DNA of 42,456 nucleotides, taken from Beijerinckiaceae bacterium. GTDB taxonomy: Bacteria > Pseudomonadota > Alphaproteobacteria > Rhizobiales > Beijerinckiaceae. Made by a program: the position numbers and the translations under genes. The stretch is taken from the NCBI GenBank assembly GCA_947372795.1, contig CANBVC010000002.1, forward strand, positions 1 through 42,456. Direction: 5' to 3'. Position 1 is the first letter of the stretch. Every line of letters begins with the position of its first letter. Shown piece after piece: positions 1-42,456 of this stretch. The notes below the pieces were generated by a model. It did not search any database and was not told the DNA's origin. It saw only the letters and a list, made by a program, of their open reading frames with translations.

Positions 1-203
1 GCCTGCCTCAAAGCCGATCGGTCGACCACCCCATCGCGGACAGTTCCGGGGAAAGCAGCTTCGATGAGCGGGGCGGCTTGGCCCGCATAAAGCGCATGAA
101 CCGCAGCGTCGGAATCATGCACAGGGGCGCCGCGCTGCCGGAACAGATCCGCTGTCGCCGATTTGCCCATGCCGATGGAGCCGGTGAGACCAAGAATCAC
201 CAT
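1..203 (-). CDS. coaE: Dephospho-CoA kinase, N-terminal part (runs off the window)
   Basis: CoaE catalyses the last step of coenzyme A synthesis, ATP-dependent phosphorylation of dephospho-CoA. The frame reading left from the ATG at 203 begins [15 protein letters not shown], a P-loop (GSIGMGKS, residues 8-15) at the family's usual place. The following [21 protein letters not shown] fits the CoaE pattern with its aspartate pair in 'DSD'. Only about 67 codons are inside the window; the gene continues beyond position 1. It starts 5 bases after the maf stop, so it is probably co-transcribed with maf and ppsR, reading away from the putative origin. Confidence 0.9.
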
Positions 204-208
204 GAGGC

Positions 209-841
209 TCACTCCCTCAATAAGGAAAGACCACGCAGGCCGGCGATCAGGGAATGCAGGGGCAAGCCCATGATGGTGGCGTGCTGACCCTCAACGCGTT
301 CGAAAAGATGGATGCCGAGCCCCTCGATCTGATAGGCGCCGACGCTGCCCAAAATCGCTTCACCAGCAGCATCAAGATAGGCCTCGATGAAAGCCTCGCT
401 CAGAGCGCGCATGATCAAAGTGGCGCTGTCTGAGACCTCCAGAAGCACGTCGCCATCAAGGGCGAGAACTGCGGCCGAATGGAGCTGGTGGGAGCGGCCA
501 GAGAGAAGCCGAAAATGATCCGCTGCACCAGACCTGCCTTCAGGCTTCGACAAAAGATCGTCGCCGACCTCGAGCGTCTGATCGCCTCCAAGCACAAAGC
601 GGCCGGGGTGGCGAGCGCTCACCTGAAGAACCTTCGCGCTTGCAAGCGCCGCCGCCACGGTCGCCCCTCCGGCGCCCGCTGCGCTCAAGGCGGCTTCGAT
701 CGCCCGCTCGTCAACATCCGGCCTGTCGATGTCGATGGGAATGCCCGCGCTCGTCAGCATCTGCGCGCGCGCCGCGCTGCCAGAAGCGAGGATCAACGCT
801 TCTTGCGGTCGCCAAAAATGATTGGACAGGCGCGCATCCAT
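209..841 (-). CDS. maf: Maf-family nucleotide pyrophosphatase
   Basis: Maf proteins are house-cleaning nucleoside triphosphate pyrophosphatases that hydrolyse non-canonical or excess nucleotides; overexpression arrests septation in some bacteria. The 210-residue length is usual. Visible family signatures are the N-terminal [12 protein letters not shown] (equivalent of ASxSxxRxxLL), the acidic [19 protein letters not shown], and the C-terminal half with [10 protein letters not shown] and IMGLPL. The gene lies 6 bases after the ppsR stop and 5 bases before the coaE start. Substrate preference (dTTP/UTP type or 7-methyl-GTP type) was not decided from sequence. Confidence 0.92.
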
Positions 842-847
842 GACGGC

Positions 848-1681
848 CTAGACCTCGGCGCTGGTTTTGAGACGATGGGCCTTGTGCAGATCGATGATGG
901 CGGCCGCCGTCTCCTCGATCGAACGCCGCGTGACATCGATCATGGGCCAACCATGAGCTGCGCACAGACGCCGCGAATGGGCGATCTCCTCCGCCACCGC
1001 GATACGGTCGACATAAGAGGTCTCTTGATCAGCGTTCAGCGCCAGCAAACGGTTCTGGCGGATCTGGACGATGCGCTCAGGCGAAGCGACGAGCCCCACC
1101 ACAAGAGGATATTTTGCTGTTTCGACCCCCGGGGGAAGGGGGACATTGGGGACAAGCGGAATATTGGCTGTCTTGATGCCCCTGTTGGCGAGATAGATGC
1201 TCGTGGGCGTCTTGGAGGTGCGGCTCACGCCCAGCAGCAAGACATCCGCGTCTTCTATATTCTGGGGCTGCTGACCATCGTCATGCATCATGGTGAAATT
1301 GAGCGCATCTATCCGCTTGAAATATTCCGCGTTGAGCATGTGCTGCGCGCCGGGCTTGGAAGCAGAGGATTCGCCAAGATAGGCGTCAAAGAGATCGAAG
1401 ATCGGTCGCAAGACAGACAGACAGGGGCTGCCCATTTCGCGGCAGGCTTCCTCCAGGCGTTCCGACAATTCACGGTCCGCAAAAGTGAAGAGCACGATGC
1501 CGGGCGCCGCCTCGATCTCAGTGATCGCGCGATCCAGTTGGGCGCGTGTGCGCACGAGTGGAAAGACATGCTCGATGGACGCGACGCCCTGATACTGGGC
1601 GGCCACGGCGCGGCTTGCCGCGATGAGGGTTTCACCCGTGGCGTCAGACACCAGATGAAGATGAAAATAGCTGCGTCCCAA
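848..1681 (-). CDS. ppsR: Pyruvate, phosphate dikinase regulatory protein (PPSR/DUF299, 'RP001' family)
   Basis: This bifunctional kinase/pyrophosphorylase family controls PEP synthetase or pyruvate phosphate dikinase by ADP-dependent phosphorylation and Pi-dependent dephosphorylation. The protein shows the family start [18 protein letters not shown] and the P-loop-like [12 protein letters not shown] longer frame extends to a GTG at 1765, but homology begins right after a TTG at 1681, which has a strong ribosome site (GAGAGAGG, 5 bases upstream). I therefore choose TTG, giving 277 residues, close to the family norm. The gene is known as the conserved neighbour of the replication origin in Caulobacter and Rickettsia. 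It is transcribed away from the putative oriC and leads the ppsR-maf-coaE operon. Whether the target here is PpsA or PpdK cannot be seen. Confidence 0.9.
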
Positions 1682-2115
1682 AGCGACCTCTCTCGCAATC
1701 CACAGAAACGGAGCGCTGTGGACAGCAGTGGATAACGGGCGCCAAATGGCGATCTTCGTCCACACTGCCCTGAGCAGCGTTTTTTCTCAACCGCTCTGGC
1801 CCTGGTGAGTGAAAGAGAGACATTTTTGCGAATAAGTCTAATTGCGAGGGTAACTCTTCGGCCATCCACACAAAGTGGAAGTCGAAGTCACCGAAATGGT
1901 TAATGTTTTCGTAATAGCGGCAGCTGAGCTTTAGAGCCTGTGAATTGGTGTGATTATGTGGGCAACCGGTGTAAGGGCTGGGTATAGACCGGCGTCAACG
2001 ATTCAAGGTGGCTAATAAGAAGAATACGATTCAAGAATCTTTCTCTTTTATTTTTATGAGCGATCAGCATTTCGTGTGATGAAGATCAAGGAAGAGTCTG
2101 GCGAAGGATAAAAAC
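1682..2115. other. oriC: Putative chromosomal replication origin (oriC)
   Basis: This 434-base gene-free stretch separates leftward ppsR from rightward hemJ. It holds six 9-mers close to the DnaA box TTATCCACA or its complement: 1696-1704, 1717-1725, 1727-1735 (8 of 9), 1756-1764, 1862-1870 and 1957-1965 (the rest 7 of 9). A CtrA-like TTAA-N7-GTAA lies at 1900-1914. A direct repeat ACGATTCAAG occurs at 1998-2007 and 2026-2035, in an AT-rich tract (about 2010-2060) suitable for unwinding. GANTC sites lie at 2000, 2028, 2035 and 2094. In Caulobacter and Rickettsia the origin sits beside this ppsR homologue. The function is inferred from position plus motifs; no strand-bias calculation was done. 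Confidence 0.72.
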
Positions 2116-2544
2116 GTGAACCTCTATCTCTGGATCAAAGCCCTGCACGTCATATCAATCATCGCTTGGATGGCGGGATTGCTCTATCTGCCTCGGCTTT
2201 TCGTCTATCATTGCGGAGCAAGCGTCGGCTCAGAGACATCCGAAACATTCAAGGTGATGGAACGCCGCTTATTGCGGGCGATCATGACGCCTGCGATGAT
2301 CCTCGCCTGGATCACGGGGCTGACCCTCGCTGTGCAGGGCGGGTTTTTCACCGCAGGATGGCTACATCTTAAGCTGCTTCTGGTGCTGATCATGTCGGGC
2401 GCGCATGGTTACATGTCACGCTGCGTTCGGACTTTTGCGGCGGACGCCAACCAAAAGAGCCACAAGTTCTATCGGGTGTTAAATGAGGTTCCGACAGTTC
2501 TGATGCTAGGCGTCGTGGTTGCTGTCATCGTTAAGCCTTTCTGA
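2116..2544 (+). CDS. hemJ: Protoporphyrinogen IX oxidase, HemJ family
   Basis: HemJ is the membrane enzyme that oxidises protoporphyrinogen IX to protoporphyrin IX in many alphaproteobacteria. The 142-residue protein matches the family length and has about four membrane segments. It begins MNLYLWIKALHVISIIAWMA, with the conserved early histidine, and contains the MERRLLRAIMTPAM and LHLKLLLVL stretches with the conserved lysine. The start is GTG at 2116, preceded by AAGGA at 2104-2108. It is the first rightward gene after the putative origin. The usual upstream partner hemE is not present here. Confidence 0.88.
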   Translation: MNLYLWIKALHVISIIAWMAGLLYLPRLFVYHCGASVGSETSETFKVMERRLLRAIMTPAMILAWITGLTLAVQGGFFTAGWLHLKLLLVLIMSGAHGYMSRCVRTFAADANQKSHKFYRVLNEVPTVLMLGVVVAVIVKPF

Positions 2545-2559
2545 GCGCCTAAGGGCGCT
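2544..2559 (+). terminator. Short hairpin directly after hemJ
   Basis: AGCGCC (2544-2549) and GGCGCT (2554-2559) can pair across a four-base loop, starting at the last base of the hemJ stop codon. The following bases are only mildly T-rich, so this may be a weak or Rho-dependent end rather than a strong intrinsic terminator. The next 186 bases up to the rho start form a leader in which Rho autoregulation by attenuation, known in E. coli, would act; I see no specific site for it. Confidence 0.35.
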
Positions 2560-2745
2560 TCGATTGGCTTAGCCCCCCTATCTTGCCATGAAACGTAATT
2601 TATTCTATCTCTTGTTTCCCTCCTCGCAGTTCCGCTTGCTTCGATAATCCCTTTGCTCCCGCGAAGGTCGGATGCTCCCCCGCTTCCAGCGCAAGCACTG
2701 CTTTCAATCAAGCTTCGCGCTTTCTGCGCCCAAGGATCATCCCCC

Positions 2746-4014
2746 ATGCGGGAAATCAAACTCCAGGACCTCAAGGCTAAGGCCCCAATGGAACTTCTCG
2801 CTTTTGCGGAAGAAAATGAGGTCGAGAACGCGTCCACGCTGCGCAAACAGGAATTGATGTTTGCGATCCTCAAGCAGCTGGCCAGCCGCGACGTCGAAAT
2901 CATTGGCGAAGGTGTGATCGAGGTTCTGCTGGACGGATTCGGCTTCCTTCGTTCACCCGACGCCAATTACCTAGCTGGTCCTGACGATATCTACGTTTCA
3001 CCCTCGCAAATTCGCCGACTGGGCCTGCGCACTGGCGATACGGTCGAGGGCCTGATCCGCAGCCCCAAGGAAGGTGAACGCTATTTCGCGCTTCTCAAGG
3101 TCAATACGATCAATTTCGAAGACCCCGAGCGGGTCCGCCATAAGGTGAATTTCGACAATCTGACGCCGCTTTATCCGAACGAGCGGCTGAAGCTGGAGAT
3201 CGAAGATCCTACGCGTAAGGATTTCTCTTCCCGCGTCATCGATGTCGTGGCGCCAATCGGCATGGGCCAGCGCGCCCTGATCGTCGCTCCGCCGCGCACG
3301 GGCAAGACCGTCCTGCTGCAAAATATCGCCCAGTCGATCACGACCAATCATCCCGATTGCTATCTGATCGTTCTTTTGATTGATGAGCGTCCCGAAGAAG
3401 TCACGGACATGCAGCGTTCGGTGAAGGGCGAGGTCGTTTCCTCGACCTTCGATGAGCCAGCGGTACGACACGTGCAAGTCGCTGAAATGGTTATTGAAAA
3501 AGCTAAACGGCTGGTCGAGCATGGTCGCAATGTTGTGATCCTTCTCGACTCCATCACCCGGCTTGGCCGCGCCTATAACACCGTCGTGCCGTCATCCGGC
3601 AAGGTGCTGACCGGCGGTGTTGACGCCAATGCGTTACAGCGGCCCAAGCGCTTCTTTGGCGCCGCGCGTAACATTGAAGAAGGCGGGTCTCTGACCATCA
3701 TCGCTACAGCCCTTATCGATACGGGCTCGCGTATGGACGAAGTGATCTTTGAAGAGTTCAAGGGAACCGGTAACTCGGAAATTATTTTGGATCGCAAGGT
3801 GGCGGACAAGCGGGTATTCCCCGCGATCGACATCACGCGCTCTGGCACCCGTAAGGAAGAGCTGCTGGTTCCTCCGGATATTCTCAAGAAGATGTATGTT
3901 CTGCGGCGCATCCTCAACCCAATGGGCACGGTGGACGCCATCGAGTTCCTTATGGGCAAGTTGCGCGAAACCCCCAAGGGCAATGCGACCTTCTTCGACT
4001 CCATGAACACCTGA
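2746..4014 (+). CDS. rho: Transcription termination factor Rho
   Basis: Rho is the hexameric RNA-dependent ATPase/helicase that ends transcription of untranslated RNA. From the ATG at 2746 (AAGGA at 2732-2736) the protein is 422 residues, the usual alphaproteobacterial size; an in-frame upstream ATG at 2653 would add 31 non-conserved residues. Visible parts are the N-terminal helical domain (about 1-45), the RNA-binding OB domain with DGFGFLRS (63-70), Walker A APPRTGKT (181-188), the catalytic DERPEE (213-218), Walker B ILLDS (265-269), and the Q-loop [10 protein letters not shown] (281-290). Nothing essential looks missing. It is separated from mnmE by a 135-base gap carrying a parS site. 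Confidence 0.97.
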
Positions 4015-4049
4015 TCCGTCCAAAGCTGATTTGAACACGACATTAGATG

Positions 4050-4065
4050 TGTTTCACGTGAATCA
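4050..4065. other. parS: parS site 1 (ParB-binding centromere)
   Basis: TGTTTCACGTGAATCA matches the widely conserved palindrome TGTTTCACGTGAAACA at 15 of 16 positions. It lies between rho and mnmE, about 2 kb from the putative oriC and 4 kb from parAB. A pair of GANTC methylation-type sites (4083-4092) lies close by. ParB family members bind this sequence and spread as CTP clamps. Confidence 0.85.
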
Positions 4066-4149
4066 TCGAGACGGCGAGTACTGACTCGATTCGTTGGCGT
4101 AACGGGTGTAGAAGCCGACCACCAACAGACGTCGTCACGGGAATCCCAG

Positions 4150-5463
4150 GTGTCCGACACCATATTCGCGCTCGCGAGTGGCGAGGGCCTTTGCGCAATA
4201 TCCGTCATAAGGGTGTCCGGACCTCACGCAGATCCGGCATTGCGGTCGCTATGCGCCGGGCAGCCGGTGCCCAAGCCACGTTTGGTCGCCCTGCGGACCA
4301 TCGCCAATCCCACGTCAGGGGCTATCCTAGACAGATGCCTGGTTATTCGATTTCTAGCTCCAGCCAGTTTCACGGGCGAAAACGGATTCGAACTTCACAT
4401 TCATGGCGGTCGGGCGGTCATTGTCGGTGTACTCGAGGCGCTCGGGCAATGCGCTGACCTTCGTCTTGCGGAACCCGGCGAATTCACACGGCGAGCATTC
4501 CTCAACGGAAAGCTGGATCTCACTGAAGCTGAGGGTCTCGCGGACCTGATCGAGGCCAACACAGTCGCCCAACGTGATCAGGCTCTTGCGCTTGCTGGTG
4601 GACTGCTGCGGACCCGCGCCGACGCCTGGCGACGTGACATCTTGTCTTTGCAAGCGGAGGTCGAAGCGGACATTGATTTCAGCGACGAGGGTGATGTCCC
4701 CTCTGATGTTGCGGCTGCGCTGGTTACTCGTATCGAACCGCTCTGCGCGGACATGGAAGCCGTATTGGCTGATGGGCGGCGAGGCGAGATCCTGAGGCGT
4801 GGCTTTACAGTGGTGCTGGCAGGCGCGCCGAATGCTGGTAAATCATCGCTGATGAACGCGTTGGTCCGCCGCGACGTAGCCATTGTTTCATCTGTCCCCG
4901 GCACGACCCGGGACCCAATCGAGATATCACTGGACCTCGACGGATTGCCGGTGACCTTGGTCGATACGGCTGGTCTGCGTGAAGCAGGAGATGATATCGA
5001 GAAGGAAGGCATCAAGCGTGCACGTGCGCGAGCCGACGCCGCTGACCTTGTGCTTTGGCTTTCCGGACCCGATGAGGTCTACGATGGATTGGGTTTGCTG
5101 AACGGTTCGGTTTTGCCAATCTTGTCGAAATGCGACCTTCTCCCCGCCGATTCGGCCCCGGAACAAAAGCACCGGATCTCGGCGCACACGGGCGAAGGCA
5201 TTGAGGCGCTGCTGGGGATGATCACAGACTACGCGCGCGCAGCGCTGAGGCCTGAGGAGCCAGCCATCATGTCGCGTCAGCGCCATCGGCAGGGGATATC
5301 AAATGCGCTGGAAGCGTTACATCGTATCAAGCAAGGTCTCCCTATCGAAGTAGGGGCGGAGGACTTGCGCATCGCAGCGCGTTCGTTAGGCGCGATCATC
5401 GGGCTTGTGAGCCCCGAAGACGTGTTGGGCGAAATCTTTGGACGATTCTGTATCGGGAAATAG
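4150..5463 (+). CDS. mnmE: tRNA uridine-5-carboxymethylaminomethyl modification GTPase MnmE
   Basis: MnmE works with MnmG to install the (carboxymethyl)aminomethyl group on wobble U34 of certain tRNAs, using GTP hydrolysis, tetrahydrofolate and FAD. The 437-residue protein has the TrmE N domain (about 1-120), helical domains, and an inserted G domain with GAPNAGKS (225-232), GTTRD (251-255), DTAG (272-275) and SKCD (326-329, a variant of NKxD). The C-terminus CIGK carries the invariant cysteine (434). The start is GTG at 4150. mnmG follows after 53 bases holding a second parS. This pairing near the origin is classical. Confidence 0.96.
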
Positions 5464-5465
5464 GA

Positions 5466-5481
5466 TGTTTCACGTGAAACG
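5466..5481. other. parS: parS site 2
   Basis: TGTTTCACGTGAAACG matches the parS palindrome at 15 of 16 positions; the inner 14 bases GTTTCACGTGAAAC form a perfect palindrome. It begins 3 bases after the mnmE stop and ends 35 bases before mnmG. Two abutting GANTC sites (5482-5491) touch its right edge. Confidence 0.9.
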
Positions 5482-5516
5482 GATTCGATTCGGAACCGGG
5501 ATAATCAGAGGTTATC

Positions 5517-7370
5517 ATGAAGCGGTTTGACGTCATCGTCGTTGGCGGAGGCCACGCTGGCTGCGAGGCGGCTGCGGCCTCCGCGCGGCTGGGCGCAAAG
5601 ACAGCACTTCTGACGCAGGACCCCAACTCAATCGGCGTCATGTCCTGTAATCCCGCGATCGGTGGATTGGGTAAAGGCCATCTCGTACGGGAGATTGACG
5701 CTCTTGATGGCATCATGGGGCGTATGGCTGATCGCGGGGCGATCCAATATAGGCTCCTCAATCGCGCAAAGGGGCCTGCAGTTCGCGGTCCTCGAGCGCA
5801 GATTGATCGCGCCCAGTATCGGATGGCGATGCAGGCGGAGCTAGCCGGCACACCAAATCTAACGATCCTTCACGGAGAGGCTGCCCGGTTGATCGTCGAA
5901 GGCGGTCATATCCACGGCGTCGAGACGCTGAATGATAGATTCGCCTGCGGTTCGATTGTCGTGACGACAGGAACCTTTCTTGGCGGCCTCATTCATCTTG
6001 GGGAAAAGACCTGGCCCGCGGGGCGGTTTGGCGAAGGGCCGAGCCTTGAACTCTCTCGTTTCTTTCGTGAGAGCGGCTTCGCCGTTGGTCGGTTAAAGAC
6101 TGGCACGCCCGCCCGTCTCCATAAGGATTCCATCGACTGGTCCTGCCTTGAGCGGCAGGATGGCGATGAGGAGCCCATGCCATTCTCGGAGCTCTCCAAT
6201 GGGCCTGTGCTGCCTCAGGTTCCCTGCTATATCACACGCACGACGCCCGAAGGCCATGCGATTATCCACGCGAATATCGCGCGGGCGCCGATGTTTTCCG
6301 GCCAGATCAAGGGGCAGGGGCCACGCTATTGCCCCTCTATCGAGGACAAGGTGACCCGTTTCGCCGAGCGGGACAGTCACCAGATCTTTCTCGAACCCGA
6401 AGGCCTGGATGATCCGACCATCTATCCCAATGGCATTTCAACCTCGCTGCCCGAGGACGTGCAGGAAGCCTTTCTGCGGACCATTCCTGGGCTTGCAGAG
6501 GTGAAAATTCTGCGTCCCGGCTATGCCATTGAATATGATTTCATCGACCCCCGCGAATTGTCTCGCACACTCCAGTCCAAAAGGATCTCCGGCCTGTTCC
6601 TCGCAGGTCAGATCAACGGTACCACCGGCTATGAGGAGGCGGCGGGACAAGGCCTTGTGGCCGGGCTCAACGCCGCCGCTTTTGCTTGCGGCAAGCCCGA
6701 GATCATTATCGACCGGACCGAAGCCTATCTTGGAGTGATGATCGACGATCTCGTCACGCGTGGCGTTACGGAGCCGTATCGAATGTTCACGTCCCGCGCC
6801 GAATATCGCTTGAGCCTGCGATCAGACAATGCAGATCAGCGGTTGACCGGACGCGGGCTTGCCATTGGTTGTGTCGGAGCGGTGCGCCAGGCTCATTTTG
6901 AGAGCAAGATGGCTACCCTCGACGAGGCGCGCGAGCTTATCACTGGTCTGAGCATGTCGCCCAATGAGGCGGGTCGACATGGGCTCTCCGTGAACCGCGA
7001 CGGTGTTCGCCGTTCAGGATTCGATCTGCTTTCGTATCCAGAAATCAACTGGGACCGTCTAGCGTCGATTTGGCCGAAGCTTCGGCGGGTATCCGGTCCG
7101 ATAGCAGAGCAGATGGAGATTGACGCTAAATATGCGGTCTATCTCGACCGACAGAAGCGGGACGTGCTGGGTTTCCGGCGAGAAGAGGAAGCGCTGATTC
7201 CGCTAGATCTCGACTACGCCTCCATGTCGGGGCTTTCCAACGAGTTGCGCGCGCGTCTATCGAAGGTGCGCCCCGCGACGCTAGGTCAGGCGTCGCGCAT
7301 TGAGGGTATGACGCCCGCCGCACTGACCCTCGTGGTCGCCCATCTTCCGCGCAGAGAGCTGCAGGCATGA
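5517..7370 (+). CDS. mnmG: tRNA uridine-5-carboxymethylaminomethyl modification enzyme MnmG (GidA)
   Basis: MnmG is the FAD-containing partner of MnmE in wobble-uridine modification. The 617-residue length is normal. The FAD-binding motif [12 protein letters not shown] occurs at residues 8-19, followed by the family signatures [70 protein letters not shown] and [17 protein letters not shown]. The ATG at 5517 has AGAGG upstream. Its last codons overlap the rsmG start by 4 bases (ATGA), which indicates translational coupling. Confidence 0.97.
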
Positions 7371-7993
7371 CGGATCTTGAGGTAGAGAAAGCCCCCGTCG
7401 CGAGAGAGGTAGATCGGGATCTCGCCACCAGGCTCAGGATCTATGAAGAGGTCCTGGTGAAGTGGCAGCCCAAGATGAACCTCGTGGCGCCATCAACGCT
7501 AAAATCGATTCGGATCCGGCACATTGAGGATTCGCTTCAGGTAACGGATATACTACCAGAGGCCCGTAGTTGGATTGATCTCGGTTCCGGCGGGGGCTTC
7601 CCAGGCATCGTCTCGGCGCTTCGTTTGCGCGGCGAGCTCGGGGCCATGGTGCATCTGGTCGAGAGCGATCACCGCAAATGCGCTTTTCTGCGGGAAGTTT
7701 CACGTGAAACACAGGCCCCTGTAGAGGTTCATCGTGGCCGGATCGAAGATGTGCTCCCAGCCTTGCCGGAGACGGACGCGATCAGCGCGCGCGCGCTCGC
7801 CAGCTTGTCCGTTCTCATCGAGATGAGTATCGAAAGGCTCTTGAACGGCGCCGTAGCGGTTTTTCTCAAGGGGCAAGATGTTGGGTCTGAATTGACCCAA
7901 ACGCCTATTTATAGTAGCTTAACCACTAGATTGATCGCCAGCCGAACCGACCCGCAGGGTCGCATTGTGGTTCTAGGCCCTACAATCTCTTGA
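7367..7993 (+). CDS. rsmG: 16S rRNA (guanine-527-N7)-methyltransferase RsmG (GidB)
   Basis: RsmG methylates G527 of 16S rRNA using S-adenosylmethionine. The 208-residue protein has the family's [13 protein letters not shown] region, the SAM-binding [19 protein letters not shown], the [17 protein letters not shown] strand, and the late catalytic region [14 protein letters not shown]. The gene overlaps mnmG by 4 bases and is followed after 19 bases by parA. A complete parS-type palindrome sits inside the reading frame at 7696-7711 and encodes part of 'EVSRETQ', so the coding sequence doubles as a centromere site. Confidence 0.94.
7696..7711. other. parS: parS site 3, inside rsmG
   Basis: AGTTTCACGTGAAACA differs from the parS consensus at the first base only (15 of 16). 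It lies within the rsmG coding sequence, 300 bases before parA, and is the rightmost of the three sites. An intragenic parS upstream of parAB is also known from other bacteria. Confidence 0.88.
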
Positions 7994-8012
7994 CGTTGGA
8001 TGGGGTAGGGCG

Positions 8013-8828
8013 GTGACAGAAGAGCTTCAAACGAGGGTTCTCGTACTCGCCAATCAGAAGGGCGGCGTCGGCAAGACCACAACCGCCATCAACCTTGGCA
8101 CGGCGCTGGCAGCCATTGGAGAGCAGGTTCTCATCGTGGACCTCGATCCCCAGGGCAACGCTTCCACGGGCCTCGGGATCGACCGGCGTGAGCGCAAGAT
8201 TTCGACCTATGACGTGCTGATTGGCGACCGCGAACTCCGCGATGTCGTCTTGCCGACTGCGGTGCCTCGGCTGCATGTGGCGCCGTCCACTCTCGACCTG
8301 CTTGGTGTCGAGCTCGAGATTTCATCGCATCGGGATCGCACCTATAAACTGCGCGACGCGATCACCCGCATGACCGCCGACCGTCACCCTGACGATCCGC
8401 ACTTCACCTATATTCTGGTCGATTGCCCGCCCTCGCTCAACCTTCTGACGATCAACGCCCTTTCGGCGGCCCATAGCGTCGTTGTGCCGCTGCAGTGCGA
8501 ATTCTTCGCGTTGGAGGGCCTTTCGCAGCTTCTCTCGACGGTCGAGCAGGTCCGCAAGTCACTCAATCCGCGCCTGACGATCCATGGCGTGGTGCTGACC
8601 ATGTTTGATCCGCGCAATAATCTGGCGGCGCAGGTTGTGGCGGATGTTCGCCAGTTTATGGGCGACAAGGTTTACGACACAGTCATTCCGCGCAATGTCC
8701 GCGTGTCCGAAGCGCCGTCCCATGGAAAGCCGGCGCTGCTCTATGATTTGAAATGCACGGGCAGTCAGGCCTATTTGAAATTGGCCTCAGAGGTCATCCA
8801 GCGGGAACACCGGCTGCGCGCCGCCTGA
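8013..8828 (+). CDS. parA: Chromosome-partitioning ATPase ParA
   Basis: ParA is the deviant-Walker ATPase that forms a DNA-bound gradient and drives segregation of ParB-parS complexes. The 271-residue protein has the deviant Walker A KGGVGKTTT (16-24, signature lysine K16), switch I DLDPQGNAST (43-52) and the Walker B-type LVDCPPSLNLLTINAL. It starts with GTG at 8013, 19 bases after rsmG. parB follows after 16 bases. Length and motifs match a chromosomal (Soj-type) ParA and not a plasmid one, because there is no N-terminal helix-turn-helix extension. Confidence 0.96.
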   Translation: MTEELQTRVLVLANQKGGVGKTTTAINLGTALAAIGEQVLIVDLDPQGNASTGLGIDRRERKISTYDVLIGDRELRDVVLPTAVPRLHVAPSTLDLLGVELEISSHRDRTYKLRDAITRMTADRHPDDPHFTYILVDCPPSLNLLTINALSAAHSVVVPLQCEFFALEGLSQLLSTVEQVRKSLNPRLTIHGVVLTMFDPRNNLAAQVVADVRQFMGDKVYDTVIPRNVRVSEAPSHGKPALLYDLKCTGSQAYLKLASEVIQREHRLRAA

Positions 8829-8844
8829 TAGAACGGGGTAGATC

Positions 8845-9747
8845 ATGGCAGACGAAATTCGCCCGCGTTTAGGCCGGGGCCTTGCTGCGCTGATTGGCGA
8901 TGCGGGCATGAACGCCGGACCCGCTGAGACGCCGCGCCCTAACCAGCGCAAGGTTCCCATCGAGTTCTTGCGGCCGAATCCTCGCAATCCTCGCAAGCAT
9001 TTCAATGAAGAGCATCTCGAGGAGCTGACCGGGTCGATCCGCGAGCACGGGCTCATTCAGCCAATCGTGGTGCGCTCACTGCCGGGGATGCCCGATGTCT
9101 ATGAGATCATCGCTGGCGAGCGGCGCTGGCGTGCGGCGCAGCGTGCCGGCGTGCATGATGTGCCGGTTCATCTCGTCGAGGCTTCCGACCAGGCGGCTCT
9201 GGAACTAGCCATCGTCGAGAATATCCAGCGCGCCGACCTCAACCCAATCGAAGAGGCGGGCGGTTATGAGCGCCTGATGCGTGAGTTCTCCTATGCTCAG
9301 GCCGACCTCGCCAAGGTTTTGGGCAAAAGCCGCAGCCATGTAGCCAATACATTGCGCTTGCTCAATCTTTCGCCGAGCGTCAGGGCCAAGGTCAGCAGCG
9401 GACTACTGACCGCCGGTCATGCCCGCGCCTTGCTGTCCCTGCGCGATCCCGAGGCTGTGGCGGACCTCATCATTGAAAAGGCCCTCTCGGTCCGCGATGT
9501 CGAGCGTTTGACGCAAGAGGAAGCCGAAGGGATGTCCCCCCAGCTCGAGCGCAAATCGCGTGATGGCTCCAAGGGCGGTAAAGCCCGTGTCGAGAAGGAC
9601 GCAGACACACGCGCTCTTGAAAAGACCCTGTCGGATGTGCTGGGCTTGAAGGTCGAGATCGACCATCAGGGCGAGAGCGGCGAATTGCGCGTCCAATACA
9701 GGACGTTGGAGCAGCTTGACGCGCTCTGTCACCGGCTAAACCGCTGA
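8845..9747 (+). CDS. parB: Chromosome-partitioning CTPase/centromere-binding protein ParB
   Basis: ParB binds parS, loads as a CTP-dependent clamp and stimulates ParA. The 300-residue protein shows the N-terminal ParA-interaction box LGRGLAALIGD (9-19), the CTP-binding motif GERRWRAAQRAG (91-102), ENIQRADLNPIEEA (125-138), the helix-turn-helix SYAQADLAKVLGKSRSHVANTL (149-170) and a C-terminal dimerisation domain after a lysine-rich linker. Three cognate sites lie within 5 kb to the left. Its stop is only 3 bases from the stop of convergent holA. Confidence 0.96.
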   Translation: MADEIRPRLGRGLAALIGDAGMNAGPAETPRPNQRKVPIEFLRPNPRNPRKHFNEEHLEELTGSIREHGLIQPIVVRSLPGMPDVYEIIAGERRWRAAQRAGVHDVPVHLVEASDQAALELAIVENIQRADLNPIEEAGGYERLMREFSYAQADLAKVLGKSRSHVANTLRLLNLSPSVRAKVSSGLLTAGHARALLSLRDPEAVADLIIEKALSVRDVERLTQEEAEGMSPQLERKSRDGSKGGKARVEKDADTRALEKTLSDVLGLKVEIDHQGESGELRVQYRTLEQLDALCHRLNR

Positions 9748-9750
9748 ACC

Positions 9751-10761
9751 CTATCTGCGGGATCCGGCTGCCGCTACCCCCCAGAGGGCGCGTACAGTGG
9801 CCGATTCGCTGAGGGCTGGGGAGCGCCTTGTTTTCTGGACGCCATCCGCCAGGGTGGCGATAGCGCGTTCAACGCGGGCCGAGGGCCACCGTTTCGCCTG
9901 AGCCGCCAGCAACTTGGCGCCTGGACCAAACCTTCCGTATTTCATCGGGAGGTTTTCGACATTGGCGCCACTTTCGGCCTCAAGGCACATGCGGTGCAGA
10001 ATAAGGGCATGGCGAATGGCGGCGCCAAGCAGCACCGAACCGTCTCCGCCTGTCGCGAAATAGCGTTGCGCGGTCTCCTCGACAGCCCTGTAGTCACCGC
10101 CGAATGCGCCATTCACCGCATCGTCCAAGGCGAGGTTGGACGCGTCCGCCACCAACAGATCCACATCCTGACGAGTGATCTTCGCCTGCCCATGGGCATA
10201 GAGGATCAATTTGTCGAGCTCGGATCGTGTGGTGAGACGGTCCCCGCCGAGCATTTCAATCAACGCATCCCGCGCTTCTTGCTCAATCGTGAGGCCAGCC
10301 GCACGCACCTCGGTGTCGATAAGCCGCTCAAGATCGCGGGCGCTATCGGGATAGCATTCAATGGCCGCAGCTTCGCGCAGCCGTTCGATGAGCTTACGCA
10401 GCGCATGGTCTTTCTTGAGCGAGCCCGCTTCGATCACGATCAGGCAATCGCTCGGGGGCGCCGCCACGAGACTTTCCAGAGCGCCGACAAAGGGCTTGGA
10501 TCCCGCGGTGATGAAGATCGCACGCTTCCCGCCAAAAAGCCCCATGGAATTGGCTTCGTCGATAAGCAGTAGCGGGTCGCTAGCGATATCGTCGCCGCTC
10601 ATGCGAATGAGCTGCATATCGCTTGCGGCCCAGTTCTTCAGCAGTAGCCTAGAACGCTCGCTGATCAGGCCCGCATCATTTCCATGAACCAGATAGAGAT
10701 AGACGTGAGCCGCCCGGCTCGCGATGAACCGATCCGCCTCATGATTTTTGATAGCGACCAA
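9751..10761 (-). CDS. holA: DNA polymerase III, delta subunit (clamp-loader wrench)
   Basis: HolA opens the sliding clamp within the DnaX clamp-loader complex. The 336-residue protein fits the family, with VYLYLVHGNDAGLISERS near the N-terminus, KRAIFITAGSK, LIVIEAGSLKKDHALRKLIE and the C-terminal collar-like helices. The initiator appears to be TTG at 10761. It is convergent with parB, with a 3-base gap, and lies 49 bases downstream of leuS. Many alphaproteobacteria carry an lptE lipoprotein gene between leuS and holA; here there is no room for one. Confidence 0.9.
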   Translation of the reverse strand: MVAIKNHEADRFIASRAAHVYLYLVHGNDAGLISERSRLLLKNWAASDMQLIRMSGDDIASDPLLLIDEANSMGLFGGKRAIFITAGSKPFVGALESLVAAPPSDCLIVIEAGSLKKDHALRKLIERLREAAAIECYPDSARDLERLIDTEVRAAGLTIEQEARDALIEMLGGDRLTTRSELDKLILYAHGQAKITRQDVDLLVADASNLALDDAVNGAFGGDYRAVEETAQRYFATGGDGSVLLGAAIRHALILHRMCLEAESGANVENLPMKYGRFGPGAKLLAAQAKRWPSARVERAIATLADGVQKTRRSPALSESATVRALWGVAAAGSRR

Positions 10762-10810
10762 TCAAACGCATCCCGGCGCGCCGGGCGCGCCCTTGTATGA
10801 TCCCAAATAA

Positions 10811-13441
10811 TCAAGCAACGACATTGACGATCCTCTGGGGCACGACAATGATCTTTTTCGGCGCCTTTCCATCCAGCGCCTTTTGCACCGCCTCAAGCGC
10901 GAGAACCGCAGTCTCCACGGTAGCATTGTCCGCGCTGCGATCGACCGTGATCTCAGCCCGCTTCTTCCCATTGATTTGAATCGGAAGCGTAACGGTGTCG
11001 TTGGTCGCGAGCGCCGCATCGGCCAGAGGCCATTCCGCCTCGGCGATGGGCGTATCATGCCCGAGGGCCTGCCAGCATTCTTCCGCCAAATGCGGCATCA
11101 TCGGCGCGAACAAGTTGACCAGCACGTCACCCCCCTCGCGCAAGGCGAATGCGAGGCCTGCGTCGACGCCAGCTTCTTCCACGGCGCCGATGGCTTCAGA
11201 CAAGCCATTGGAAAGCTTGCGAATTTCGGCGATAGCGGTGTTGAAGCGTAGGCGCTCGATGTTCTCTTGAACTCGAAGCAAATGGCCATGGGTCAGGCGG
11301 CGGACGGCGGTGGCCTTTTGGGACATATCACTAGGGGCGCTCGCCCCGACAGGCGCGGCGATGCCGGCAATCTCACCGATCAGCCGCCACAGCTGCTGCA
11401 CATAGCGCGAGGCGCCTTGCACACCCTCTTCGCTCCAGATGACGTCACGTTCAGGCGGTGAATCCGATAACATGAACCAACGCGCCGTATCCGCGCCGAA
11501 GGTTCCGATGATGTCGTCCGGGTCAACTGTGTTGCGCTTCGACTTCGACATCTTCTCGACGGCGCCGATGGCGACCTCAGCCCCGCCTTCGAGGAGGGAG
11601 GCGTGACGTGTCCCGCCAACGGTCTCGATCTTGATTTCGCTAGGTTGCACCCAGGCGCCATCAGCCATGCGATAGGTCTCGTGCACCACCATGCCCTGCG
11701 TGAACAGACCCTTGAAGGGCTCGGAGAGGCCAAGGTGCCCCGTCGCCTGCATGGCGCGGGTGAAGAAGCGCGAATAGAGCAGATGCAGGATCGCGTGTTC
11801 GATGCCACCGATATATTGATCAACCGGCAACCAATGATCAGCGACCGCCTTGTCCGTCGGCGCTTCCGCGTTCCACGGATCCGTGAAGCGGGCGAAATAC
11901 CAGGACGAGTCGACGAATGTGTCCATCGTGTCGGTTTCGCGACGCGCGGGCCGCCCGCAATTGGGACAGGCCACATGTTTCCAGGTGGGGTGATGGTCCA
12001 GGGGATTGCCGTTTACATCAAGCTGCACATCATGCGGCAGTTCGATCGGTAGTGACTCCTTTGGAGCCGGCACCACATCGCAACTCTCGCAATGGATGAT
12101 CGGGATCGGGCATCCCCAATAGCGCTGACGTGAAATGCCCCAGTCGCGAAGGCGGAAATTGACCTGCCGCTTGGCCTGTGGCGCGCCACCTATGTCGGTC
12201 GTTTCGAGTCGCTTCGACACTTCTTCGCGCGCCTGAGCGATGGTCATGCCATTGAGGAAGCGAGAATTGATCATCAGTCCGTCGCCGTCATAGGCGACAT
12301 CGGTCACGGTGAAACTCGAGGGGTCCTGACCCGCTGGGCAGACGACCGGCACATTGCCGAGCCCATAGGCGTTGACGAAATCGAGGTCGCGCTGGTCGTG
12401 GGCGGGGCAGCCGAAAATGGCGCCGCAGCCATATTCCATGAGCACGAAATTCGCCACATAAACCGGGAGCTTCCAATCGGGATCAAAGGGATGCGCCACG
12501 CGGACGCCGGTATCGAACCCCTTCTTCTCCGCCGTCTCAAGCGTCGCGACGGATGTGCCCATGCGGCGGCATTCCGAGATGAAAGCCGCCAGCTCGGGAT
12601 TGCTTTCCGCTGCTTTGGCGGCGAGCGGATGATCAGGCGCGACCGCCATGAAGCGCGCGCCAAAGAGCGTGTCAGGGCGGGTGGTGTAGATCTCCAGCTC
12701 GCTCTCGCCCGCAGGAGCAGTCGCAGGATCGATTCGGAAACGAACCAAAAGCCCTTCCGACCGTCCGATCCAGTTCTTCTGCATCAGCCGGACCTTTTCC
12801 GGCCAGCGGTCGAGCGTGTCGAGGGAGTCGAGGAGATCCTGCGAGAAGTCGGTGATCTTCAGGAACCACTGGGTCAGTTCGCGCTGCTCGACGAGGGCGC
12901 CCGAACGCCAGCCGCGGCCATCGATCACCTGCTCGTTGGCGAGAACCGTCTGGTCCACTGGGTCCCAGTTCACCTTGGATTTCTTGCGGTCCACGAGACC
13001 AGCCTTGAGGAAATCCAGGAACATGCCCTGCTGGTGCTTGTAATAGCTGGGATCGCAAGTGGCGATTTCGCGCGACCAATCGAGCGACAGTCCCATGGAC
13101 TTCAACTGCCCGCGCATGGTCGCGATATTGGCGTAGGTCCAGGTTCCCGGGTGGCTCTTGTTTAACCGCGCGGCATTCTCGGCGGGCATGCCGAAGGCGT
13201 CCCAACCCATGGGATGCAGCACATTGAAGCCTTTGGCGCGACGATAGCGCGCCACAACGTCGCCCATGGCGTAGTTGCGCACATGGCCCATGTGAATCCG
13301 CCCCGAAGGGTAGGGAAACATCTCCAGCACGTAGTACTTCGGACGAGGGTCGTCATTCCGGCTGCGGAATGTCTCGCGCTGCTCCCAAAGCTGTTGCCAT
13401 TTGGTTTCGGATTCACGGGGGTTGTAGCGTTCGGCATGCAT
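10811..13441 (-). CDS. leuS: Leucyl-tRNA synthetase
   Basis: This class Ia synthetase charges tRNA-Leu. At 876 residues it has the bacterial LeuS layout: the HIGH-type motif HMGH (50-53) in [20 protein letters not shown], the CP1 editing domain ([22 protein letters not shown], with the threonine-rich discriminator), the LPIELPHDV region, the zinc-like [24 protein letters not shown] region, the KMSKS motif (EKMSKSKRN, near residue 630) and a C-terminal anticodon-binding domain. The start is ATG at 13441. It reads leftward, divergent from the yggS-like gene. Confidence 0.97.
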
Positions 13442-13557
13442 GTGCGGTATCGATCCGATTCAGTTCAAATGCCTGAAAACCGGGGCAATGAGCATCATTT
13501 CGGCGGGATGGTCAACGGCTTTGGCCTGAGCATCGCGCCCTGCGGGAGCAAAAGCCC

Positions 13558-14262
13558 ATGACGGAGCAGGATCATCACGCCCAACCCGCAAATCTGGCGG
13601 GTCTTTACGATGTGCGCGAACGCCTGAGCCGCGCTGCGGAAGACTGCGGCCGCGATCCAGCATCGGTCACATTGGTTTGCGTCTCGAAGACATTTCCAAC
13701 CGAAGCCATCGAGCCCGCGCTTGCTGCTGGCGAGCGTGTCTTTGGCGAAAACAGGGTGCAGGAAGCCATGCGCAAATGGCCGGATCTGCGCGCGCTTTAT
13801 CATGATCTAGAGCTTCATCTCATCGGTCCCCTGCAGACCAACAAGGTGCGCGAGGCCGTGCAGTTCTTCGATGTCATCGAGACCCTTGATCGGCCCAAGC
13901 TCGCCGAGGCCCTTGCTGCGGAGATGACGCGAACCGGCAAGCGGCCCAAACTCTATGTGGAGGTGAACACCGGCGCCGAGCCGCAGAAGGCGGGCGTGCT
14001 TCCCGCTGATGCAGATGCCTTCATTAGGGATTGCCGCGAGCGGCTTGGACTCACCATCGACGGGTTGATGTGCATCCCGCCCGAAGAGGGGCAACGTTCA
14101 CCCCATTTCGCTCTGCTGTCGCAAATCGCCAGCCGCAACCATGTTCCCTTGCTGTCCATGGGTATGAGCGCGGATTTTGAACTGGCGGTGCAACTAGGCG
14201 CGACCCATGTGCGGGTCGGCTCCGCCATCTTCGGCCACCGCCCACCCATCGTCAGCGAATGA
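13558..14262 (+). CDS. YggS/PROSC-family pyridoxal-phosphate homeostasis protein
   Basis: These fold-type III PLP-binding proteins have no known enzymatic activity and buffer vitamin B6 and amino-acid pools. The 234-residue protein has the PLP lysine in VCVSKTFP (K44), then GENRVQEA, HLIGPLQTNKVREAV, YVEVNTGAEPQKAGV, GLMCIPPE, LSMGMSADFELAV and VRVGSAIFG, all classic. The ATG at 13558 is 116 bases from the divergent leuS start. Its 3' end overlaps the convergent L,D-transpeptidase gene by 11 bases. Confidence 0.93.
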   Translation: MTEQDHHAQPANLAGLYDVRERLSRAAEDCGRDPASVTLVCVSKTFPTEAIEPALAAGERVFGENRVQEAMRKWPDLRALYHDLELHLIGPLQTNKVREAVQFFDVIETLDRPKLAEALAAEMTRTGKRPKLYVEVNTGAEPQKAGVLPADADAFIRDCRERLGLTIDGLMCIPPEEGQRSPHFALLSQIASRNHVPLLSMGMSADFELAVQLGATHVRVGSAIFGHRPPIVSE

Positions 14263-14770
14263 TCATCATACAGTCACGCGACAGGCGCGGCAGTAAGCGC
14301 AACATCTGCGCGCGAGCTATAGCGACGCATCCGGCTGTCGGGTCGTGGTCGCTACGCGTCAGGTGAAAGAAGATCGCGCTGCCATAGCCTCGCACGCGCG
14401 GGCGCTGGTTATGGTCAAGAACAAGCACGACATCATAGAGCCCATCGCCGCGCGCCAGCTCTTCGTGGCGTGCGCGAGCTGGTAGGCGAATGGGACGGTT
14501 ATAATTGGCGTCGCTTTCGTCGTCGCACCAACCCATGTGTGGCCTGATAGGCCGCAAGGTCAGCAAGGCGCCTGATGCTGACAGACGGTCCTGCCGCCAG
14601 TAGCCACCAGTTAAAGCGAACCGCCCGGTCGGCGTCTTCCCATCGCCTTCGCGTTTGAGCCTTGTGACGCCATTGCGGCCGAGCGCGCAGGGGATGACAG
14701 ATACGCCCGCATGCAAGCGCCCGGCGTTGAGCTTTCCGGGCGAAGAGGTGACGATGAGGCGCCTGATCAA
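14252..14770 (-). CDS. L,D-transpeptidase family protein (YkuD catalytic domain)
   Basis: YkuD-domain enzymes cross-link peptidoglycan 3-3 or attach proteins to it. The homologous part starts at LIVTSSPGKL and contains CALGRNGVTRLKREGDGKTPTG, FFHLTRSDHDPTAGCVAI (catalytic cysteine about residue 148) and a short C-terminal tail. The reading frame stays open far upstream but that part is antisense to the next gene. The nearest initiator before the homology is TTG at 14770 (about 172 residues), with no strong ribosome site, so the start is uncertain. No signal peptide is visible, so its route to the periplasm is unclear; short forms like this are common in Hyphomicrobiales. Confidence 0.8.
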   Translation of the reverse strand: MIRRLIVTSSPGKLNAGRLHAGVSVIPCALGRNGVTRLKREGDGKTPTGRFALTGGYWRQDRLSASGALLTLRPIRPHMGWCDDESDANYNRPIRLPARARHEELARGDGLYDVVLVLDHNQRPRVRGYGSAIFFHLTRSDHDPTAGCVAIARAQMLRLLPRLSRDCMMIIR

Positions 14771-14926
14771 TCCAGCGCGCGTCTTCGTCGGCTTTTTACT
14801 ATTGATCGCCCGTTTCAACCTGACCGCCCCAGCTTTCGGCCCGCGTTTTGACCAATGCCCGCCGTCAGAATACATTCCCTTTGACCGGAAGCGAATAATC
14901 GTCTTCGCAAACCGGTAGGGGCCGTC

Positions 14927-15613
14927 ATGACTCAAGTACGAAAAATTTTGATCACTGACGATGATTCCGAATTGCGCGGCGCGCTGGCGGAGCAATTGGC
15001 CTTGCATGAGGAATTCTCGCCCATTCAGGCGGAGAACGCCACGAGCGCTTTGGCCATGATCCGCACCGAGCAACCGGATCTCTTGATCATGGACGTAGGC
15101 CTGCCCGACATGGATGGCCGCGAAGCCGTTAGAATCCTGCGAAAAGATGGATTCAAGTGCCCCGTCATCATGCTCACGGGACAGACCTCCGACGCTGACA
15201 CCGTACTTGGACTTGACGCTGGCGCTAATGACTATGTGAGCAAGCCCTTTCGGTTCGCGGTGCTTCTGGCGCGTATTCGCGCCCATCTGCGCCAGCATGA
15301 CGCCAGCGATGATGCTGTCTTCAGGATCGGTGAATATGTTTTTCGTCCGAGCTCGAAGACCCTGCTAAACGACAAGGGCCGCAAGCTGCGTTTGACGGAA
15401 AAGGAAACGGCGATCCTGCGTTTTCTCCATCGGGCAGGCCAACAAGTTGTGAACCGCGAGACACTTTTGCGTGAAGTGTGGGGCTATAACGCCAATGTTA
15501 CGACCCACACGCTCGAAACCCATATTTATCGCCTGCGTCAAAAGATCGAGCGTGACCCCGCGACCGCCCAATTGCTGGTGACGGAATCGGGTGGATACAA
15601 GCTACTAGCTTGA
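14927..15613 (+). CDS. OmpR/PhoB-type response regulator, CenR/OtpR-like
   Basis: The 228-residue protein has a receiver domain (acidic pair D11/D12, phospho-acceptor D56 in LLIMDVGLPDMDG, T84, K106) and a winged-helix DNA-binding domain (FRPSSKTLL ... TEKETAILRFLHRAGQQVVNRETLLREVWGY ... THTLETHIYRLRQKIE). No histidine kinase is nearby. The gene is followed after 29 bases by a cyclic-nucleotide-binding protein and then convergent xthA. A regulator next to a 'cAMP-dependent kinase regulatory subunit-like' gene is how Brucella OtpR/CenR, a cell-envelope regulator, is arranged. I infer that orthology from context; the OmpR-type class itself is certain. Confidence 0.88.
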   Translation: MTQVRKILITDDDSELRGALAEQLALHEEFSPIQAENATSALAMIRTEQPDLLIMDVGLPDMDGREAVRILRKDGFKCPVIMLTGQTSDADTVLGLDAGANDYVSKPFRFAVLLARIRAHLRQHDASDDAVFRIGEYVFRPSSKTLLNDKGRKLRLTEKETAILRFLHRAGQQVVNRETLLREVWGYNANVTTHTLETHIYRLRQKIERDPATAQLLVTESGGYKLLA

Positions 15614-15642
15614 TGTTTTAAAAACCCTGTGAGGCGTTCGGC

Positions 15643-16113
15643 GTGTCAGTAGAAAACGATATTCGCAATCTCTCCCAGATCCCGATCTTCGGCGTGCTCG
15701 AAGACGATGCGCGCCGCCTGATCGCTTTCTCAGCGGAGACCCGAATCCTGCGCGCTGGCGACATACTCTTTCGTCGCGGCGATAAATCGGATTGCGGTTA
15801 TGTCCTGACAAGCGGCGTCATCGCCCTTGATTCGCGCGATGACGGCGCGGCCGGCATTCTTCTGTCGACGCCATTCACCCTCATCGGCGAATTGGCGCTC
15901 GTGAGCGAAACGGAACGTCCCGTCACCGCCATGGCGCGCCAGCCCAGCACTGTGCTGAAGATCCCTCGCACATTGTTTTATCGTGTATTGCGCGACTATC
16001 CCGTCAGCGCGCGGAACATGCGCGCCATGATGGGCATGCGTCTTGAGATTCTCATTCGCGAATTGGACACCCTCGCCAAGGGTTGGGACATCGGCGAGGC
16101 GCCGCCTCAGTGA
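15643..16113 (+). CDS. Cyclic-nucleotide-binding domain protein without DNA-binding domain
   Basis: The 156-residue protein is essentially one CRP-type cyclic-nucleotide-binding beta-roll: IPIFGVLEDDARRLIAFSAETRILRAGDILFRRGDKSDCGYVLTSG, then a phosphate-binding-cassette-like GELALVSETERPVTAMA, then a helix. It ends without a helix-turn-helix, so it should not act as a CRP-like activator on its own. The start is GTG at 15643. It is probably co-transcribed with the response regulator and may modulate it or a kinase. Its last 7 bases overlap convergent xthA. The ligand (cAMP, cGMP or none) cannot be told. Confidence 0.85.
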   Translation: MSVENDIRNLSQIPIFGVLEDDARRLIAFSAETRILRAGDILFRRGDKSDCGYVLTSGVIALDSRDDGAAGILLSTPFTLIGELALVSETERPVTAMARQPSTVLKIPRTLFYRVLRDYPVSARNMRAMMGMRLEILIRELDTLAKGWDIGEAPPQ

Positions 16114-16919
16114 TCGATGTCGACGAGCACCGGCACATGGTCTGAGGGACGTTCCCAGCCGCGCGCTTCTTTGACGACTTCGATGCCGCGAATGGACCCG
16201 GCTAGTTTTTCACTTGCCCAGACGTGATCGAGCCTGCGTCCCTTGTTCGCCTTTTCCCAATCAGGCGAGCGATAGCTCCACCAGGTGAAGAGATGGTCTT
16301 GCGCCGGCACGAAAAGCCGCATCGTGTCGACCCATGCTCCCGCGCGCATGACGCCCGTCAGTTTCTCGGTCTCGATGGGCGTATGGCTGACGATCTTGAG
16401 CATGGACTTATGGTTCCACACATCGGTGTCGAGCGGCGCCACATTGAGATCGCCAACGACGATTGAATGGCCTTGCGCATGATCACCGCTGAGCAAATCC
16501 GTCATCTCGTCCAGAAAGGCGAGCTTGTGCGCGAATTTGGGGTTAGCAACGGGGTCAGGCTCATCGCCGCCAGCCGGCACATAAAAATTATGCACCGTGA
16601 TGGGGTCGCGGCCTGCAGCGCCAGCGGCGAATGTCACGGCGATATGCCGCGCATCGCCCTTCTCGCAGAACTCTCGTTTGTCTATGGCGGCGAAAGGCAA
16701 ACGCGAGGCGATGCAGACGCCATGATAGCCCTTCTGGCCATTGATCGCGACATGCTCATAACCAAGCCTGCGGAAATCGGCGGACGGAAACTCGCCGTCG
16801 CGGCATTTGGTCTCCTGCAGACAGATCACATCCGGCTGAAAGCGGGTTGCGAAATGTTCCACGAGGGGCATGCGCAGCCTGACTGAATTGATGTTCCACG
16901 TCGCGAGCTTGATGGGCAT
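16107..16919 (-). CDS. xthA: Exodeoxyribonuclease III
   Basis: XthA is a Mg-dependent AP endonuclease and 3'-exonuclease in base-excision repair. From the ATG at 16919 the protein is 270 residues, as usual; 18 more in-frame codons upstream lack family similarity. Motifs of the EEP superfamily are KLATWNINSVRLR, LQETKC (catalytic Glu), YHGVCIASRLP, VGDLNVAPLDTDVWN, RLDHVWAS and the terminal SDHVPVLVDI (catalytic Asp-His). It lies 73 bases downstream of the LolA-like gene on the same strand. Confidence 0.95.
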   Translation of the reverse strand: MPIKLATWNINSVRLRMPLVEHFATRFQPDVICLQETKCRDGEFPSADFRRLGYEHVAINGQKGYHGVCIASRLPFAAIDKREFCEKGDARHIAVTFAAGAAGRDPITVHNFYVPAGGDEPDPVANPKFAHKLAFLDEMTDLLSGDHAQGHSIVVGDLNVAPLDTDVWNHKSMLKIVSHTPIETEKLTGVMRAGAWVDTMRLFVPAQDHLFTWWSYRSPDWEKANKGRRLDHVWASEKLAGSIRGIEVVKEARGWERPSDHVPVLVDIDH

Positions 16920-16992
16920 GGGCGGATCCTGACGTTGCGGATGAGCCCTCGCACAGCTTCCGCTGGGCCGCAAGCGCTTCGCTATCGTCAGG

Positions 16993-17730
16993 TCAGTTGA
17001 AGCGGTCGGTGTTGATCTTGAACAGGTCGGCCGGGGGCCGTGTTTTCAGGTCAAGATTGGAGAGGGTGACGAGCGTTTCGTACGCTTGCGGATCAATCAC
17101 GGTCCACTGTTTCAATGCAGAGGTCTGCGCATCGAAAACAAGATTGATGCGAGACACGCCGCCGAAGGTCGCCCGATCTTCAATCAGGATCGCGATGGAC
17201 TTTGGGTCAATCGTGACGCCAAGAATCTTCGTGTCGCGTGCGATGTCGATCTTTTCCTTCAGCAGGAATTTAAGCGGCGTCTGGCTTATGAAATAGACGT
17301 CCTGCGTGGCGAGGCGACGGTCACGAACAGCCACTGAGGTCCCGTCGGCGATGATTTCGAGCGTGGCGGGGCTCGCGTATTCGAAACGCAGGCGTCCGGG
17401 CTTTAGCACGGAGAGCCGCCCCTGTGTGCGTTTGCCGTCGGCGCTGACCTGCACGAAGTCCGCGATCAGCGTGGGGTTGGCGTTGAACCAGGCGTTGGCG
17501 TGTTCAACGGCGCTTGCGGCGTCCATGGTCGCGACCTTAGGCGGCGCGGTGTTCTTGGCGATGGCCGTTTCCGCCGATGCAGGCGCGCTGGCGGCTGGCG
17601 TTGGAGCGCCGCCGAGGCCGGCCGGGCGTGGCGGTGGCAGGGGAATGGGCGCTCCCTGCTGCGCCAAAGGCGCTGTAACCTGTAGCGACAGGGCGAGCCA
17701 GGCAGGCGCGAGGCGTGACAGTAAACGCAT
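16993..17730 (-). CDS. lolA: LolA-like outer-membrane lipoprotein carrier protein
   Basis: LolA ferries lipoproteins through the periplasm. The chosen ATG at 17730 begins a clear signal peptide (MRLLSRLAPAWLALSLQVTAPLAQQ), giving 245 residues. A proline/alanine-rich stretch (about 26-65) precedes the LolA fold: DFVQVSADGKRTQGRLSVLKPGRLRFEYASP, an edge strand with IIADGTSVAVRD, and the long LVTLSNLDLKTRPPADLFKI end. Alphaproteobacterial members are often this divergent. It lies 108 bases downstream of ftsK on the same strand, a common alphaproteobacterial order ftsK-lolA-xthA. Confidence 0.85.
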   Translation of the reverse strand: MRLLSRLAPAWLALSLQVTAPLAQQGAPIPLPPPRPAGLGGAPTPAASAPASAETAIAKNTAPPKVATMDAASAVEHANAWFNANPTLIADFVQVSADGKRTQGRLSVLKPGRLRFEYASPATLEIIADGTSVAVRDRRLATQDVYFISQTPLKFLLKEKIDIARDTKILGVTIDPKSIAILIEDRATFGGVSRINLVFDAQTSALKQWTVIDPQAYETLVTLSNLDLKTRPPADLFKINTDRFN

Positions 17731-17838
17731 GATGGACCGCTGAAAGATCAAGACCGGAGGTCGCAGTAGCAACGACCTATGGCGATTATTAGACAACTAT
17801 AGCACGTTCACGCGGCGTGGCGGCTATCGTATATGCCA

Positions 17839-20394
17839 TCAATCGTTCGGCCCAAGTTCGAAGGCGCCCCGGTCGACGCCACCGCCGACCAGAATCTCGC
17901 GTTTGCCCGCATGATTGGCGGCGCCAACGACGCCTTCGCGCTCCATGCGTTCGACTAACGACGCCGCCTTATTATAGCCAACCGACAGGCGGCGCTGGAT
18001 ATAGCTCGTAGAGCATTTGCGGTCGCGCAGCACGATGGCGACGGCGCGGTCATAGAGGTCGCCGGATTCTTCAGCGTCCATGGAGCCGGCCGCATGGCCG
18101 TCCCCATCGCCATCCTCGCCATCGTCATCGGCGGTGATGGATTCGAGGTATTCAGGCGGACCCTGCATCTTGAGATGGGCGACAACTTTCTCGACTTCAG
18201 TGTCGGAGACGAAGGGGCCATGGACACGCGAGATGCGACCGCCGCCCGCCATATAGAGCATGTCGCCCTGACCGAGCAGTTGTTCGGCGCCCTGTTCGCC
18301 AAGAATCGTGCGGCTATCGATTTTCGACGTGACTTGAAAAGAGATGCGTGTGGGAAAATTCGCCTTGATCGTGCCGGTGATCACATCGACCGAGGGGCGT
18401 TGCGTCGCCATGATGAGATGGATGCCTGCCGCGCGCGCCATCTGCGCCAAGCGCTGGATTGCGCCTTCGATGTCCTTGCCTGCGACCATCATAAGGTCAG
18501 CCATTTCATCGACGATCACGACGATGAAGGGCAGGACCGAAAGGTCCATTTTCTCCTGCTCGTAGATCGCCTCCCCGGTCTCGCGATCATAGCCCGTCTG
18601 CACCGTGCGGCTGATGACTTCGCCCTTGGCGGCTGCTTCGGTCACGCGCGCATTGAAGCCGTCGATGTTGCGCACGCCGAGCTTGGACATTTTCTTATAG
18701 CGGTCCTCCATTTCGCGGACCGCCCATTTGAGCGCCACCACCGCCTTCTTGGGGTCGGTCACGACAGGCGTCAGCAGATGTGGAATACCGTCATAGACGG
18801 AGAGTTCGAGCATCTTGGGATCAACCATGATGAGGCGGCACTCTTCCGGCTTCAGCCGATAAAGCAACGACAGGATCATGGTGTTGATGGCGACGGATTT
18901 GCCTGAGCCCGTGGTGCCCGCGACGAGCAGATGCGGCATGCGCGCAAGATCGACGATGACGGGCTCGCCGCCGATCGTCTTGCCGAGCGCGATGGGAAGC
19001 TTGCTCCTCGACTTTTCGAAATCTTCGGAGGCGAGCAGCTCGCGCAGATAAACTGTTTCGCGTTTTTGGTTGGGCAGTTCGACGCCAATGGCGTTGCGCC
19101 CCTGCACCACGGCTACGCGCGCGGAGATCGCGGACATGGAGCGAGCGATATCGTCGGCGAGACCGATCACGCGAGACGATTTGATGCCGGGCGCCGGCTC
19201 GAGTTCATAAAGCGTCACGACAGGACCGGGACGCACATTGATGATCTCGCCCTTCACGCCGAAATCATCGAGCACGCCTTCGAGTAGACGCGCGTTCTGC
19301 TCCAGCGCGTCTTCTGAAATCCGCGTCACGGCTTGCTTGCGCGCTTCGGTAAGGAACATCAGCGCGGGCAGTTCATAGGCGTTGCGATCGAGGAAGGAGG
19401 GCTGCGCCTCGCGGGTGCTGCGGCGTCCCGTCTTGAGCGCAGGAGCTGGCGGCGTGATCTTGGGGCCGCGACCAGCTTGTTCGCTTTCTAGCTCGTAAAG
19501 TTCTTCTTCGTCCACGAAGGGCTCAGGCTCGGGCCGCGCCACGCTTTGAACGGGTTGTTGCGGCATCGCCTCCTCTGGCGAAGGGCCTGCGTCGAAACGC
19601 GGTTCGCGGCGCGCGCGCATCTGCTTGGCGGCCGTTACAGGCTCCGCCTGACGGCTGCGGCGCATGGCGCCAACCCAACGGCCTAGTGTGGCGTTGAGGC
19701 TGAGGAAGGCGTGGATCGTGGCGCCCAGCGCGACAAGAAGGAAGCCCGGCTCGCCAGCCGCGTCATCATCGTCGGCGGCGCGCGACCGCGCCGCGCTGTA
19801 GCTGTCGTCATCGGTCTCTTGATTCGCCTGAAGGAAGAGGCCAGAGGAGGCCGAAAGAGATAGAAGAGCCCCAGCCGCCGTGACGATGCCGGTCAGCATC
19901 ATGACCGGGCCGAAGCCCCCCGACAGTTTGCGCGGCAGGGTCATGATCGCGTCGCCCACCACGCCGCCAAGACCGCTCGGCAGAGGCCAGCGATCGGTGA
20001 TGGGAATGAGCGAGGCGAAGGCCGCGGCGAAGCCAACACCTGTCACCCACAGGAGCAGGCGCAGGCCCGGACGCTCAAGGCTGCGGTGGGTGAGGAGCCG
20101 CCAGCCCCAGAAGGCGAGGGGAATGAGAACGGCGGTCGAAGCCACGCCGACCATCTGCATGGTGAGGTCGGCCGCCATGGCGCCAGCGCTTCCAAGCAGG
20201 TTGCGCACGGGGCCGGAGGTCGCGTGGTTGAAGCTGGGGTCCTGCACCGACCAGGTCAGGAACGACGCGGTGAGCGCAGCCGCGACAAGCAGCACGACGA
20301 GGCCGCAGAATTCCGACAGCCGTTTCCAGAGGAAATAGCGGACCGGTTCGGGGATGTGGTCGATCGTAGAGGTGGCTGACATCCGCATTTTCAT
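17839..20394 (-). CDS. ftsK: DNA translocase FtsK
   Basis: FtsK is a septal membrane protein that pumps chromosome ends apart and activates XerCD. The 851-residue protein has about four N-terminal membrane segments (within residues 25-190), a low-complexity linker, the FtsK alpha/beta motor with Walker [10 protein letters not shown] (about 492-500) and Walker B-like [12 protein letters not shown], and a C-terminal gamma winged-helix ([25 protein letters not shown]) that reads KOPS sites. A perfect CtrA-type box and a GANTC site lie just upstream, suggesting cell-cycle control. Confidence 0.96.
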
Positions 20395-20441
20395 TCGCCG
20401 CTCAGGGCGAGGCGCCCCCGATTCAAACTATCGTTATGCGG

Positions 20442-20456
20442 TTAATGCCCGATTAA
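20442..20456. promoter_or_regulatory. CtrA-type box upstream of ftsK
   Basis: TTAATGCCCGATTAA is an exact TTAA-N7-TTAA, the binding consensus of the alphaproteobacterial master regulator CtrA. It is 48 bases upstream of the ftsK start. A GANTC site (GATTC, 20420-20424) lies between the box and the gene. The site could equally affect nothing on the other side, since amtB ends there and does not start. Confidence 0.65.
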
Positions 20457-20501
20457 ATGCCGACTTTACCGGGGCGCTCCAGTGGCTGTGCGTCAAATGA
20501 A

Positions 20502-20523
20502 AACGGCGCCCGAAGGCGCCGTT
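20502..20523 (-). terminator. Intrinsic terminator of the glnK-amtB operon
   Basis: A perfect 9-bp stem (AACGGCGCC / GGCGCCGTT) closes a stable TTCG tetraloop when read leftward and is followed on that strand by TTCATTT. It lies 28 bases after the amtB stop, in the expected place. Confidence 0.85.
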
Positions 20524-20551
20524 CTTTGTTGGATCGTCGCTTGTGCTCAGA

Positions 20552-22057
20552 TCACATGTTGTATGCGCGCTCGCCGTGCTCGGCCACATCGAGGCCTTCG
20601 CGCTCGGCGTCGACGGGGACGCGCAGGCCGACGATGAGATCAACGACCTTGTAGAGGATCGCCGAACCAATGCCCGACCACAGGAGGGTGTAGAGGACAG
20701 CCTTCACCTGGATCATGACCTGCGTGGCCATCACATAGTCGCCAGGCGAACCGGCGCCGGGCTTGATCGTGTAGTCGGTGAGGCCGACGCCGCCCAGATC
20801 GGGGGAGACGAGGATGCCCGTCGCGATGGCGCCGATGATGCCGCCAATGCAGTGGATGCCGAACACGTCCAGCGCGTCATCATAGCCCAGCTTGTTCTTC
20901 ACGGTTGAGACGAAGAACAGGCAAGCGGGGCTGACAGCGAGGCCAAGAACCAGCGAACCCATAGGACCCGCGTAGCCCGAAGCCGGTGTGACGGCAACGA
21001 GGCCGGCGACGGCGCCCGAAACCATGCCGAGCAGCGAAGGCTTGCCCTTGGTGGCCCATTCCACGAGCAGCCAGGACATGGCGGCGGCGGCGGTGGCGAC
21101 GAAGGTGTTCACGAACGCAAGAGCAGTGACGCCACTGGCTTCGAGGTTGGAGCCAGCGTTGAAGCCGAACCAGCCGACCCAGAGCAGCGAGGCGCCGATC
21201 ATGGTCATGGTCAGGGAGTGGGGAGGCATGGCTTCCTTGCCGTAGCCGACGCGCTTGCCGATCATGACGCAGCCAACGAGGCCCGCGATGCCAGCGTTGA
21301 TGTGAACGACCGTGCCGCCAGCGAAGTCGAGAGCGCCGAGCTGGAAGAGATAGCCAGCATTGGCGTTGACGACGTCAAGGGCGTCCTGCGCGGTCTTCTT
21401 GGCGGCGTCATCGGTCGCGGCGGCAAGAGCCTTGGCCGCTTCGGCGATGGCGTCCGGACCCTGCCAGAACCAGACCGCGTGAGCGATCGGGAAATAGATC
21501 AGGGTGACCCACAGGGTCACGAACAGCAGCACGGCCGAGAACTTGATGCGCTCGGCGAAGGCGCCGACGATGAGGGCGGGCGTGATGCAGGCGAAGGTCA
21601 TCTGGAACGCCATATAGGCGAATTCAGGAACCACGACGCCATTCGAGAAGGTCGCCGAGGTCGAATCAGGCGTCATACCCGCAAGGAACACGCGCGAGAA
21701 ACCGCCGACATAGGCGTTCAGTGCGCCCGAGCCTTCGGTGAAGGCGAGGGAGTAGCCGAAGAGGACCCAGATCACCGAGACCAGAGAGACGATCATGAAG
21801 ACCTGCGTCAGCACGGACAGCATGTTCTTGGCGCGCACGAGGCCGCCGTAGAACAATGCGAGGCCGGGAATCGACATCATCAGAACGAGAACGGTGGAGA
21901 TGAGCAGCCAGGCGGTGTCGCCCTTGTTGGGGACCGGAGCGGCCGCGACGGCAGCCGCTGCTTCCTCGGCGAAGGCGAGGCCTGTCGTAGCGACGCTGGC
22001 TATCAAACTGAGAGCGCTCGCTTTTGCGATGCTCCCGAGGGTTGGACGGTACATCAT
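20552..22057 (-). CDS. amtB: Ammonium transporter AmtB (first copy, operon partner of GlnK)
   Basis: AmtB conducts ammonium across the inner membrane as a trimer gated by PII. The 501-residue protein has a signal-like N-terminus (about 1-30, cut near AFA-EE), then eleven membrane segments with LALFYGGLVRAKN, FQMTFACITPALIVGAFAER, the first pore histidine (IAHAVW, H193), GALDFAGGTVVHINAGIAGL, GWFGFNAGS and the second pore histidine in DVFGIHCIGG. A charged, alanine-rich insert of about 40 residues (198-239) sits between the first pore histidine and GALDFAGG; I recall similar inserts in other alphaproteobacterial AmtB proteins. AGGAG precedes the ATG. It lies 29 bases downstream of glnK. Confidence 0.95.
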   Translation of the reverse strand: MMYRPTLGSIAKASALSLIASVATTGLAFAEEAAAAVAAAPVPNKGDTAWLLISTVLVLMMSIPGLALFYGGLVRAKNMLSVLTQVFMIVSLVSVIWVLFGYSLAFTEGSGALNAYVGGFSRVFLAGMTPDSTSATFSNGVVVPEFAYMAFQMTFACITPALIVGAFAERIKFSAVLLFVTLWVTLIYFPIAHAVWFWQGPDAIAEAAKALAAATDDAAKKTAQDALDVVNANAGYLFQLGALDFAGGTVVHINAGIAGLVGCVMIGKRVGYGKEAMPPHSLTMTMIGASLLWVGWFGFNAGSNLEASGVTALAFVNTFVATAAAAMSWLLVEWATKGKPSLLGMVSGAVAGLVAVTPASGYAGPMGSLVLGLAVSPACLFFVSTVKNKLGYDDALDVFGIHCIGGIIGAIATGILVSPDLGGVGLTDYTIKPGAGSPGDYVMATQVMIQVKAVLYTLLWSGIGSAILYKVVDLIVGLRVPVDAEREGLDVAEHGERAYNM

Positions 22058-22086
22058 TTGTTTACTCCTGAACGTAATGGCGAAGG

Positions 22087-22518
<432 letters not shown>

Positions 22519-22521
22519 TTA

Positions 22522-22538
22522 AACAAGGGTCGTGCCAA
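22522..22538 (-). promoter_or_regulatory. Sigma-54-type -24/-12 promoter of glnK-amtB
   Basis: Read leftward the sequence is TTGGCACGACCCTTGTT. It matches the RpoN consensus YTGGCACR-N4-TTGCW at every key place except C to T in the -12 GC. The predicted start is near 22512, about 87 bases before glnK. NtrC/RpoN control of glnK-amtB is established in many proteobacteria. I did not find a convincing NtrC enhancer further upstream, between 22539 and 22672. Confidence 0.65.
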
Positions 22539-22672
22539 GCCGGGGTTGCGGCGACGTATGAGGCGATTTTCATCTGCATAACCGCGCAAAGGCTGCAAAC
22601 TGCCTAAGCACTGTCATCGGCGCCGTTAAAAAGGGCAGCCCTGGCGCCCATTGTTTGCGCAATTCACGCGGC

Positions 22673-23557
22673 CTATCGCGCAGACTTGTCGGGACGCAGC
22701 CGGAGCAAGCCTTCCTGAACCACCGAGGCGACGAGACGTCCGTCGCGCGAAAACAGGCTGCCGCGAGTGAGCCCGCGCGCGCCATTGGCGTTGGGGCTTT
22801 GCTGGGCGTAGAGCAACCATTCGTCGGCGCGGAAGGGCCGATGGAACCACAGGGCGTGGTCGAGACTCGCCGCCTGAATGTCTTCATCGAAAACCGAGCG
22901 CTGATGCTTCACCAGCGCGGTGTCGAGCAGGGTCATGTCCGAAAAATAGGCAAGGACGGCCCGATGCACTGCGGGGTCGTCAGGCAAGGGACCGCTCGCG
23001 CGCATCCAGATATTCTGATGGGTGGGCAGGGGCGCGCGATCCACCTTGGGGTAATATCGGGCGAGATCGACCGGGCGCACGTCGATCGGCTGCGCTTGCG
23101 TGAAATAACGCTGCATGGCGGCGGGCATCATATGGGCGAAGGCCTGCCCCATCTCCGGTCGGCTCATCAGCGTCTCGGGATCGGGCGCGTCGGGCATGGG
23201 CATGCAATGGTCGAGCCCGGGCTCTTCGATATGAAACGAGGCCGTCAGGCTGAAGATCGTGCGTCCGTGCTGGATCGCGTCGCAGCGCCTCGTGGCGAAA
23301 CTGCCGCCGTCACGCAGGCGCTGGACCTCATAGGAGATGGGCGTCGAAGCATCGCCCGGTAGAAGGAAATAGCCGTGCAGGGAATGGGGCTCTCGCCGGT
23401 CCACGGTCCGCGAGGCCGCGACGAGCGCCTGCGCGATGATCTGCCCACCAAAGACGCGTTTGCGGAGGGCCAGCGGGCATTGGCCTCGGAAACTGTCCGG
23501 ACCGAGCCGTTCTATATCGAGAATGTCGAGAAGCGCAGCGATGGCCTGGGGCATCAT
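22673..23557 (-). CDS. tesB: Acyl-CoA thioesterase II (TesB)
   Basis: TesB hydrolyses medium- and long-chain acyl-CoA. The 294-residue double hot-dog protein has RVFGGQIIAQALVAA, PHSLHGYFLLPGD, QHGRTIFSLTASFH in the first half and SLDHALWFHRPFRADEWLLYAQQSP, ARGLTRGSLFSRDGRLVASVVQEGLLR in the second. The catalytic triad of E. coli (Asp, Thr, Gln) is represented by D in SLDH, S in QQSP and Q in VVQEG. It lies between the two ammonium-transporter loci on the same strand and has no evident nitrogen role. Confidence 0.92.
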   Translation of the reverse strand: MMPQAIAALLDILDIERLGPDSFRGQCPLALRKRVFGGQIIAQALVAASRTVDRREPHSLHGYFLLPGDASTPISYEVQRLRDGGSFATRRCDAIQHGRTIFSLTASFHIEEPGLDHCMPMPDAPDPETLMSRPEMGQAFAHMMPAAMQRYFTQAQPIDVRPVDLARYYPKVDRAPLPTHQNIWMRASGPLPDDPAVHRAVLAYFSDMTLLDTALVKHQRSVFDEDIQAASLDHALWFHRPFRADEWLLYAQQSPNANGARGLTRGSLFSRDGRLVASVVQEGLLRLRPDKSAR

Positions 23558-23620
23558 AAGCTCTGGAACGAGAGAAGCCCGCTCAACTGAGCGTAAGCAG
23601 GCTTCTCGTCAAGTGAGCCT

Positions 23621-24934
23621 TTATTGATGCAGGGCTTCGCCATGCAGGGCGAGGTCGAGACCCTCGCGTTCCTGATCGGGGGACACCCGCAGGCCGCAGA
23701 CGAGATCGACGATCTTCAGGGTGACCCAGGTTCCCACCACACACCAAAGGGTGGTGACGACCACGCCCACGGCCTGAACGCCGAGCTGGGCTGGGTTGCC
23801 CTCAAGCAGGCCAGCTACGCCCGCAGGCGTATCGGGGGAGACGCTGAGGGAAGCGGTGGCGAAAACGCCGGCCAGCAGCGTCCCAAGCAGGCCACCGACG
23901 CCATGCACGCCGAATACGTCGAGCGAATCGTCATATTTCAAGCGTTGCTTCACCACGGTGCAGAAGCAATAGCAGACCGCGCCCGCAATGGCGCCGATGA
24001 CGAGGCCATGCCAGGGCAGGACAAAGCCGGAAGCCGGGGTGATGGTGCCAAGTCCAGCCACCGCGCCCGAGATCATGCCTAGAACCGATGGCTTGCCGCG
24101 GTGGATCCATTCGATGCCGGTCCAGATCACCGCGCCTGCGCAGGCGGCCAGATGCGTCGCCACAATGGCGAAAACCGCGCGCGAGCCCGCGCCCAGCGCC
24201 GAGCCGCCGTTGAAGCCGAACCAGCCTACCCAGAGCAGGCCAGTGCCCACCACGGCCAGCGACAGGTCGAAGGGGGCCATGTTCTCGCGGCCATAGCCCT
24301 GACGCGCGCCCAACATCACCGCAGCCATAAGGCCCGCGACGCCAGCGTTGATATGCACGACCGTGCCGCCCGCGAAATCGAGGACGCCGATCTGCGCCAG
24401 CCATCCACCGCCCCAGACCATGTGGGCCGAAGGCGTGTAGACGAGGAATAGCCAGATGGCGCAGAAAAGCAGGAAGGCGGAGAATTTCATACGATCCGCC
24501 ACAGCCCCGCCCACCAGCGCGCAGGTGATGATCGCGAAGGTCATCTGATAGGCCATGAAGAGCAGCTCGGGGATGGTCTTGGCCAGGGGATTGACCGTTT
24601 CAAGCCCGATCCCCCTCAGGAAGACGCGGCTGAGGTCGCCGATATAGGCGCCGTCGCCAGTGAAGCTGAGGCTATAGGCCACGGCCACCCACAGGATCGA
24701 AACCAGCGCCGTCGCCGCCGCGCTCTGGGCCATGACCGCCAGCACATGCTTTTTGCGCACCATGCCGGAATAGAAAAGAGCCAGACCGGGCAGGGTCATC
24801 ATCAGCACAAGGCCCGTGCAGATGATCATGAAACCGGTGTCTGCTGCGTCGATCCCGTCTGCGGCGAAGGCGGCGCCGGATGCAAGGGCGGTCAGCGCGC
24901 AGGGCGCGATCAGGCGCAAAAAGAGGCGGAGCAT
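23621..24934 (-). CDS. amt: Second ammonium transporter of the Amt family
   Basis: This is a second Amt paralogue. A longer frame begins at a TTG (24961), but the ATG at 24934 starts directly at a good signal peptide (MLRLFLRLIAPCALTALASGAAFAAD), so I choose it (437 residues). Conserved elements are GLALFYSGMVRKKHVL, FAIITCALVGGAVADRMKFSAF, the pore histidine in SAHMVWGGG, LDFAGGTVVHINAGVAGL, GWFGFNGGSALGAG and DVFGVHGVGG. It lacks the insert of the first copy and is nearer in layout to E. coli AmtB. No PII gene accompanies it; a sigma-54-type promoter and a palindrome-rich region lie upstream. Confidence 0.94.
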   Translation of the reverse strand: MLRLFLRLIAPCALTALASGAAFAADGIDAADTGFMIICTGLVLMMTLPGLALFYSGMVRKKHVLAVMAQSAAATALVSILWVAVAYSLSFTGDGAYIGDLSRVFLRGIGLETVNPLAKTIPELLFMAYQMTFAIITCALVGGAVADRMKFSAFLLFCAIWLFLVYTPSAHMVWGGGWLAQIGVLDFAGGTVVHINAGVAGLMAAVMLGARQGYGRENMAPFDLSLAVVGTGLLWVGWFGFNGGSALGAGSRAVFAIVATHLAACAGAVIWTGIEWIHRGKPSVLGMISGAVAGLGTITPASGFVLPWHGLVIGAIAGAVCYCFCTVVKQRLKYDDSLDVFGVHGVGGLLGTLLAGVFATASLSVSPDTPAGVAGLLEGNPAQLGVQAVGVVVTTLWCVVGTWVTLKIVDLVCGLRVSPDQEREGLDLALHGEALHQ

Positions 24935-25000
24935 GGGATTCCAGCGACTTTGGAGGGACAAGGGCGCGATGGAATTTGCGCCAGTTCGCTGAAAATGAAA

Positions 25001-25016
25001 GCAATCATTATGCCAA
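25001..25016 (-). promoter_or_regulatory. Sigma-54-type -24/-12 promoter of the second amt gene
   Basis: Read leftward the sequence is TTGGCATAATGATTGC: GG and GC exactly 10 bases apart, within TGGCAT-N5-TTGC. The predicted start is near 24990, about 55 bases before the ATG at 24934. It fits nitrogen-limitation control like that of glnK-amtB. Confidence 0.7.
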
Positions 25017-25147
25017 ATTGCCTAATTAATCAGCATGCCGGAAATTCCTTGGCGACGTGGCGCAGGTGAACATGCTCGACGACACGTGGTGGCGCAGATC
25101 GACCAAGGAATGAACAGCTATAGATGCATAATTAGGCAGTTGCCTAA
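25017..25147. repeat. Nested inverted repeats upstream of the second amt gene
   Basis: ATTGCCTAATTA (25017-25028) is mirrored by TAATTAGGCAGT (25129-25140) at 11 of 12 positions, and inside them ATTCCTTGG (25044-25052) is mirrored exactly by CCAAGGAAT (25103-25111). The right end also carries a perfect local palindrome, TTAGGCA-GT-TGCCTAA (25132-25147). The unit TGCCTAA thus occurs three times. It sits immediately upstream of the sigma-54-type promoter and just after the Trm112-family gene. It may be an enhancer/operator array or a small degenerate mobile element; the sequence does not decide. Confidence 0.6.
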
Positions 25148-25156
25148 AAAAGGGGC

Positions 25157-25372
25157 TCAGAGATCCGTAAGCCTGCGGGCTTCGTCCGGCAGCATGATCG
25201 GAATGCAGTCGCGGATAGGATAGGCGAGCCGTGCGTTGCGTGAAATCAGCTCCTGGCGCGTCGAATCATATTCGAGTGTGTCCTTTGTCAGCGGACACAC
25301 GAGAATTTCCAGCAGCCGCCGGTCGATCCGCGCGGGCTGGGCCGGGCCTTGCGATGTCTCCTGCGTTCCCAT
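25157..25372 (-). CDS. Trm112 family protein (UPF0434)
   Basis: This 71-residue protein matches the small bacterial UPF0434/Trm112-like family: [49 protein letters not shown]. In eukaryotes and archaea, Trm112 activates methyltransferases; the bacterial role is not firmly known. Only one cysteine of the usual zinc-type set is visible in VCP, as in many bacterial members. It lies 8 bases after the LON-domain gene and probably ends that operon. Confidence 0.88.
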
Positions 25373-25380
25373 TGCGGCTC

Positions 25381-26049
25381 CTATTGCAGCGAGGAGCTTG
25401 TCTCGGCGCCGCGCGCCAGCTCCATTTCCGTAGCCGCGATCAGCACGTCGGCGCGCGACTTGATGTCGGGCGCTTCGAGCAGCGCCTGTTTCTCACGCGG
25501 TCCAAAGGGGCTCATCATGGCCAGCGCATTGACCAGCGCCTCATTGGGGGCCTGATTAATGCCGTCCCAGTCGATCTTGAGGCGGCTCGCCAACGCAAAG
25601 CGCCGTAGCGCGTCGAGCACGGCCTCTCGATCGACCTCTTTTTCTCCGGCGCGGGGGACGAAATCACTTGCAAATTCGGTGTAATCGGCCCGGACCTGCC
25701 GGTAAGGCGTCATAACCGTCAGTTCTTCAACGACGCGAAAGCGCGCCACGCCGGAGAGGCTGAGCATATAGCGGCCATCGCCGGTTTCGGCGATCTGGGT
25801 GATACGGCCAAGGCAGCCCACCCGTTCCAGCCGGGGATGACGAGCCCGTTCGTCTTCAGCCTGCTGCGGCTGGATCATGCCGATGAGGCGATGGCTTTTC
25901 AGCGCATCGTCCATCATCGCCATGTAGCGGGGTTCGAAGACGTTCAACGGCAGCTGGCCACGCGGCAGCAGCAGGGCCCCTGTCAGCGGGAACACCGGGA
26001 TCACGTCCGGCAGGTCTTCGGCGCTTTGATAAGGCTTGTTGATGCTCAT
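25381..26049 (-). CDS. LON peptidase substrate-binding domain protein
   Basis: The 222-residue protein contains the Lon N-terminal (LON/PUA-like) domain alone: [65 protein letters not shown]. It has no AAA ATPase or protease domain. Such stand-alone proteins are common in alphaproteobacteria beside thioredoxin and UPF0434 genes, with no proven function. It lies 32 bases downstream of the thioredoxin-like gene on the same strand. Confidence 0.9.
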
Positions 26050-26081
26050 CGTGCAGATCTCCGGGCGAGGTTCACATCACC

Positions 26082-26984
26082 TCACGAGAACAGGATGCCT
26101 GACAGACGCCGACGGGCGCCCAGCGTTTCTGGATCCGCCATGCCCCAGGCCTCGAAGAACTGAAGCAACTGCTTGCGTGCGGCCTCTTCGTTCCAGGCGC
26201 GGTCGCGGCGGATGGCCTCCAGCAGCTGGTCGGCGGCTTCGCGCCTGTCGCCCCGGCCGTTGAGGCCGATAGCGAGTTCGATACGCGCCGCATGATCGGC
26301 CGGATCAGCCTCAAGCCGCGCCATCAGGGGAGCGAGATCGCCGACGGAGGCAGCCTGATCGGCGACGTCTAGCGCAGCCTTCGCAGCGGCGACGCCAGCG
26401 TCCTTGTCGGCGCCGGCGGGCGCTTGATCAAGAACGGCGCGAGCCTGTTCGAGATCGCCAAGGGCCACGAGCGCGCGCGCGAGCCCGGCGAAACATTTGA
26501 GATCGGCGGGGTCGAGCGATAGCGCTTCGCTAAACAGCGTCGCCGCGCCCTCAGCATCGCCAGCGGCGAGCGCCGCTTCGGCTTCCGCAACCAGTTCATC
26601 TGCCTCGCCGCCCAGCGGGCCGACGAGACGCTCCAGAAAGCCCTTGATCTGACTCTCGGGCAGCGCCCCCATGAAGCCGTCGACCGGCTGGCCTTTCTGG
26701 AACGCGATAACCGCAGGAATAGATTTAACCCCGAGTTGGCCCGCGATTTCGGGATGCTCATCGATGTTCATCTTGACGAGCTTCACCTTGCCGCCCGCGG
26801 CCTTGATGACCTTTTCAATAACGGGAGTCATCTGCTTGCAGGGGCCGCACCAGGGCGCCCAGAAATCGACCAGTACGGCCTGGCGCGCGGATTCTGCGAT
26901 CACATCGACCCGGAAAGAGGCGGTCGTCGTGTCCTTGATGAGATCCGCGCCGCCCAGCCCCGCCTGATCGTTCTGCCCCAGCAT
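26082..26984 (-). CDS. cnoX: CnoX/YbbN-type thioredoxin-TPR fusion
   Basis: This family combines a thioredoxin domain with tetratricopeptide-like helices and acts as a chaperone/holdase linked to GroEL. From the ATG at 26984 the protein is 300 residues; an upstream in-frame start would add 13 arginine-rich residues without homology. The thioredoxin domain (about 15-120) has VDFWAPWCGPCKQM with a full CxxC (C46, C49), unlike E. coli CnoX, and the cis-proline in VKSIPAVI. The rest (about 130-295) is alanine-rich helical repeats. It heads the cnoX-LON-Trm112 run. Confidence 0.88.
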   Translation of the reverse strand: MLGQNDQAGLGGADLIKDTTTASFRVDVIAESARQAVLVDFWAPWCGPCKQMTPVIEKVIKAAGGKVKLVKMNIDEHPEIAGQLGVKSIPAVIAFQKGQPVDGFMGALPESQIKGFLERLVGPLGGEADELVAEAEAALAAGDAEGAATLFSEALSLDPADLKCFAGLARALVALGDLEQARAVLDQAPAGADKDAGVAAAKAALDVADQAASVGDLAPLMARLEADPADHAARIELAIGLNGRGDRREAADQLLEAIRRDRAWNEEAARKQLLQFFEAWGMADPETLGARRRLSGILFS

Positions 26985-27073
26985 CGTCTCAACTCCATTC
27001 CGGCGCCGCCGCTGCCGCGGCAATCATGTCAATCCATCACATGGGGCGGATCGGCTGAATTAGCAATGTCCAG

Positions 27074-27574
27074 TCAAGCCTCCGGAAGGCGAAGCAGCAG
27101 CGGTTCGTGGCCGCAAGCTCTGAGGAAGCGAATGAGATCGTGTCCTGACAGGGTGGTGGTGCGTGTGTTCGTCAGCGGGTGAAAGTTGACGGCGTGGGCC
27201 AAAGCCAGCCGCTCGTCGATCACCACGGTCACTTGCCCGCCCGCGTCGTTGATCGCCCCAAAGGGAGTGACGGAGCCCGGCGTCACGCCCAGCAGGTCAA
27301 GCATAGCTTCCGCAGAGCCGAAAGAGACCTTGCCCTGCGCACCGATTCGCGTGTGGAGAGACTTCAGGTCGATCGTCGCGTCCTCTTCCGCTACGACCAG
27401 GAAAAAACGCTTCGCCCGATCCCGCACGAAATGGTTTTTGGAATGAAGTCCCGGGATCCGCCCGCGCAGGGCTCTAGATTCCTCGACCGTGAACAAAGGC
27501 GGATGGTCGAAGCTGCGGGTCTCTATGCCCAGTTTTTCGAGGGTCTGGAACAGATCTTCAGCAGTTTTGCTCAT
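27074..27574 (-). CDS. YbaK/ProX-type aminoacyl-tRNA deacylase (ProXp-ala-like)
   Basis: Such free-standing INS-like domains hydrolyse mischarged tRNA, usually Ala-tRNA-Pro. The 166-residue protein has TEDLFQTLEKLGIETRSFDHPPLFTVEES-type N-terminus, the signature GLHSKNHFVRDRAKRFFLVV with the catalytic lysine in SKN, KSLHTRIGAQGKVSFGSAEAMLDLLGVTPGSVTPFGAIND, and VNFHPLTNTRTTTLSG. These features fit the ProXp-ala/PrdX subgroup better than YbaK, which acts on Cys-tRNA-Pro. It starts 115 bases left of the tRNA-Gly gene, on the other strand. Confidence 0.85.
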   Translation of the reverse strand: MSKTAEDLFQTLEKLGIETRSFDHPPLFTVEESRALRGRIPGLHSKNHFVRDRAKRFFLVVAEEDATIDLKSLHTRIGAQGKVSFGSAEAMLDLLGVTPGSVTPFGAINDAGGQVTVVIDERLALAHAVNFHPLTNTRTTTLSGHDLIRFLRACGHEPLLLRLPEA

Positions 27575-27688
27575 GGTTCCCGGCGACTTGGTCCGCTTAT
27601 TCGCGTAACCCTCAAACTCCCCTGTTGCAATCGCCCGCGCTTTGGGTCATATACCCGCCATCGGCGCTGCGGCGCAGATGACACGGAT

Positions 27689-27763
27689 GCGGGTGTAGCT
27701 CAGGGGTAGAGCACAACCTTGCCAAGGTTGGGGTCGAGGGTTCGAATCCCTTCGCCCGCTCCA
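27689..27763 (+). tRNA. tRNA-Gly (anticodon GCC)
   Basis: The 75 bases fold into a full cloverleaf: acceptor arm GCGGGTG/CGCCCGC (one G-U pair), D arm GCTC/GAGC, anticodon arm CAACC/GGTTG with loop TTGCCAA (anticodon GCC at 27721-27723), T arm GAGGG/CCCTT with TTCGAAT, discriminator T and an encoded CCA. A possible promoter is TTGCAA (27625) - 17 bases - CATATA (27648), which is weak. The 3' end serves as an attachment site for the island downstream. Confidence 0.97.
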
Positions 27764-27765
27764 AA
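27753..27765 (+). repeat. Attachment-site copy att 1 (3' end of tRNA-Gly)
   Basis: CGCCCGCTCCAAA covers the 3' acceptor strand, discriminator, CCA and two bases beyond. The identical 13 bases recur at 29813-29825. Integrases of tyrosine-recombinase islands commonly use exactly this part of tRNA genes. Confidence 0.75.
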
Positions 27766-28063
27766 TTAACTGGTGTATTGCACTGGTTAATGTCTTCGGC
27801 GCCACACCCCAGGCGCCTCAAAAAACGATCCCAAAAACTATAGACGAATGGAAAACGCATTTTGGCGTTTATCCAGCCGGGTCATGTTGGGCTTCCGACG
27901 CTGATTTAGCTGAGCGGGATCGCAAGCCGAAATTTCATAAACCAATCCATCAACACGCCGCCTACTCACCTGCCAAGGTACGGGCAGATGGCGCTCATTT
28001 TTTCCAACACATCCTTGTTATTGGGGACCTTGAAGACAATTTGATTGACTATGAATTCGGTGA
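27766..28063. other. Gene-poor stretch after tRNA-Gly
   Basis: No gene with a normal start is visible. GGCGCC (27798-27803) and GGCGCC (27812-27817) could form a 6-bp hairpin but no T-run follows. AAACGC/GCGTTT (27853-27858/27865-27870) is another weak hairpin. On the + strand one frame stays open from the attachment site to a stop at 28131-28133 without any ATG, GTG or TTG early in it; it could be a 5'-truncated gene remnant or chance. Confidence 0.4.
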
Positions 28064-28468
28064 CTATACGGGACTTCGCGTTCTCTTTTCCAGAGCGAAG
28101 TATATTTGCCCCACCTCGGGACTCGTCACATAGGCGAGCTTGTTGCCTAAATTGAACTGCCCGAACCCGATTTCGATCGGGCGATCTGTATCAATGCGTA
28201 CCGTCATTTTTATCGCTTTTGGATATGATTTAGCCTGGTCAAAGTCGATGTCTGCAATAAAGGCGATCCACCGCGTCTTTTCCGCGTCATCCCAACACTT
28301 AAAACCAATCGCATAAGAGCTTTTTTCATCATCGACAGAAACATATGCCGTCTTCTCGTCGGTCATGGGATCCACATCAGGGGAGAAGTCCCAGAGGGCA
28401 TAAGCGTGCTGTATCTGCGCTAAGGACAGCAGCGCAATGAATGAAGCTCTTTTTACGTGTGAACTCAT
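28064..28468 (-). CDS. Small exported protein of unknown function
   Basis: I do not recognise the family. The 134-residue protein starts MSSHVKRASFIALLSLAQIQHAYA, a plausible signal peptide cut near residue 24. The mature part has WDFSPDVDPMTDEKTAYVSVDDE, then FKCWDD and a beta-rich remainder with alternating hydrophobic residues. The 'W...DPMTD.K.A.V' opening recalls periplasmic VasI-like proteins and some phage-encoded exported proteins, but this is only a resemblance. It lies inside the putative tRNA-Gly island with no close same-strand partner. Codon use is more A/T-rich than in the core genes. Confidence 0.65.
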   Translation of the reverse strand: MSSHVKRASFIALLSLAQIQHAYALWDFSPDVDPMTDEKTAYVSVDDEKSSYAIGFKCWDDAEKTRWIAFIADIDFDQAKSYPKAIKMTVRIDTDRPIEIGFGQFNLGNKLAYVTSPEVGQIYFALEKRTRSPV

Positions 28469-28947
28469 CGAAATTCTCCGGCCATTCGGGTGCTTGAGCG
28501 ATCCGAGTTCCTGATGAAGGGATCGATGACACGTTCGAATTTTATCATCATGCAGATACTGGCATAAGCCAATGAACTGGAGGGCTTTAAGCTTTTCCTC
28601 GCTCGACTGCGATATGCCGTACCGAAGCTAAGGTGGCGGGGCGGACCGATGTCGCCCGGAGCGCAAGATCCATCAATGATCGATCAGTGCGGCATACTCA
28701 AGCGAGGAGCGCACATCTGCACATATGAAAGGTCTCGCTGATACCTCACCGCGAGGCTCCGCTGAGTGCTTCCTTCCAGTAGAAACGAATCACGCGATAG
28801 ATGGCGGGCCCGCAGCCTGCCCAAATAAGGCCCGGGCACGGAGAATAGACCGGATCTTCAGAACCGAAAATTGCCCAATCTTATATCCGGGACATTGGGA
28901 ATGTTTGGGTAATCCAGAACTGTCGGAAACATTTCCCGGCTCGCAGA
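28469..28947. other. 479-base region without a convincing gene, with an inverted repeat
   Basis: Short open frames here (for example 28725-28979 on +) show no recognisable domain and no good ribosome site. An imperfect inverted repeat has its left arm at 28596-28622 (TCCTCGCTCGA, then TATGCCGTAC) and its right arm at 28687-28708 (GTGCGGCATA, then AGCGAGGA), enclosing about 65 bases. It could fold into a long RNA hairpin or mark the ends of a lost small element. Confidence 0.45.
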
Positions 28948-29631
28948 TTAGGCGTAGCGGTTTTTGTTCGCAAAAGTAAATTCTATTACGCAGGGCAGCG
29001 AGATATTGTGTACGTTTCGAATCCCACAGCAATTATTTCCATGAACATGCACCACTACGAAATTTTCACTCAATTTATCAAACACCCGCTTTGCCTTTGG
29101 AAAGAAACCCGGATGCGATAAGTTTTCAAGATTATGAAACTCGCAGCAAATCTGAGCAAATTTATTAAGATCAGCAGAAGATGCGTCGTCAAACACATCC
29201 CACTCCGCACCTTCGATATCAATATTCAAAAGCAAATCTGGCGTAGTTTTCTTAGAGAACTCTCTCACCAAGTCAGGCAAAGTTGCGGTGTCAGGCCCCG
29301 CAGCAGTAGCAATCATTTTCTTATGGAAATTTAGAAGCGGATGCGATGATGGTGCGCAGTCGATCGAATGGTCGAACTGCTCAACAGGAATTCCGCGCTT
29401 TGCGACTTCTAAATCCCAGCTATCATTATCGGATATGCCGAATGAGAATGCATGGCTTATATTTTTGAAATCATCTAGCTGAACATAGCCCCCGTCGCCC
29501 GGACTTCCGACGCGGATTTTCTTATATTTCTCAGACTTCACAGGAGCTAGCGGCCGCAACAAATCGAGTATTTTATTTTGTTGCTCTTGGGGAGACAGCA
29601 ACTCAAAGGGCATATCCATATTATTTGCCAT
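28948..29631 (-). CDS. FkbM-family-like SAM-dependent methyltransferase
   Basis: From the ATG at 29631 (GGGGTG six bases upstream) the protein is 227 residues; an upstream in-frame ATG at 29685 would add 18 residues. The diagnostic motif LLNIDIEGAEWDVF (about 134-147) is the FkbM 'DVEGAE' signature. Before it come VGSPGDGGYVQLDDF and AFSFGISDNDSWDLEVAKRG, resembling the SAM-binding half with its glycine-rich loop. FkbM enzymes O-methylate sugars, polyketides or other small molecules. No glycosyltransferase or biosynthetic gene accompanies it, so the substrate is unknown. It lies within the island and is A+T-rich compared with its neighbours. Confidence 0.75.
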   Translation of the reverse strand: MANNMDMPFELLSPQEQQNKILDLLRPLAPVKSEKYKKIRVGSPGDGGYVQLDDFKNISHAFSFGISDNDSWDLEVAKRGIPVEQFDHSIDCAPSSHPLLNFHKKMIATAAGPDTATLPDLVREFSKKTTPDLLLNIDIEGAEWDVFDDASSADLNKFAQICCEFHNLENLSHPGFFPKAKRVFDKLSENFVVVHVHGNNCCGIRNVHNISLPCVIEFTFANKNRYA

Positions 29632-29914
29632 GATTACACCCCAGCAACTTGATGACATCGCCACCGCATCAAGCGGATTGCGCAAGAGGAAGATTAAGGA
29701 TTAAGAGCCCAGACCCTAAGTTAGTAGTTTACCCCTACAATAACGATTTGCCAAATTTCATTAAGAATGCCTCGGGTTAGTAATGGAATCGACGCGGATC
29801 AGCTAAGATTAACGCCCGCTCCAAAGTGAGGGGCCGTTAGCGGGTTCGCCAAAATCACCAGCCAGTAGATTCTTGGTCTCCCGCTCAGCGAGTCCTCTGA
29901 TGCAGCTTCGAGAT
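29632..29914. other. Right boundary of the island, no gene seen
   Basis: This 283-base interval between the methyltransferase start and the stop of the next leftward gene has no supported gene. It contains the second attachment repeat at 29813-29825. The part left of that repeat is A+T-rich and would hold the methyltransferase promoter. Confidence 0.5.
29813..29825 (+). repeat. Attachment-site copy att 2
   Basis: CGCCCGCTCCAAA, identical to bases 27753-27765 of tRNA-Gly and its 3' flank, here without any tRNA body in front of it (the preceding bases are AGATTAA). This is what is expected at the distal end of a tRNA-integrated element. Confidence 0.75.
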
Positions 29915-30832
29915 TCAAGGTTGCGACGCCATTTTCGCAGGTAGGCGCCGTCCGAGCCATTCGACCATGTCTTCGCTTGGCATGGCGTAGCGCCCCTCCT
30001 TCGCATCAAAGCGGATGGTGAACGGTTCCGATCGAGTCGCTTGCGAAGAATCGTCCAGCGCGAAGATTTTTTTTGTACCGGTCTTCCTTTTGAGCGTTAG
30101 CTCAAGCGCATGCAGTCCGCCTTCGCCGGGCTTGAACCCGTAATCGATCCGGTTCGAGGCGCAACTATTGGTTTGGCTGCTATTGCAGCTTTGTTCATTG
30201 CCCTTGTAGCTGATGAAATCAACCATACGCTTTTGCTTTGGGGTAAAGACGCCGCCAACGTGAATAAGCGTCGTCATCTCCTGATCGAGGCCGTTCGCTT
30301 TAAAATTGTCCGTCACCTCCCAGGCATAGGTATCGATGGCGACCTCGACGAAGCGAAAATTCTTTTCCTCGGCAGGCGCCTGACGCGTGCCAAATTCATA
30401 GAGGCCGTCAAGCTCCCTGAACACGAAGCCCTTCTCTTCGCCCGTCGTGGCGAAATGCATGAACATCACGACGCCGGTTTTAAGCGCGCTCGCCTGATAG
30501 TCCTTGCCCGAAATCGCAAAATAATAATCGTTCTTGTCATTGGCGCCGCGCATGGCGAATTTCGCGGGCTGCATGCAAAAGCGCCGGCCACGCGTCTCCA
30601 GCGTCCAGCAACTCGCCTTTTGATCATAGGCGCCGACGGTCTTCATGACCGCAGCCCAGATTTGCTGTTGTTTGCTCGTATCGACGTTCAGCTTTGTTTT
30701 CTTGGGTTGTTCAAGCTTGGGGGCCGGCCTTTCCGCTTCCGCGAAAGCCGCGACGCACGAAAACGCCATGGCCGCGCCTAGCGCTATGGTCAGCAGCGTT
30801 TTGCCGTTGGACCTGTCATTCAAGGAAAACAT
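29915..30832 (-). CDS. Exported protein of unknown function, downstream of the EF-hand gene
   Basis: I do not recognise the family. The 305-residue protein has a signal peptide (hydrophobic LLTIALGAAMAFSCVAAFA, about 12-31) and a lysine/proline-rich start of the mature chain. It then has a folded-looking domain with C75 and C86, NDYYFAISGKDYQASALKTGVVMFMHFATTG, and a second cysteine pair in EQSCNSSQTNSCASNR, suggesting disulfides in the periplasm. The N-terminal CWTLETRGRRFCMQ recalls the cysteine spacing of IalB-type proteins but not enough to assign it. It begins 20 bases after the EF-hand gene stop on the same strand and is likely co-transcribed. Confidence 0.8.
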   Translation of the reverse strand: MFSLNDRSNGKTLLTIALGAAMAFSCVAAFAEAERPAPKLEQPKKTKLNVDTSKQQQIWAAVMKTVGAYDQKASCWTLETRGRRFCMQPAKFAMRGANDKNDYYFAISGKDYQASALKTGVVMFMHFATTGEEKGFVFRELDGLYEFGTRQAPAEEKNFRFVEVAIDTYAWEVTDNFKANGLDQEMTTLIHVGGVFTPKQKRMVDFISYKGNEQSCNSSQTNSCASNRIDYGFKPGEGGLHALELTLKRKTGTKKIFALDDSSQATRSEPFTIRFDAKEGRYAMPSEDMVEWLGRRLPAKMASQP

Positions 30833-30852
30833 ATTTTACCTGTCGTCGTTCT

Positions 30853-32247
30853 TCAGCCCGTGGGCAAGGTCGTATCTGCTGTGCCTGTGGCGACGCTCGG
30901 CTGCGCCACTTTTTGCAATAGCAGTTGGTTCACCACTTCTTGCGTCGTCACATGGCCGTCGCCATCGAGATCCCATACGGCCATGATATCTGCGGCTGAA
31001 GCGCGCGAGCTCGCATCCGGCGATGCATCAAGTTCGCGTTGCAGATCGGCGATGTCGAAATAGCCTTTGTTAGTGAGATCATAGCTGGCCATGATTTGGG
31101 TCGCGCGCTGGGCGGCGTCGACGCCGCTGATCAGTTCGCCTAGGGAGATCGAACCATCCTGATTGGCGTCCCATGCGTTGAAAGACGCCTGCGCCGCGCT
31201 TGCGTCCATATCCGTCGCCACCGCCTGCTCGAATTCATCAAGGCTGAGCACGCTGTTCTTATCGGTGTCGAAGCTTGTGAGCATCGCCTGCGCATAATCA
31301 GCCGCAGTGGGCGTAGGTGCGGTCTGCTGACTAACCGCTCGCAACCCATCGATGAGCTCGGTGCGGGTAAGCGCGCCGTTTTTATCCGTGTCCCAGGATG
31401 TGAGCGTATCGCGCGATATGTCGATCTGGGTCAGCTGTGTGTCGGTCACGTTCGCGAGCGTGATCGTGGGATCTGTGCCGGAAAGGGCGTTTTGCGCAGT
31501 CTCACCCATCTGCGCCAGCATGGCGTCGGCCGTATCCATGATGGTGAAGACCGATACGATTTCGTCGCGCATGATCCTCCCATCGCCATTGGCGTCCCAG
31601 GCCTGGACGACATTGGCGAGCTGAGAGATGTCGCCAAGCGTCGGGTCCTTGATCCAGGCGCCTGCAATGTCCTCCAGAGTGACATAGCCTTTGTTGGTCG
31701 TGTCATATTGCGCCATCAGGGCGTCCGCGCGTTCGGCCGGAGTTTGCGGGGCCGGAGCCGGGTCCGTGGTGTTGGGGTCGGTCGCTGGATCGGTGGTCGT
31801 TGTGCCGGTCGTGGAGCCGTCTGTCGTGGTTTTTGTCACGGGATCGGGCGTAACGGGGGTGACTGGGGTCGTGGGCGATGGGACGGCGGCTCCCGATAGT
31901 TCGTCCAGCGTAATCACCTTGTCGCTATTCTTGTCGAACGACGCGAACATCTCCGCCGCCTGATATTGGCTAAGCGCGTAATTTTTCGAGAAAGACGGAT
32001 AAAGCGTACAGTCGAAAATGGTCGGCCGCACGCCGGCCGATGTGAAGCCTGAGCTCTGTCCCGAACCCTGGTGGCCCATCAATTGCTCGTTACGCTGCAA
32101 GACGGCGAAGACCTTCTGGAATTCGTCCCCGGTGAGCTTGCCGTCGCGATTGCTGTCGACCTCAGAGGCTATCATTTTCGCCGTGGTCGCGCGCTCGCCG
32201 CTGGAAGCGCTGAGAGCCGCTATAATATTCGCTGCAAAATCAGTCAC
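30853..32247 (-). CDS. Multi-EF-hand calcium-binding protein (nine loops)
   Basis: The 464-residue protein has nine 12-residue EF-hand-like loops: 31-42, 105-116, 182-193, 218-229, 286-297, 327-338, 360-371, 390-401 and 426-437. Best canonical loops are DSNRDGKLTGDE, DANGDGRIMRDE, DANQDGSISLGE and DLDGDGHVTTQE; 182-193 and 390-401 share TNKGY and end in D. Residues about 123-170 are a Pro/Thr/Asp linker. There is no signal peptide, so it is cytosolic or leaves by a leaderless route. The start is GTG at 32247 with GGAGG five bases upstream. It precedes an exported orphan in an apparent operon. Calcium buffering or sensing is inferred from loops only. Confidence 0.9.
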   Translation of the reverse strand: MTDFAANIIAALSASSGERATTAKMIASEVDSNRDGKLTGDEFQKVFAVLQRNEQLMGHQGSGQSSGFTSAGVRPTIFDCTLYPSFSKNYALSQYQAAEMFASFDKNSDKVITLDELSGAAVPSPTTPVTPVTPDPVTKTTTDGSTTGTTTTDPATDPNTTDPAPAPQTPAERADALMAQYDTTNKGYVTLEDIAGAWIKDPTLGDISQLANVVQAWDANGDGRIMRDEIVSVFTIMDTADAMLAQMGETAQNALSGTDPTITLANVTDTQLTQIDISRDTLTSWDTDKNGALTRTELIDGLRAVSQQTAPTPTAADYAQAMLTSFDTDKNSVLSLDEFEQAVATDMDASAAQASFNAWDANQDGSISLGELISGVDAAQRATQIMASYDLTNKGYFDIADLQRELDASPDASSRASAADIMAVWDLDGDGHVTTQEVVNQLLLQKVAQPSVATGTADTTLPTG

Positions 32248-32411
32248 TTAAGCCTCCATAGGCTCTTTTGCAGCAATTTATGTGCCGATGGGCCTGCCAC
32301 TCCGGTGAAAGTGCCTTGAACAATGCAATTTAGGTTTCATTTTTAACCCAAAAGGAAATGTACCTACATCTTTCTATTGCGAATGGGATTACGACAGTTC
32401 ACACTCTGCCC

Positions 32412-32918
32412 ATGGATCAGAAAGTCATCACCATTCGCCAGGCGCGCAGGGTTGACGCGGAGAGCATCGCCGCAGTCCATGACGCGGCCTGGCGTGGCGC
32501 TTATCGGGGCCTGATCCCCGGGTGCGAACTCGAACGCATGATCGCGCGAAGGGGACCGCGTTGGTGGGATGCCGCCATCGCGCGCGGCTCGCGGTTGCTG
32601 GTGCTCGATTTCGGGGATGCGATTGGCGGTTATGCGAGCTATGGGCGCAACCGCGTGTCCTCCCTGCCGCATCGTGGGGAATTGTTTGAGCTCTATCTCG
32701 CCCCGCATTTTCAAGGCCTAGGATTTGGCCGCAAGCTGTTCGAGGCGGTGCGGGCCGATCTCGTAGAGAATGGCTATCCTTCGCTTCTGGTCTGGGCGCT
32801 CGCCGACAATCAACCCGCCCTCGGTTTCTACGAGCGCCTCGGCGGCAAGCGTGTGCGCTGCGCCCCCGAACAATTCGGGCGCGAGAGCCGTGAGCGCATC
32901 GCCTTCGGGTTCGAATAG
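32412..32918 (+). CDS. GNAT-family N-acetyltransferase
   Basis: This acetyl-CoA-dependent transferase has the GNAT layout: ITIRQARRVDAESIAAVHDAAWRGAYRGLIPG at the N-terminus, central ELFELYLAPHFQGLGFGRKLFEAV with the acetyl-CoA loop QGLGFGR (101-107), and ALADNQPALGFYERLGGKRV typical of motif B. The ATG at 32412 is chosen over an upstream in-frame ATG (32358) because similarity begins there; 168 residues. The substrate is unknown. It precedes ppa by 79 bases on the same strand. Confidence 0.88.
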   Translation: MDQKVITIRQARRVDAESIAAVHDAAWRGAYRGLIPGCELERMIARRGPRWWDAAIARGSRLLVLDFGDAIGGYASYGRNRVSSLPHRGELFELYLAPHFQGLGFGRKLFEAVRADLVENGYPSLLVWALADNQPALGFYERLGGKRVRCAPEQFGRESRERIAFGFE

Positions 32919-32997
32919 CGCATGGCGCCTCATTTAGTCTGACTTGCCCAAGCGCGCTCCTACGCCTAGACAGGCTCCATACAATTCGGAGTTGATG

Positions 32998-33540
32998 ATG
33001 CGCCTTGAAGCTATTGCGATCGGGAAGAATCCCCCTGATGACGTCAATGTCGTGATCGAAGTTCCGATTGGCGGCGAGCCGATCAAGTATGAGATGGACA
33101 AGGAATCCGGCGCCTTGATGGTCGACCGATTCCTCTACACATCGATGCGTTATCCCGGAAACTACGGGTTCATTCCCCATACGCTTTCTGAAGATGGCGA
33201 TCCTTGCGACGTGATCGTCGCCAATACCCGCGCCATCATCCCCGGCGCGGTCATGAATTGCCGAATCGTTGGCGTGCTCCTGATGGAGGATGAGGCGGGC
33301 GGCGATGAAAAGCTTGTTGCTGTGCCTTCGTCCAAACTGACGCGGCGCTACGATAAGGTTATGAATTATACCGATTTGCCCCAGATCACGCTTGATCAGA
33401 TCAAGCATTTCTTTGAGCACTACAAGGACCTGGAGCCCGGCAAATGGGTCAAGGTCGTACGCTGGGGCGATGCGGCTGAAGCCAGGGACCTCATGATGCA
33501 GGGCATCGAGCGAGCCAAAGCCGCGAAAGCTTCGAAGTAA
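32998..33540 (+). CDS. ppa: Inorganic pyrophosphatase (family I)
   Basis: Ppa hydrolyses pyrophosphate to drive biosynthesis. From the ATG at 32998 (GGAG six bases upstream) the protein is 180 residues, starting [24 protein letters not shown] longer frame beginning at TTG 32944 lacks homology. Family marks are [35 protein letters not shown], the DGDPCDVIV signature with metal-binding aspartates, [14 protein letters not shown] and [17 protein letters not shown]. Confidence 0.97.
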
Positions 33541-33550
33541 TCAAATATTC

Positions 33551-33571
33551 GGGCGGCGCCTGTCGCCGCCC
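33551..33571. terminator. GC-rich hairpin between convergent ppa and zinc-ribbon gene
   Basis: GGGCGGCG (33551-33558) and CGCCGCCC (33564-33571) form a perfect 8-bp stem with a 5-base loop, in the 35-base gap between two convergent stops. Read leftward it is followed by GAATATTTG, read rightward by TCCGTC. The T-runs are poor, so its strength as an intrinsic terminator is uncertain, though position favours it. Confidence 0.5.
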
Positions 33572-33575
33572 TCCG

Positions 33576-34334
33576 TCAACGCTCATCAGGCGATTGCGCG
33601 AACTGAACGCGCAAGGCGCGTGCGTATGCCGGCGGAGAGACGAGCCGTGTCTGAAACCGGATCGTCTCGTTCCGCTCAAGGCTGGCCTTGGGCGCAGGCG
33701 TGCTCCAATGATAGACTTCTCTGCCGTCGTCATCCCGTAGACTGAGCTTTATCTCTGGGATCGATTGGGACTTGTCGCGCAGATTCCGGATCTCGCCTTC
33801 CACCGCAAGCACGCGGTGGGCAGCCTCCTGCGTGACGATAGTCTTCACATCGCGCCATTGCAGACCTGTCAGATTGACCGGCGTTCCGATGGTGGCGTAG
33901 GCGCCTGCGAGCATCGGCGCCGCGCGAACGATTGCGTCGCGTTTCACGATGCAGAACAGCACCAAAAGCGTCGCCACGCACGCGGCCGTCATTTGCGAAA
34001 GGCTTCGCGGGATGAGGGGGTGGCGACCGCCTCGCGCAATATCATTACGCTTTTTCGGGGCCTTTTCGCCTTGCGCCGCCGAATCGCTCTTCGCGGCCTT
34101 CTCATTGGGCGATTGAGGGCAGACGCTGCTGCTTTGCGCCAATAGGGAGATTTCCGGCGCCGTTGGTGCTTCGACCATAGGGATTTTGAAAGACGCCACT
34201 TCGCAAAGGGGGAGGCGCGGCTCCACCCAACGATGTTCGCAAATCGTGCAACAGATGCGTCGCGCGCTTTTGGCGAGCGTGGCGCGGGGAAGGCGAAGGC
34301 CAGCGGCGCAGGCAGGGCAATGAATGACGTGCAA
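33576..34334 (-). CDS. Zinc-ribbon (MJ0042-type) single-pass membrane protein
   Basis: The 252-residue protein opens with a zinc ribbon, CPAC (C6, C9) and CCTIC (C28/C29, C32). A charged, low-complexity linker follows, then one membrane segment (SLSQMTAACVATLLVLFCIV) and a C-terminal periplasmic-type domain (LQWRDVKTIVTQEAAHRVLAVEGEIRN, KLSLRDDDGREVYHW) resembling DUF3426. The start is probably TTG at 34334, preceded by AGGGAAG. It is divergent from ftsE, an arrangement common in Hyphomicrobiales. Function is unknown; a link to cell division is only suggested by location. Confidence 0.82.
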   Translation of the reverse strand: MHVIHCPACAAGLRLPRATLAKSARRICCTICEHRWVEPRLPLCEVASFKIPMVEAPTAPEISLLAQSSSVCPQSPNEKAAKSDSAAQGEKAPKKRNDIARGGRHPLIPRSLSQMTAACVATLLVLFCIVKRDAIVRAAPMLAGAYATIGTPVNLTGLQWRDVKTIVTQEAAHRVLAVEGEIRNLRDKSQSIPEIKLSLRDDDGREVYHWSTPAPKASLERNETIRFQTRLVSPPAYARALRVQFAQSPDER

Positions 34335-34387
34335 TGAACTTCCCTAGCGACGGGTCCTTAATAGGCAGATCTTTGCATATTTTATGG

Positions 34388-34402
34388 TTAAGATCAAGTT
34401 AT
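34388..34402. promoter_or_regulatory. CtrA-like site upstream of ftsE
   Basis: TTAAGATCAAGTTAT matches TTAA-N7-TTAA at 7 of 8 defined bases. It lies 85 bases before the ftsE start and 54 bases before the divergent zinc-ribbon gene, in an A+T-rich promoter-like stretch. Confidence 0.4.
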
Positions 34403-34486
34403 TGTCGGGCCCTTTCTCGCTGATCGCCGCGGTATGGGCTTGACCGCAGGCGGGCCGCAAGCTTCAAGAAGGCTGCGAGGTTTGCC

Positions 34487-35149
34487 TTGGTCCGATTCGA
34501 AAATGTCGGTCTGCGTTACGGAATGGGAGCGGAGATCCTTCAGGACCTCAGCTTTGACATCGCGCCGCAGTCCTTCCAATTCCTCACTGGGCCTTCTGGC
34601 GCCGGCAAGACGACTTTGCTGCGTCTTATGTTGCTCGCGCTGAAGCCCACGCGCGGGCTCATAACCCTGTTCGACCGCGACGTGACGCTTCTCGAAAAAG
34701 ATACGATCACGAAGCTGCGGCGTCGTATAGGCGTGGTCTTTCAGGACTTTCGCCTTCTCGATCATTTGACCACCTATGAGAACGTCGCCTTGCCGCTTCG
34801 TGTGCAGGGCCGAGACGAGGCGAGCTATCGGGCGGAAGTCGTCGAACTGCTCGGCTGGGTTGGCCTTGGCGAGCGCATGCACATGCTGCCGCCGGTGCTA
34901 TCTGGTGGTGAGAAGCAGCGCGCCGCCATCGCGCGCGCGCTCATTGTGCGCCCTGAACTGCTGCTCGCTGACGAGCCGACGGGCAATGTGGACCCGAGCC
35001 TCGCACGTCGTCTGCTGCGTCTTTTCATGGAGCTGAATCGTTCGGGCACCGCCGTCGTCATCGCCACCCATGATCTCGCCCTCATGGACCAGTTCGACAG
35101 CGCCCGCCGCCTCGTGCTCGGCGATCGCCGGTTGCATATCTATGATTGA
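34487..35149 (+). CDS. ftsE: Cell-division ATP-binding protein FtsE
   Basis: FtsE is the ATPase of the FtsEX complex, which controls periplasmic peptidoglycan hydrolases at the septum. The 220-residue protein has Walker A GPSGAGKT (35-42), the Q-loop VFQDFRLLDHLT, the ABC signature LSGGEKQRAAIARAL, Walker B LLLADEPTGNVD and the H-loop ATHD. The start is TTG at 34487 with GCGAGG upstream. It overlaps ftsX by 8 bases. Confidence 0.95.
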   Translation: MVRFENVGLRYGMGAEILQDLSFDIAPQSFQFLTGPSGAGKTTLLRLMLLALKPTRGLITLFDRDVTLLEKDTITKLRRRIGVVFQDFRLLDHLTTYENVALPLRVQGRDEASYRAEVVELLGWVGLGERMHMLPPVLSGGEKQRAAIARALIVRPELLLADEPTGNVDPSLARRLLRLFMELNRSGTAVVIATHDLALMDQFDSARRLVLGDRRLHIYD

Positions 35150-36095
35150 CCTGATCGCGCAAAGGGCGAGGCTTCCCCAGGCATTTCCGGGCATAAGCCT
35201 GAAGCGCAACAAGCCGCTTGTGCCTGCCGAAACTATTGCGGGCAGAGCGCTTGTCACGGTCATCGCCATCATGACCTTTCTGGCTTCGCTGGCGGCTGGC
35301 TCCGGCGTCCTCGTCAGTCAGGCCTCGCGCGATTGGACCCAGAATGTCTCCCGCGAGATGACCATCCAGGTGAAGCCCGTCGCGGGCCGCGACATCGAGG
35401 CTGATGTGCGTCAGGCCGCCGAGCTCGCGCGCGCTACGCCCGACGTCGCCAATGTGAAAATTTTCGACAAGGCGCAGTCTGAACACCTGCTGGAGCCGTG
35501 GCTCGGGACGGGCCTTGATCTGGGCGCCCTGCCGATCCCTCGTCTCATCGTTCTTGAACTTGGCGCGGCGCGGCTCGACACGACGCTGCTGCGCAAGGCG
35601 TTAGCGGAGCGCACGCCCAACGCCCTGCTGGATGATCATCGTCTCTGGCTGGAGCGTTTGGCCGCCATGGCGCGCGCGCTGGTCGGGCTCGTCACCCTGA
35701 TCTTCGCTCTGGTGTTGATGGCCATGGGCCTTGCGGTGACTTTCGCCACGCGCGGCGCGATGGCGGGCAATCGCGAAATCGTCGACGTGCTGCATTTCGT
35801 CGGCGCGGAGGATCGCTTCATTGCGGCGCAATTCCAGCGGCATTTCCTCGTGCTTGGTTTGCGTGGCGGGTGCATCGGCGGCGGCTGCGCCATGGCGGCT
35901 TTCGCCCTGTCGGGAGTCATTACCCGCTGGTTTGGCGACTCCGCCGAATCCGATCAAATACAGGCCATGTTCGGCGGCTTCGGCCTCGGCCTAGTCGGTT
36001 ATCTCGCCATCGCCGTGATCGCCGTCGCGGTCGCCTTTCTCACGGCCACCATCTCACGCGCCATCGTGTTCCGTCACCTTCGTTCGCTAAGCTGA
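35142..36095 (+). CDS. ftsX: Cell-division permease-like protein FtsX
   Basis: FtsX is the membrane half of FtsEX. The ATG at 35142 overlaps the end of ftsE; 317 residues. A first membrane segment lies near VTVIAIMTFLASLAAGSGVLV, followed by an extracytoplasmic domain (about 60-180) that contacts amidase activators, then three C-terminal segments (LVTLIFALVLMAMGLAVTFA, FLVLGLRGGCIGGGCAMAAFAL, LGLVGYLAIAVIAVAVAFL). Sequence conservation is low, as is normal; the assignment rests on topology and partnership with ftsE. Confidence 0.9.
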   Translation: MIDLIAQRARLPQAFPGISLKRNKPLVPAETIAGRALVTVIAIMTFLASLAAGSGVLVSQASRDWTQNVSREMTIQVKPVAGRDIEADVRQAAELARATPDVANVKIFDKAQSEHLLEPWLGTGLDLGALPIPRLIVLELGAARLDTTLLRKALAERTPNALLDDHRLWLERLAAMARALVGLVTLIFALVLMAMGLAVTFATRGAMAGNREIVDVLHFVGAEDRFIAAQFQRHFLVLGLRGGCIGGGCAMAAFALSGVITRWFGDSAESDQIQAMFGGFGLGLVGYLAIAVIAVAVAFLTATISRAIVFRHLRSLS

Positions 36096-36103
36096 GCCGT
36101 CAC

Positions 36104-36766
36104 ATGATCGCCCCTGAACGAGACAAGGGCATAATAGCGAAGCGCTTGTTTAAGGCGGCGGCCTGGTTGGCGCTTACGGTCACGGTGATCGGCTTTGCGG
36201 GCTTTCTTCGTTTCTCCCAATCCATAGCCCTTGAAGAGGCGCCCCTGACGCGTTCGGGCGTCGCCGCCCTCGCCCTCACTGGCGGGCCCGAGCGCATTGC
36301 GGACGCGATAGAATTGCTGGAGCGCGGACAGGTGGGGCGCCTCCTCATCACAGGCGTCAACGCCTCCCTCACGCGGGCGGATGTGGCGCGCCTTGCGCCG
36401 CGCTCGAGCAAGATCATCGAATGTTGCGTGGATCTTGGCTATGAGGCGCGCAACACCATCGGCAATGCGCGCGAGGCGCGCCAATGGCTGGCGGCTCACA
36501 ATCTGCACGGCCCAGTCATCGTGGTCACGTCCAACTATCATATGCCCAGGGCGATCGCCGAGCTTGGGCATGAACTGCCGGGCACGGAGTTGATCCCCTT
36601 CCCAGTCGTCACCGGCCGCCTGCGCCATGGCGCATGGTGGAACGATCTCGCCGTCGCCCGTCTCTGGGTGGGTGAATATGTGAAATACTTGGCCGCGCTG
36701 GCGCGCATCGCCTTGCGCAGCGCGAGGGAGCCCGCTCCGGTCGCGCTTTCTTTACAGGGACCATGA
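36104..36766 (+). CDS. YdcF-family (DUF218) membrane-anchored protein
   Basis: The 220-residue protein has an N-terminal membrane anchor (AAWLALTVTVIGFAGFLRF) and the DUF218 fold with ALTGGPERIADAIELLERGQVGRLLITGVN, ARNTIGNAREARQWL and VVTSNYHMPRAIAEL, conserved in YdcF/SanA proteins linked to envelope integrity; the reaction is unknown. It starts 8 bases after ftsX, and its stop overlaps plsC by 4 bases, so ftsE-ftsX-ydcF-plsC is one transcript. Confidence 0.87.
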   Translation: MIAPERDKGIIAKRLFKAAAWLALTVTVIGFAGFLRFSQSIALEEAPLTRSGVAALALTGGPERIADAIELLERGQVGRLLITGVNASLTRADVARLAPRSSKIIECCVDLGYEARNTIGNAREARQWLAAHNLHGPVIVVTSNYHMPRAIAELGHELPGTELIPFPVVTGRLRHGAWWNDLAVARLWVGEYVKYLAALARIALRSAREPAPVALSLQGP

Positions 36767-37581
36767 TCGACCCCCTTTCCAAGGGGCGCGGCTTGGGGCA
36801 TCAGGATGGAATGCTTTTCCTTCGCTCCCTCGTCTTCAACGTCGCCTTTTACATCGTGCTCTTCGGGCTGGTGGTCTTTGGCGCACCCGTTATGCTCTTC
36901 GGTCGCCACGGCGTTTTCCTTCTGGCGCGGACCTGGGCGCGGATTTCGATCTTGTTGCTGCGCGTCATCTGCGGCGTTCATGTGGAGTTTCGCGGTGTCG
37001 AAAATGTGCCTAAGGGCGCTTTCATTCTCGCGGCGAAACACCAGTCGGTCTGGGAGACCTTCGCCCTCACGCTTTTCGCGCCGGATTATTCTTTCCTGCT
37101 GAAACGCGAACTGACGTTCATCCCTTTCTTCGGCTGGATGCTCATCAGCTCCGAGCAGATCGTCATCGATCGCAAGAGGGGCGGGTCGGCGCTAACGCAG
37201 GCCGTGCGCAAATCCCGCGCCTTGCTGGAGCAGGGGCGCCAGATCCTCGTCTTCCCCGAGGGAACACGCCGCGCGATCCACGCCCCGCCCGCCTATAAGC
37301 CCGGTGTCGCCGCCATCTATGGCGCCTGCGATGTCGTCTGCGTGCCTGCCGCCTTGAATTCCGGCCTGTTCTGGCCGAGGCGTCAGTTCCTGCGCCGTCC
37401 TGGAACGATTGTGGTGGAGTTTTTGCCGCCGATCCCGCCCGGAATGGACAAGAAATCCTTCATGCGTTTGCTTTCGGATCAGATCGAAACCGCTAGCATA
37501 AGACTGACGGAAGAGGCGCTGGCGCGCGATCCTGCGCTCAAGGCGGCCTTCCCCGCGCCTGCGCAGACCGAGCCCGTCTGA
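36763..37581 (+). CDS. plsC: 1-acyl-sn-glycerol-3-phosphate acyltransferase
   Basis: PlsC makes phosphatidic acid from lysophosphatidate. The 272-residue protein has one or two membrane segments at the N-terminus and the acyltransferase boxes AAKHQSVWETF (H93 and E98, the alphaproteobacterial HxxxxE variant of HX4D), LKRELTFIPFFGWM, IDRKRG and FPEGTR (164-169), and a late VPAALNSG region. The last gene of the fts transcript, it ends one base before the stop of the convergent ChaC-like gene. Confidence 0.93.
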   Translation: MIDPLSKGRGLGHQDGMLFLRSLVFNVAFYIVLFGLVVFGAPVMLFGRHGVFLLARTWARISILLLRVICGVHVEFRGVENVPKGAFILAAKHQSVWETFALTLFAPDYSFLLKRELTFIPFFGWMLISSEQIVIDRKRGGSALTQAVRKSRALLEQGRQILVFPEGTRRAIHAPPAYKPGVAAIYGACDVVCVPAALNSGLFWPRRQFLRRPGTIVVEFLPPIPPGMDKKSFMRLLSDQIETASIRLTEEALARDPALKAAFPAPAQTEPV

Positions 37582-38124
37582 TCAGGGCAGCGCCTCGTCA
37601 GCGCCAAGGCGCGCGGCGATGGCGGCGAGCCGGGCGTCCTTGACGCCAATTTGCGCCAAATGATCATGGGTGGCGGCGACATAGGCCGGATTGCGGCCTG
37701 AGACGCCCACGCCCTGCCGTACCAGCCGCAAGATTTCCTCCTGCGGCAAACGCCCCGCATATTGCCCATGGCGCTGATCGACGATGTAGACGATCGCCCT
37801 TACATTGCGCCCATCATCGAGCCGGGTGCGCAGCACGACTTCGCGATAGACCATGGTCACCTGTTCGCGCTCGCGCAGATAGGCGATGGTCGCCGCGCGC
37901 GCCTGCGCCGCCACCCTGAAGGCGATGCCCCGGCAGGAGCCGCCCCGATCGAGGCCGAGCACAAGCCCCGGCCGCGCCGCTGTGCCCCGGTGTACATGTG
38001 AATAGACGCAGAGCGACCGATGGTAGCCATGCACGGTGGCAAGATGTCGCTCGACATAGGAAAAGCCCGGCCGCCACATGAGCGACCCATAGCCGAACAC
38101 CCAGAGTTCCCCGTCGCCTGTCAT
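37582..38124 (-). CDS. chaC: Gamma-glutamylcyclotransferase, ChaC family
   Basis: ChaC proteins cleave glutathione to 5-oxoproline and Cys-Gly. The 180-residue protein has the substrate-loop motif VFGYGSLMWRPGF (9-21), HGYHRSLCVYSHVHRGTAARPGLVLGLDRGGSC, and AYLREREQVTMVYRE with the catalytic glutamate region, then the C-terminal QEEILRLVRQGVGVSGRNPAYV. Its start faces the DUF2125 gene 67 bases away. Confidence 0.9.
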   Translation of the reverse strand: MTGDGELWVFGYGSLMWRPGFSYVERHLATVHGYHRSLCVYSHVHRGTAARPGLVLGLDRGGSCRGIAFRVAAQARAATIAYLREREQVTMVYREVVLRTRLDDGRNVRAIVYIVDQRHGQYAGRLPQEEILRLVRQGVGVSGRNPAYVAATHDHLAQIGVKDARLAAIAARLGADEALP

Positions 38125-38191
38125 CGCGCCCGTGTCATTTCAAAGCCTCAATCGATATAAAATATCAGGATCAACACTGGAACCCCAAGGC

Positions 38192-39208
38192 ATGACCGAT
38201 CAATCGTCGAAACCTCCGCGCCCGTCCCGGTGGAAACTCTATCTGCTTTTCGCGGCGCTGGCGGTGGTCAGCGTCGGCTGGTCAGTTTTCTGGCATGTCG
38301 CGGCGGGGATGACGCAGGCGGGGCTGGACGACTGGTTCGAGCAGGAGCGCGCCCTTGGTCGTCAATGGTCCTGCCCGTCGCGCAGCGTCGGAGGCTATCC
38401 GTTCCGTCTTGAAGTGCGTTGCGCGTCGCCGACTTTCACGGGGCGGCTCGGGGCCGCCGAAGGCGCCGGCTCGGCGGGCGATGTTCTGGTCGCCGCTAAC
38501 CTCTATAATCCCTCGCTCATTCTGGCCGAGGTGGGCTCACCCTTCGCTTTCAAGACGCGGGATGGAGCGCTCGACCTGTCGCTCGCCTGGACGCAGTTGC
38601 GCGTGAGTCACCGAATCGCCAAGGGCGGGCTCGATCGTGATTCGCTTGAGGTGGAAGGTCCGGTTTTGAAGGTCGCGTTGAAGGATGCGCCCCCCGTCAC
38701 GCTCAAGGCTGATCAGTTCGAAGCGCATCTGCGCCCCAATCCTGACCGGGCCGCAGCTGTCTCAGCCTTCGATCTCGCCCTGCGCCTGACGCGCCTCGAC
38801 GCGCCGGTCCTTGACGCCCCGACCGGAATTCCGGGCCCTATCGATGCGCTGCTCGCGGTCACAGTGCTGCATGTTGACGCCGCTCGTGCGGGGAGCGCGC
38901 CGCAGGCTCTGGAGCGTTGGCGTCTCGCTGGCGGCAATGTGGAGATTCGCGAGGCGAAATTCGCCAAGGGCGAGGCGCGGATGGAGGCGAGCGGCGCCTT
39001 GCGCCTTGACGACGCACACCGGCTGGCCGGGCGTATGGATTTACAGCTCACGGGTTTTGGACCCGTATTGCAGCGCATGGGTCTTGGCTTTGCTGCAGCC
39101 GCCTCTGGCGGTCAGTCGAACGCCTTGCGCTTGCCTATCAACCTTGAGCGTGGGCGCGCCTCCATAGGCCCGCTGCAACTCCCCGTAGTGCTGAACCCGC
39201 TTTACTGA
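38192..39208 (+). CDS. DUF2125 domain protein
   Basis: The 338-residue protein has one N-terminal membrane segment (WKLYLLFAALAVVSVGWSVFWHVAAG) and the DUF2125 features: LDDWFEQERALGRQWSCPSRSVGGYPFRLEVRC, then repeated beta-type segments ending in RASIGPLQLPVVLNPLY. It is thought to face the periplasm; function unknown. The ATG at 38192 is preferred over 38132. Its 3' end overlaps the convergent tyrA-like gene by 7 bases. Confidence 0.87.
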   Translation: MTDQSSKPPRPSRWKLYLLFAALAVVSVGWSVFWHVAAGMTQAGLDDWFEQERALGRQWSCPSRSVGGYPFRLEVRCASPTFTGRLGAAEGAGSAGDVLVAANLYNPSLILAEVGSPFAFKTRDGALDLSLAWTQLRVSHRIAKGGLDRDSLEVEGPVLKVALKDAPPVTLKADQFEAHLRPNPDRAAAVSAFDLALRLTRLDAPVLDAPTGIPGPIDALLAVTVLHVDAARAGSAPQALERWRLAGGNVEIREAKFAKGEARMEASGALRLDDAHRLAGRMDLQLTGFGPVLQRMGLGFAAAASGGQSNALRLPINLERGRASIGPLQLPVVLNPLY

Positions 39209-40152
39209 TCGGAGCCGCGGCGGCCGAAGTCGGGCGAGGCGGTTTCCTGACCCTGCTCGATGATGCCACGGCGAATGGCGCGCGTGCGGGTGAAGAGCTC
39301 CATCAGCCCATCGCCGTCGCCCCAGCGGATCATGCGCTGAAGCGCCGCCAGATCCTCGTTGAAGCGCCCGAGCATTTCGAGCACGGCGTCCTTGTTGTGC
39401 AGGAAGATGTCGCGCCACATAGTGGGATCGGACGCCGCGATGCGGGTGAAGTCGCGGAAGCCGCCCGCCGAGAATTTGATCACTTCCGATTGCGTGACCT
39501 CTTCGAGATCCGCAGCTGTGCCCACAATATTGTAAGCGATCAGATGGGGCACATGGCTGGTGATGGCCAGCACCAGATCATGATGCGCCGGCGTCATCAC
39601 CTCCACATTCGAACCGATGGCGCGCCAGAATGTCTGGACCTTCGCTACATGATCGGCATCGGCGCCTTCGGGCGGGGTGAGAATGCACCACCGGCCGAAA
39701 AAGAGCGCGGCGAAACCAGCGTCTGGGCCTGAATGTTCGGTGCCGGCGACAGGATGGGCCGGCACGAAGCCGACCCCTGCGGGCAGATGCGGCGCCACCG
39801 CGCTCACCACCGCGCTTTTCACTGAGCCGACGTCCGAGACGATGGCGCCTGATTTCAGATGCGGGCCAATCGCCTCCGCCACTGCGCCATTGGCGCCCAC
39901 GGGCACGCAGAGCACGACGAGGTCGGAACCTTTCACAGCGTCGGCGAGCTCAGCCTCCACCGCGTCGGCGATGCCGAGTTCCTGGACGCGCACGCGCACG
40001 GCAGGCGACGCGTCGGCGGCGATGATTTCGCCAGCAGCATTCATTCGCCGGGCAGCGCGCGCGATGGAGGAGCCGATCAGGCCGAGGCCGATGATCGTGA
40101 TGCGTTTGAAGATCGGCTCGGAAAGGGCAGGGCCCAGACGATCAGACATCAT
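39202..40152 (-). CDS. tyrA: Prephenate/arogenate (cyclohexadienyl) dehydrogenase
   Basis: This NAD(P)-dependent enzyme oxidatively decarboxylates prephenate or arogenate toward tyrosine. The 316-residue protein has the Rossmann motif IIGLGLIGSS (20-29), DVGSVKSAV, HPVAGTEHSGPDAG with the catalytic-region histidine, and SHVPHLIAYNIV, FRDFTRIAASDPTMWRDI. There is no fused chorismate mutase. The ATG overlaps the hisC stop (TGATG). Cofactor and substrate preference are not visible. Confidence 0.93.
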   Translation of the reverse strand: MMSDRLGPALSEPIFKRITIIGLGLIGSSIARAARRMNAAGEIIAADASPAVRVRVQELGIADAVEAELADAVKGSDLVVLCVPVGANGAVAEAIGPHLKSGAIVSDVGSVKSAVVSAVAPHLPAGVGFVPAHPVAGTEHSGPDAGFAALFFGRWCILTPPEGADADHVAKVQTFWRAIGSNVEVMTPAHHDLVLAITSHVPHLIAYNIVGTAADLEEVTQSEVIKFSAGGFRDFTRIAASDPTMWRDIFLHNKDAVLEMLGRFNEDLAALQRMIRWGDGDGLMELFTRTRAIRRGIIEQGQETASPDFGRRGSDQ

Positions 40153-41255
40153 CAAAGCTTCCCGGCGACGAATTCGGTCAGCGCCTCAACCACGAGCCGG
40201 TTCGGCTCTTCCGCGCCCACCGTCATGCGCAGCGCATTTGGCAAGCCATAGGCCGAGACCCGGCGCAGCACGAGGCCGCGCGCCGACAGGAAGGCGTCGG
40301 CGTCCGCCGCGCTCTTGCCGGGCTCATCGGGGAAATGCATCAGCACGAAATTGCCCACGCTTGGCGTCACCTTCAGGCCCAGCTCGGCGATCTGCGCTTC
40401 GAGCCAGCTGCGCCAGTGATCGTTGTGCGCGATGGCTGCATTCACATGGTCGATATCGCCGATGGCGGCGATGCCCGCCTCCAGCGCCGCGCCATTCACA
40501 TTGAAGGGGCCGCGAATGCGGTTCACCGCATCGCAAACTACGGGATGGCCATAGGCCCAGCCGATGCGCAGGCTCGCAAGGCCGTGGATCTTCGAGAATG
40601 TATGGGTCACCACGATATTTGGGTGAGCGTTCGCAAGCTCGAGCCCGTTCGCATAATCGTCCCGCGTCACATATTCCGCATAGGCGTGGTCGAGCACGAG
40701 GACCACATGGGGCGCCAGGCCCGCATGGAGGCGCTTGACCTCGGAGATTGGCAGATAGGTGCCGGTGGGATTGTTGGGATTGGCGATGAAGACGATCTTG
40801 GTGCGCGGCGAGACGGCGGCCAGGATGGCGTCGACATCCGCGGTCAGGTTCTTTTCGGGCACGACGACAGGGGAGCCGCCTGCGGCCAGAATAGCGATGC
40901 GGTAGACCAGAAACCCATGTTCGGTGAACACGCCCTCGTCGCCCTCGCCCACGAAGGCCGAAGCGATGAGATGCAGGAGATCGTCAGATCCATTGCCGCA
41001 GACGATGCGCTGGGGATCAAGCCCATAGCGCTCGCCGATCGCCACGCGCAGGCGCGTCGCCGCGCCATCGGGATAGAGTTCAAGGCTGCCAGCGGCCTCG
41101 CGGAATGCGGCTACGGCCTTGGGCGAGGGCCCAAGCGGCGTTTCGTTCGACGAAAGCTTGTAGACTTTCATCGCGCCGGGCGCGCCGCTTTTGCCGGGCA
41201 CATAGGCCTCGATCTCCATGACGCTGCTGCGCGGGATGGGGCGGTTAGGGTTCAT
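40152..41255 (-). CDS. hisC: Histidinol-phosphate/aromatic aminotransferase
   Basis: This fold-type I PLP aminotransferase (367 residues) has [55 protein letters not shown] and the PLP lysine in [16 protein letters not shown] (K222). Placed between chorismate mutase and tyrA, it may also transaminate prephenate or aromatic 2-oxo acids, as HisC-like enzymes in such clusters do; sequence does not separate the roles. Confidence 0.92.
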
Positions 41256-41279
41256 GGGTCCAGCTCATATGTCAGCGGT

Positions 41280-42137
41280 TCAGGCGGATGCGAGAGCCGC
41301 GCGATGATCGAATTCAAAACGCGCGGCATGGCTGCCGACTTCGTGAATGCGGATATCGCCGACGCCCGCGCCCGTAAAGGCGTTTCGTAGCGCCTCTATG
41401 GCGACGGCGCCCGGCGTGGCCACGAGCAGCGACAGGCCCATGCCCTCGGCGGCGCTGCTGAGAACCTCAACACCAAGCGCGCTCAAGGCGCCATGGATGG
41501 GCTCGCGCCAGCGGTCGATGACGACGGAGCGGATCAGCACATCACGGGCTGCGGCTTCCGCCAGCGGCTTTGAGATGACGAAGATGGGCATGCCGGCGGG
41601 GTGGTCGGGCCGCTCCACGAAGGGCACGCGGGCGATGATCTTGGGCGCGTCTTCGCCGACAAGATCGCTCCACCACGCCGCGCCCGAAGGCCCGCCCTCA
41701 ATGCGCACCATGCCAAGATCGCCCTCAGAGGCTGCGACCCCCGCGATGACGGCGGTGGGGCCATGGTGGATGATGAAGGGTACGGTGAAGCCGAAGTGAA
41801 AGCGCACGCTGTCGCGCATGGCTGCGTCGCCAGCCGCCACATCGGCATGGACCGAATAATTCGACTGCACATAGGTGAAGGTGGCGATGATGATGCGCCA
41901 GATGCCTTCCACCGTCTCCAGGGGCAGCAATCCCTTATGGCGCTGGGCCATGGCGCGCATCATCGAGGCCTCGCGCCCGGGCCGGAAGGCAGAGCCGCCG
42001 CCCTGCTTCGCCTTGATGGCGATCAGCGTGTCGATGATCGCGCTGCGCTCGATCAGCAATTCATGCATGGCCGCATCGATCCGATCGATGTCGACACGCA
42101 GGTCCGCCAACAGATCTTCGGGGCGACGTTCAACCAT
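41280..42137 (-). CDS. Chorismate mutase with long C-terminal domain
   Basis: The 285-residue protein starts with an AroQ-type chorismate mutase helix bundle (about 8-95: LLADLRVDIDRIDAAMHELLIERSAIIDTLIAIK, FRPGREASMMRAMAQRHKGLLP, VEGIWRIIIATF). The remaining 190 residues (FHFGFTVPFIIHHG ... FEFDHRAALASA) are not a prephenate dehydratase domain that I can recognise (no TRF motif). Such two-part proteins are typical of alphaproteobacteria. It leads the chorismate mutase-hisC-tyrA operon (24 bases to hisC), converting chorismate to prephenate. Confidence 0.88.
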   Translation of the reverse strand: MVERRPEDLLADLRVDIDRIDAAMHELLIERSAIIDTLIAIKAKQGGGSAFRPGREASMMRAMAQRHKGLLPLETVEGIWRIIIATFTYVQSNYSVHADVAAGDAAMRDSVRFHFGFTVPFIIHHGPTAVIAGVAASEGDLGMVRIEGGPSGAAWWSDLVGEDAPKIIARVPFVERPDHPAGMPIFVISKPLAEAAARDVLIRSVVIDRWREPIHGALSALGVEVLSSAAEGMGLSLLVATPGAVAIEALRNAFTGAGVGDIRIHEVGSHAARFEFDHRAALASA

Positions 42138-42231
42138 AGTGAATCCGCAGGACGTGAGGAAAGCCCGTCTGTTTAGCCTTGCCGGGGTTGGTTGGCAAAG
42201 GATTCCGCAGCGACGACGCTATGGCCCAAGC

Positions 42232-42261
42232 TTGACTCTGCCGAAGCGCGGCACCTATAAA
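42232..42261 (+). promoter_or_regulatory. Sigma-70-type promoter of metX
   Basis: TTGACT (42232-42237) and TATAAA (42256-42261) are 18 bases apart. Transcription would start near 42268, about 40 bases before the metX ATG. Confidence 0.55.
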
Positions 42262-42270
42262 TCAGTCCCT

Positions 42271-42302
42271 TCGTTCGGCAAAAAGAACGAACCCGTACGG
42301 GT
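42271..42302 (+). promoter_or_regulatory. Two hairpins in the metX leader
   Basis: TCGTTC/GAACGA (42271-42276/42285-42290) close an A-rich 8-base loop, and the perfect 12-base palindrome ACCCGTACGGGT (42291-42302) follows at once, ending 5 bases before the ATG and overlapping the ribosome-binding region. It does not fit the SAM-II riboswitch pattern that I know. A translational control element is possible. Confidence 0.4.
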
Positions 42303-42307
42303 CTCCA

Positions 42308-42456
42308 ATGTCATCATTTCCAGCGGCCGGTGATTTGCGATTGCGGGAAGTCGATGCGCCCCAGAGCGAGGTGGCGCATTTCGGTCCCGATCAGCCTTTG
42401 CAGATGGATGCGGGCGTCGATCTCGCCCCCTTCACCATCGCCTATCAGACCTATGG
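42308..42456 (+). CDS. metX: Homoserine O-acetyltransferase, N-terminal part (runs off the window)
   Basis: The frame from the ATG at 42308 reads [29 protein letters not shown] near its end, the typical start of MetX, the alpha/beta-hydrolase that activates homoserine for methionine synthesis. Only about 49 codons are inside the window. It diverges from the chorismate mutase gene, 170 bases apart, an arrangement often seen in Hyphomicrobiales. Confidence 0.88.

Follow-up and report, generated by a model that had tools for sequence, protein, structure and literature searches.

Does a large EF-hand protein that lacks a signal peptide form a calcium-linked envelope system with the exported protein encoded next to it, or are the two proteins separate matters? 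The question is raised by a locus in a stretch of 42,456 nucleotides (the window; positions 1 to 42,456 of the forward strand of contig CANBVC010000002.1, assembly GCA_947372795.1) from a Beijerinckiaceae bacterium, for which an earlier note had proposed such a two-gene system. Judged from its sequence, the EF-hand gene belongs to a previously unnamed modular family that is nearly confined to the Beijerinckiaceae. The explanation favored here is that of a modular multi-EF-hand family, exported by a route other than Sec and folded by calcium, with the exported protein standing apart; taken as a whole it is tentative and falls a little short of an even chance.

The EF-hand protein and its family

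Both open reading frames lie on the minus strand where the earlier note had placed them (Table 1). The larger one begins with a GTG at 32247, with a GGAGG a few bases 5' of it, and the start residue is the same in the homologs of the family alignment. Its product contains nine EF-like loops of 12 residues, starting at residues 31, 105, 182, 218, 286, 327, 360, 390, and 426. The Pfam model EF-hand_1 (PF00036) matches the protein in seven stretches with an E value of 3.7e-36 and 120.4 bits, against a cut-off of 25.4. With loops of the form Dx[DN]x[DNSG]G...E and a score past the Pfam cut-off, the assignment to the EF-hand superfamily is far beyond chance.

The nine loops and an eroded tenth position make up five EF-hand pairs. 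The segments around loops 3 and 4 and around loops 8 and 9 are alike, with a local alignment score of 123 compared to 25 +/- 5 for shuffled sequences (z = 19). Other comparisons between EF-hand pairs gave weaker relatedness, with the exception of pairs A and C (z = 0.9). By inspection, no Sec signal peptide is present in the protein or in any homolog used, and no type I secretion signal is obvious at its C-terminus. The nine loops, the Pro/Thr/Asp linker, the missing signal peptide, and the internal duplication with its TNKGY loop had all been described earlier, and each of these observations holds. The gene is under purifying selection (dN/dS of about 0.2). The AlphaFold model built with two sequences is unusable (pLDDT 44.1), so the packing of the EF-hand pairs rests on the sequence and on known EF-hand behavior.

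Table 1. Features of the locus, in window coordinates
Feature	Position	Strand	Remarks
Single tRNA-Gly(GCC)	27689..27763	+	Edge of variable slot, ~2.2 kb from the pair
Orphan exported protein	29915..30832	-	305 aa; signal peptide ~1-31; Cys 75/86/216/224 invariant
Multi-EF-hand protein	30853..32247	-	464 aa; GTG start; without signal peptide; pI 4.05; one Cys
EF loop 9 DLDGDGHVTTQE	30937..30972	-	Canonical
EF loop 8, Lys type DLTNKGYFDIAD	31045..31080	-	K394, G395, D401 invariant
EF loop 7 DANQDGSISLGE	31135..31170	-	
EF loop 6 DTDKNSVLSLDE	31234..31269	-	
EF loop 5 DTDKNGALTRTE	31357..31392	-	
Eroded tenth EF position (~aa 246-266)	31450..31512	-	FDPxGTGxI in relatives (family alignment)
EF loop 4 DANGDGRIMRDE	31561..31596	-	Canonical
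EF loop 3, Lys type DTTNKGYVTLED	31669..31704	-	K186, G187, D193 invariant
Pro/Thr/Asp linker (~aa 121-168)	31744..31887	-	Length and composition vary among homologs
EF loop 2 DKNSDKVITLDE	31900..31935	-	
Conserved insert TIFDCTLYPSFSKNYALSQYQA (non-EF) separating loops 1 and 2	31957..32022	-	Invariant T76, F78, L82, P84, S85, Y95, A97
EF loop 1 DSNRDGKLTGDE	32122..32157	-	Canonical, in N-terminal module

An alignment of 17 members defines the family. The N-terminal module opens with MxDFAxxIL and holds an EF-hand pair split by a non-EF insert (TxF...LxPS...Y.A); after a variable linker come the further EF-hand pairs, and most members have five pairs in all. The composition of the homologs is acidic and nearly free of cysteine. 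Members from sister genera have variable Ser/Thr-rich N-termini and reach 964 residues, and up to about 15 loops are found in the family. Larger members have gained length by repetition of the block; in G016 the additional copy spans some 144 residues and is identical in 77 of the 133 columns aligned. The homolog of G067 (L057:2825-5398) has a linker with ALTTAQ-like repeats (ALTSTQIGALTSDQIGAM...); no mention of ALTTAQ was found in the literature searched.

Within the genus, 21 of the 51 genomes searched have a homolog. A profile search with the N-terminal module picked up 25 of the 298 genomes searched in the bacterial family (one false match left out of the count), most of them from three genera, with two further genera having weaker members; outside its own genus, the protein family has strong matches in two genera and weaker ones in two. 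At the level of the order, a search of 298 genomes gave one other match, which is marginal, Ser/Thr-rich, and from another bacterial family. Two matches to the module were left out as false or marginal, one in G581 and one in a 3318-residue ORF of G305 that is probably a phage tape-measure protein. The closest named relatives are metagenome assemblies of Beijerinckiaceae or Rhizobiales, their freshwater origin being read from isolate names.

To our knowledge, many-loop EF-hand proteins of bacteria have seldom been studied, and the libraries searched held no functional description of this family, as the earlier note had expected. Two features appear to be new in it: the N-terminal module with its non-EF insert, and a recurring loop with an invariant lysine in a family nearly restricted to the Beijerinckiaceae. 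The insert and the invariant lysine of alternating EF-hands are defined by sequence and can both be tested.

The recurring loop reads YDxxxKG[Y/W]xxxxD and has its lysine at position 5. This position is normally a calcium ligand, and a lysine that never varies there makes ordinary calcium binding by the loop unlikely. The 32 homologs contain 76 such loops, in which position 12 is always Asp and position 3 is mostly Ala or Thr. The window protein has two loops of this type among its nine, and both are probably non-standard as to calcium binding. The lysine may fill the ion site with its own positive charge, in which case a pair containing such a loop would take up one Ca2+ and not two. The canonical loops would bind Ca2+, and calcium-ligand residues are conserved in seven loops of the protein (loop sequences and alignment). 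In pairs B, C, and E at least, the first loop is a variant and the second a canonical one that is predicted to bind calcium.

Likeness to known calcium-binding proteins

The window protein would be best described as a variant of the multi-EF-hand bacterial proteins that do not use Sec. The closest functional analogue of the family is calsymin (CasA) of Rhizobium etli and its relatives, which has been reported as secreted (PMC9860679, PMC6421345). Calsymin and the window protein are both alphaproteobacterial, and both have several EF-hand pairs, linkers rich in Ser, Thr, and Pro, and no Sec signal; probable orthologs of calsymin also share with the family the alternation of canonical and degenerate loops. 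However, calsymin consists of three similar pairs in 283-292 residues and has neither the insert of the N-terminal module nor Lys-type loops. The identity of the two proteins is about 25% over residues 174-368 (E of about 1), a similarity at the level of EF-hands, while the N-termini differ. Homology to calsymin was rejected, as the sequence similarity does not go beyond the EF loops. The neighborhoods differ as well: probable calsymin orthologs are found with TetR, flgE, and flgK genes, whereas the EF-hand gene of the window has a GNAT gene and the exported orphan as its neighbors. On three rhizobial plasmids (L102:2264-4759, L103:2252-4732, and L104:2171-4635), the probable casA orthologs are flanked by a divergent gene of the TetR family and by flgE/flgK.

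Two other identities were considered and rejected. The best NCBIfam match of the window protein is XopAW (NF041410, type III calcium-binding effectors), and its 100.3 bits lie below the curated cut-off of 120. The match runs through EF repeats only. The model matches all 17 homologs, some of them with more than 120 bits, and since it also catches a probable calsymin ortholog it is not diagnostic. Several multi-EF-hand proteins outside plant pathogens, the probable calsymin ortholog included, score above the cut-off, and the name of a XopAW type III effector may be over-assigned. The other candidate was lanmodulin (LanM), an EF-hand protein of related Beijerinckiaceae methylotrophs. Unlike lanmodulin, the window protein has no Pro at loop position 2, its loops are about 30-74 residues apart, and it has no signal peptide. 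The loop signature and a LanM score of 17.7 bits (cut-off 135) led to the rejection of this identity and of a lanthanide link.

Inside or outside the cell

Export without Sec of a protein folded by calcium is the leading reading, though a tentative one, at a little under an even chance. The protein starts with a helix and a divergent EF-hand pair that carries the non-EF insert, and continues with a flexible linker and a string of EF-hand pairs. It would leave the cell without the Sec pathway, in a calsymin-like manner, and would fold or become compact on meeting millimolar Ca2+ outside. Export is inferred from the analogy with calsymin, the composition of the linker, and the Ser/Thr-rich N-termini of the sister-genus members. 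Against this reading, no secretion-system gene is a conserved neighbor across the family.

The absence of a signal peptide suits a cytoplasmic protein equally well. Such a protein would stay inside and chelate calcium that leaks in, as do calerythrin and the CabB-type calmodulin-like buffers, which also have paired EF-hands without a signal peptide. The homologs used all lack one, no export gene is a conserved neighbor, and the gene occurs in three near-complete genomes that have no flagellar export, all of which is consistent with a buffer or sensor. However, calerythrin has four EF-hands in one compact domain (PMC10574481), compared to about ten EF-hand positions, a linker, and an N-terminal module in the window protein. 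Also, the long linkers of Thr, Ser, Pro, and Asp (ALTTAQ-like in the case of G067), the variable Ser/Thr-rich N-termini of the sister genera, and the loop numbers of up to about 15 look more like those of extracellular modular proteins. A cytoplasmic role is rather unlikely, at somewhat under one chance in three.

The EF-hand protein could also be a substrate of the flagellar (type III-like) export apparatus, attached to the hook and filament or released through them. In G236, the EF-hand gene follows fliD at a distance of 66 bases. The island around them also has genes for ALTTAQ proteins, a GT41/TPR transferase, NeuB, a PseB-like protein, MotB, and MotA, and it looks like a cluster for filament cap, glycosylation, and motor. 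On three rhizobial plasmids, the probable calsymin orthologs are directly upstream of flgE and flgK. This neighborhood suggests a flagellar link for calsymin and hints at how calsymin-like proteins may exit the cell; no paper in the literature searched joins secreted calcium-binding EF-hand proteins of Rhizobium with flagellar type III export. Outside the genus, each of the 14 EF-positive genomes has FlhA, and in the aflagellate G066 the EF-hand frame is disrupted near codon 13. The adjacency to fliD, however, was seen in one genome only, and there is no clear enrichment of FlhA with the gene, either in the family (22 of 25 EF-positive genomes against 210 of 272) and in the genus (16 of 21 against 20 of 30). 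G062, G066, and G067 (99-100% complete) carry the gene without FlhA or flagellin, and in G062 and G067 it is intact. Because the gene persists in three complete genomes that lack flagella, and because FlhA does not clearly track it, general flagellar export was demoted to a minority hypothesis and is improbable.

A wider version of this idea, in which the large signal-less EF-hand proteins of alphaproteobacteria (this family and calsymin) are convergent, calcium-folded cargo of flagellar export and the lysine-plugged loops set the number of Ca2+ ions that a pair binds, is a slightly longer shot still. If it were true, lineages without flagella would be losing or re-routing the EF-hand protein.

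Some further observations concern these genomes. The genome of G066 is complete, and its frame break (L052:8850-8936) may reflect either decay of the gene or an error in the assembly. The C83 island of G236 (L105:163-20000, L106) encodes two ALTTAQ-repeat proteins (one of more than 3000 residues), TPR proteins, and two MotB-like proteins. G000 has one FHIPEP protein by a search for the FlhA family, and it could belong to a flagellum or to an injectisome.

The exported protein and the shared slot

Unlike the EF-hand protein, the exported protein has an apparent Sec signal in its first 31 or so residues. The two cysteine pairs that had drawn attention to it correspond to four mature cysteines, which are invariant in all four homologs. 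Its gene is under purifying selection (dN/dS 0.07-0.22). It gave no matches in Pfam, NCBIfam, PHROGs, or the plasmids searched, and a profile search against the PDB returned matches at chance level only. The AlphaFold model built with four sequences, mostly strands, is unusable (pLDDT 42.9), and Foldseek with the protein found nothing at E<=0.001. The protein occurs in 4 of 61 genomes (3 of 298 at the family level) and in four species only. As part of the explanation favored here, and with the same tentativeness, it would be a separate orphan, periplasmic or at the surface, which the EF-hand family does not need.

How, then, did the two genes come to lie together? The spacing of 20 bases on the same strand is as the earlier note had given it, and in the window the two genes are probably co-transcribed, with promoter and terminator scans at chance level. 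The adjacency is seen in G000 and G033 and is probable in G028, where both genes are at contig ends and the pairing would run across a contig break. Elsewhere the genes part company. The exported gene is missing from 17 of the 21 EF-positive genomes of the genus; in G016 and G029 the EF-hand gene occupies the same slot but the exported gene is absent; and in G005 the exported gene adjoins the GNAT gene, the slot retains no trace of an EF-hand gene, and a divergent EF-hand homolog is on another contig. In a tree of four syntenic genes, G000, G028, and G033 group together, G005 joins them next, and G016 and G029 fall outside. The simplest history is that the EF-hand gene was in the slot before this clade arose, that the exported gene was inserted in the ancestor of the clade, and that the slot copy of the EF-hand gene was lost in G005.

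Of the operon proposed earlier, the close packing is supported and the two-gene system is not, as each gene occurs without the other. Co-occurrence, a check named beforehand, largely failed (EF-hand gene in 21 of 51 genomes, exported gene in 4 of 61, each seen alone). An obligate system was rejected for this reason, and one dedicated system of any kind, though it would agree with the spacing, with the synteny in G000 and G033 and probably G028, and with purifying selection on both genes, is the least probable of the readings, at about one chance in ten by our estimate.

The slot is bordered by GNAT and pyrophosphatase genes on one side and by tRNA-Gly and thioredoxin genes on the other. The tRNA island reported beside the pair turned out to be one tRNA. 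Since the slot holds unrelated genes, such as one for an FkbM-type methyltransferase (28948-29685) and orphan exported ORFs (one of 134 residues at 28064-28468), it amounts to a tRNA-adjacent variable region. The contents of the part beside tRNA-Gly (28064-29685) differ among the relatives examined.
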